From: Panorpa germanica
Lineage: Eukaryota > Arthropoda > Insecta > Mecoptera > Panorpidae
Direction of reading: 5' to 3'
NCBI GenBank assembly: GCA_963678705.1
Contig: OY783213.1
Location: forward strand, 16,930,451-16,994,450
Length of the DNA stretch: 64,000 nucleotides
Both the position numbers and the translations under genes were made by a program. Below the pieces are notes generated by a model. The model did no database searches. It saw nothing but the letters and a program-made list of their open reading frames with translations, and was not told where the DNA came from. Of the stretch, positions 1 through 64,000 are shown piece after piece. The stretch's first letter is position 1, and the number at the start of each line of letters is the position of its first letter.

Positions 1-3000
1 ATTCAAACTGCGATTTTTATCCCGATTTTTATAACCTTTAAAAATTTGATAAAAAATCAATTTTTTGTTTTGACAAATAAAAGATGTACTCGAACGTAGT
101 TTTTTATGCTGATTACAAAAATGAAATCCATTTTTAAATATCTCTATTATTTATGCTTAAACATGTCAATATCTCGAAAACCGGGACACCTAAAAAAAAA
201 CAATTTGCAGATTTGAAATCAGCGTAAAAAAGTACGTTAATAACCATGCTAAAATTAACAAATCAAAAGTTGAATTTTTATGAAATTAACAAGAGTATAA
301 CCTTTAAAAATTTGATAAAAAATCAATTTTTTGTTTTGACAAATAAAAGATGTACTCGAACGTAGATTTTTATGCTAATTACAAAAATGAAATCCATTTT
401 TAAATATCTCTATTATTTATGCTTAAACATGTCAATATCTCGAAAACCGGGACACCTAAAAAAAAACAATTTGCAGATTTGAAATCAGCGTAAAAAAGTA
501 CGTTAATAACCATTCTAAAATTAACAAAATCAAAAGTTGAATTTTTATGAAATTAACAAGAGTATAACCTTTAAAAATTTGATAAAAAATCAATTTTTTG
601 TTTTTACAAATAAAAGATGTACTCTAACGTACTTTTTTATGCTGATTTTAAAAATGAAAATCAATTTTAAATATCCCTAATACTTACTATATTTAGAAAC
701 TAAAAAGAGAACAACTAATAAGAATTTTGCAGCCGTACTTAGTGCACCCCGTTTTATGAAATTCAAACTGCGATTTTTATGAAATTAACAAGAGTATAAC
801 CTTTAAAAATTTGATAAAAAATCAATTTTTTGTTTTGACAAATAAAAGATGTACTCGAACGTAGTTTTTTATGCTGATTACAAAAATGAAATCCATTTTT
901 AAATATCTCTATTATTTGTGCTTAAACATGTCAATATCTCGAAAACCGGGACACCTAAAAAAAAACAATTTGCAGATTTGAAATCAGCGTAAAAAAGTAC
1001 GTTAATAACCATGCTAAAATTAACAAAATCAAAAGTTGAATTTTTAGGAAATTATTAAGAGTATAACCTTTAAAAATTTGATAAAAAATCAATTTTTTGT
1101 TTTGACATATAAAAGATGTATTCTAACGTACTTTTTTATGCTGATTTAGAAAATGAAAATCAATTTTAAATATCCCTAATACTTACTATATTTAGAAACT
1201 AAAAAGAGAACAACTAATAAGAAATTTGCAGCCGTACTTAGTGCACCCCGTTTTATGAAATTCAAACTGCGATTTTTATGAAATTAACAAGAGTATAACT
1301 TAAATAACCTTTAAAAATTTGATAAAAAATCAATTTTTTGTTTTGACAAATAAAAGATGTACTCGAACGTAGTTTTTTATGCTGATTACAAAAATGAAAT
1401 CCATTTTTAAATATCTCTATTATTTGTGCTTAAACATGTCAATATCTCGAAAACCGGGACACCTAAAAAAAAACAATTTGCAGATTTGAAATCAGCGTAA
1501 AATAGTACGTTAATAACCATGCTAAAATTAACAAAATCAAAAGTTGAATTTTTAGGAAAGTATTAAGAGTATATAACCTTTAAAAATTTGATAAAAAATA
1601 AATTTTTTGTTCTGACATATAAAAGATGTATTCTAACGTACTTTTTTATGCTGATTTTAAAAATGAAAATCAATTTTAAATATCCCTAATACTTACTATA
1701 TTTAGAAACTAAAAAGAGAACAACTAATAAGAAATTTGCAGCCGTACTTAGTGCACCCCGTTTTATGAAATTCAAACTGCGATTTTTATGAAATTAACAA
1801 GAGTATAACCTTTAAAAATTTGATAAAAAATTAATTTTTTGTTTTGACAAATAAAAGATGTACTCGAACGTAGTTTTTTATGCTGATTACAAAAATGAAA
1901 TCCATTTTTAAATATCTCTATTATTTATGCCTAAACATGTCAATATCTCGAAAACCGGGACACCTAGAAAAAAACAATTTGCAGATTTGAAATCAGCGTG
2001 AAAAAGTACGTTAATAACCATTCTAAAAGTAACAAAATCAAAAGTTGAATTTTTAGGAAATTAACAAGAGTATAACCTTTAAAAATTTGATAAAAATCAA
2101 TTTTTTGTTTTGACATATAAAAGATGTATTCTAACGTACTTTTTTATGCTGATTTTAAAAATGAAAATCAATTTTAAATATCCCTAATACTTACTATATT
2201 TAGAAACTAAAAAGAGAACAACTAATAAGAAATTTGCAGCCGTACTTAGTGCACCCCGTTTTATGAAATTCAAACTGCGATTTTTATGAAATTAACAAGA
2301 GTATAACCTTTAAAAATTTGATAAAAAATTAATTTTTTGTTTTGACAAATAAAAGATGTACTCGAACGTGGTTTTTTATGCTGATTACAAAAATGAAATC
2401 CATTTTTAAATATCTCTATTATTCATGCCTAATCATGTCGATATCTCGAAAACCGGGACACCTAGAAAAAAACAAATGGCAGATTTGAAATCAGCGTAAA
2501 AAAGTACGTTAATAACCATTCTAAAATTAACAAAATCAAAAGTTGAATTTTTATGAAATTAACAAGAGTATAACCTTTGAAAATTTGATAAAAAATCAAT
2601 TTTTTGTTTTTACAAATAAAAGATGTATTCTAACGTACTTTTTTATGCTGATTTTAAAAATGAAAATCAATTTTAAATATCCCTAATACTTACTATATTT
2701 AGAAACTAAAAAGAGAACAACTAATAAGAATTTTGCAGCCGTACTTAGTGCACCCCGTTTTATGAAATTCAAACTGCGATTTTTATGAAATTAACAAGAG
2801 TATAACCTTTAAAAATTTGATAAAAAATCAATTTCTTGTTTTGACAAATAAAAGATGTACTCGAACGTAGTTTTTTATGCTGATTACAAAAATGAAATCC
2901 ATTTTTAAATACCTCTATTATTTATGCCTAAACATGTCAATATCTCGAAAACCGGGACACCTAGAAAAAAACAATTTGCAGATTTGAAATCAGCGTGAAA

Positions 3001-6000
3001 AAGTACGTTAATAACCATTCTAAAATAAACAAAATCAAAAGCTGAATTTTTAGGAAATTAACAAGAGTATAACCTTTAAAAATTTGATAAAAAATCAATT
3101 TTTTGTTTTGACAAATAAAAGATGTATTCTAACGTACTTTTTTATGTTGATTTTAAAAATGAAAATCAATTTTAAATATTACTAATACTTACTATATTTA
3201 GAAACTAAAAAGAGAACAACTAATAAGAAATTTGCAGCTGTACTTAGTGCACCCCGTTTTATGAAATTCAAACTGCGATTTTTATGAAATTAACAAGAGT
3301 ATAACCTTTAAAAATTTGATAAAAAATCAATTTTTTGTTTTGACAAATAAAAGATGTACTCGAACGTAGTTTTTTATGCTGATTACAAAAATGAAATCCA
3401 TTTTTAAATATCTCTATTATTTGTGCTTAAACATGTCAATATCTCGAAAACCGGGAGACCTAAAAAAAAACAATTTGCAGATTTGAAATCAGCGTAAAAA
3501 AGTACGTTAATAACCATGCTAAAATTAACAAAATCAAAAGTTGAATTTTTAGGAAATTATTAAGAGTATAACCTTTAAAAATTTGATAAAAAATCAATTT
3601 TTTGTTTTGACATATAAAAGATGTACTCTAACGTACTTTTTTATGCTGATTTTAAAAATGAAAATCAATTTTAAATATCCCTAATACTTACTATATTTAG
3701 AAACTAAAAAGAGAACAACTAATGAGAATTTTGCAGCCGTACTTAGTGCACCCCGTTTTATGAAATTCAAACTGCGATTTTTATGAAATTAACAAGAGTA
3801 TAACCTTTAAAAATTTGATAAAAAATCAATTTTTTGTTTTGACAAATAAAAGATGTACTCGAACGTAGTTTTTTATGCTGATTACAAAAATGAAATCCAT
3901 TTTTAAATATCTCTATTATTTATGCTTAAACATGTCAATATCTCGAAAACCGGGACACCTAAAAAAAAACAATTTGCAGATTTGAAATCAGCGTAAAAAA
4001 GTACGTTAATAACCATGCTAAAATTAACAAAATCAAAAGTTGAATTTTTATGAAATTAACAAGAGTATAACCTTTAAAAATTTGATAAAAAATCAATTTT
4101 TTGTTTTGACAAATAAAAGATGTACTCGAACGTAGATTTTTATGCTAATTACAAAAATGAAATCCATTTTTAAATATCTCTATTATTTATGCTTAAACAT
4201 GTCAATATCTCGAAAACCGGGACACCTAAAAAAAAACAATTTGCAGATTTGAAATCAGCGTAAAAAAGTACGTTAATAACCATTCTAAAATTAACAAAAT
4301 CAAAAGTTGAATTTTTATGAAATTAACAAGAGTATAACCTTTAAAAATTTGATAAAAAATCAATTTTTTGTTTTTACAAATAAAAGATGTACTCTAACGT
4401 ACTTTTTTATGCTGATTTTAAAAATGAAAATCAATTTTAAATATCCCTAATACTTACTATATTTAGAAACTAAAAAGAGAACAACTAATAAGAATTTTGC
4501 AGCCGTACTTAGTGCACCCCGTTTTATGAAATTCAAACTGCGATTTTTATGAAATTAACAAGAGTATAACCTTTAAAAATTTGATAAAAAATCAATTTTT
4601 TGTTTTGACAAATAAAAGATGTACTCGAACGTAGTTTTTTATGCTGATTACAAAAATGAAATCCATTTTTAAATATCTCTATTATTTGTGCTTAAACATG
4701 TCAATATCTCGAAAACCGGGACACCTAAAAAAAAACAATTTGCAGATTTGAAATCAGCGTAAAAAAGTACGTTAATAACCATGCTAAAATTAACAAAATC
4801 AAAAGTTGAATTTTTAGGAAATTATTAAGAGTATAACCTTTAAAAATTTGATAAAAAATCAATTTTTTGTTTTGACATATAAAAGATGTATTCTAACGTA
4901 CTTTTTTATGCTGATTTAGAAAATGAAAATCAATTTTAAATATCCCTAATACTTACTATATTTAGAAACTAAAAAGAGAACAACTAATAAGAAATTTGCA
5001 GCCGTACTTACTGCACCCCGTTTTATAAAATTCAAACTGCGATTTTTATGAAATTAACAAGAGTATAACCTTTAAAAATTTGATAAAAAATTAATTTTTT
5101 GTTTTGACAAATAAAAGATGTACTCGAACGTAGTTTTTTATGCTGATTACAAAAATGAAATCCATTTTTAAATATCTCTATTATTTATGCTTAAACATGT
5201 CAATATCTCGAAAACCGGGACACCTAAAAAAAAACAATTTGCAGATTTGAAATGAGCGTAAAAAAGTACGTTAATAACCATGCTAAAATTAACAAAATCA
5301 AAAGTTGAATTTTTAGGAAATTATTAAGAGTATAACCTTTAAAAATTTGTTAAAAAATCAATTTTTTGTTTTGACATATAAAAGATGTATTCTAACGTAC
5401 TTTTTTATGCTGATTTTAAAAATGAAAATCAATTTTAAATATCCCTAATACTTACTATATTTAGAAACTAAAAAGAGAACAACTAATAAGAAATTTGCAG
5501 CCGTACTTAGTGCACCCCGTTTTATGAAATTCAAACTGCGATTTTTATGAAATTAACAAGAGTATAAACCTTTAAAAATTTGATAAAAAATTAATTTTTT
5601 GTTTTGACAAATAAAAGATGTACTCGAACGTAGTTTTTTATGCTGATTACAAAAATGAAATCCATTTTTAAATACCTCTATTATTTATGCCTAAACATGT
5701 CAATATCTCGAAAACCGGGACACCTAGAAAAAAACAATTTGCAGATTTGAAATCAGCGTGAAAAAGTACGTTAATAACCATTCTAAAATAAACAAAATCA
5801 AAAGCTGAATTTTTAGGAAATTAACAAGAGTATAACCTTTAAAAATTTGATAAAAAATCAATTTTTTGTTTTGACAAATAAAAGATGTACTCGAACGTAG
5901 TTCTTTATGCTGATTACAAAAATGAAATCCATTTTTAAATATCTCTATTATTTGTGCTTAAACATGTCAATATCTCGAAAACCGGGAGACCTAAAAAAAA

Positions 6001-9000
6001 ACAATTTGCAGATTTGAAATCAGCGTAAAAAAGTACGTTAATAACCATGCTAAAATTAACAAAATCAAAAGTTGAATTTTTAGGAAATTATTAAGAGTAT
6101 AACCTTTAAAAATTTGATAAAAAATCAATTTTTTGTTTTGACATATAAAAGATGTACTCTAACGTACTTTTTTATGCTGATTTTAAAAATGAAAATCAAT
6201 TTTAAATATCCCTAATACTTACTATATTTAGAAACTAAAAAGAGAACAACTAATGAGAATTTTGCAGCCGTACTTAGTGCACCCCGTTTTATGAAATTCA
6301 AACTGCGATTTTTATCCCGATTTTTATAACCTTTAAAAATTTGATAAAAAATCAATTTTTTGTTTTGACAAATAAAAGATGTACTCGAACGTAGTTTTTT
6401 ATGCTGATTACAAAAATGAAATCCATTTTTAAATATCTCTATTATTTATGCTTAAACATGTCAATATCTCGAAAACCGGGACACCTAAAAAAAAACAATT
6501 TGCAGATTTGAAATCAGCGTAAAAAAGTACGTTAATAACCATGCTAAAATTAACAAATCAAAAGTTGAATTTTTATGAAATTAACAAGAGTATAACCTTT
6601 AAAAATTTGATAAAAAATCAATTTTTTGTTTTGACAAATAAAAGATGTACTCGAACGTAGATTTTTATGCTAATTACAAAAATGAAATCCATTTTTAAAT
6701 ATCTCTATTATTTATGCTTAAACATGTCAATATCTCGAAAACCGGGACACCTAAAAAAAAACAATTTGCAGATTTGAAATCAGCGTAAAAAAGTACGTTA
6801 ATAACCATTCTAAAATTAACAAAATCAAAAGTTGAATTTTTATGAAATTAACAAGAGTATAACCTTTAAAAATTTGATAAAAAATCAATTTTTTGTTTTT
6901 ACAAATAAAAGATGTACTCTAACGTACTTTTTTATGCTGATTTTAAAAATGAAAATCAATTTTAAATATCCCTAATACTTACTATATTTAGAAACTAAAA
7001 AGAGAACAACTAATAAGAATTTTGCAGCCGTACTTAGTGCACCCCGTTTTATGAAATTCAAACTGCGATTTTTATGAAATTAACAAGAGTATAACCTTTA
7101 AAAATTTGATAAAAAATCAATTTTTTGTTTTGACAAATAAAAGATGTACTCGAACGTAGTTTTTTATGCTGATTACAAAAATGAAATCCATTTTTAAATA
7201 TCTCTATTATTTGTGCTTAAACATGTCAATATCTCGAAAACCGGGACACCTAAAAAAAAACAATTTGCAGATTTGAAATCAGCGTAAAAAAGTACGTTAA
7301 TAACCATGCTAAAATTAACAAAATCAAAAGTTGAATTTTTAGGAAATTATTAAGAGTATAACCTTTAAAAATTTGATAAAAAATCAATTTTTTGTTTTGA
7401 CATATAAAAGATGTATTCTAACGTACTTTTTTATGCTGATTTAGAAAATGAAAATCAATTTTAAATATCCCTAATACTTACTATATTTAGAAACTAAAAA
7501 GAGAACAACTAATAAGAAATTTGCAGCCGTACTTAGTGCACCCCGTTTTATGAAATTCAAACTGCGATTTTTATGAAATTAACAAGAGTATAACTTAAAT
7601 AACCTTTAAAAATTTGATAAAAAATTAATTTTTTGTTTTGACAAATAAAAGATGTACTCGAACGTAGTTTTTTATGCTGATTACAAAAATGAAATCCATT
7701 TTTAAATATCTCTATTATTTATGCCTAAACATGTCAATATCTCGAAAACCGGGACACCTAGAAAAAAACAAATTGCAGATTTGAAATCAGCGTAAAAAAG
7801 TACGTTAATAACCATTCTAAAATTAACAAAATCAAAAGTTGAATTTTTATGAAATTAACAAGAGTATAACCTTTGAAAATTTGATAAAAAATCAATTTTT
7901 TGTTTTTACAAATAAAAGATGTATTCTAACGTACTTTTTTATGCTGATTTTAAAAATGAAAATCAATTTTAAATATCCCTAATACTTACTATATTTAGAA
8001 ACTAAAAAGAGAACAACTAATAAGAATTTTGCAGCCGTACTTAGTGCACCCTGTTTTATGAAATTCAAACTGCGATTTTTATGAAATTAACAAGAGTATA
8101 ACCTTTAAAAATTTGATAAAAAATCAATTTCTTGTTTTGACAAATAAAAGATGTACTCGAACGTAGTTTTTTATGCTGATTACAAAAATGAAATCCATTT
8201 TTAAATATCTCTATTATTTATGCTTAAACATGTCAATATCTCGAAAACCGGGACACCTAAAAAAAAACAATTTGCAGATTTGAAATCAGCGTAAAAAAGT
8301 ACGTTAATAACCATTCTAAAATTAACAAAATCAAAAGTTGAATTTTTATGAAATTAACAAGAGTATAACCTTTAAAAATTTGATAAAAAATCAATTTTTT
8401 GTTTTTACAAATAAAAGATGTACTCTAACGTACTTTTTTATGCTGATTTTAAAAATGAAAATCAATTTTAAATATCCCTAATACTTACTATATTTAGAAA
8501 CTAAAAAGAGAACAACTAATAAGAATTTTGCAGCTGTACTTAGTGCACCCCGTTTTATGAAATTCAAACTGCGATTTTTATGAAATTAACAAGAGTATAA
8601 CCTTTAAAAATTTGATAAAAAATCAATTTTTTGTTTTGACAAATAAAAGATGTACTCGAACGTAGTTTTTTATGCTGATTACAAAAATGAAATCCATTTT
8701 TAAATATCTCTATTATTTGTGCTTAAACATGTCAATATCTCGAAAACCGGGACACCTAAAAAAAAACAATTTGCAGATTTGAAATCAGCGTAAAAAAGTA
8801 CGTTAATAACCATGCTAAAATTAACAAAATCAAAAGTTGAATTTTTAGGAAATTATTAAGAGTATAACCTTTAAAAATTTGATAAAAAATCAATTTTTTG
8901 TTTTGACATATAAAAGATGTATTCTAACGTACTTTTTTATGCTGATTTAGAAAATGAAAATCAATTTTAAATATCCCTAATACTTACTATATTTAGAAAC

Positions 9001-12000
9001 TAAAAAGAGAACAACTAATAAGAATTTTGCAGCCGTACTTAGTGCACCCCGTTTTATGAAATTCAAACTGCGATTTTTATGAAATTAACAAGAGTATAAC
9101 CTTTAAAAATTTGATAAAAAATCAATTTCTTGTTTTGACAAATAAAAGATGTACTCGAACGTAGTTTTTTATGCTGATTACAAAAATGAAATCCATTTTT
9201 AAATATCTCTATTATTTATGCTTAAACATGTCAATATCTCGAAAACCGGGACACCTAAAAAAAAACAATTTGCAGATTTGAAATGAGCGTAAAAAAGTAC
9301 GTTAATAACCATGCTAAAATTAACAAAATCAAAAGTTAAATTTTTAGGAAATTATTAAGAGTATAACCTTTAAAAATTTGTTAAAAAATCAATTTTTTGT
9401 TTTGACATATAAAAGATGTATTCTAACGTACTTTTTTATGCTGATTTTAAAAATGAAAATCAATTTTAAATATCCCTAATACTTACTATATTTAGAAACT
9501 AAAAAGAGAACAACTAATAAGAAATTTGCAGCCGTACTTAGTGCACCCCGTTTTATGAAATTCAAACTGCGATTTTTATGAAATTAACAAGAGTATAAAC
9601 CTTTAAAAATTTGATAAAAAATTAATTTTTTGTTTTGACAAATAAAAGATGTACTCGAACGTAGTTTTTTATGCTGATTACAAAAATGAAATCCATTTTT
9701 AAATACCTCTATTATTTATGCCTAAACATGTCAATATCTCGAAAACCGGGACACCTAGAAAAAAACAATTTGCAGATTTGAAATCAGCGTAAAAAAGTAC
9801 GTTAATAACCATGCTAAAATTAACAAAATCAAAAGTTGAATTTTTATGAAATTAACAAGAGTATATATAACCTTTAAAAATTTGATAAAAAATCAATTTT
9901 TTGTTTTGACAAATAAAAGATGTACTCGAACGTAGATTTTTATGCTAATTACAAAAATGAAATCCATTTTTAAATATCTCTATTATTTATGCTTAAACAT
10001 GTCAATATCTCGAAAACCGGGACACCTAAAAAAAAACAATTTGCAGATTTGAAATCAGCGTAAAAAAGTACGTTAATAACCATTCTAAAATTAACAAAAT
10101 CAAAAGTTGAATTTTTATGAAATTAACAAGAGTATAACCTTTAAAAATTTGATAAAAAATCAATTTTTTGTTTTTACAAATAAAAGATGTACTCTAACGT
10201 ACTTTTTTATGCTGATTTTAAAAATGAAAATCAATTTTAAATATCCCTAATACTTACTATATTTAGAAACTAAAAAGAGAACAACTAATAAGAATTTTGC
10301 AGCCGTACTTAGTGCACCCCGTTTTATGAAATTCAAACTGCGATTTTTATGAAATTAACAAGAGTATAACCTTTAAAAATTTGATAAAAAATCAATTTTT
10401 TGTTTTTACAAATAAAAGATGTATTCTAACGTACTTTTTTATGCTGATTTTAAAAATGAACATCAATTTTAAATATCCCTAATACTTACTATATTTAGAA
10501 ACTAAAAAGAGAACAACTAATAAGAATTTTGCAGCCGTACTTAGTGCACCCCGTTTTATGAAATTCAAACTGCGATTTTTATGAAATTAACAAGAGTATA
10601 ACCTTTAAAAATTTGATAAAAAATCAATTTTTTGTTTTGACAAATAGAAGATGTACTCGAACGTAGTTTTTTATGCTGATTACAAAAATGAAATCCATTT
10701 TTAAATATCTCTATTATTTGTGCTTAAACATGTCAATATCTCGAAAACCGGGACACCTAAAAAAAAACAATTTGCAGATTTGAAATCAGCGTAAAAAAGT
10801 ACGTTAATAACCATGCTAAAATTAACAAAATTAAAAGTTGAATTTTTAGGAAATTATTAAGAGTATAACCTTTAAAAATTTGATAAAAAATCAATTTTTT
10901 GTTTTGACATATAAAAGATGTATTCTAACGTACTTTTTTATGCTGATTTAGAAAATGAAAATCAATTTTAAATATCCCTAATACTTACTATATTTAGAAA
11001 CTAAAAAGAGAACAACTAATAAGAAATTTGCAGCCGTACTTAGTGCACCCCGTTTTATGAAATTCAAACTGCGATTTTTATGAAATTAACAAGAGTATAA
11101 CCTTTAAAAATTTGATAAAATATTAATTTTTTGTTTTGACAAATAAAAGATGTATTCGAACGTAGTTTTTTATGCTGATTACAAAAATGAAATCCATTTT
11201 TAAATATCTCTATTATTTATGCCTAATCATGTCGATATCTCGAAAACCGGGACACCTAGAAAAAAACAAATTGCAGATTTGAAATCAGCGTAAAAAAGTA
11301 CGTTAATAACCATTCTAAAATTAACAAAATCAAAAGTTGAATTTTTATGAAATTAACAAGAGTATAACCTTTAAAAATTTGATAAAAAATCAATTTTTTG
11401 TTTTTACAAATAAAAGATGTACTCTAACGTACTTTTTTATGCTGATTTTAAAAATGAAAATCAATTTTAAATATCCCTAATACTTACTATATTTAGAAAC
11501 TAAAAAGAGAACAACTAATAAGAATTTTGCAGCCGTACTTAGTGCACCCCGTTTTATGAAATTCAAACTGCGATTTTTATGAAATTAACAAGAGTATAAC
11601 CTTTAAAAATTTGATAAAAAATTAATTTTTTGTTTTGACAAATAAAAGATGTACTCGAACGTAGTTTTTTATGCTGATTACAAAAATGAAATCCATTTTT
11701 AAATATCTCTATTATTTGTGCTTAAACATGTCAATATCTCGAAAACCGGGACACCTAAAAAAAAACAATTTGCAGATTTGAAATCAGCGTAAAAAAGTAC
11801 GTTAATAACCATGCTAAAATTAACAAAATCAAAAGTTGAATTTTTAGGAAATTATTAAGAGTATAACCTTTAAAAATTTGATAAAAAATCAATTTTTTGT
11901 TTTGACATATAAAAGATGTATTCTAACGTACTTTTTTATGCTGATTTTAAAAATGAAAATCAATTTTAAATATCCCTAATACTTACTATATTTAGAAACT

Positions 12001-13463
12001 AAAAAGAGAACAACTAATAAGAATTTTGCAGCCGTACTTAGTGCACCCCGTTTTATGAAATTCAAACTGCGATTTTTATGAAATTAACAAGAGTATAACC
12101 TTTAAAAATTTGATAAAAAATTAATTTTTTGTTTTGACAAATAAAAGATGTACTCGAACGTAGTTTTTTATGCTGATTACAAAAATGAAATCCATTTTTA
12201 AATATCTCTATTATTTATGCCTAAACATGTCAATATCTCGAAAACCGGGACACCTAGAAAAAAACAATTTGCAGATTTGAAATCAGCGTGAAAAAGTACG
12301 TTAATAACCATTCTAAAATTAACAAAATCAAAAGCTGAATTTTTAGGAAATTAACAAGAGTATATAACCTTTAAAAATTTGATAAAAAATCAATTTTTTG
12401 TTTTTATAAATAAAAGATGTAGTCTAACGTACTTATTTATGCTGATTTTAAAAATGAAAATCAATTTTAAATATCCCTAATACTTACTATATTTAGAAAC
12501 TAAAAAGAGAACAACTAATAAGAATTTTGCAGCCGTACTTAGTGCACCCCGTTTTATGAAATTCAAACTGCGATTTTTATGAAATTAACAAGAGAAAACC
12601 TTTAAAAATTTGATAAAAAATTAATTTTTTGTTTTGACTAATAAAAGATGTATTCTAACGTACTTTTTTATGTTGATTTTAAAAATGAAAATCAATTTTA
12701 AATATTACTAATACTTACTATATTTAGAAACTAAAAAGACAACAACTAATAAGAAATTTGCAGCCGTACTTAGTGCACCCCGTTTTATGAAATTCAAACT
12801 GCGATTTTTATGAAATTAACAAGAGTATAACCTTTAAAAATTTGATAAAAAATCAATTTTTTGTTTTGACAAATAAAAGATGTACTCGAACGTAGTTTTT
12901 TATGCTGATTACAAAAATGAAATCCATTTTTAAATATCTCTATTATTTATGCCTAAACATGTCAATATCTCGAAAACCGGGACACCTAGAAAAAAACAAT
13001 TTGCAGATTTGAAATCAGCGTAAAAAAGTACGTTAACAACCATTCTAAAATTAACAAAATCAAAAGTTGAATTTTTAGGAAATTAACAATAGTATAACCT
13101 TTAAAAATTTGATAAAAAATCAATTTTTTGTTTTGACAAATAAAAGATGTATTCTAACGTACTTTTTTATGCTGATTTTAAAAATGAAAATCAATTTTAA
13201 ATATCCCTAATACTTACTATATTTAGAAACTAAAAAGAGAACAACTAATAAGAATTTTGCAGCCGTACTTAGTGCACCCCGTTTTATTAAATTCAAGCTG
13301 CGATTTTTATGAAATTAACAAGAGTATAACCTTTAAAAATTTGATTAAAAATTAATTTTTTGTTTTGACAAATAAAAGATGTATTCTAACGTACTTTTTT
13401 ATGCTGATTTTTAAAATGAAAATCAATTTTAAATATTACTAATACTTACTATATTTAGAAACT
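1..13463. repeat. Satellite array of alternating A (about 267 bp) and B (about 232 bp) monomers
   Basis: I located 54 monomer starts by the phrase aacctttaaaaatttgat, the first at 33 and the last (truncated) at 13328. A and B share roughly their first 140 bp and their last 25 bp. A is marked by atctcgaaaaccggga and B by cagccgtacttagtgcaccc. Most units alternate as a 499-bp AB dimer. AA pairs occur at 33/299, 4069, 5834, 6594 and 9869, and BB pairs at 10368, 12597 and 13328. Monomers differ from one another by only a few substitutions. There is no ORF above 60 codons. The array stops abruptly inside a B unit at 13463 and runs off the left edge, so its full size is unknown. An array of this kind is typical of heterochromatin or pericentromeric DNA, but it lies only 7 kb from a developmental gene. 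Confidence 0.97.
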
Positions 13464-13480
13464 GCATGGCCGCACGTCCC

Positions 13481-13553
13481 CCATCAGCCATCAACCATCA
13501 AGCATCAAGCATCGAGCAATATGCCATTGCAGTTGCAGTTGCAGTTGCTGTTG
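13481..13553. repeat. Simple tandem repeats at the satellite boundary
   Basis: Directly after the array come an imperfect catcaag/catcaac repeat (13481-13517) and a gcagtt hexamer repeat (13526-13553). The 70-codon ORF across them translates as an Ala-Val run and is a by-product of the repeats, not a gene. Confidence 0.8.
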
Positions 13554-15083
13554 AGAGGATGCAACATTCAGGCATTCCCAGCGCAATGAAGTTACTCCTG
13601 AGAAACGCAGACGTGAGTTCCACTACTGAAGACACGATCCAGTCGGGGTGTTACTGTGAAAACCAGAAATTTGGATAAATCTCTGATTTACCAGCAGAAG
13701 TATATTACTATCTTGCACCGTGCGTAAAGCACCTTTAGGACGTTTCAAAGAAAATCTAACTTTATCTTATAAATTTCATCACGATTTATTTATTAAAGTC
13801 TTTTATACCTATGCAGAAAAGTTTCAATTTCTCTGCGGTACCAAATGTTTATATTTTGAATGTATCTCATACTGCGGCCTGGATTTTACAGTAACATTTA
13901 TTTGGTATTCACCAAGAACCAAACAACTGGCTCTCTGGAGGATCATAAAAGTCATTTCACGAACAATGAATGCAAGGTGATGGTGATGGTAATAGTGACG
14001 AAGATGTGGTACCTTTGTAATAACCTTAAGTTATGATGTAACAATCATACTCAACAAATATTGTTACAGACTGATTTTAATTTATGTCCAAAGGGCCATG
14101 GCATACATTGTCAGCTATAAATGTATAATCAGTTTACTTTATTGGTTTATGAACTGTTTACGACTGAGAAAGAGAAAATGCTCGACTCAAGGGCAATAAA
14201 TTATAATGTTTTAAATAAACACAAATACCATTGTGACTAGATATAAAGGAATTGAGTATTCGTGAAATTAAAACTAGATTGAATTGAATTTGGGGTTGAA
14301 TTAACAATTACAGACTACCTTCATATACTGCTACGGGCTCAAACTTTTTCGGGTAACACTATCAAAAATTAGAAAAAGATACAATCAACATTTTGTCTAA
14401 AAATAAAAATTAATAAATCGTTTTAGTCGTTTAGTAGAAGCAGGTTCGTTGTTGCTACTGTCGCCGCAGTCTCAATGAATGATACTATGTACGAGGTACC
14501 AGAATGTTTCATATGTATGGACGTATGCAGTGAGGAACAAACGGGGCGGTAAAAGTACTTCCTCTTCTATTTCACCTAATAGAGTAAAAGCTGTGGAAAA
14601 ATATACACCGGCTCGCTCTTTAAAATTTCTGCGAATGCCCATGCCATGTATAATTATACATTTATCTATATATTAATTTAACAAATCTGATGAATTTTTT
14701 ACAATTAACACTGGTACATAACAATTTGAACTAATATATTAAATTATGAGTCGAGTATCATGTGCATAGCACCTTTCATGTACCGAGTGATGCTGCGTCC
14801 CGTTAGGACCGATCAAATCATATAAGACGGCATCATCTGCTTAAAGCACTGGCGCTCAAATTTGGTTGTTTAAGAATACAATTAAATCGTTTAAAACTGT
14901 TGTATACATATACAAATGAGTTTAGATAAAATAACATTTTTATAAAAGAAATAATTTATAGAAAATATAGTTTACATATAAAATATCATCCCTTAATTCG
15001 CTACCCTCCTCCCTTTTGCAACGTAAGCGCAGAAACAGAACTGCCAATCAACAAACAGTCACCAATAGTTACTACCCAGGACG
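13554..15083. other. Intergenic, no gene seen
   Basis: AT-rich sequence with only short, compositionally random ORFs. I see no splice-linked coding pattern, RNA gene or repeat family that I recognise. Confidence 0.6.
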
Positions 15084-15252
15084 CATTTTGCAGTCACTTT
15101 GACATCATATTGAAGATGCGTATGATTTTTTGTTATGAAAGAGTTCATTTACAGTTCAGTTGGCTTTATCGGCAATCACTTCAGTTGGCAAATGGCGAAA
15201 CCACTCCACCTGTCGGAATACAAATGAAGATAAAGTTGTGCGAACTACAAAA
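15084..15252 (+). repeat. Dispersed repeat family, copy a
   Basis: The core reads cattttgcagtcactttgac, then catcatattgaagatgcg, and later atggcgaaac and tgtcggaatacaaatgaaga. The same ordered blocks recur at 53003 (plus), and parts recur at 16110, 39868 and 45839 (minus). This defines a family with at least five copies in this window. It is non-coding and SINE- or MITE-like. Confidence 0.75.
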
Positions 15253-15334
15253 TTACATTCTGGGTAATAGATTAATTTAAAATTTTGAATCATCAAAGAT
15301 TTTGAAAGATAACTTCATTATTATAGCATCTTCT

Positions 15335-15605
15335 TCTTCTTCAGTGGCTCGACAGCCTTGTTTGGGCCCTGGCCTTCTCAAGATTTTTTTCCGAATGGTT
15401 TAATTACTTGAGATTTCGTAACAAGGTTTTTTTCACGGGGTGGTGTTGTTAGCACCACGCCCAACCCCCAACCTGGAGGACCAGTCCCCTGATATAATCC
15501 CCAGGGGCAGGGTGCCCGGCTATACCCCCAGGCACTGGGTACCCATTTTACATGCATGAGCAACATTGGGACTATTCTTTCACACCCGGTCACCACTCGG
15601 GAATA
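15335..15605. mobile_element. Probable transposon-derived dispersed repeat (GC-rich)
   Basis: A cttcttcttc tract is followed by cagtggctcgacagcc and, further on, by cacgcccaacccccaacctg and ggaccag. I recognise this phrasing as a repeat common in arthropod genomes, probably an untranslated part of a retroelement, but I cannot name the family. It is much richer in GC than its surroundings. The 72-codon minus-strand ORF within it is not a gene. Confidence 0.45.
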
Positions 15606-16109
15606 GCATATAATACCTTAAAAGCCAAACCGTGTGCATCACTGTTCTAATTCATATTTGTACAGTTTTTGTGCAGTGTAGCTCCACGTAACATGCACGT
15701 TGCACGTTGCACGCTGTAACAAGTAACGCTCCGATCTCTAGTAGCTCACCACAAAATAATAAGTTTTTTTTCTTAATTTTTTTTCTTATATTTTTTACTT
15801 TTTTCTGTGAGCATCTTCCCATGAAGAGGTGTGTATTTAATTAAATTCTGAGATGGCAATTTAAAATATTTATTAAATGGGTGGTTTTAAGCCATTCATT
15901 TTAAAATGAAGATTAAAACATATACAGGTAAATCTAAGCCGGTACAATCCTCTAAGCTGCTTGGCGTAAGGCACCTCTAAAAATAACTGTAGCGTGTGGT
16001 GTTAGGACCAACGCACGGTTTCGTTTTCTATTTGAATCAAATATTGTTCCTTTTTTATTTAAGGTAAAGATTAGTGTTCGCAATCACAAGTTTTATATAA
16101 GCACAGATA

Positions 16110-16161
16110 AGTGAGAAACTGAACTGTAAATGAATTGTTCAATATGATGGCAAAGTGACTG
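16110..16161 (-). repeat. Dispersed repeat family, copy c (fragment, inverted to copy a)
   Basis: The reverse complement reads cagtcactttgccatcatat, then tcatttacagttcagtttct. This matches copies a and b but lies in the opposite orientation to copy a, about 860 bp away. The pair brackets the GC-rich repeat at 15335-15605. Confidence 0.65.
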
Positions 16162-18289
16162 TTTACTGGGCAGTACAATTTCTTTTGCTCTTTTCCTTTT
16201 TTGGAAGATTAATAATTTCAATAAAACAATTTCATTATGAATGTTAAATTATTCAAAAAGATAGTATATATTTTATATTTAATATAAATATTTGATGACA
16301 CTAGTAATGTCTTAGTTGCTCGAGAGTTTCACTTTTTAAAAGCCGCTAGAAGATTCTAACATACTTCTCCCGTGCGTGCTGTGCTGGTTGTATGAGTTGT
16401 ATCTTATGAAAGGTATCATGATGTACGGCGGAGTACGGTGTATCGATTCATTAGACGTGTATTGAACCACGAGACGAAACACTCCACAAACACAATACGC
16501 GCTAATCACCATGAAAAAATATACAAAATATGATTGACTCATAATTCTTTTCACATATTATTATTCTCACGAACTAAGTGTTTCTCGAGACTCGACAACC
16601 TATTTTAAAGCTATTTTAGACGTTCCAATTTAAATTCGATATGAGTTTCAATTTAATACTCATCAGATTTCCAAAGTCCGGTTGTTTACACGATCCAATT
16701 GGATTTCAAAGTGTACTTGTTTCTTTTTGCTTTAATACTATGACTGTCTCATTACAGTAGTTGTAGCTTGCCAGATGCACCTATTGAGGTATAATAAGTG
16801 TGGTTGTTAATTACCTTTTCCAGTTTATCTGAAATTACCTTCTTTTTAGCTCTCACCTCAATAAATTCCTTAAAATCCAGATAAAGTGATATTTTCATGA
16901 AAAAACCTATCCATCCAGGAAATGACTCTTGTAGACCCGGTTTTGGAATTTCAAAACATAGAGATCTGTCAATATCAAGACACCTGATCATATTGCAATT
17001 AATTATTAATAAATGAGTGTTCAAATATTTTTATTGACTTTTAATTGAATGAACCCTAACATTACTTTTTATTTTTGTTAAATATAAAACAAAAGGATTA
17101 AGCAAATAAACAATAACTACAATACATCTTGCAGAGGTAATAACAGAAATCTTAAATAATTAAATTGTCCATCAGTATCAGTTTATAAACACTGACTAAT
17201 AATAGCCCTTGATAGATTGAATTCGACTCGCTAGCCGAGTGCCCACCGCCGATACAAGGTGCGGTGCGGGGCGGTGCGCTGGTCGAGTCGGCTGACACGC
17301 ATCGCTCCTCGGCGAAGAAATGACGACCATGATCACGATAGCTTTTATTAAGTCTGTACTGTGTCTTTTGTTTTTACAAGAATAATATAATAATAACATG
17401 TATCTACTTGTATGTAGAAGCTATGATTATGTTCTAGTGGTAGTGTTAGAAGCCAGTGGCGTTCGCAGTTAGGTTAGGTAACATCTTCTAAAAGCTAATT
17501 TTCGTATTTTTAAAAAAATCTTTTGATTGAGTTAGGTCAACTATTGAATAACAATTAAAATTTAAAATACAAAATTTTTATCAATTTTAACAAGAGTATA
17601 ACCTTCTTTCATTTCAATAATTGCAGATAATCTTATTTTTGCTAGAATTTTTTGCATACCAATTTCCAACAAATCTTTGCCAAATTAGAATATTCATATA
17701 TATAAATGGTGTAACTTTTGCAGATACAACATAATTGCTCTAAGCTCTAATTAAGGTCCACTGTAATAATATTTAACTTAACGATTGTACTTTAGCTCAA
17801 AAACCTTATAAGTATTATAACATATGCTCCTCCCTGAAGGAATCGTATGTGCGTCACTGACAGATGGGTGCTGGTAACTTAACTGTATTCTGCGGTTCTG
17901 GAGGTGCCTCTATGAGTCCATGATTAGGAGGTTGCATTGAAGTTGTTTGTGTCGTGAAGCATAATTCACGGTGGGTTCATCAGCGGGGGTGGGAGTGGGG
18001 CGGTGGAGTTACCCACTGGATGAGCAAAGTAATGTGCAGTATACGGTTACGTGCTCAGTACTATACGAGTGCAGGTAAATTAAAACCGCAACCTCAGTAA
18101 TATTACGACATGATTACAAAGTTCCTGAAAGGATGAACCGCTGTGATTTGCCGTGCAGCAGGAGATGGGGACCGCATTTAAAAAAAAAAAAGTAATCAAA
18201 AAGAATTCCAACATATTACAAGATATATACATTACTTGATTATCTTTATGTTTTTTAAAGTATCTTGAAGTAGTAAGAGATTTACTCTT
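16162..18289. other. Intergenic, no gene seen
   Basis: AT-rich, with a short GC-rich patch at about 17225-17320. A 17-base exact match to the satellite monomer end (aacaagagtataacctt) sits at 17589-17605. No coding exon is recognisable. Confidence 0.55.
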
Positions 18290-18315
18290 AATTCACGAGG
18301 ATCGTCTCGTGAATT
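18290..18315. repeat. Perfect 10-bp inverted repeat
   Basis: AATTCACGAG, a 6-base spacer (gatcgt), then CTCGTGAATT. It is followed by an atcg/tatcg-rich stretch to about 18355. No function can be assigned. Confidence 0.7.
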
Positions 18316-18959
18316 ATGTATCGTATATCGATGTATCGATATATATCGTATCTTACAAACCAGATTCATGTTCTCATTCACTTGGAGATTCGCCTTGCTG
18401 TACCCTTTGTTCTCTGTGCAAACTTATTTCCGATGGAAGGATCAGGTTTAAATAAATATGGGATGTTGTTAGCCGAAGATAAAGCAACGATATGCGTTGT
18501 ACAATATACAATGTAAGGTCGTAGTTAAAAGGAATTCCGAGAATCTTAAAATGTTGGAATCTTAACAGTCGAATCCAACGTAGTCAGTGCTACGTACTGC
18601 GTGCACCTGATCGGACCAGACCGTGAACCGGAGAACGGAGAACGGTGAACGGAGAACAGCGGATCGCTAACCAGACAAACTGGTATTCGACATAGCATCA
18701 ACACCTTGCACCAAGATTTCGTCAGGTGCTGATCATGTTCGATTATTTATGTATTTAAATTTATTTATAAAATAGAAGACACGAATTTATTTTGTTTATT
18801 ACAAACATTTTCTATTGGTGCTCAATTTAATTTTATAACTTTTACCGGTTTCACTTCGACGTTCTTTATCTACAGGGTTCCATTTTTATTATATACGATT
18901 TGGCAGGTGCAGACTAAAGCAATTTATTTTTATGAGAACACCTCGAGATAGCCTTTAAA
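18316..18959. other. Intergenic, no gene seen
   Basis: Includes a short imperfect tandem repeat of gaacgga/gaacggt at about 18625-18660. Nothing else is recognised. Confidence 0.5.
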
Positions 18960-19082
18960 TTAGAGATATTGTTTTCCTGAAATTTCTTGAAATTTCCTGA
19001 TATTTCTATGATATTTTTAGGTTGCATTAAATTCCCTGATAATTCCCGGATTTTCAGATTTTCCAGGTCTGTGGCCACCCTG
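18960..19082 (-). mobile_element. hAT-like non-autonomous transposon terminus
   Basis: Read on the minus strand, the end at 19082 is CAGGGTGGCCAC, followed by repeated cctgraaa-type phrases (acctggaaaatc, cagggaattt, caggaaatttcaag). Terminal CAGGGTGGCCAC with a body of this kind is a familiar arthropod hAT-type MITE signature. Only one end is visible, so this is a truncated or decayed copy. No transposase is present. Confidence 0.55.
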
Positions 19083-19542
19083 AACCAATACAGTTCAGAA
19101 AATTATTATTGTATTTGATTCAAAAAAGTTTAATGACAAATAGAAGTCATTTTTAAAACACCCTGTTTAAAATACAAGAGTTTTTTGTATTGTGTATTCA
19201 AATATAGTAATTAATACTTTATGAAACATATTTGATACTTACCTAATCAAATTTTCAAGGACAATACTTACCAACTAACAAACTTACCAATTACAAATAT
19301 CTTAACTCAAATTTTTACAGTAGGAATATAAATTTTTATTTTAACATTTACCGTCTGACATTTAATCTCTGAAAGAGATTGCATTGACAGAACATAGAGC
19401 AGTTAAACACAATGTTAGAGCAGTATTGAATTAAAACACAATGTTTCATTTGATAGAACAAAATTTACTAGGATTTTCGGTTATACATAACACAATCCAC
19501 ATAAAGGAACAATACTTGCAAAATCACAAGTAACAAGAATAT
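19083..19542. other. Intergenic, no gene seen
   Basis: AT-rich sequence between the hAT-like end and the predicted Delta 3' end. No features recognised. Confidence 0.5.
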
Positions 19543-19553
19543 TTTATTTTATT
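19543..19553 (-). terminator. Candidate Delta poly(A) signals (two overlapping AATAAA)
   Basis: The minus strand reads AATAAAATAAAA, giving two canonical AATAAA hexamers 5 bp apart, about 1.1 kb past the Delta stop. A nearer variant, ATTAAA, exists at about 20523-20528. The true cleavage site cannot be decided from sequence. Confidence 0.4.
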
Positions 19554-20272
19554 CGAGGAGAACAATAACTAATAATAATATTGACAATTTAAATATTTAC
19601 ATCATTAATACATTTCAGCTATAAATATACATAATATATTACAAAAGGTCTTTTCGACAATATTAAAGTCTTTATGTTAATTTTAAACTAAAGTCCAGAA
19701 AACAATAAGTACAAATGACAACAGTGGCAACAAAATGGCTGACCGGGACAAGTTCAGTCTGTTCTCATATCCCCCTTCCTCCTCTAGCACATTGTGTGTA
19801 TGTCTGTGTTAGTAGACAGACTACAGGAAATGATGAAGATGAGAATGAGGATGACGGTGACGATGAGCTTGTCCCGGTGAGCCAACAACCTGGAGTAATG
19901 ACTTAGTATTCATAAATAACAGGAACATGATATCTTTGTTCATAAAAAAACAAACTAACTGTGCCTCCCTGCTGCCGACTTGTGCTGTGTGCCCTCATCC
20001 CCCGAGTCACGTGATCATAAGTCAGGAGACTCGGGAGGCGGTGAGGCATACACCACAAAAATAAACATTCACAATTACAAAATGTTGCTAATGCCTTTAT
20101 CAAAAAATTACAAATATTAATTTTATCAGTCATTAGTCAAATCTAAACTGGAATACCAACTCTGTTTCAAAACGTAGCGCGTCCTTCATTTAACCTTGAC
20201 TTAGTTTCGTTTCGAAATTGATCACAAATTACGTACGTACAAACATGCATACATGATCATCGCAGAGGCCGG

Positions 20273-20311
20273 GCGCCGTTCCCGGAAGTCTCCAAATTCC
20301 GGGAACGGCGC
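20273..20311 (-). promoter_or_regulatory. Perfect 15-bp GC-rich stem-loop in the Delta 3' UTR
   Basis: GCGCCGTTCCCGGAA pairs perfectly with TTCCGGGAACGGCGC across a 9-base loop, which reads TTTGGAGAC in the Delta sense strand. It begins 364 nt after the stop codon. Such a stable hairpin is out of keeping with the AT-rich surroundings. It could be a structured mRNA element or the core of a small foldback insertion. Confidence 0.8.
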
Positions 20312-20322
20312 GGATTTGTCCC

Positions 20323-20388
20323 GTGCGGACGAAATGCTGCAATGCTCTTCCTTATATCATTGGGAGGACGGCAGCAGTTCGTCCGGAC
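20323..20388 (-). promoter_or_regulatory. Second stem-loop, 18-bp arms with 16 matches
   Basis: GTGCGGACGAAATGCTGC at 20323-20340 is complementary to GCAGCAGTTCGTCCGGAC at 20371-20388 except for two mismatches, leaving a 30-base loop. It lies 11 bp from the perfect hairpin. The size resembles a short microRNA precursor, but nothing shows processing. Confidence 0.7.
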
Positions 20389-20407
20389 TGTCACCAGTGA
20401 CTTAGAA

Positions 20408-20437
20408 CTCCTGGAGCACGATCTATGTCACCAGGAG
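20408..20437 (-). promoter_or_regulatory. Third small stem-loop in the Delta 3' UTR
   Basis: CTCCTGG (20408-20414) and CCAGGAG (20431-20437) form a 7-bp perfect stem with a 16-base loop. Just beside it, GTCAC-CA-GTGAC (20390-20401) is another inverted repeat. It is weak on its own and notable only because of the two hairpins next to it. Confidence 0.5.
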
Positions 20438-20675
20438 CCCGAAGTCAAAGGTCGGCATGCAAATAAATAGATTTAAATTGATTATGATTTGTAATCCAGA
20501 GCGGAAACGATTCGGGGAAGGGGTTTAATAAATTAATAATTGTACAGGTGTCCCCGATCGCCGCCTGGAGTCATGGAGTCATGGAGCCATTCTCACATTC
20601 ACAGACATACTGCTGTACAATATATATAATATATTTATAATATTTATAAGTATAATCTACACTGGCTATGGAACG

Positions 20676-20793
20676 CTACACTTGTGTGGCGAACGTCCCC
20701 GGGTCGGGCCTGCAGAAGTGCTCGTCTATCACATACACGCTGCTGGGCGTACACGCCGCCCCTGCTTTGTCCAGTGGCCTCTTGAGGACATCA
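20676..20793 (-). CDS. Dl: Delta coding exon 7 (C-terminus with PDZ ligand)
   Basis: The last 38 full codons read from SDVLKRP through SSVYVIDEHF to FATQV and stop TAG. The pattern (V)YVI(S/D)E ... AT(E/Q)V resembles the C-terminus of vertebrate Delta-like 1. A terminal ATxV is a class I PDZ ligand. Acceptor TTACAG. Confidence 0.88.
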
Positions 20794-23700
20794 CTGTAAC
20801 AACGGAAATACCGCGTTAGTTGCAAGCAAATTAGGTCATTTGCTATTTAGGAAAAGCCTCGATGTAGGAGCCGGTGGAGTCCACAACACAACAACGCAAA
20901 CGCACGCATTAAGGATTCGGTCCAGGATCTCAGTCCGTGGGCCCGTGGGCTGTGGCATTACATGTGTGGTGGACTACAAGGGCCGCATTGAGAGTGGCGC
21001 ACCCACCTTGTGTTGCAGAGTGATGAATCCGAGAGCACGGATATCCGCTTGTCCAGAAACTCCTTATGATGTTGGTTGTGATGTTGGTGTTGATTTTGAA
21101 GCTGATGCTGATGAGACAACAGCTGCGACGCCCTATGCACTGAAGGGTCCGTATTGAGCTGCTTCTGTGAGCACGCTCTATGTAAAGTGGAATAATCACT
21201 GTCACTAACAATGTTTCCAAGTCCTCCTCCCATACCCACACTAACACTACTGCACTCCTCCGCACTGGGCGAATTCGCCACATTGTTTATGCACTTTCCC
21301 CACGTGTTCTTAATCATATGCGCGTCGCCCGCTAATAGTCCGGCGCCACGTTTCGCCATGGAGCTTTGCACGGCGTTTTGTTCGTTTTGCATACGCGCTT
21401 CATCATCGGCGCGCGCTTTTTCACGTTTGCGTCGTTGTTTTAGACACATAACTACCACTGCCGCGACGAGAACTAACAACGGCACTGCCGTAGATACTGT
21501 CGCGATCACTACTACATGTTCGGTGCTGAGTCCTTCTTCTTCGGGCTCGCGATGTCCTTCCGATACATGGCGTGATAGATTGCCTGCATTCCAGAACGCG
21601 CCTTCAGCAGCTTCCTCTTCACACTGCGGACCTCGAAATCCGCCAACGCACACGCACTGGAAACTGTTAACGCGGTTCACACAGGTGCCCCCATTCTGAC
21701 AAGGGGCGGAGCGACATTCATCAACATCGATGCTGCAGTCCTTTCCAGTAAAGCCAGGTCTGCACGTGCACCGATAGTCATTATTCAAATTGGTACACAT
21801 ACCGCCATTAGCACAAGGTTTGGTGAGGCAAAGATCAACTTTGTTTTCGCAAAGTTTACCAATGTACCCTGGAACGCATTGACATCTGAAGTTGTTGACG
21901 AGGTCCACGCAAGATCCGCCATTCAAACAAAGATTTCCTTTGCAGTCGTCGATGTTGATTTCACACAATGTTCCAGTGAATCCCGAAGGACACGTGCACT
22001 GGAAGCCGCTCAGACGATTCGTACAAGATCCTCCGTTGACACAAGGGCTGGAAGCGCAGTTATCTATTTGGTTCTCGCAGTCTGTGCCACTGTAGCCAGC
22101 GGCGCACGAACAAGTATAGCCGGTGGGGTTATCATGACAAGTAGCACCATGTTTGCAAGGTGACTCGTCGCAGGTTTGTGCAGCCAATTCGCAATGAGCG
22201 CCGTGCCACCCCTTGGGGCACTCGCAGCGGTAATGATTACCGTTAGCTTTGCAGGTTCCTCCATTCTTGCATGGTTGTAAAGCGCAGTCATCAATCTTCT
22301 TCTCGCAATCAGTTCCGGTGTAACCAGATGGACAGCTGCACGTGTATGATCCTTGTCCAGTGTTGAAACAAGTTCCTCCATGTTTACAGGGCTTGTGATT
22401 TGTGCAATAGTTCAAGTCTTGATTGCAGAAGAGACCTCCCCAGCCTTCGTCGCAGAGACATTCCCAGGGCTTCTGACACGTTCCATGGTTGCAACCTGGG
22501 TAACGCTCGCATTCGTCGCAAAGTGGACCCTTCCATCCGCCATGACAACTGTAACAAGAGGAAACACAAACGGTAAGTCAGGTGAAAGAGACATTATAAA
22601 AACAACACGAATAGAATACACGCGCCACTGACGGAAATCTACGATTCCTCTTAACTTAGGCACCGACGTTCTCACGAGACAAAACACAAGTGTTGTCAGA
22701 GTTGCATACGTATGCAAGGGACTGTTTCGGAATAACTAATTCATCTATCTTTATTAGCAAATCTTATGTCACCAACGCGTGAGAAATTAATAAGGAATCT
22801 TCATTATCCAATATGTATTCGTGAATTGGAAGTTGTCAAACATTAATTAACACCAACATGTGACAGTGACAGTGTCAGTGTCAGTGACAGTGACTGTATT
22901 AGTATGAGAGCTTTCCTGTTAACTATGGTATATGGCTCAATACGGCGAAATGGCCTGGGAACCGCATGAGAATGCATTGTTTATTCAACTCGCCGTTAGT
23001 CGGGGTTCGTACAGAATAGGAATGTACTGTCCGTACTTCGTGGTCGTGCAGCCTTGATAAGCTCTAAGCGTCCCGGCGCGGCGACTAGCGGGGTCATCAT
23101 ACTACTCGCCTCCTCGCCACCAGGAGTACTGTGTACTGTACAACAAATGAACACAATGTGTGACGCACTCAGGCTCAGGTGACATATACAATGACTGACT
23201 GACGGAATGACGGAATGACGGGTGATCATGAACGTGCAATGTGTACATCAGGTATGTGAGTTGTACACTCATTGAGTTGCAGAGCGCGCGCCGGCACGCC
23301 CACTGGCGCACTATAACTTAACGTTCCCACGGCCCGGGGCCTCACTGGCCCCATCGACAGGTCAAGGCGAGGTCGCCCGCCGAATTGCAACAAAAAACAA
23401 CATTGGCACACCACCGAAGGTGTCATAGACTGGCATTACAACCAAAATACCTATTAAAACACAGGAAACAGACATGGGCTTCCGCAGGGGGAACAGCAAA
23501 GGAGACACTTGCCCCCTTTTACAATAAATAGAGAGGAATTCCTTTATTTACCGACGCCCTTGCAAACACTTATCGAGATATTGGTCATTATTTGAAACAG
23601 GTTCCATTTACTAAGTCATACATCGACATATTTCCATCTGTGTGCGAGTGTCAATATTTGCGAGATGATTTCCAGTTAAAATATGAACAAAGTACTTACT

Positions 23701-26700
23701 TGCACTCGTTTGGTTTGCTGCAATGTCCATGGGTGTCGTCACAGCCAGCTAAACAACGTGCTGTAACAAAAAAAAACTTAGGTGAGACACTGAACTAAAA
23801 TAAAATGATCAGACATGCGGGTTGACCGGCTGAGAAGTTGAAATACCAGAGTCAAAACAATGTCGATGTGTGCACCCTCTATGTGTGCCACTGTCCTGAT
23901 AATTTACTATCAAAACAAAGCCTTTAAGTGCACGTAATGACCGACATAGGGGACAGCTGCATTAATAGGTACAGCTGCCACGTGGTTGCATAAATCAGCC
24001 TTTTAAATGCAATAAACGAGTCAATAAAAAAAGAAATGTAATAAAGTGAACTCCAAATCGCAGGCGCAGACGCAGGTGCAGGTGCATAGCGTGAAGGGTC
24101 ATGTAAATATAGCGAATTTTATGTTAATATCGACTATTCATTGAACATCGATACAAGGTCATAACAAGTTTCCCACAGAGCTGCCGAATTAATCAAAAAA
24201 CCCGCGGGCTAATCCTTAACTTTAGCGTGAGAAGCAAATCAATAAATGACAAAAAATTGAAGGACTTACGTTTAGAGCAGTAATCTCCTTGCCAGCCAGG
24301 CAGACAGACTACTTCGCCAGTCGGGGAGCACGTGTAATGTCCAAAGTTGTCATTTCGTGGACGACAAACGTTCGCGCATCCGGATCCGTAGTAATGTGCG
24401 TCACAGGTGACGCGATACTCGTAATGCATCACAGAATGGGCAGAGCGATGTTCCTCTTGCTTCCAGTTGGCAGAAATGTCCAAAAACCGTTGGATGGTGA
24501 AACGAGATATCAAAACTCCAGAACCTGCAACAAAGAAAAAAAATTTAAGCTACACTATTAAAAATAGAAAAATATTGTTTATATTATATTGTTTGCAATT
24601 TTTTCGATCGCGACTTCTAAGTAAGGAATATTGAAACCTATTCATTCTTCTTTCTATATTCGTACGATACTGCCAACAATAAAAAAATCCAACCATAAAC
24701 ATTTTGTTATGAGATCTACTCGCATAGTAACAACAGCCCCGGGCGAAGCGTGTTATGGGCCGGGCGTTCTCTTGGTGCTCGTACTATCATAATGAAAGGA
24801 AACTGCATCCACTCAAAACAATCGCTAAGGAAACCAGAAGCTATCGAGTAAAAGGACCAGTTTTTTAGCTTCATCTCGTGGGATTATGTGCAATTATGAA
24901 ACGGGAGGGTACCAACACAGCCTGGAGTGCCATGTAGTGTGCGTGAGTCCAGACCTGGAGTTATATACAAACACGATGCCCGGATGGCCCAGCACTCACG
25001 GCGAAATAAGGATCGCTTCTGGTACCAACTCAAATAATAGTGAAAGATTTGTTTCCCATATCATATACAGCCTCATATAAACTGGCAAGAACGCAGACTG
25101 TACTTCTCAAACATGCAGGTGCAACGCGCAGGAGCTGCGGCGAGACATACACTGGACCTGTTTCTTATAGTAACTCTTGAGATTTTAATTTAACTTCAAT
25201 AAAAAATTGATAAACATTTCGTGTTTTGAATTTATCTGGCGTTACTGATGCGTGCTTTCTCTTATTTTCCCATGGACTCTTTTAAATTGTTAGAAAAAGT
25301 TACTAAAGATTTATACAAGAATATAAATTAATAAGTCAAACAACACATCCGGTAAAAATATTTAGAAAAAAAAAAGAAACAGAAAATTAATCAATAACAT
25401 ATTGTTCAAAAAGTCAAAAGTAATATTGTCTTGTGTTAGAATGTGTTCCAAGAATATTACCTGCATAATTAACAAAGAATAGGAGCAACACAATAAAGAC
25501 AGGCAGAAATCGAACTGTCTACTGTCACCTGGCCTCATTCTTTATATTTCTATACTAACTTAATGGGTAACAAAAAAGAAAAACGTATTTCAAAAAAATT
25601 GCACAGAAAATAAAATGAAATAGCGTAAAGCATAACTGAATGAATAGAAACCCGAAATACTGAAATAAAAATGGCGTCCTATTGTTATAAGGACGTTCTT
25701 TTGCAGGTTATGTTATGTATGTTTTAAAATAACATTGCACAACACACTAAAACTAATGCATGAGTATGGTATGCACATATATACATCACACCTGGCTTTG
25801 TCGTGTAATGAGGCGCGCGTTTCGTCGTCCATGGACTCAAGTTACCAGCAAACTAACTGGGCAATGAAGTTCCCATGGCCCATGGACAATATTCAAATAA
25901 AAAAAACAAGAGAAAAAACAGCACCGGAAGATTCGTCTTGGCTGTCACCGTCACCGTCGCCGTGTCAGGAAGGAGCATAACTTCGAATAGTTGACAGCCG
26001 GGTTGCATATGGCCCTTAAACTAGCACACGTCCGTTATGGTAAATGTCATACACACAACGAAACATCGTACTCGTCAGTACGAACACATGCATTACGCAC
26101 GAACGGAACACATATAAAATGTTTAAAGAAAATCACGTGAAGTTTTTAAAAAACATAAACAAAAATGCAAGATGCGAAAAAAATAAAATAAAAATGTATT
26201 TTAACTTACCGTCCGATCGTGTGGAGTCGTTACTGTCGTGCCAGGCTTCTACAATCAGAGAGAATGATCCCTGCAATACAAAAAATAACGTTTTAGAAAC
26301 CGTGTTTTAATTCACTACAATAGATGCATACCGGATACAAACTAGCCAATATCAAACTGCACCTACTTGCAGCAAATTAGCTAAATAACTTTACATTTAT
26401 ACAGGTATATTTTTTTTATTAAGTCTGATGAGTTTTTATATGTATGTATATAATAAAAATGATCGGGCTCTAGACAGTATTAAAAAGGCAGGTGATAAAG
26501 TATAGAATTTATCAACAAAAAGATATATCATAAACAAACACTGTTATAAAAATATGGTTTTCATATTTTACTAGTTTATAAACTTGGGATTTTTTAATAA
26601 ATATGAAAAATAAATAAAAAATATTTGAGTTAGTCTCAGAAACAAATAAATTTTAAATAAAAATTTGATGTAGTCAACTTAACTTTTCACATGTACTATT

Positions 26701-29700
26701 TTTTATGTTTTTTAATAGGAACTAAATTAATAACTTATTATTTAACGCAATAATCAAATATTCTTATCAGTTATTTTACCAAAAATATGAAAATATTAAA
26801 GAGTGAGGTTATGATTCCTTGTTGTTTACACTTTTTTACTATTTTAATAGAAAATTTGTACAAAAAAAAAAGATCTGATGACAAGGGTTTAAACTGCACC
26901 GATGTGGCAACAGTGTGAGCCCCGGGATGTCACTCATTAGAGCATAGGAACACAGGAGGTACAGGAGCATAGGGGAACTGTCAATGTCAATGTGAGAGAA
27001 ACTCACGTTGACCGGAAGCTGGTGTCAAAGCGATCGCTCTCACACGTCTTCGCTTACGGTATAAACATAAGATCACCAGACACAAATGCGGAAGTTCTAA
27101 TTCTACATTGCTAGATAATACGCTAAAATGTATCACAGTGCTTATTTAAAATAGTAAACAAAAATATTTTGTAGGGGATAAAATAAAAAAAAAGCAACCA
27201 CACGGGAACTGACGTAACACCGAGCACAGAGTTAATGGGTAGCGTATCTGCTGCATATGTAGGTAAAGCGGAAGGGTAGAACGCTCGGGGGCTTAGGGCC
27301 CGCCATATGCCCCTCTGTGTGCATGCCATCTGCTATATACTCGCACAAACCAGGGCCGCTCTGATCGGAAAACCATCTGGTGTAACATTAAAATAAAATA
27401 TAAGTAAAAAAAACAACAAGTTAACTCACCGGCCACGTAAAATCAAACGGGAATCTAATGGGATTCACAAATCCCTCTTCTTTGGAGCTCAACATGTTAA
27501 CAGAGTTATCACCCAAGACTGGGGTGACAACGTCTCCAAATGTACACTGCGTCGTCGTATCTATTTTGTCTTCGTATTGTTTTAAACACACTCTGAATCG
27601 GGTTTGACAAGTACCGATGCATCGGCCTTCTGAATCTTGGTGCCCGCTGCAACAGGCGCCGGTATTGTCCTTGCCGTAATCATTTGTAAAGGATTTGAGT
27701 CGTAACTCGAAGAATCCAGAACATTTCACCTGGAAAATAAAATAAGACGTGTTTACACTCCTATGTCGTTCGATGTACATTGTACAGTACAAGTAAATCT
27801 AAATTATTAAATGCCAAATAGGTTTACTGTGTAATGACTTGCAACTCACTCGCTAGCTCGCCCACAAACACAAATATGGCAAGACAAGTACATTGACATT
27901 ATACGGGACGGTACAAATATGAAGCAACCTAAGTAAAAGTAAATTCACGCATTTGTTTTCAAGTACTTGTTACTTGCAATCATTTGATGTATAGATATAA
28001 AAGGAATAAAACAAACAATTTTATACCGACCGACAGCCGAAGATTAATGTCTAATGAGATATAATGTCTATCTAATGGATCGTCTGCACGGAGGCAACAT
28101 TTTACTACAACATATGTCAAATTATAGTCACATTCATTTTTTGCAATTGGCTCAAATTACCTGTAATAATGATGTGTAGAGACCAAACACATTTGAAGAG
28201 ATTGCAAGATTAAAACAACAATATTTTTTCAACAATTTGAAAAAGTTGTTTCATTTTTGTACTTTACCAATATATATTGTTAACTGTGTAAACGCGTTGT
28301 GTTAGAAATAAATTTTGGTTAAAAATATTTTTTTTTAAATTATAATCATTTCAAATACAACAAACTAATTTTTAAGATTTATTTATTACACATTATTCTT
28401 AACTTATACAAGATATAACACTCTTACATAATACAGTATTTCCTAAAATGCAACTGATATAAAATTTATGTAGTCAATTTAGACGTAAATTTATACGTAA
28501 GTGCTACATAATTGTGTATAATAAATATTGTAATTAATTTGCAAGTTTCGATATAAATATTGTCATATTTTTTTAAGTATTAATAAAAGGAATACGTGTT
28601 TACATTTTATCTTTTGTAAAGAAATGTAATCTTTTGTAAATTTATGTAATTAAATTATATATATATTCATCAAAATATTTTTATAGATAATTTTATAAAA
28701 GAAAGTCATTTAATACTTATTGGAAAAGTTACAAAACTGAAGACAAAATTATTTTACATAAAAAAAACACTGCTTAATATAATAAGGTAAAGTAATTTAC
28801 GAAATAACGCAAAATTTTTATAAGTTTCAGAAAAAGGTAAAACTGTATATATTGTAAAAATTATGTCAAATAGTAAAAAGTTAAATATTCGACAAAATGA
28901 TATCTGCCGAAAGAATTATATTTCAATAAATTTCGGTAAATAATATTTAATTTACAATTTGGAGTTTGAAAAACATTCTCTTAATAAGTAATTCCTTTTA
29001 GCCGTAAAAAAGCAGTGCTCTAATAATTTTTCCAGAAAATATTCCCGATGCACAATGTGTTGCTTGTAGAAGAAATACCACAAGTCCGCCAGTGCGTACT
29101 GGACACAGAGTCGCGATTTTATCGCAAAAACATCGCGTCCGAGAAGCGGACTGGAGACGTCGTGATGCGAAAAGGATAAAACTATTACATTAGCGTCACT
29201 ACCATCTATAGGACGTTCTCATTCACAACGAGAACCTGGATTTGTACATTGTAATACACAACGATATTAGGCCCAACACAAAAACTGGTCCACGCTTCCG
29301 ATCGCCAATCGGGATCAGAATCGGGATAATGATACGTAACTTGATGCACTAAAGTTGATGGATGCATCGACTGAAATCGGCAAATCGGGCAAATCGGCCA
29401 ATTCCCCATCCCGCGGTATAGACAATGAGCCAGGTCCAGGTCCATACCGCAGGTTTTCAGGACCTCGCAGTTTTTGTGTGTGTTAGTATTGGTGAGAATA
29501 GCTGCCAGGCAACTATCATTTGAAAGAGTTTATATGAGAGTTACGGCAGTACGCTGGCCTCGCGAACGGGCCGTGGGAAAGTGATGCGCGATCTGCACGG
29601 GAACACGGACTGTCGGTACAGCGGTCCAAGTGGTGGAGTCATAGTCAACAATTCAAAACTTAATAAATAATTTGTTCTTACCTGGTTAACGGCGATGAAT

Positions 29701-29729
29701 GTCAGAGTCAAAAAGAATATCCAATGCAT
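20676..29729 (-). CDS. Dl: Delta, DSL-family Notch ligand (spliced, seven coding exons)
   Basis: Single-pass membrane ligand that binds Notch on adjacent cells and is internalised to trigger Notch cleavage. Coding exons (minus strand, in order): 29729-29682, 27729-27430, 26270-26210, 24524-24270, 23760-23700, 22548-21007, 20793-20676. All introns are GT-AG and the exons sum to 2385 nt, giving 794 residues plus stop with no frame break. Seen: signal peptide 1 to about 18; N-terminal MNNL region about 18-115; DSL domain with Cys177, 186, 190, 202, 210 and 219; nine EGF repeats (224-252, 255-283, 290-323, 330-361, 368-399, 406-437, 444-475, 482-513, 520-551); membrane helix about 587-609; basic stop-transfer KQRRKREK. 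The tail carries NEQN (630-633, the NXXN type bound by Neuralized), IKNTW (654-658, a conserved block linked to Mindbomb binding) and a terminal ATQV PDZ ligand. The start ATG has A at -3. No paralogue is in view. Confidence 0.95.
20958..21007 (-). other. Dl: Alternative Delta C-terminus by retention of the last intron
   Basis: If the 213-bp last intron is not spliced, exon 6 reads on for 15 further codons after the split Arg/Ser codon to a TAA at 20958-20960, giving a 771-residue protein. The extension reads RWVRHSQCGPCSPPHM. From memory, the annotated Drosophila Delta also ends in Cys-Gly ... Pro-His-Met, with an Arg-Trp shortly after a block like DKRISVL. This suggests the read-through is a conserved isoform lacking the PDZ ligand, not an accident. 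The donor GTGGGT is weaker than the others in this gene. Confidence 0.55.
21007..22548 (-). CDS. Dl: Delta coding exon 6 (EGF 1-9, membrane helix, most of the tail)
   Basis: 1542 bp. Opens with CHGGWKGPLC, contains GLFCNQDLNYCTNH, then seven canonical EGF repeats, several of calcium-binding type (IDDC, VDLC, VDEC starts). The helix VVVIATVSTAVPLLVLVAAV is followed by the intracellular tail with NEQN, IKNTW, SQKQLNTDP and DKRISVL. A His/Gln-rich stretch lies near tail residues 719-736. It ends ACA AG before the non-standard donor GTGGGT. Confidence 0.95.
22668..22676 (-). promoter_or_regulatory. Su(H)/CSL consensus site, Delta intron 5
   Basis: The minus strand reads CGTGAGAAC, a full match to YGTGRGAAM, the DNA target of the Notch effector Su(H). 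Occupancy is not shown by sequence. Confidence 0.45.
22858..22896. repeat. Simple repeat of gacagt/gtcagt in Delta intron 5
   Basis: Tandem hexamers tgacag and tgtcag alternate, giving partial self-complementarity. It is intronic and probably neutral. Confidence 0.7.
23323..23331 (-). promoter_or_regulatory. Su(H)/CSL consensus site, Delta intron 5
   Basis: The minus strand reads CGTGGGAAC, a full match to the high-affinity form of YGTGRGAAM, in a locally GC-rich part of the intron. Confidence 0.5.
23700..23760 (-). CDS. Dl: Delta coding exon 5 (first part of EGF 1)
   Basis: 61 bp encoding RCLAGCDDTHGHC, then SKPNEC. It lies between acceptor TTACAG and donor GTAAGT. The frame is fixed only when it is joined to exons 4 and 6. 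It supplies the first half of EGF repeat 1. Confidence 0.92.
23954..24084. promoter_or_regulatory. E-box cluster in Delta intron 4
   Basis: Five E-boxes in 131 bp: CAGCTG at 23954 and 23972, CACGTG at 23979, and adjacent CAGGTG copies at 24073 and 24079. CAGCTG and CAGGTG suit proneural bHLH activators (Achaete-Scute class). CACGTG suits Hairy/E(spl)-type bHLH proteins. A Su(H) site lies 85 bp further on. The arrangement fits an enhancer but is unproven. Confidence 0.5.
24169..24177 (-). promoter_or_regulatory. Su(H)/CSL consensus site, Delta intron 4
   Basis: The minus strand reads TGTGGGAAA, a full match to YGTGRGAAM, close to the intron 4 E-box cluster. Confidence 0.5.
24270..24524 (-). 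CDS. Dl: Delta coding exon 4 (DSL domain)
   Basis: Carries the complete Notch-binding DSL domain: YEYRVTCDAHYYGSGC, then CRPRNDNFGHYTC and GWQGDYC, with all six cysteines. Acceptor TTGCAG, donor GTAAGT. The last codon is split (C|CA, Pro222). Confidence 0.95.
26210..26270 (-). CDS. Dl: Delta coding exon 3 (61 bp)
   Basis: Encodes GSFSLIVEAWHD, a hallmark of Delta proteins between MNNL and DSL, then SNDSTRSD. Acceptor TTGCAG, donor GTAAGT. It ends one base into a Gly codon, completed by exon 4. Confidence 0.93.
27430..27729 (-). CDS. Dl: Delta coding exon 2 (MNNL domain)
   Basis: Exactly 100 codons, phase 0 at both ends, acceptor TTCCAG and donor GTGAGT. It starts VKCSGFFELRL, the conserved beginning of the N-terminal Notch-ligand (MNNL/C2) domain, and holds a Cys-rich middle (ACCSG, CIGTC, CTFGD). 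Confidence 0.93.
29083..29152. repeat. Small inverted-repeat element in Delta intron 1
   Basis: AGTCCGC at 29083-29089 is matched by GCGGACT at 29146-29152, with an inner near-palindrome (tcgcgattttatcgc ... atcgcg). This looks like a short MITE or decayed foldback. Size about 70 bp. Confidence 0.45.
29572..29580 (+). promoter_or_regulatory. Su(H)/CSL consensus site, Delta intron 1
   Basis: CGTGGGAAA on the plus strand, a full match to YGTGRGAAM, 102 bp past the end of the first coding exon and so near the promoter-proximal region. Confidence 0.5.
29682..29729 (-). CDS. Dl: Delta coding exon 1 (signal peptide)
   Basis: Encodes 16 residues, MHWIFFLTLTFIAVNQ, a hydrophobic secretion signal. 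It ends CAG before donor GTAAGA, phase 0. The 5' UTR lies upstream and its limit is unknown. Confidence 0.9.
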
Positions 29730-31043
29730 GATGAAGATCGTGGCACAACACGGGGTCTGTATATGACTCCTAGTGCACTGTTATCGAACTGGGGTGAAAG
29801 TTATTTCAGACACCTGCAACACCACGCCATAGGCAAATATTCAATTGGATGTTTTTCAAAAAAAAAAACCAAAAAGTCACCCCTTGGGCAACAATTGCAC
29901 AAATACACAACACTTCGCGTAATCCAAAGGTAGTAAGATTCGGCACTATTGATGTAATATATCCATATAAAAAATTGGGCACTAAAAACACACACCATAC
30001 AGTCAGTCCTATAGTGTCAGCACATTATTTAAAAAAAACATTTAAAATTCATAAATATTAAAAACAATTTTTATTTTTATATATAATCCTATACACAGTG
30101 TTTACTACTAAAACAGTATGTTATATTTTTACGGTGGTTTGTTTACAGTGTATAAAACTGAACGAACTTTGAGGTTAACTGCACAACACAATCAAACAAC
30201 ATTACACCACGATAGTTGCGAGAAGACTGACGCTATGGTACGTTACTTGCTCCGTCTATTACTCGCGAAGCGATGTTCTCGATGTGACGCCGAAGCGACT
30301 GTCTTCGGAAGGGGGAGGAGTTTAAAACACGAATGCTGGTTTGTAATACCACCGATAGAGGTCTCGATACGCAACAACAGAATTGGTTTTATAGTAGAGT
30401 ACAAAGCTTAAAGCCGGCTGTTCGAATGTTCTCTCGTTATGCACCTAGGGGAAATCAACCCTCTACTGTGTTACAACTACCCAAAGTACTTCTACTTATA
30501 ACCTATCGAAAACGATGGACAGCTGCTATGTTATATGTACGATACCTCAGGCACCGGGTCTGCTACGTCACTAATGATTTCCCCTTACGTTTTCAATATT
30601 TTTTATCTTACACCCTCACCTTGTTATTTTATATGATGCACTATACTGCGAATAAATTTGGCGGTGTGTGGGACAAGTACAAACAAACATCTGTGTTTTG
30701 TTGTATGAATGGTTACTTACACACAACACGTGGACACGCATTTCTCGGGAATGTGGAACAGTGCCAGTATCGGTACAAAGCCAGGTCAAACACTAGAATG
30801 CGACTGTTTGACTTGTGCTATGTGCAGACGTCTAGCGTCGCTTCGACCACGTGCGACACCACACCACGGCGGGTGCGCAACCCCTTCATGGAGTACACGC
30901 AAGTTCACAAACCGATAATTGACTTTATGTTATATTCAGCTGCTTGTTTAATGTATAGCATACGTAAATACTACATGTACTACAATAAAATGACATGTAT
31001 TCAGTCATTTTATTGTTGTTTGGAAGGTTTCTTGAGGATCTTG
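29730..31043. other. Delta 5' UTR and upstream region
   Basis: Must contain at least part of the Delta 5' UTR and probably its promoter; no clear TATA box or start site was identified. Less AT-rich at 30200-30950. A plus-strand ORF of 249 codons (30333-31082) crosses it, but it shows no domain and runs into a dispersed repeat, so I do not call it a gene. Confidence 0.4.
30520..30942. promoter_or_regulatory. Palindromic E-boxes upstream of Delta
   Basis: CAGCTG at 30520 and 30937, CACGTG at 30727 and 30848: four in 423 bp, located 0.8-1.2 kb upstream of the Delta start codon. This could be a bHLH-responsive promoter-proximal region. Inferred from motif density only. Confidence 0.35.
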
Positions 31044-31376
31044 AAATTTCAATATTATGTCTGCCGTAACAGAGTTAAATAAAATATGAACTTATTATTC
31101 TTTGATTTGACTTGATTATTTGACTACCAACAGCTACAGAACATTACCACAGCACTGACCTACTCAACAAATAACTAACGTTAAAATGCATTTCACGGCA
31201 TACAAATATGGCCGACCATTTCTAGCGCTAAAACTACAATTCAAACTTTTAATTGCTATATCTCTGTCAATATTTCGATATTTAATAAAATAGACACGCC
31301 AATACACATTTATTAACATCAATTTCAATCAACAATTGAAAAATCGACCACTAAAAAATGAGGACACAAGCCCATT
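31044..31376 (+). repeat. Dispersed repeat R335, copy 1
   Basis: Aligns end to end with 49778-50112 in the same orientation, with long exact blocks such as atacaaatatggccgaccat and tttctagcgctaaaactac and scattered substitutions and small indels. No terminal inverted repeats and no coding content were seen. It is probably a non-autonomous mobile element. The copy lies about 1.3 kb upstream of the Delta start codon. Confidence 0.85.
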
Positions 31377-34300
31377 GTTATATACTTCGAACTCTAAGCT
31401 GGTATTACACAAAAATAACATCAGATTCTTAAAATTTCACCGACACCGTTTTGCAGTGATAAAAAAATTAAATTTAAAACAACATCAAATTGTTACAATC
31501 CATGAATTTATACAACTGGCCCCTAACAGAAAGACGTTGAAAGCAATGCGTTCGATCGAATAATAATCGCGGTGATTGTCGCATCTTCAGATAATTTGAT
31601 TCTGTGCTACACACAGCAGCCGGCGTCGCATAGCTCGGTACAGCAGATTGCTGAATGCCGTGCACACTATCAGGCTGGTTAGCTAGCGACTGTCTCAGGA
31701 GGTGGACAGTGCGTATGTGTTCTCGGTACACTGCATATAATCACACACACACACGCATTACTTGTGTGATCAGTGATCACCTCATACCACGTCCAAGGAA
31801 CACAACAAGGAGATCTCTATGTCACATTATTGGTTTTTTAACATAAGGCGGGCTGACTGACGCGTGCTTGCATCTGCTTTCCAATCTGCATCTCCTTTAC
31901 ACTAATACACTGATACGTTAAGTCACGTAGTTATTGTTTAATTATTATTTACATATCATCAAATTCAATGTGAATCGGAGGTTTCAATAAGGGTTTACTC
32001 TTTCTTTAACATATAGAAACTTCGAAAGAGATCTAGTAGCTCGGGAAATTCACCAATTTGTCTCACCCTACAGGATTAGTACTGGACAAGACCGCGAATG
32101 AAGTTTCCAACGAAAATGAAAAACTAGCGATGTCAAGCCGTGTTTCGTGACTGTAGAATTTTTAACAATAGCATAATAGATGAATTTAATTTATCTTTTT
32201 AATCTAATTGTTTGTGACAGAAAAACGGCATTAGAAAATAAATGATGTATATCGAAATGCAAAAAATTTTAAAATAACAAATGTAGATACGAGTAAAGCG
32301 CAACTGTTGTCGCGCATTCTTATTCGCATTCGATCCCGCAACGCAAGAATTATGTATTTAATTAAAACACTAATTTATAGCTGTACTAGATTTTCTAGTT
32401 TTCATATGAGAACCGAACAAGAATTTCTTGTTTTATCTGTATTTTACAGTAATATTTAACATCAAAAATTATTTATAAAATTTATTAATGGTTAAGTTTT
32501 TATACGATTATCAGTTGTTAACCTAATAAAACGGTATTTAACAAATTGATAGATTGATGATGTAGAATGGAATTTGAGTTTTAGCAGAAAACTAATCATA
32601 TGAAAATTATAAACAGTTTGAATAAGAATAAAGAAATCAATTTGAAGGGTCCCCAAATTTATTTCTTTTCAAAATATAACTTGGCACTGTACTTGGCAAT
32701 AACTGATATTAAACAGATTTGTCTTGGTCGTTGGTCTTTTGATTTGAGTCCATTGTCCATGATTGAAATTAAATCCAATATAAAATTCGACTTCTGGACG
32801 CAAAGGGAAGTAAGTGACAAAAGTAAAATTCTTCATAAAACGAGTTTAAAGTTAAGATCGTATAGGTATTTTCGTTCGATAGGTTTTAGAATTCACGCTA
32901 TATAGTAAAATGTATCCAATATATCTCTGTGCCACTAAATAGTTTAATACATCTTCTATCGTTTGCGCTGATTATCTCAAATTTTCAAAATTTGTCACTT
33001 ACATCCCTTTGCTTCTAGACGCCTCAATTGTATCATGTATTCCTACTGATACCAATTCTTTGCACGCATTTCTCTGTATTTTATGATCGGGTTGTAAAAA
33101 TTAGGTTAGAAGGGAATTTTCAAATACACAAATATTTAGCGCCGAATTCTTCCACGTCTTAACAAAACAAGTTTAACTTTAATGACTAAAAATAAAACAA
33201 TAACATTTAAAGGTATTTGCAACAATTGGAAAATACGTGGACTAAGCTATCTCTTAAAACTTCTACAAACCCCGTAAACCTGAACTGCTTAGTCCACAGC
33301 TGATCTCAATTCTTTTCATCCCCTTAAAGACAACAAGAAAAATAACATGGATTATTAATCAAACCAAATAAAACTTGTATCATTTTTACTTCTTATTTAT
33401 AGAACTTGTAAATCTAGTTCGTGACCTATTGACCCCGTCTTCTGCACGATACTTCTAATGGGGGTTGTTTTCTGATATAGAAGGGTGTACACTGTACAGA
33501 TAACTTGTAGCGTCCCCTGTAATATGTAATATTAGTCGTTTGTAGTATTCTGTATTCATATAATAAGGGGTTGATTTTATTATAAAGACTATATTTTATA
33601 TGGATAACGAGACTTGAATAAAACGCGATGAAAAAATACTTGAATTAGATTTACGAGCAACAGGATGGCCAAGACTTCAAACCCAGTTCTAGCAAGTTGA
33701 GATCCTGTTTGCAAAAAACGCGGCACGCTGCACACTGTACGGGTGTCCAATGGTATTGTTTAGTGCGAGTCCGAATGGCGAAATTGTCATTGTTGTGTGA
33801 CGGGGTTGCCTACCGTAATTTATGATTTAAACGAGTAAGATGGCAAATCGTTCTGCAAACTAGTTGATTTGATTATATCAGCAGAGCACACCAAACTTTG
33901 GGAGTTCGCTGGTCACATTATGGTATTAAAAGTACGACGCGGGCCGCAACAACACACGTCACAACAACTTAAAGCATACTTCTATTTTCTTTGCTACTGA
34001 ATTCAGTGATTGTTGATTGCCTTATCATAGGTTTGATACCGTCACTGACTGACGCGGCGATTTGAACCGTGTATTTCGTCTATTGAATGTAAATAACGTA
34101 ATCAGTTATATTTCATAAATCAACAAACAAGTCGAGTCAACAGAATATAATTGAAACAGCTTTCAAAACAGTACATGAAGATGGCATATAAAATGTAATC
34201 TTTTACTGATAATATTCACATAAAATATTAAACTGATAAAAATAAGTACATATTAAAATCCGATCCGAGTTGCCACGCGTACGAAGAAACCCGAAAACAT

Positions 34301-37300
34301 CCGAAATATGAGTTGGTAATAGCGGGTGGTTGAAACGAGCAGATGGTAAAATTAAAATCAATTCAGTGTTTCCTAAAAGTTAAAATATTCAATAAATATT
34401 AGTGTTAAATATGTTATAAGGGTATTTAAAATAGTTTGAGAAACATAAGTAAGTCGCTACCTGATCTCCTGAAGGCATAAAGCGGAATAATAAGAATTGT
34501 TGCAAAGAAGTTTAGGTCGAGCAGCTGATGTTTTTGTAAATCGCTCCAAGGCCATGGAGCAGCGTGGTATGTGTTGTTAAATGTTGGATTGTGAGAAAAC
34601 AGGAGGATAGGAACATTTGCTTTTTTAGATGATATACCATAGAAATAATGTCAATGTTTCACTATACTTTTAAGGAACATATAGAAAATCTATTTATTCT
34701 ATAGAAATTTTATATTAAATTCAATTTTACATAACGTCTGCTTCACTGAGTAAAAACTAGTTTATTTTAGTTGGTAATTAAAACAATTTACAGCGATATA
34801 TCCATTAAGTTTTTTAATAGTACGCGTCCACTGACCAGCATGGAAAGCAGGAGAAAAGGGAAGCGAAGGAAGGTCATATGCTGTGTTATAAGCATTTACG
34901 CAAGTGTTGCTATTTAAACTAACTTACACTGAAACACGGTTAGTGATTGGCAGAATGAGTAAGACATAATCCGACTAAACAAAACAATGCCGCTTGCATA
35001 CGACTGTGTCTCTGCTTCTCTTCTCTTCTACGTTTTATTCATTAAACAGACGCTTACCGCAACTTTAGCTTTTTGAATGCTAAACACAGTTACGTATGAA
35101 ATCAAATAACAAAAGTTAACTTTCACCATAAATATGTTTTCTAAGGTTAATATAGCTTATCATGTAAGATTGTATAGTGTTACATATTAAATTGATACAG
35201 TATTAAAATATTTTAAATATCTCCAGCATTTATATAATTCGGTTAATAATAAAACGTAACGTTACGTAAAAAATATCACGATAAATAATACATAGGTTTA
35301 CGTTTTGTGTATAGCGAGAATTAATCAATAAACTCTTTTAATATATGTTTATTATTTACATTATTTTTGACTTTTATTTCATTTAGAATATAAACTTAGA
35401 ATATAAATGGTAGTATTATTAATTTAGAATAACTGAAATGTAATTTGGCATTCTAAGTTGAATATAAAAAACGCTTTTTCCGCTAAACTAAACTAAATTA
35501 AATTTACAATAGCCATTACAGTTAGTTATAAGCATTTCCAATGTGTCTAAGATAGAATCAAGTCTTTCTACTACATATCTGCTTCTAATAAATATTAATT
35601 TACCGAAAATTTAAGAAGCTTCTAAATCTTTTTAGCCTATGTGACATAATTTTTCTTGTTAAGCTTGTTGAGTTCCAATTTGCTAGTATCTATGTCGTGT
35701 GACATTGGCTGTAGTTGCTGTTCTAGATTTACTTTTGTATTGTTCTTGTAAGGGTCTGGGAATGTAAGTCTGGTTTGCTGTTTCAATCAAAGATACATAC
35801 TAAGACCTCACTGCCCAGTGCCCACTGCCCACTGCCCAAGGGTAAAACAAAACGCGACGGATAATCACAGTATTTATTAGTTGTTAATTCCATGCTATTA
35901 AATTCATTTCGTTTTAAACGCAGACTTTATTTAATTTGATCTATCACAGTTGACGAAGGGTAGATTGGTTGTCAGTTGTAATATCGTATGATATCAAGGA
36001 AACAAAAACACGGATGACACATGGGAGTGTATTGGATTGTTTACTTGCATCTCACTTCACTAGAAACGTGTGTTATGTGAACGTATGTATTTATTTAAAT
36101 GGAAAATTTTGGCAAATTGGAAATATTGTGTTTATTTCTTGGAATCATATTATAATCTTTGCTTAAAATAGTCCGTACTTTATTGAATATCGATAAAACT
36201 AATTAAATCCTTTTAATTTGAAATCAAGGCCATATGGGTATAACAAATCAAACGATTTCGAGGAAATCTCTACTCTCCTACATAACAACCTATTTAAGTT
36301 GATTTAAATTTAATTAAAACCCATTTAGCAGCATCATGCTTACGTGCTCCCATTAACTCCTGTGTTCCTGTGTTCCTGCTTCCCTAAACAACCATCTGTA
36401 GCTCAATGAATGGTTGTCGGTTGTTCATAGTTTGCATTCATAATATTTGATGTTCTCAAGGACTTTACCGGAAGCTCCAACTAATACACATCTAGAAAAA
36501 CTCTCAAGGGTGCAATGTGCAAACACTCCCCCGACTTCCGTGTTCGGTGTTATACCTATGCTATAGACTATGCTCCAGTGGTGATCCTGTAGGTTCGTAT
36601 CAGAGCAACTCTCAGTGTTTGCTCCAACTCCAATACCAGCAAAGTAATCTCCCTCGCTTCCGGTTGTTTACTAAATTTAATTTTTTCTTATTCATATTAC
36701 CACCGGCACGGCGTGAGATTCTGAACAACCACTAGTCACCATATCAAGAGACTTATTTTATATCTAGTTATATTTTGTAAATTGCCTGATATTTCTATTT
36801 ATCTGTTTGTATAATTTGAGATATCAAGATTAATTTATGGTGCTATTAAAAATTAACACAATCTGTGTTCTAAATGTCCAGAGGACTATGTAAAATATTG
36901 AAAGGATCAATAGAAGCTGACTCTTTCGTTCTTTAAATCCAAAGTCAGATGACTGGAGTATATTTCAATTTGTCGCGTAGTTAATGCCTTTAGTTCATGG
37001 ACTTTATTTATGAAATATAACATTGTTCAAATAGCCGCCCAGGCCCCGACTCTTCTGATGTTTGTATCGCTTTGCATGACTTTTGCATTAGCGAATCGCT
37101 TGATATTATATTAAAAGTCTCGAATCTTCACCGGGTTATCAAAGTGCGTTTATTTCCCGTAAATCTTAAAGGAAGAAGTTCAATGAACATCGAAGAGCAT
37201 CTAATATTAGCAAAAAATAAGAAACAAGCTAGAGCGGCGAGTTTTAATAATATTTGACCATTTTATAAATCATTTAACTAATTTCCCAAGTCTCGTGATG

Positions 37301-39867
37301 TGATATGTCAAATTTCAAATGTCAAACAGGCTCGTGTAACAAATGGCGGCAAATTTAAAACATTCACATCATATTGATACACCCTTTATAATAAAATAAG
37401 TTCAGCTCAAGAATTCTTAGGGAATATCTATCCTCAAGGAAAGCATATGGTGAAACAGAAAGAAAACTAAAAGCATCTTATAGCTGACCTTACATTGCTT
37501 GTTGATAGATTAATATTAGGTATTAATATATGATTTAAGATTGACAGGAAGCATATAACCAATCTAATAAAGTAGGGGGATGATACAGCAATATTTAATG
37601 CCCCTAGAAATAAAAAAAGAAATCTGTTGAATACCCGATTCGTCAACTGTTGCTTTAACCCATGATTGAACATATGGAAGACCTGAACCTGGACCTGGGT
37701 TCCAGTACTCAAAATACCTTAAAAAAGGGGTAAACAGTAATCCAAAAATCAAAGTCCCATACACGTAAAGTAACGGAATAATTAAAAAAATTGCAAATAA
37801 AAAACTTATTTATTTATATTATATAATGCTAATTTATTTTCTTCTGTTTTGTTCAGAAATGCAACAGTTGGTTCCGTTCTGAAATATTTTTACTTAAATT
37901 TAGTTTGTAATTTCCATATGCATTTAGAGAGGGAGCAGATGTTTACAAACGCTCTAATCTAAGGACAGAAAACAATAGCTACCTTTATAACTACCTGGGC
38001 CGGGCTTGGGGAGTAAGGGCAACAAAATCTTTAAAGATTTAAGAGCTCTTAGATGCCCTAATGGTTCCCGGTAGTACTTGGATCTCGGGGCTGTCCAGAC
38101 GCCCTCGTAACTCTCTGTAAATTGTTTTCTGGATGCAACAGATTTATTTCTGAGTTCGTACCGAATCGACAGATGGTTCGCTTTAGGTGCTCTAGGTGCT
38201 TTAGGTCAGGTCATATGTTTGAAGACTTCTAAACAATCGTATACGAGTATATGAAAGAGCAACATGTTATAAAATGATGTGCAAGCCCGGATGTGAAGCA
38301 ACTGGTGGCCAGCGTTGATTTTATTTTATTTTGAATCACCTGGTGGATGAATTTCAATTTGTTGCAAGGTACATGAATAAATAAATTTGCATTTATTGTA
38401 TATATAAATAAGTATGAATTCTGTATGCTTATGATATGGATAATATCTATTAGTTAACAGAATATTAATTAAAACATATATAATGTTTAATATCTAATTT
38501 ATTTGTCAACGTGACTTGTTATTCTGTAGTCACATCCTAAAGCGAAAATTAAGGCGCTAAGATTTAAATTAAATTAATTCTTATTTAAAATATAATCTCT
38601 TATTTAAAAAATAATTGCGACTGTACAAATTCTCATTAATCTCCCATTTATTTGCAAAATTGTAAAAGATGCAGGTAACCATCATTGCTAAGCTTATCTT
38701 GTAAGACATTACCTGTTTCAACTTTTGTGAGTGTTAATAGCAAAGACAGGTAATCTGACATAATAACTCAGGTAATAATGTTACAAGCAGGAGGTAAATA
38801 GATAAGTAATTGTTCTTATATGTTGCCTAATTTCTTGTGGCAAATAACATTCATGTTTGTCCTATCTGGCATTTCTTAGAATACAGTCACAAATGCAATA
38901 ATCAAACGCAATATTCTTAAGAATGATTATGAAAATGTGCAGTAAGCAATGATGTAAAGTATTTAGATACTTTTAGTACATATAAAAACGTATCTAGCAC
39001 ACCGTATCCGTATCTGATACAACACGTAAGTAAGTAATATGTCTATAACTAAAGATACATTTAAACAATTTGGAAACTATCACGTTTATACGTGATACAA
39101 GTGGTGTCGTGTAACATATGCACATCTGCGTGCCTTTAAGGACAAACTACTGGAATAAACAATATTTACAATGTACAATATTTTTCCTCAAGTGTTGATA
39201 AGATCTGTGCGGATCTATAGAACTCTACCGGAGTGTCAGCAGTTCAGCAAACACTGAAACACTGAACTCGAAGGTGTACGACTACAAAATGAGTTCTACG
39301 GTCTACACAGAAGGACACTTACACTTACACAGTGGCACATGTCGTCTTATCACTTATCTTGATCTTTTCTAAATTTGTACAATTGTTTAAGCTGTAAGTA
39401 CTTTTGCCTGAGACCTCGATGACGGATGGCGTCTATGCTTTGTGCATCGGGGACGAGCATCCTCTGGTCATGGGAAATGTACACCGATTGTGTACCTTAT
39501 GGGAATATGAAGTGGACCAGCTTGTGCTCAGTTGTACTACACTGTAAGCTGCAGAATCAGTTAAGAGATACTTATCACGTTAGTGTTTTGTTTTAAAGGG
39601 AGGATAATATAGAAATAATGAGCAATACACGAAAATTATATTATCTTGTTGCAAACTAGAGTTCAGTGTCTGAAGTGTGAAATACGATATTTACACATTA
39701 GAGTATACAAGGTAATTGCGATAATACTGATAACGATAACTGAAGATGTTATGATCATAGATAAATGTAAGAAGCGAGTGTAATACGGGCAACATTATAA
39801 TTTACACTTTAATGGTTTATTTGCAACGTCACTCAATACTGGTACGGTAGTATTGGTACTGGTCATT
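31377..39867. other. Long intergenic stretch, no gene seen
   Basis: AT-rich, with short ORFs only. Notable minor items: an acacac tract near 31743, a short tandem actgccc/agtgccc repeat at about 35809-35838, a gcgtccact motif at 34825, and an unexplained protein-like minus-strand ORF at 37564-37764. No RNA gene was recognised. Confidence 0.5.
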
Positions 39868-39969
39868 TGTAGTTCATATCATTGACATTTCCCTTGAACG
39901 AGTGAAATCAAATTGAAATGTTTTATGACAAAAAAATCGCACGCATCTTCAATATGTTAACTCCAAAAT
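39868..39969 (-). repeat. Dispersed repeat family, copy d
   Basis: The reverse complement begins attttggagttaacatattg, then aagatgcgtgcgattttttt and gtcataaaac, and ends gtcaatgatatgaac. It shares this whole order with copy e (45839-45945) and its first half with copies a and b. Confidence 0.7.
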
Positions 39970-40599
39970 ATATATTTGGTGCACATATTTAAAGATTTTT
40001 ATAGCATATAAACCCAGGTTCTTCTTATCGCTATTGATTACAATCTTAAGTAAAAAGCAACAGATTTCTTATTCTTATCAAATTAAACTCCCCCACCTTT
40101 TCTTTTTTCAACTAAAGCACTTATTGTTACAGTTTTCAAATCTCACACATGGTCCTTAGTCCACACATGCACACAGCACATTGCTATCGGTTTCTGATTT
40201 TCAACAATAGACTTACTTCTGTTCTTATTTTTTCTTTATATAAAAATAAATTTATCAAAGTAGGTACGAGCATACGTATTGTTGTTGCCTGCCTTATGTC
40301 TTTCTTTCCCCGATTATTATCAAACAGATTGTATACGTTCACGAAAGCAGCATCTTTAGAACATGGTGGGGCGTCAGTGGATCTTGAATCGTCTTAAATT
40401 ACTTAGAGGGATGTTTTATTGTTGTAAGTTGCTCATTTTGATGTTTGATGAATATTAATCGTTTTTTTAGTATGAATTGTACAAGCTCTATATGATGTGT
40501 CAAGCACGCAACGAGTTGTAAGTGTAGCATTGCATATATTAGTTTTTTGTCTTATACTACCATCTCTTTTGTATATTAGCGAGAGGTGCAATGTCAACG

Positions 40600-40745
40600 G
40601 ATATTACCCTCATTCCCATACTACCACAATCACAATTTGAACGCGGGTACCATCCCGAACACTCATCGAAACTGTGACTGAGGGAACTAGGGCTTAACTT
40701 CTGGGTCGCCCAAATTCGAGTGCGTTCTACATAGTATGGCTGTTG
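40600..40745 (-). pseudogene. 5S rRNA-like sequence, diverged
   Basis: Read on the minus strand: GCCATAC (40740-40734), GAACGC starting at the same offset as in animal 5S rRNA, then AAGTTAAGC (40700-40692) 33 nt after GCCATAC (34 in vertebrate 5S). Further on come agtgttcgggatggtacccg (like the AGTACTTGGATGGGTGACCG control element) and TGGGAAT ... GGGT. Extra bases interrupt the second half, so a functional 5S gene is unlikely. It is a pseudogene or a 5S-derived SINE head. It starts just after the tRNA-Gly terminator. Confidence 0.5.
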
Positions 40746-40755
40746 TATAGAGTAT

Positions 40756-40771
40756 AAAAAAGTACAAAAAA
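40756..40771 (-). terminator. Pol III terminator (two T6 runs)
   Basis: Immediately after the 3' end of the tRNA-Gly, the minus strand has TTTTTT (40771-40766) and again TTTTTT (40761-40756). This is what RNA polymerase III needs to stop. Confidence 0.75.
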
Positions 40772-40772
40772 G

Positions 40773-40844
40773 TGCGTCGGCCGGGAATCGAACCCGGATC
40801 AACTGCTTGGAAGGCAACTATGCTGACCATTACACCACCGACGC
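40773..40844 (-). tRNA. tRNA-Gly (anticodon UCC)
   Basis: 72 nt. Acceptor GCGTCGG pairs with CCGACGC, discriminator A. The A-box region is TGGTGTAATGGTC, the anticodon arm is GTTGC-CTTCCAA-GCAGT (anticodon TCC), and the T arm with B box is CCGGGTTCGATTCCCGG. No intron, CCA not encoded. It looks functional, with a downstream oligo-T terminator. Confidence 0.96.
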
Positions 40845-43800
40845 CTGTTACAGATAAAGGGAATGTTAAAAATTTCAGCATCTACTGTATTATCCTATAG
40901 ATATCTTATACATTAAAAGAATTTGAGAAATTTGATTAATAAATAAGAAGTATTTTTATTAAGATATAGCAAATAATATTTCAAACAAACAAAAACCACA
41001 AAATAAGATTTTCCGCCATGACTCGACTCGGCTGGTGATGACGTAACAGAAACATTCCTGCGAGCGGCACTCTGGGATACAGGGGACCAGTTACATGTCT
41101 TCAAATTAAGCCTTTTTTGACAGGATTGATATCTCTGTTGTATATTATATGTATACGTATAAATATGCCATGTCATATTTCTAAATGAAATCAAATCAAC
41201 TATTTTTATTATATGGAAAAAAAATTATAAATAAAAAAATTTGAATACAATAAGGTTAATTTAGACGTACAAGAAGTGAATTTACAGAAATAATTTTTTA
41301 AGACTACAATCAATTGTGTAAGTATCAGAAGCAGTGCCGTATTTGGTGTGCCGTCCATTGGCTCTTCCAATCACTAAAAAAATACCTCTCACGCCAAAAA
41401 AAACCTCAATTTGGGACCTCTGCCTACGAATTCCAAAAGTTTGGAGAACTTTTCCCTTTTCTTTAATGTTTGATACTATAAATCTAATGCGTTTGATGCG
41501 AATCATGCGGACGTGTAGACGTTTATCTATAGACGATGACAACTAAAAAATCAAACTAATAAAAATCACAAGAAATAAATATATTCAGATTTTATTTGGG
41601 CTAGCAATAGACTAGGGTGAACGACAAACTTTTAAGAAACGGTATTTTAATGAATTATGTAAAAAATTAAATGGATCCCACGGTTTTTTGAAAACCGGAA
41701 GCCGGAACGGGATGTAAGACGCCCCCGCCTTCAACTTCTTAAAAATAAATCTATAAATAAATTATAAATAGCAAAAAAAATAAGCATTTTATATTATAAG
41801 CAGATTGTATAAAAAATGAACAAAAAATATAAAATTCGACACTCGTCGTAAATGCACTTATTCTTTAAAGAGAAAACGGATGTTGATATGATTGTTATAA
41901 GTTTACTTTTATATCGATATAGAGCGGAAATAAGTTAACCTAAATTTAAATAAAATATTGGAAGTTTTTGATGATTAAACCCAGAGACGTCGTGGTTAGG
42001 ATATGTTGGATGTCGCACGTATATAGAAAGTAGACGCTTAAGTATATATAAAAATATGAAACTTTACATTACATTATTCAATAGCGAGTAATCCAGACTC
42101 CTGCAATCAAGTCAAGCAACAGGCACTATGCACCAGGCACCGGTGATCGGCATCCCATGGATGTTTTGTCCTTCTGAACAATGACAACAATTGCATGTTG
42201 TGATCCATTCTGACATTTTCAATGATTTATCTGCATTGTATCTGCTTTCTTTTGCTGCACAGCATTCAGGACACCGGTCTCAAGACTCGGGAGTTGGGAC
42301 CAGATCTGGTAATGTCACATGATCGCATTCACATATCGCACGGATCATTGATTTCCATGTTGACATCGAAAAATGAACGAACACAATACAATGTTTGCAT
42401 TGCACAATAATACTTCATCATCGTAATGTTCAGGGTTCGAGGACGATGAAGTACGAGTTGTGTTTTCTTCTTATAGTAATAATCTGTGGTTTTGTTAAAT
42501 CTATAGAAATATTAAATTATTAAAGAAATATGTCAGAAAAATGTTTTTAACATAAAGCTATTTATATAACCTATGTTTGATGAAGTGTTTGTTATATTTT
42601 AAAAGATAAAGTAAAGATATAAAACCATAAATTGCGAACAATTTGTGTAAGAATTTTATTTAACTTACTAAGAAATAGTTTTGGCTATTTAATCGAGCAA
42701 AAGTAATCAGAAAACGTTTTTTAGTTTTGATTACAAATATTACAAGGAAGATGCAATCGAATCACACACCAATATTGGGCCGCTAAACTATAAAAATGGG
42801 CCTACTGTAAATTAATTTCAGAGTAGGATATTTTGCGGGAGAGACCAATACGATATAATACCAATAATATTTGATTCGGTTCTGAAAAGAGATGCAATTG
42901 AATGGATAAAAAGATGTATGTTCAAAATTTAATAAAATATTTAGTCCATAGTAGTACATAGCAAATTTCTTTTGTCATCATGTAAAATGATCAAACCTGG
43001 AATTAAATATGAATTTTCGAGGTCGCATTCCATCCATCTTAAAAACAAGCATGAATAAGTTTTCTTTGTTTATGTTGAAATCTACAACTTCTAAAAAAAT
43101 TTATTAAGAGCTGATAGTAATATTATCTACAACTTTTCTTTATATTCCGATTCATTTCTCCGACTAAAATAAAGCTATATATATATTTTTTAAATTTAAT
43201 TTATTTAATGTCGGTTTATTGACGACCTTTTACTATGTTGTCATTTTATGTAGTGTCGTGGCGTTATAGATGTGAATTGAATTGAAATGATGTATGTACG
43301 TAATCAATTTAACTTGATAACTTGAAGACACAGCAGTCTGTATCAAGCATCAATGCTCTTGCGCAATGAGTCGGCATAAAACTATAAAATAGTTTGTTTT
43401 CACTCCATTTGTAACTTATTCTAAACTAAAATATGAAATGAATAATTTATGAATATAGGAACAATATAGTAAAGAGCAATTATCACTACTTAGGTCATAC
43501 ATACTTGAAGGAATAGGTAGGAACATAATCTTCCTTACTGCAATATGTGTATATAAGTATATCATACGATTTAAAAAAAAACAGAAATAGGATATATTTT
43601 TGAAGAAATAATATATGAAATTTTTTTAAAAATCTAACACATTTCTTTAAACAGATGTGCACAAAAAATGCTGAGCTAAGTTTTTTAGCCTATGGGCAAC
43701 CAACCAAGAAGTACAGAAAAGAACTTAAAAATTAATGTTGTGATAAATCGCAGCTGCGAGACGTACAAAAATATATTGCTAAAAATACTGCAACCACATT

Positions 43801-44041
43801 TCATAAATAAAAAATAATAAATAATATAAAAAAAAAAACTTGAAGTGGAATCTATAAACGTCAAAATCAACAGGGTACCAACTGTTGAATGAAGGTGGAA
43901 GGGGGTTGAGCCTGAGGTTGTAGCAGCGGATTTAAGGGTGCTGTTAGATTAATAAAGATCACCGATTGTAATCAAGATCGTTTTACAGAAAGAGTTATTT
44001 TTATTATAGAAAGATGTAAGAGATTTTAAAAGATTTCTATA
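40845..44041. other. Intergenic, no gene seen
   Basis: AT-rich. The open frames at 41282-41546 on both strands overlap each other and match no family I know. No other structure was recognised. Confidence 0.5.
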
Positions 44042-44115
44042 ATAGATAGGATTTGAACCAGAGATCAATATCTGTAGATTAAAGATCCTCACAGTGCGAT
44101 ACTGAACCATTTGCT
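44042..44115 (-). pseudogene. tRNA-like sequence (possible SINE head)
   Basis: The minus strand carries tggttcagtatcgcac, similar to an A box, and 33 nt later ggttcaaatcc (44059-44049), a full B box. The acceptor ends do not pair convincingly, so this is not a working tRNA gene. It is a tRNA relic or SINE promoter. Confidence 0.4.
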
Positions 44116-45838
44116 ACTAAAGTTGAAAATATATTAATTCATATGTCGATTAATAAATAGAAATGTCAAATATTTGTTGCTTTGTATTGATTATGAGTAT
44201 AAAGAGTGCATGCTTACAGATGAGTATTTTCAAAGGTCAAATCGATACAAAACAAGCATATTTTCGAAAATGTTTTTTAACGACACAGTTAATATATAAA
44301 AATTTCTATAACCACTACATGATAAAATAACATTTAAAGAATACTTTGTGAAATTTTCATAAATAAATATCAATAAATGAAGCATTGACAACGAATCTCC
44401 GCAGACGTCACAAAAAAAAAGTTTCGTTGCGCTGTCCCTCGGGATAACTCATCACTGGATTATTTGAAATCAAAAAACCAAAATGATTTCATTAGTTGAT
44501 ATGTTTCTGCAGGTAACCCTACCGAGATTTTTTTTTATATTGATGTTTCAATTTTTTACACAACTTATAAGTCAATTTTCATGAAAAAAATCAGAAACTT
44601 TGTTATTTTAAAATATGTAAAAAAGAATAACTGGACAGCGTTACCTCGGAATTTATGTAAAGAAAAAGTATGCAAAATTTCAAAAGGATCGGTGCTGGAG
44701 ATTTTGAGTTAGAGAGGACACCGACTCTGAAAAAGCTAAGTGTGAGAAAAACGCGTTTAAAAGTTTCAAAGAAAGATACTAATTGTGACTAAATTCAATT
44801 AATTTCGCAGGACAGCTAAAATTGTCATGGATGGTTATTTAAAATAGGGTTCAGGTTAGTACCTTTTTAATGTTTTTGAGTACATCTATGAATATTGAAT
44901 TATTCAGACAACGAAAACAATATTCAAGGTACACATTTCAGATTTTCGGAGATGTTCCATTAATGAACTGGACCTGGAATATAAGTAAACATACAGTAAA
45001 CACCATGATCAGCTGCCGTCGTACGACTGCCATGGTACTGATTTCAATCATTAATAAAGCTTTATAATATTCTTTTAATGACATTTAAATAAAATAAAAA
45101 TACCTGAACCTTAAATTTAAAACCTTAACCAAACAGCTTGCATTTTTTAACAATTCTCAAATTACAATTTCCAATTCATTAAAAATATATTTAAAAAAAT
45201 GTATTCAAATAAATCTAAAAAACATCTTTAGTTTCAATCTGTTGAATAACTGTCTGCTTTTAACATATTTAAATAGTTCCACCAATTCTTAACATAACAT
45301 ATTTCATTATTCATTTTTTTCTTTACAAATACTCGTACAAGCTTACTTACTTACTGAGTATCTTTATTGCTGGGAGCTGTTTGCTTATAGTATTAATGAT
45401 TTGGGCATTTTATATGTACGGCCTATTTAGGTGTAGCATTTGATGTTCATATGGTATGAGCTGTATTCGATCACTGCTTATGGCTTGATGCTGTTATTTC
45501 AGGTAAGATTTAAAATTAGCAACCGTGCTGTTATGATGTTAGATGCGTAAGATTTTGCGTTACGTAAAGTTGACGTCAGTTTCAATAAGTGTACTATGTT
45601 TTGTAGTTGCTTTGAAGTTGTAGTTGCTCTCCTACTTTCCTCCTCCAATTTACGATACCAATTTTCGCCTGGTCTCCTCAGACTCTAGCACCCCCTGAGT
45701 TCTCTTCCAGAAGTTTTTTCGATCCATTCTTTCTATATGTAATTACCATTGACTTCTTATTTCTTTCACACTTGATTTCTCGATATCTATCAGTATTTCT
45801 TAATTTTTTTCGTGAAAAAATTTTGCCATTTGATGCCA
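44116..45838. other. Intergenic, possible transposon-derived stretch at 44400-44770
   Basis: The block at 44400-44770 contains cgctgtccctcgggataact and later ttcaaaaggatcggtgctgg and agattttgagtt, phrasing typical of insect dispersed repeats, but I cannot assign a family. The rest is plain AT-rich sequence. Confidence 0.35.
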
Positions 45839-45945
45839 GTTCATATCACTGACATTTCCCCTTGAAGGAGTAAAATCAAATGGAATTTGTTTCATGACAA
45901 AAATCTTACGCATCTTCAATATGATGTCAAAGTAACTCTAAAATG
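45839..45945 (-). repeat. Dispersed repeat family, copy e
   Basis: The reverse complement begins cattttagagttactttgac, then atcatattgaagatgcgtaa and gatttttgtcatgaaac, the same order as copy d, to which it is closest. Confidence 0.7.
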
Positions 45946-48900
45946 ATTACTGATATTGTCTGAATCCGATTAAGTTGCACCCTTTCCTTGTATTTCAAAC
46001 AATTGGTAATATAACATGTGTGATATTTCGTCTTTGCATTATTTATATTAAGCTTTTGACACTATCATCATTTGTTTTTTCACATGACATGAACTTATTG
46101 AACTTAGAAGTTAGTGGGAACACCACCAAATGGACGTTAAATATAATACCTCAAGAAAACCAGATAGTAATCTAGAATTAGATACCGAATAAAACGGAAG
46201 GCAAGTGTTAATTAATTAATTTTAGACAACACAATAAACTGACCCAACGCACTGCGCATATACTATAGCAGTTTCAGTTCTGTCAAAATCTCTTAACTTA
46301 TTAGCAAGTTATAATAGAACAATCCCGACCATTGAAAGAAAGTATCTAGATTCGGGTCCATGCAGTGCTATTTTACAATGTCTACTTATTAAACTCACGT
46401 TTCCAAAACAAAAGTCGAAAATTCAGCAAGTTTAGACAAGTTAATTCAGGAAGGCAAAGTACTTATTATAAACACAAACATTCTTAACTCTTTACTTAGT
46501 TTTACCTGATCATAAAGTGTAAAAACATAATCCTTGATGATCTGTATTTAGTGTGATAATATTATAATGAGTTCTAATGTTTATTTCCGTCACAGTGTAA
46601 TAAAATATTAAGTTATGCGAGGGCTGTTCCAAAGGTATACAATGAGTTTCTAGTTATATTTATAAATATTATAAAATGAAGAAATTTCTCAAAAGGTAAG
46701 TCACTAACTCCGCACACATGTTCAACAGATTCTGGGTTTTTTTGGTTGTTAAAATATTCAAAACATAATAATTTGTTTTTCTACACCTTAAATTCATAAG
46801 ATTACATATTTTGTTTTTCATAAATACATCAATTTGTCCTTGTTACACGCCCAGGTAATTATTATTCTCTATTTACACCTTGGACATGGAAATTCCCAGA
46901 TTATTTTATGATCTACCACATGTTTGAGTAAAAATTTATTCTCAAGCATGGGAATAGTCCTGATGTTGGACAGATTGTAAACATCTTGTAGATAACACAG
47001 TAACCATCTTCATTGAATCGGTAAAGGTAAAGAAGCTCCTTGATTATACCTGCTGGCAGAGGTGGTTCAGGTAAATTGGTGTTTTGAGGAGAAATAAATA
47101 ATATTTTATAGGTGTGAAATGTCTCCAAAAAGTAGAAATATGTTTATGTTATATTCAAAGCCGTATATTACGTGGTAAATTCATAATCATGAATCATTTG
47201 TTTACAAACAATTGTGGTGTTTGTCTTACGAGTTGAATAATGGTTTTACAACTATACTATCCATAATTAAAATCACATCCAACTTCGGAAATTTTTTTTG
47301 TAGTTCATTTCTGGCTAAGACATTTTTATTTTTATTTACCTTCGAGTTTGACTCCAGAACCAGAGCTATATTGTCTGAGTTGGTTGTTATTAAGTTAAAT
47401 ATTACGAACGTAATAATCATAAACTTATTAGGCAGTGGTGCAGTTAAAATATTCACGATATTGAGATCACGACATTACAAAACTACCAATATAGTAGGAT
47501 CGATATCGGTTATTGGACTCGGCATCGGAAATAGGTCGACGTTAAACCGTTAAATCGTTAAAATCAAGTTTCTCCTTTCGAAGGAACCTCTTTGAAAATG
47601 TTGACAATAACACATGTATACGACTAATCATACAGATGCCACTAGAAACCATAGTGCTCGCTGCATACGCCTCCCCTCCCGTTTACCTTCTCTACCAAGT
47701 TTCGTACGATAAAACCAATACACACTTATCTTAAGATGGCATTCTAATACTGTGATATAAATTATTATTTCATAAACATAACAATTATCTAATTCTAGTT
47801 CTTTACGGACAGCGCCCTAAGTCAGGTTTATATATCAGTGCAGCCCTGTTCTTCGAGGTGTATTTCATGTAATAAATTTGAAGCAATAGACTTGTAGGTG
47901 TTTTGCAACATGTCCCGAGCACCTCCAATCACCCGGCAATAAATTTTATTGTTAATGTTTACAGTTGTCTTGATATTGGCGGGAAGGCACGAAGTCAGTT
48001 CGTCACGTTGACGAAACACATGGCGATAATTGCCGTGCGATCACATTTGGTTAACAATATCTTTTTCGTAAATTTATTTTATTTTTTAACGGCTTTTACC
48101 TTAATTTCTAAATTATTTATGATATATAATTTGAACGTAAAATATATTATGAGATAATTTAAAAGGTAAAATGTAAACATCTTTGAACCATATGTACGAA
48201 ATAAATGTAGAAAGTGTACGCCAAAGGTAGAGCTAGGTCCAGGTTAGAGGGACCTGAGGTGAAATGTTATTTCTAAATTACTGGAACGTTTTTTAAATGA
48301 CATTTTTTGTGAATCTATTCAATTTACTGTATAACTTCGATACTTTAATACAACAGTGATTGAAATGTGAAAATTTTAAATCCTCTTTTTAGAATAAAAT
48401 TCAGTTATTTAATGTGTTGATTGCAAAAGTAACACAGTTTCTCATTCAGAAGTGCCTTATAAACAAACCATAAAATTGACGAATATGACCCAGTAGTTGA
48501 AATCTCTTCAAACTAAAAAAAAAGAACTGTTCATATGTTTCCCATTTCATTTAAGCCATTTCAGTAACTGTATAGTACTGAACAATATACGTAATAATGC
48601 AATGGGTATACAATTGTATTCTTGTCAGATTCAGACGATCAACTCTGTTCACTAAGTTGAGGAATACGAATAGGTCAATAGAAGATGATTTAGATTTGTA
48701 CAATGTTTGTTCAATTTCATTATATTCTGTGGTTAGGACCTTAGAAGGTAATACCCCGAGAAATATAATGTACACTAGTGTTGTCAAGAAATTATTATTA
48801 CACTCCAAATCGAATCAAAATGATGTGAATTGTTCACGTTAAATGAGGTTTCTATACTGTTAAAAGAATTAGCAACAGCATTTTCCATAAAATAGTGTAA

Positions 48901-49777
48901 TTTTGATAACCAGCCAGTTTATTTTAATAGAATTGTAGAAAACAGTTACTAATAAAGTTGTAGAGTATAACATTCTTTACAAATTAATTCATTTTCCCAG
49001 ATCATCTTGATTTAAATGGAATAAATAAAACGTAAATGAGCAATCTGTAGATATTTTCACATAAAATAGAGTAGACTGAAATAGGAATAATCATTTTGTT
49101 GAATAAACCATAAAATGTTCGCTTCGAATTTACAATACGAATTTTTGACCCACTAATTATAACAATTACATCTTTGAAGAACGTGAAGCAACTGTGTTTG
49201 CAGTTCAGGTTCATTTTTACGTGTGTGTGTATACAACTATACATTCATACAAAGTAATACACGTATTGAATAGTTGCACATCAACACATGCATAATCGCC
49301 TAGACTTCACCGGGTTTTAATAAAATACTTGCAGATATAAAAGAGGGGCACCCTAACTTAAGAAATACTAGGAATAACGAATTTCAGTTATGCGTTCTAT
49401 CAAAGTTACACAAAGTCCGCTTTATGTCCAATTTCAAAAGAAATTCATATCCAAACAAAGTTACGTAACGAACAACTGCGCTAGGCAGTATAGTTTACTA
49501 AATGTATTATTTAATATAGCTGTAATAATTTCGCTGTTAAATTATGGTAATGGGTTTGTGTCCTATGTCTTAATTTCTATAAAAGTGTACTACATATTGA
49601 TAAAGTTAGTTACTAGAACCTCAAATGTTCAATTATTTTTTAATAACTCCTTATATGTTAGGAGATATTAACAATTAAAAAAGTCATTTTGTCTCTTTAA
49701 TTATTAAAGGGATTCAAAGTTGTATACATTCTAAATGCAAATATCAAATATTATTTACAGCTATTTCAAGGAACAAT
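45946..49777. other. Intergenic, no gene seen
   Basis: AT-rich with short overlapping ORFs on both strands. A B-box-like module resembling two others in the window lies at 47341-47390 (ttcgagtttgactcc, then agagctatattgtctg). Confidence 0.45.
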
Positions 49778-50112
49778 AAAATTTCAATATTATGTCTGCC
49801 GTAACAAGGTTAAATAAAGTAAAAACTTAATATTCTTTGACTTGACTTGATTATTTCGACTACCAACTGTTATAAAACATTACCACAGCACTGAACTACT
49901 CAACAAATAACTGACTTTAAAATGCAATTCACGTCATACAAATATGGCCGACCATTTCTAGCGCTAAAACTACAATTCAAACTTTTAATTGCTATATTTC
50001 CGTCAACATTTAGATATTTAATAAAATAGACACACCAATACACATTTCTTAATATCAATTTCAATCAACAATTGAAAAATCTACCACTAAAAAATGAGGA
50101 CACAAACCCATT
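49778..50112 (+). repeat. Dispersed repeat R335, copy 2
   Basis: Second copy of the element at 31044-31376, same orientation, 18.7 kb away. Flanks are unrelated beyond aaatttc at the left and cccatt at the right, which marks the element's borders. Confidence 0.85.
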
Positions 50113-52413
50113 CTAAATTAATTCGTGTAGGAGTTTTGTTAAGGGGGTTGTTTCATATTAAGAAATAATTCTGTCGTCTTGATTCTTTTGCAAGTTAAGT
50201 CCTTAAGAATATATTTACCCACAGACAAAATTTTACATTTCATTCCAAATTTCATAATGGCCTTTTCTGCAGGTGAACAGAAGTTACCGCAAAAATTTGC
50301 GCCAATATTTATGGCAAAATTTAGATACGGATGATGAACTTTAGATACGAATTTCCTACTTGGAAATAACTTAAAATAATACAATAGATTGATTACTGTC
50401 AATTAAAATTATCAATAAGAATACTTTAGCAATATAAAAACTAGTTCATCTGCTGCACAAGGGATGCAATTCAAATTTAACCGCAATTTTCTAGCTACCC
50501 AGCTTATAACATAAAGTTTCTACCGGTTCACGTATTATCTACTAATATTTATGTAAATCCTCGTCACAGCTGTCAAAATGTCATTCTTCAATCTAGAATT
50601 AATCCACCAAACTTAATATCTATTAAACATAACCTCACAAACTAACTTCAATGTTGAACCCTTTCTTTCATTCTTGTGCTAGTATTTAGACGAGTATTTC
50701 TTGGCTTCCGTAATATCCGTTTGCTCTTCTGCCTCTCTGCCCTCTAGTTGTTGCTTTGCTAGCTGTCTGTTCCAGACCGTTGCGTCACGAAGTTGATTGT
50801 TGTAAACAACAATGAGTATTACGCATGCACACGGGGATTTAAAAATGGTTGTGACGTAGTATATTTTTAACGGACTTTTGGAGGTGATTTAAATCGTTAT
50901 TAAACAGTGGTTAATAACAAATTGTTTGCGTGCTTAAACTTATGATTATTTACAAATTGGAATTGTCTTAGAGTTCGTTCAGAGCGCAACCCAATAGAAT
51001 ATATATCTACAGTGGTGTATTAATAAATATAATCGTAAAAGGTTTATCTCATGATAATTTGTACTTATGTAAAACAACTCGAATACACCTTACTCAAAAA
51101 GTCGGCGTCGCAAGAAGCCTGTTGCAAAATAGCATAGGTATTCTCTTCAGTGTGCACTTGGTTTTAAATATGTACATTTTATATATTTTTTCATTTGCTT
51201 GTCACAATAAATTTGTTATATTAATTTTTCTATTATTTTAAATATTCATTAACTTTTAAGTAGAGACGTAAGTGTCTCACAGACACCATGGAGACATATT
51301 TGAACCTTATTTCGTCATTATAAATAATTTGCAACCGCCAAAAAGTGTTAAAACTTATTAATAACTAATTATTAATTAACTATTACTAATTAACTAATTA
51401 GTAGTACTTATCATACTCACCGTCTGTGAGACGCCACATTACCATTAATGACCTATTTTAACGCCGTCATTACTACTGGAAAATTTTCTAGGGGAACAGA
51501 TGAACTGTAAATTTGTAAAATCTGAAAGTTACAGTGCAAATAATGGAACAATTTCGCCTATACCTTATGAAAGTATAAGATTACGTCACGCGACAGAATT
51601 GGTTTCCGTGAAAGGTTGTTAAAGTCTGCAAAACATATTTCTAATATGAAATGTAAACTCACCACGTCACAACGCTGCCCCAACTACCCCAACCTTGCAT
51701 TACGCAAAACCACCCTTCACAGTTCGCATTTTTTTTTAAACAGTACAAGTTAGCTCCTCCCTTAATTCACAATGTCAAATTACATAAAGTAATAGCGTTA
51801 TAAATCCCAATGTATCGATTCAATAAGTCATTTAGGGGATGGGGTTGGGGACGCCCGATAATGATTACAGGGTGATATATTGATTGTTGTGTTATTTTTT
51901 ACTGGTTTATTAGACACTGTCGATTGTTAACGACTATTGTTGAATCAACTTTATGATATGCGATTAAAATTATGACAATAACAAATAACGTGGATTAAAA
52001 CGAGATTCACCTAATCTGTAGAAATTGCTTTATAGGAAATAAAGTGAAATGTAAGATATTGTTGGTAACGTGATAATCGGATGAAAGATTAAGATGTTAT
52101 TAATATAGCAGTGAGTTAAAAAAGAATGTATGCTTCATAATCACACACCACAATAATGTGTCAATAAACTAATCGCGCGAAAGTAATGACCAGACGAAAT
52201 AGTTTAAATAGTCAATATTAGTCATAAAAAGGATCTAAATGTATTAAAAATTACTAATCCATCGGTATCATGCACGTTTTCTATATTCTATGAATTGCCA
52301 TCTCTTTTATACAACGGAGAGTAAAACTCAAACCACTCAAACTTCAAATACTACTTAGAGCAAAGTTTTAATTTTATAAAGATGAAAAACAAAGATTAAT
52401 AACTGCTATGCCT
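50113..52413. other. Intergenic, no gene seen
   Basis: AT-rich. Includes an aattaacta/attagta low-complexity patch near 51355-51410. No gene, RNA or known repeat was recognised. Confidence 0.5.
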
Positions 52414-52462
52414 TCGTTTTCGATCTCCGAATCAGAGTTATATTTTCTGGGCTTGGTTATGA
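52414..52462 (+). repeat. B-box-like module, copy 2
   Basis: ttcgttttcgatctccgaat, then agttatattttctgggcttg. The same order is seen at 47341 and 52945. It resembles the promoter part of a tRNA-derived SINE. Confidence 0.4.
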
Positions 52463-52565
52463 AAGAAATGGATATAATTAAAAGGTAAAAGTTATGCACT
52501 AAAAGGCTTGATTAGCATTCGAAGAGATATGGAAAATAATAAACAATAATAAAGTACAGTTTTCC

Positions 52566-52832
52566 TTTAATAGAAGATATTCTTCTTCTAGGATAGACAG
52601 AATATACATTTCAAAAGAAGTAAGGGATGCAATAAAGGAGATTCCAGTGGAGGCGATTTCTATTTCGGATCATATTGCAGTTATTGTTAAGATATAAACA
52701 AATGAACCCATAAAGATACAAGGAAAAGGATATTAGTAGTTAAATAATGAAGTTATTAAAGAAACACAGAGAGAAGAATTTAAAATAGATTGGGAAAAGT
52801 TGAGAAATAGAAAAACAAAAGTAAGTTCTACC
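52566..52832 (+). mobile_element. Decayed non-LTR retrotransposon fragment (endonuclease end)
   Basis: One reading frame encodes SRIDRIYIS and, 25 residues on, SDHIAVIV. The SDH-x-AV motif is the C-terminal catalytic part of the AP-like endonuclease of LINE elements. After a TAA at 52695 the same frame continues with GKGY, two TAG codons (52734, 52737), then LNNEVIKE and WEKLRN, a layout seen between the endonuclease and reverse transcriptase of many LINEs. Three in-frame stops show it is dead. Clade not assigned. Confidence 0.75.
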
Positions 52833-52944
52833 CATACTCGTATTTATAAATTATAAATTAAATTGTTAATTAATATAACAAATTATATTACTAATTGTGA
52901 ATCCACAGTGGATGAGAGTATTTATGCATGACGTTGTTTGGTGC

Positions 52945-53130
52945 TTTTTCGGGTTCGATCTCTAGACCACTGCTATATTTTCTGGGTTTGGTTCCCCGTA
53001 AACATTTTGGAGTCACTTTGCCATTATATTGAAGATCATTTACAGTTCAGTTTCTCAGTTTCGGCTACAAATGGCGAAACACTCCATCTGTCGGAATACA
53101 AATGAAGATAAAGTTGGTGCAAACTATAAT
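52945..53130 (+). repeat. Dispersed repeat family, copy b, with B-box-like head
   Basis: The head gggttcgatctctagacc and tgctatattttctgggtttg runs directly into cattttggagtcactttgcc (53003), then tcatttacagttcagtttct, atggcgaaac and tgtcggaatacaaatgaaga. It is the most complete copy. A tRNA-type B box upstream of a conserved body suggests a SINE. Confidence 0.6.
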
Positions 53131-56100
53131 TGAAGTGAAATAGTGATAGAAAAGTCACAAAACTAGACGCTTCACCACATTCAAAAAGAGGCAAACCAAA
53201 AATTTTAAAATTGAGTTCACAAGCCAATTTAGAGACGCATTTGTGCTTGTCTGGGTTCTTTATCACGGGGAAAATCACCGTGAATTTATCATAATAAAAT
53301 TATACAAAGTTCTTTATCCACTCCTTATATATTTCCTTATCTGTTCATAGTTCACAAATGGCGCGCAATTTAAAATTCCAGGTACTATTGGAACAAAATA
53401 ATTTATTTACCTCGTTTGCTGTACTTGCGGACGCCCATGACTCATTCTATGAGATAGGACAACTTATTATTGCACAGTGCAAACAAGTTATAAAAGTTTT
53501 CAAAATTCGTTGGGAATAAATACGCGTGGCTTGTTTCGGATTAATGTCCAAAATTCAATATTTCTCTAAGATACCAGGTGTCTCTTATAAAGCGTAAAAG
53601 CTAAACACAAAAGAACGGAGATTTGAACCCAACCCCAGTGCCTTAGGTATTAGAGATTTCTCTTAAAGGTACGATATTTAGAGAAATACAATAAAATGTT
53701 AAAATCAACACAGCACAGTGTAAGTTCCTTGAAAGAGAACATGAAATTTTGACAATGACGAATTGTTATAAAAAAATATATAATAAAGAAAAATCTGAAG
53801 ACAGTATACGCGTGCCTTGTCCCGGTGGTGTTTTTTTATAACGGACAATTTTTATGCTGATCAGATTTTAGAATATTTTACAAACTTTATAAAACTGACT
53901 TTTATTATAAAAAATGTACAAAGAAATTGTATTCAAAGAACAAAATCCGATAATATTTTGAAAGAAAAGATATACATCGTTTATAAATTGATTATGGATT
54001 CTTAATTCAATTAGAATTTAGTATTATTATAAATTTAAGTTAAGCATCTGATTATAAAAAAGATAATTTGAGTAGCTTTTGATTCGTCTTAGACTGCTCA
54101 AACCCAATTCTCTTTCCTTAACTAGAGAAGTTCATTTAATACTCGACAAGGAAGTGTAGTGTGACAGAGACAGAAATAAAAAGCAAATAGAAGTTAATAT
54201 ATACGTATCAGTCATTGCTAAACTTCCTGTTTGCTCTTTCCCAGGTCATTCCAAGTTGGCCCTTGGCCCTTGTCCTTAACAGATGATATATCCTATCCTA
54301 TTGCTAATGTTCCTACATGTGACTGAGCAACTTAAAACAATTTCTGCAAAGAAAAACATTTTCCAGCCGTGCAGAAAGTTAATTAGTTGATGAATGTGAT
54401 TGACAGCCTGTAATTAAGTCTATGAAAGATCTGAAGAACATGGAGGGTACACTCAGAGGTTTTGATTTATATGTGCGTATGTTTATGTGATTTAGAACAA
54501 TAAGTTAATTGAAAATTGCGCTAATTAATCAAATAGAAGTTTAAAAAATACAACAACAGAACAATCGATATCCGCATAGAACCACGTACGTCAGCACGGC
54601 AAAGCATTGTGGAATAGGAATACACGAATACAGATATGCGTGTATCATTTACGGTGGAACATACTCTAGCAGACCACAAAATCAAAAATATTTGCACAAT
54701 CATGTACTGAGTCGTAAATTTAAATTATTTTTCAAACAATTTCAGGACTAAGTAACTATACCGAGTAATTAAATTGAAAGTCATAAACCCAATGCAGTCA
54801 TCTGCTGTTTCCTGTTCCTGTTCCGCGTGGTATATTGGTGTTCATGTACCCGTACATGTCACATCTGACAATACCGAAATACAAAATATTCAAATGTGTT
54901 TCCCAAATACAAAAACACCGGTGACGGGGACACATGTTCCGAGAGGCAGTGGCAACTACTAAAGCAAAGCTGCTAAAGTCTTAAGGAAATCACAACCACT
55001 GAGCGGAAAGCGTGGGTTCAAGATCAAAAGGTGGATTCACAGTCTATGGGAAGGGGAAGGAGGGAACGAGGAAGTAAATAGAACAACCACCTGGTGGTGC
55101 AGCCACGTGCTACACGTCTTGAGATTTCTGAGGAACCACTGCTGATGCCTGACTGCCTGAGAATATGACAACTGGGACAACAATATGTAAGAAACTGCCA
55201 GGGTTGAATTGGATTGGTTTATACATAATATATTTGCGACATAATTTTGACAAAAAAAATTGAAGTAGTACAAGCAATTATTTTTAATTTAAATGACAGC
55301 GCTTTAAATATGTATTTTGCCTGTTGCACAGACGAATATAACGTCTAGAACATAAAGACCAATTTCCACTTACTGCTTTTAGAATTAATTTAAGGTTTTA
55401 ACCTTAAAGCCTCATTTTCACTCACTGTTTTGATATTTAATTTACTGTTTTTATTTAATATCTTAAATTATTAAAATTTATTCTCTTCATTTTTATTTTC
55501 TTAGCTACCCAGTTCGACCCTGAATCTACCCCAATACAAGTCATTTTCAGCCCAAAAACAGATTGGAATACATTTCTCCATATGGTAAAGTTAATTCATT
55601 CATTCACCACTATGCTACTCTGATTGTACTATGTGGTATTAATATATAATTTAAATCTTTGATGTTCTTTTTTTGTGCAATGAGAAAGTTTAATACACAG
55701 GTGTTTGCAACCACAGGGATATAGATGGACAATTGATGGTTTTATTATTTTGATTGTTTATTACACCAGTCATCAGTTCCAATACCACCGAAATACATAC
55801 ATACATACATATTTTGTTTGTCATAAGATGTTTTGATTTTGCCTTTTTTGAAATACCTATAGTGACATCTCTATGAATTTACCTGAACTAATATCACCAT
55901 TAATAATATTTATGACATAAAAATGTTGAAATGCCCTTTTTAGATGATCAGATGAGATTCGGATTCAGAGAAAGTGTTTGATTATCGTATGTTTAAACAA
56001 TAAAATCAAAAAGCAGATCGGAAAGGAGGCGGAAATCTGATCTGTTCTGAGACTGTATTCCTGAATTTCGTTCATTAGTAATGCGATGGAAAATTGTATG

Positions 56101-57654
56101 AAACTTGTGGAGAAAAAGAAAAGGAGGTCTTTCACATTAATAGTGAAAGTAAATCAAGTATGGCGCCCAGAGCAGATCGATTCGATTTAAGTTTTTAGTT
56201 TTTAGAAAATCGTATAGAATTTGGTGAAAAGGAGAATTAGTTTTAGATATATCATTAGCGCGCGAAATTTCGGAATACAATCACTCATCGTTTAAAACGA
56301 ATAAGGCTGGACTCACGTTGGAACCGAATACGTGTGTCTTTCTCGGATTCACAAGTTCAGACATAGCAGTGCGACAAAGATATGGTTTATAAGAGTTAAT
56401 CTGAGACTGTAGATTTAATACAATTGATGTAAAAAGAAAGAAACTGTCAACACTGTACTTTTCTGTAACTTATAAGAAATTTATCAAAACATTTTATGTG
56501 AATAGAAGAGCTTATAAGCGCCATAATAACAAACCCATAAAAACATTTTTATGGGCATGTGTCATTAAACTTGATTTATTTCCTTCAGAACGATTTCAAT
56601 CTGAACTTTATTTGAATTATAAAATAGATTGAAAACAATCAATATAAATACAAAATACTAGAATTGATAAACAAACCCTTTTTATTACATAAAGCAATTT
56701 AAAATCGATATTATACAACAATTTAATATATAATAATATAATAGTTTTAATAAAATATAGGAATTCCAATTAAAATGCAACTTTAATCTAATTCTATCCA
56801 ACGCAACTCTATTGTGTTGTTACCCCGACTACAATATCAGTTTTTCATACGCTTACTATTTATTGTTAATTTCAATTAATTTTCTCATAAACTTTGAGTT
56901 CAATATCACATTTATGAACTCTACGCCGACGATAATCAAGCTTCTAGTAAGAGTCATTTTGAATCAAAAAGATGTCGTTAGTGTGTTAAAGTATCACAAT
57001 TGCAGAGCTGAATAGTCTGAAAATATGTGTTCTATCTAGTCAAAATTCTACTTGATTATATTTACTAAACCTTTTCGTTTCTAATTAGTTTCTACATTCA
57101 ATGTTGCAAGTGATTATTGCTTGTTTTAAAGTATTCACTGAGAAAATTAATTAGTTTATTGTTTTAGTAAATTAAATGAATATGCTAAAACTAATTTGTG
57201 AATTAATCGGCCTTTGGTTTTACGTACTTATTAAATGAAAACATAAACATTGTACACTGTTATTACAGATAAAACTATAATACAATTACCATTACCATAA
57301 TGGGGGAATATAGGTCATGTTTACATTTTATTTATAACGAAGTGGGTTATTATAATTGGTGTAAAATCTCATTTAAGTGTATTTATACGTATATTCTTGT
57401 GAGTAGAGGCATACGCCGACTTTATACTTCTTCTGCGCATTTAGGACTTTATATTTAAGTGAGCTTTTGGTGTTTGTTCACCTAGACTAGTTACAAATCT
57501 CAGAAATGTATCTCTAAACACATGTATCTCACAAAGTTGAAAAAACTGGTCATAAACTACGTGGTTAAAGGGGGGAGTTAGAGTGAAAATACGTAACTTT
57601 TGACATTTATTAGTTATTTGGCATAATTAATAGACTTGTTTAGCTCTCTCGGAC
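53131..57654. other. Intergenic, no gene seen
   Basis: Lies between the two LINE fragments, but I could find no reverse transcriptase core (no YxDD context) in it. Has a (CATA)n microsatellite at about 55792-55810. Otherwise AT-rich and unassigned. Confidence 0.45.
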
Positions 57655-58022
57655 ATCAAGACTTTCTCAATTTTTAAGGATTGACCTTATGGGAACATCA
57701 GACTTTATAAATGTGGAGAAGGGGTAGCCGATCCAGAACATTTGATCTTTCAATATATAGGAACGGAGTCCTGCAGAAATAATTTATACAGAATTATGGT
57801 AGAAAATAGAGTGGTGTTGCCAACGAGTATGCAGGAACTACTAAGAAAGCAAAAGTGGCCGTTGTGCTTAGTGATAGACAGGATATGGAATATAGCGGGT
57901 TTAAAATTAGAGGTCTAATAATAAATAAAATGTAAATATGTAAATTGTAAAGAAAATGTATTAACAACGGCGAAATAAGGACCGTGGTCCTAGGGAGCCC
58001 GTAAATTATTAATAATAAATAA
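57655..58022 (+). mobile_element. Decayed non-LTR retrotransposon 3' end
   Basis: Frame 57709-57918 encodes KCGEGVADPEHLIF, then VLPTSMQELL and WNIAGLKLEV before TAA. This looks like the Cys/His-knuckle C-terminus of a LINE ORF2. The upstream part (DLMGTSD) is in another frame, so it is frameshifted. It is followed by a 3' UTR with a GGACCGTGGTCC hairpin and an A/T-rich tail (57998-58022). Same strand as the fragment at 52566, but they need not be one element. Confidence 0.65.
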
Positions 58023-59298
58023 GTAGCCTATGACAAATATGGTTCCGATTACGCTGAAGTTTAAAATTATTTACGCATTCTACCTATATGGCGTACATAT
58101 GGCAATACTTCTTGGATTTAAATTGGCAAAAAAATAGCAATAGTATAACATACTGCTGAGGACAGAGTCTGTAAACATTATAATCCAGTTAAACATACAC
58201 AAAGTGACATGGCACTTAAAGTGTTTTGAATAATTAACACACAATACATACAAAAACATCTTGTACAGCACATGCCAAAGCCTGGCCAGGTTTATAAAGC
58301 CTGTATAAATATCTTTGAAAATAGAATACAATAAATTAAGTATAGAAAACTTAAAAAACAGAAAGATAAATAATAGAATTGATGAAATAAAATCGAACAT
58401 GTCTTTACAGGCTTTGTTATTTAGACACAAAAAAAGAAAATGTGCATAAATACACCAGTGCAGCAGTGATCGCATTCAACAAGTATTAAGGTGGTTCTAT
58501 CGAAATAAAAAAATATATAATAATAACAATACAACCCTGTATCGTGTTGAAGAGGGTTGCAACTAGCACGCGCCTAGAGCTGCAGCTGTCGTTTAATAGA
58601 AGTGCAAAATTACTAACCTATAATATAGCTATCTTACTTCAATATAAATATAAAAATAGATTAGTTGGAAGAGTATAGCATAGTGAAATATAAAACGCGG
58701 GCTTCTGTATGTTATTCTTTTTGTAGGGGAGGGGATATGAGGGGTTGAAAATATAAGTTATCTTAGGATTAGCGAATGTAGCACGCAGCACGTGCTGGAG
58801 GATATCAGCTGCTGCAATTTGGCCCAGGAAACTAAATCATTGTATACTTAAATCCAACCGGAACTAAAACAAGAATAAATGACTCAAAATGTACCATACA
58901 TATTATGCAATTCTATTATATAAATATATGTAAGTGGATCAGATGAGATGGTACGCCTCGAACGCCTACATGTGTTCCAGAAGGTGGAAGGTGGTTGCAC
59001 GTGCTGAGCCGAAGATTTACGTATTCCTGAATATTGGAAATTGAATATGCGGAAAGTGTTTCCTTCCTGTTGAATGTTAGGTGGTTCCTAATGATTTGCC
59101 AAATAAATATGGGTACCTATCATGTTTCAGTTCAACTAAAAGCACAACTAAGATTTATTTTAATAATTGAAATGCATTATGATATGTTCTTTTTATTTAA
59201 AAGTGGCCTATTTTGGGTAATAGAGATACCTCGTACACTCAATACAACTTAAGTGCATGGATTATGCCGTACCAGGTGCATGGCTTAAACCGGTTTAC
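58023..59298. other. Intergenic, no gene seen
   Basis: AT-rich. The 131-codon minus-strand ORF at 58080-58475 is Phe/Leu/Tyr-rich with no domain, as expected from AT-rich DNA. Confidence 0.5.
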
Positions 59299-59691
59299 CA
59301 CCAGAGAAACAGTTCAATAAAACACGAACAAAAACTTTTTTTTTTTGAACAAAAACACCAATGTTTTCACCAAAGAGACAGTTCTTAAAAAACTGTTTTA
59401 CTAAACAAAACACATTCCCATCTGGAGTAGGTAAGATCAAAGGAAAACACGTTTGTTGTTGTTTTTTAGTCTGCTTAGTTTGAACACGCAGTTTTGTTTT
59501 TTGTGAACATTTGCGCTTGTCAGTTGTTGTTTATCATGTTTATAACTTTTATAGGACAAACAAAAAAACACTAAAAACAAAACCAATCTGTTCACTATGA
59601 ACAGTCTCTTTTCGAAAAACAAAACTATTTTAAAATAAAACATAACATGTTTTTTAACAACAAAACTGTTTTCAAAACTGTCTCTCTGGTG
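59299..59691. mobile_element. Foldback / MITE-like element with nested inverted repeats
   Basis: The left end CACCAGAGAAACAGTT is matched by the right end, whose reverse complement is CACCAGAGAGACAGTT (15 of 16). A second, inner pair (aaagagacagttc near 59372 and its complement near 59605) makes the 393-bp block a long imperfect palindrome rich in aaaca/tgttt. No ORF and no clear target-site duplication. Confidence 0.65.
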
Positions 59692-62059
59692 TCAAAATTG
59701 GCATTAATAAATATGACTACTGCCTTGGGTGCCGGGAAGATTACGTTCAGAGAGGAGCATGCTCAGTGTTCTTAGGAAAATGGTAGAGAACACTGAAGTG
59801 GAGGACACTGAATTCATTGAACAACCAAAAAGACATACATTTTTATTCAAACACACACTTTGTTACCGATTGTTAGGGCATTATTTCAATTCTCGGCTGC
59901 GATTTCTTTATTTCAAATTTAACAAATCCTAAAAGTGATTAATCTTATTGAGATAATTTGTTTCTCATTTAGTAAATAAAAATAAGCTTTCATTAAAAAC
60001 GAGGTTAGCACTCATACGAGCCAACGATTAAAAAAGCGCGTTAAGTGAAACACTGATAACAGAAATTGCGTTTGTTTTAAGATTAGTGAAGCGTAACTAC
60101 AGTCCACACTATAAGTAATACATCTCTAATCAGCGTTCGAACGAGTAACGAGTTTATAGTGTAGCATTTGTACAATTAATTAAAATTTAATCACAAACAT
60201 AAATCAAACAAAATTAATTAAATTGGATTTAAGAAAATGATTTTATTTACATTTGGAAATAGTGATTTTGTAGAATAGTTTTCTGTAATTCTTTTCGATC
60301 TTGATTTACTGATACACTTACTTGATGATTTAATTAAGTAATATTGTTACGTCTTATGACCAAGAAAGTATTAAAGATTTCGCAAGCAATTATTCTGATT
60401 CTCCCTCATGAGCACCTACCACGTCGCCAGAGTTGCAAACATGAAAGACTCGTTCTACAAGTTAAGTTCTATTCTTCTGCAAACTACAAAACAGTAGCTA
60501 GTGCCGCTACTATTATTACATAAATCTAAATTGTTGTTATTTATATAAAGCATACGTTAACACACACATTGACACACTCGTGTATGTGTGCGATATTACA
60601 CAAGTATTGTCGTAAGCCCCATGCGGCTGGATATAGTCATAGCAAATAAATGTATAATGTTTTAAATTTGAAATTTATGATGTGTATCAAATCAGCAATA
60701 ATCGAATAATTTATAATGCCTGAGTATATGAACTTAAAGCAAACAAACGTGGATGGAGATGGAGATGGAGAAGGAGACTGAGATGGAATTGGCATCGTGT
60801 GAAATACACTCATTTGGATATCAAATGATGCACACTCTGCTACAACCACAATAGAATGTGTGATGTGAACGTAATAGAAGCTGGTTCACGATTGCAGTGT
60901 AATTTATAGCTAGTCAACAAAATAGTGAAAAAGTATTAATAATTGAAATACAAGTTTTTCGGTCCAAAAATAGACGTTGCATTAATACAAATTTGTCACA
61001 ATTGTCATAAAAATATTCTTTAAACGTTTTAATACGACAACGTGACAACATACATCAAAAGTAAATGAACAGTAACTGAAAATATTGAACAAAGAAGAAA
61101 ACTATAAAAATAAGTCATTGTCACGTTCGTAATAACTATATATAAGATTTTAATAGACTCAACTGCATTGTTCAAAATATAAAGTCACAGAAGTATCACA
61201 AACAATAAGAAAGTACGAGTAAATGTTACACGTGAAACTGTGTCTCTGTTATGAGAAGACAGCTGGTCAGAGGATGGAAGATTCCCAAGCTAAAAGTAAC
61301 TAAAACCTTGGAACTACCTTCTCAGGCTCAAACGATCTTATTTTCTCGCATGGATTGTTACTTACACCTCTCTTCCTTCCACCCCCGAGTAGAACAGATG
61401 TTTGGTGTACAATACCGACCACTTATATCGATACCTATATTTAAAGAAAATAGATGATGATATATCTCTCTCTTTCTAACAGGTATTCTTTACGAATGTT
61501 AGACAGTGAAAGGTATATATTACTTTGATGAAAGATGCAGGATATTAACACAAGATGTTATGTTCGTTGATCCATCAAAAATTTGGTACATCTTTCATTT
61601 ATACAAAAATTGGAAAGACGTATGGCTCGTGCCGGCTGTTCTCTCTAATGCTTCCGTCTTTCTAGGTTCTGGATTCATCTCAGGAATCAGGGAATCAGGG
61701 GAATCAGGGGACCACAGGTCAATGACAGTAATTTATTATTTTACCAACATTTTTGCTAAAATTGTTTAGCAGATGTTTAGATACTTCGAAGTATAAAAGG
61801 TGTTTTGACTTTTAATATAACATATTATTTTTCTATTTGAAAATAATTATGAAATGATGGTATTTTTAGCAAGATGTTTTTTCGTAAATACTTGACCCAA
61901 TGTTTCGCAAGGCAGATGTGTTAGGTAAGCTATAAAATGCAAGAATACTATAGTGAGGGGGGGGGGGTGCATGGCAACCTGTTCGTGTATCGTTTATAAG
62001 TTATTACTTAGCAAAGTGTTCAGAAGATGAAGCCGCAAATCAGAGAATACGATACGGTA
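59692..62059. other. Intergenic, no gene seen
   Basis: AT-rich. Simple repeats: ggagat near 60752-60790 and ggaatcag at about 61681-61710, plus a G10 run near 61957. No gene recognised. Confidence 0.5.
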
Positions 62060-62280
62060 TTAAGGTACCCGTCCACTTATCAGCATGGAAGTCATTGCAG
62101 GCATCGCATTATGTATTCTTTGCATGGCTGCTCATACAAGTGCGTCCACTGTTCAGTATAGTATGCGGACGGAAGTGGCTGGCAGCATTTTTGCTGATTT
62201 CATCATTCTCTTGCATGGAAACATCAAATATTATTGATACACATGCGTCCATGTATCAGCATCGACGGTGTGTGTCAAAC
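62060..62280. repeat. Block with repeated cgtccact...cagcat motif
   Basis: Variants of the motif occur at 62068 (ccgtccacttatcagcatgg), 62134 (gcgtccactgttcag) and 62243 (gcgtccatgtatcagcatcg). A close relative lies far away at 34825 (gcgtccactgaccagcatgg). Probably a diverged non-autonomous transposon. Confidence 0.45.
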
Positions 62281-64000
62281 AAATTCATTAATAACATAAA
62301 GCAATCAATTTTTAGTATAAGTCGCCGCCGAACTCTCGTGATCGTTTAAATTATTATGGACCTGTATACAACCCGGCTGCACTGTTTTGTTACAGATTTC
62401 ATATACGTTACTAGATTTCGTACGTTTGCTGCTGTTACTCTCTTAAATAATTATACAATAAATTAAAAATCAGGTGTCATTTTTTGACAAATACACCTGG
62501 TATAAAGCCTCGTTTATGTCTCGGTGTAATGATCCTGATATTTCTGAGAGTTCAGTCGTGTAGATCCAAGAGAGAGGATGTAGAGTGTAAGAGTCAAGCT
62601 GATGCAGAAGTCACAGACACCTGTCCGCAAGCAGCAACGCAACGCAGCCACTCAGCCAGGTCATTGGAAAGCCATGGGCTAAAGCAGACCACTATGTGAC
62701 ACCTGCTTATCCAAACACATAACCTCAATGTTTGTAACTTCAAATATGGATTCTATAATGAGGGGAGAACGGGGAGACGTGGGGACAATGAATATCAAAA
62801 ACATTACTTGATTTCCGATGCAAGTGCAATAATTTTACTAAATCAGATGTAAATACCAGGTGGTCTTGATCCATTGCATGGTATGTTCGCGAATTCCGTA
62901 AACTGAGTGGTGATGACAAGTGACAGTTGTCAAGTGACAAAATGGAAAACCAGGAACAGTTGGTTGACCTCTTCTTGAGGTAAGCGTCCACGGGTTTGCA
63001 TGATTCGCATCAAATGCAAAGAATTTACTGTAAGAAGCCTGGAAGAGAAGTGAAGACGAATATAGCGAGTGCTAGATTTTTACGGGTATCTGGATTGTTA
63101 GTCTTATAAATATGTTGTCGTCGGCATTTTCATGAAGTTTGCTTCGAAGAGCAAATCAATCTTAAATATAGCTTATATTATCCTATCTCAGTTTTTGTTT
63201 CAATTTTAGTACTAGAAACTAACGAATTATATAGACTTTAGCACACTTGCCTCGCACATTACTAACTGACATATTTGAAATGTAAATATTTAGAGCGCCT
63301 TTATTCAAACCCAGATTTGCAGGAATAAAATTTAGCGCAAGAATAAACTAAGATTTGACTAGTCCTCTTATTATTTTAAATAAATAATACAGAACATGTT
63401 TCAAGAAATGACCTTATTAAAATTTCTAAGTTTATTTGTAAGTAATTTTTAAGTTATTAATAGTACTACCTGGTCCCACCAGTCGTTAATGGAAATGTCA
63501 TTTTTATAATTCCTACTTTTAAAAATAATTTTAAGAACATATGTATATAATGATAATACATTACTACCCTTAGATATAAATTAATAGATAAAAATTCATA
63601 GGTTTAACGGGGTTGTAAATAAAAGCGTAAAATCTTGATTAAAACAAAAAATTAAATTAAGTATAAAGATGTTTATAAAAATATTATGAAATTTAGTGAC
63701 ATAAGAATTTTAAATTTAGAACCTGCTGAATTTCAAATGAAGTTATTATCCTCACGATTATTAATTTTGATAAAATCTTTCCGGGTCTGAACCTTGACTA
63801 CCCAAACACCCGTCATAAAAAACGCGGGAATTTTTATTAGAAATTTATGTACTCGTACGTGTATAATATATCAACAAAATTCAATTATAAATTATTAAGA
63901 AAAGAAAAAGAAGTTATTGTTCAACGAAACATACTTAAGGAGATGTGATCATCTGTCCTATATCACATTCATTGTCAGTGCCTGAGAATGCCCTTGCCGA
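62281..64000. other. Intergenic to right edge, no gene seen
   Basis: AT-rich with short ORFs lacking recognisable domains. Another partial gcgtccac motif lies at 62985. Confidence 0.5.

Follow-up and report, generated by a model that had tools for sequence, protein, structure and literature searches.

The window, a stretch of 64,000 nucleotides from Panorpa germanica, harbours a gene for a Delta-type DSL Notch ligand, in which an MNNL and a DSL domain are followed by EGF repeats. Seven exons with GT-AG boundaries were mapped on the minus strand (Table 1), using tblastn with a provisional fly Delta sequence, one not taken from a database, as query; exon 6 gave the match to this query with an E value of 9.7e-152. 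In the joined protein, Pfam recognised MNNL (2.1e-53), DSL (1.9e-19) and EGF (4.9e-44), and the part encoded by exon 6 matched Delta-like protein 1 in the PDB (3.1e-107). Exon 1 is the least certain of the seven exons. It was one of 6 rows (4 distinct starts) in a filtered scan for hydrophobic first exons, and was chosen for its in-frame join to exon 2 and for its start, MHWI, which it has in common with the provisional fly protein. The tail part of exon 6 contains the motifs NEQN, IKNTW, KQLNTD and KRISVL, of which NEQN and IKNTW, the Neuralized and Mib1 docking motifs, have been named as such for insect Delta (PMC10741450, PMC5675594).

Table 1. Positions in the window of the Delta exons, the last intron and the read-through coding stretch
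Feature	Position	Strand	Content and evidence
Probable exon 1	29682..29729	-	MHWIFFLTLTFIAVNQ, signal peptide start; donor CAG/GTAAGA
Exon 2, MNNL region	27430..27729	-	tblastn with provisional fly Delta, splice sites, Pfam MNNL
Exon 3	26210..26270	-	tblastn with provisional fly Delta, splice sites
Exon 4, DSL domain	24270..24524	-	tblastn with provisional fly Delta, splice sites, Pfam
Exon 5	23700..23760	-	tblastn with provisional fly Delta, splice sites
Exon 6	21007..22548	-	EGF repeats, transmembrane segment, cytoplasmic tail; tblastn, splice sites, PDB and Pfam matches
Last intron	20794..21006	-	213 nt, phase 2; donor AAG/GTGGGT, acceptor GTTGTTACAG; GC 0.526
Exon 7, coding part	20676..20793	-	(S)DVLKRPLDKAGAACTPSSVYVIDEHFCRPDPGTFATQV and TAG (20678..20676); class I PDZ ligand
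Read-through coding stretch on intron retention	20958..21006	-	(R)WVRHSQCGPCSPPHM and TAA

Within the intron upstream of exon 6, a short tandem repeat of GTGACA (5.8 copies) was found at 22860-22894. Besides Delta, two further places exceeded the cut-off for a DSL domain: a strong match on C2, which is probably Serrate, and a partial DSL domain (35.5 bits; L003:1486-1650 and 1681-1917, G000:C3 about 7391800), which precedes a reading frame with EGF-like cysteines.

The last intron gives the protein two possible ends. When it is removed, Delta has 794 amino acids, continues as LCNT-S-DVLKRPLDKAGAACTPSSVYVIDEHFCRPDPGTFATQV and ends with SVYVIDEHFCRPDPGTFATQV; when it is kept, Delta has 771 amino acids, continues as LCNT-RWVRHSQCGPCSPPHM and ends with SLCNTRWVRHSQCGPCSPPHM. 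The retained frame consists of the split codon and 15 codons, closed by TAA at 20960..20958. The intron runs from GTGGGT to TTACAG, and 26 nt from its 3′ end begins a CTAAC that resembles a branch point. An intact intron and a usable read-through frame thus occupy one place in the gene, as last-intron retention demands. The first-pass annotation had proposed a spliced end in ATQV and a read-through end in PHM, and by sequence it was correct in its coordinates and in both readings. The terminal TQV of the spliced form fits the class I PDZ ligand pattern S/T-x-hydrophobic, whereas PHM, at the end of the retained form, falls outside it. The length of 213 nt equals 3 x 71; were it not for two stops in frame, at intron bases 47 and 158, the retained reading would run on into exon 7.

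The spliced end resembles that of vertebrate Delta proteins. Exon 7 was aligned with a provisional sequence of the human DLL1 tail, presumably ending in ATEV. The two share KRP, SVYVI and AT.V, and 14 of 5000 shuffles scored as high. The terminal motif of bilaterian Delta has been named ATEV (PMC5356439). PDZ partners of DLL1 and DLL4 are Dlg1, MPDZ and SYNJ2BP, and DLL1 also binds MAGI proteins (PMC1965462, PMC5933922). Furthermore, when the terminal PDZ-binding part of DeltaD was missing in zebrafish, the protein was still internalised with Mib1, but its balance between surface and vesicles was shifted (PMC4447371).

For the retained end, the relevant protein is Drosophila Delta. In the provisional sequence, its tail has Cys-Gly directly before a terminal TPHM and an Arg-Trp further upstream, with 45 residues counted from RW. 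The Arg-Trp (provisional for the fly) lies 8 residues past KRISVL in both species. The first-pass annotation had given the fly terminus in much the same form; its Cys-Gly and upstream Arg-Trp are still provisional, while TPHM is confirmed by a published tagging primer (PMC10655352). This primer for HA-tagged Drosophila Delta contains GC ACT CCG CAT ATG, followed by Ala, the HA tag, a stop, an XbaI site and the 3′ UTR, and the frame set by the HA tag reads it as TPHM, preceded by a codon whose last two bases are GC (PMC10655352). The final three residues and the stop of the retained Panorpa end are the same as those of the fly, the one other species compared. We take CATATG to be the NdeI site. 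An HA-tagged Delta was also built from a synthesised fragment comprising the tail from the NdeI site onwards (PMC5675594), a design in keeping with a PHM end in the fly.

The rest of the provisional fly tail is supported because it agrees with print in three respects, as far as the passages of these papers go. This sequence has 12 lysines, at 620, 622, 624, 629, 636, 665, 683, 688, 739, 742, 762 and 775, which are all 12 positions named in PMC11887331 and PMC10741450. In addition, icd1 falls at 630 to 641, matching the printed range (PMC11887331, PMC10741450), and the K775 primer for fly Delta encodes AEG(K)RISVL (PMC11887331).

Could the read-through end resemble fly Delta merely by chance? 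The motif is short, and in a gapped local alignment with the provisional fly tail, 49 of 5000 shuffles did as well as the retained tail. No alignment was found in the stretch between RW and the last six residues, for which the fly tail (45 residues from RW, provisional) was compared with that of Panorpa (16). However, the exact PHM before the stop is found here at the end of the orthologous gene, and when the intron was modelled at random to first order, PHM preceded only 10 of 99,907 stops, in no case together with Cys at −6. When the retained peptide was shuffled, 344 of 200,000 shuffles ended in PHM, and 145 of 200,000 matched CGTPHM (C and G provisional) at four of the six terminal residues. 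Together with the equal distance of Arg-Trp from KRISVL, provisional for the fly, this makes chance a very improbable explanation. That a frame stays open for 15 codons is nothing unusual; it is the end, PHM plus stop, that exceeds chance. In a cross control, exon 7 was aligned with the provisional fly tail, and 2745 of 5000 shuffles scored as high. Judged by these alignments, the likeness of the retained end to the fly tail is specific and exon 7 is unlike the fly tail.

Database searches with the tail alone returned weak matches to unrelated molecules in the PDB (best E 0.14 and 0.62), and Pfam assigned the retained tail to 0 families. With the Delta tail as query, the genome contig collection yielded 31 stretches and 0 relatives. 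The viral contig collection yielded 11 pattern stretches with the exon 6 protein and 4 stretches with a 296-aa N-terminal Delta part, again with 0 relatives in each case.

The codon usage of the 15 read-through codons gave log2 odds of 2.14, compared to a mean of 7.44 for in-frame 15-codon stretches of exon 6, the codon table having been made from exon 6 itself, which is also the source of that mean. Of 1967 open intron stretches, 8% scored 2.14 or more. The other open stretches of the last intron had a mean of −0.58, yet many of the printed values were above 2.14. The test has little power, as the 38 codons of exon 7 scored just 1.35 log2 units. By codon usage, the 15 codons are thus not clearly coding, and the result is not decisive. 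Regulation through RNA structure was dropped as a candidate (folding z −0.37, with 32 of 100 shuffles as good).

The donor of the last intron, GTGGGT, had been described as weak, but this was not borne out. With U1, AAG/GTGGGT paired at −9.6 kcal/mol, the best value among the Delta donors scored, compared to −9.1, −9.0, −5.4 and −5.3 kcal/mol for the donors of exons 2 to 5; the score is a crude duplex energy and not a trained splice score, and covers the donors of exons 2 to 5 and the last donor. A U1 pairing at least as strong was found at 5 of 3735 GT sites on the strand, AAG/GTGGGT included. Because the donor pairs well with U1, splicing of the last intron could be constitutive. At the +4 position, the last donor carries a G, and the five other Delta donors carry an A. 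As the intron is in phase 2, the first whole retained codon is made up of T and the donor bases +3 and +4. Of the consensus donors, GTAAGT would give TAA and GTGAGT would give TGA in the retained frame, while GTGGGT gives TGG, encoding Trp. The retained frame therefore stays open because the +4 G departs from the consensus donor. Selection may maintain the +4 G, a reading supported by the provisional Arg-Trp at the same place in the fly.

The strong donor is also what would be expected if only the spliced PDZ form mattered in Panorpa, with the PHM end a silent or leaky relic from an ancestor in which it was in use, and the fly lineage having kept the read-through alone. The unconvincing codon usage of the 15 codons is in line with this, as are the passages on fly Delta, which mention a single C-terminus (PMC11887331, PMC10655352). 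A silent stretch of 15 codons, however, is unlikely to have kept PHM and a stop since the split from the fly, or a donor base without which the frame would close at once, and we consider such a relic rather unlikely, although it has to be taken seriously. We lean towards a single Delta gene with two real alternative C-termini, set by the removal or retention of the last intron. More tentatively, both tails may have been kept since before Panorpa and the fly split, in which case flies would have lost the PDZ exon and held on to the read-through end, and the +4 G would reflect the combined demands of splicing and of coding for Arg-Trp; we regard this history as possible, with the balance somewhat against it.

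Retention might also regulate the amount of Delta and not its tail, if the intron-retaining RNA stayed in the nucleus and was spliced on demand or decayed. A short and GC-rich profile is known for detained introns, and with 213 nt and a GC content of 0.526, compared to 0.326 to 0.449 in four other introns (intron 1 excluded), the last intron has such a profile. This explanation does not account for a retained end that matches the end of the fly protein, and we consider it improbable. Returning to two alternative C-termini, none of the poly(A)-type hexamers AATAAA, ATTAAA, AATATA, TATAAA and AGTAAA starts inside the last intron, and therefore both forms would share one 3′ end. The first of these five hexamers past the exon 7 stop lies at 20648. 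A search of the Panorpa genome itself (464-Mb assembly, 249 contigs) with the tail revealed no retrocopy that would show splicing among its 3 matches at E up to 10. Two of these were two exons of Delta itself, and the third was read as chance (E 3.37, 21% identity, one stop).

We propose that removal of the last intron would join exon 7 and thereby give the ancestral bilaterian end, KRP...SVYVI.E...ATQV, a predicted class I PDZ ligand. Through this end, Delta would be predicted to attach to scaffolds at junctions, such as those of the MAGI, Dlg or MPDZ type, and the coupling would thereby influence its surface level and position. Retention would instead give a fly-type end, putatively homologous to TPHM and without the PDZ ligand, and would turn exon 7 into 3′ UTR. 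Exon-junction-dependent decay depends on an intron downstream of the stop; since no intron follows the retained stop, such decay is not expected. Both forms would keep the Neuralized-binding NEQN and the Mib1-binding IKNTW and so could still signal, and the expected difference between them is their coupling to junction scaffolds. We infer that both RNAs are made, that their use is regulated and that PDZ coupling is altered. In the fly, Dl-HA (the exon 6 knock-in with the tag at the PHM end) over a deficiency developed to adulthood with the usual haplo-insufficient phenotype (PMC10655352), which implies that a Delta with a PHM-type end can do essential work in the fly.

Retention of the last intron in Delta is an event of a known kind, published for Platynereis (PMC5356439). 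In the open-licence literature searched, none of the papers listed describes an insect Delta with two C-termini. This speaks only weakly for novelty, and both isoforms may well be present in insect gene annotations. What appears new here is that one insect gene carries the ancestral PDZ end as well as the fly-type end, together with the relation between the donor and the codon. If both tails have indeed been kept since before the split from flies, insect Delta would be a splice-controlled choice between a PDZ-coupled and an uncoupled Notch ligand. Delta holds a central place among the ligands of cell signalling. Studies of the fly, for which we found only the PHM end documented, may describe just one of two ancestral tails. 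Moreover, if both forms are used, insects would offer an internal splice choice with which to study how the ligand is coupled to junctions. According to a review, the tail of Drosophila Delta is related to the DLL1 and DLL4 groups only at a distance (PMC1965462), which would be easier to understand if the PDZ exon had been lost.

Compared to known systems, the spliced Panorpa protein differs from human Delta in ending with ATQV instead of ATEV, the human end being provisional. It shares with vertebrate DLL1 and DLL4 a C-terminal PDZ ligand (PMC1965462, PMC5933922), as also reflected in the alignment of exon 7 with the provisional human DLL1 tail. In Platynereis dumerilii, the Delta variants tv1 and tv2 arise by retention of the last intron, which results in a shorter protein without the ATEV PDZ ligand (Gazave et al. 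2017, PMC5356439). These authors reported similar splicing in vertebrates too and proposed a bilaterian origin (PMC5356439). Loss of the PDZ ligand through retention of the last Delta intron would be common to Platynereis and Panorpa, but the Platynereis protein ends with ATEV and not ATQV (PMC5356439), and the alternative Panorpa end is one in common with Drosophila. With Drosophila melanogaster Delta, Panorpa shares the tail motifs NEQN, IKNTW and KRISVL and, by read-through, the PHM end. In contrast to Panorpa, exon 6 in the fly knock-in carries the tail to TPHM, followed by HA, the stop and the 3′ UTR, as given in the passages describing its construction (PMC10655352).
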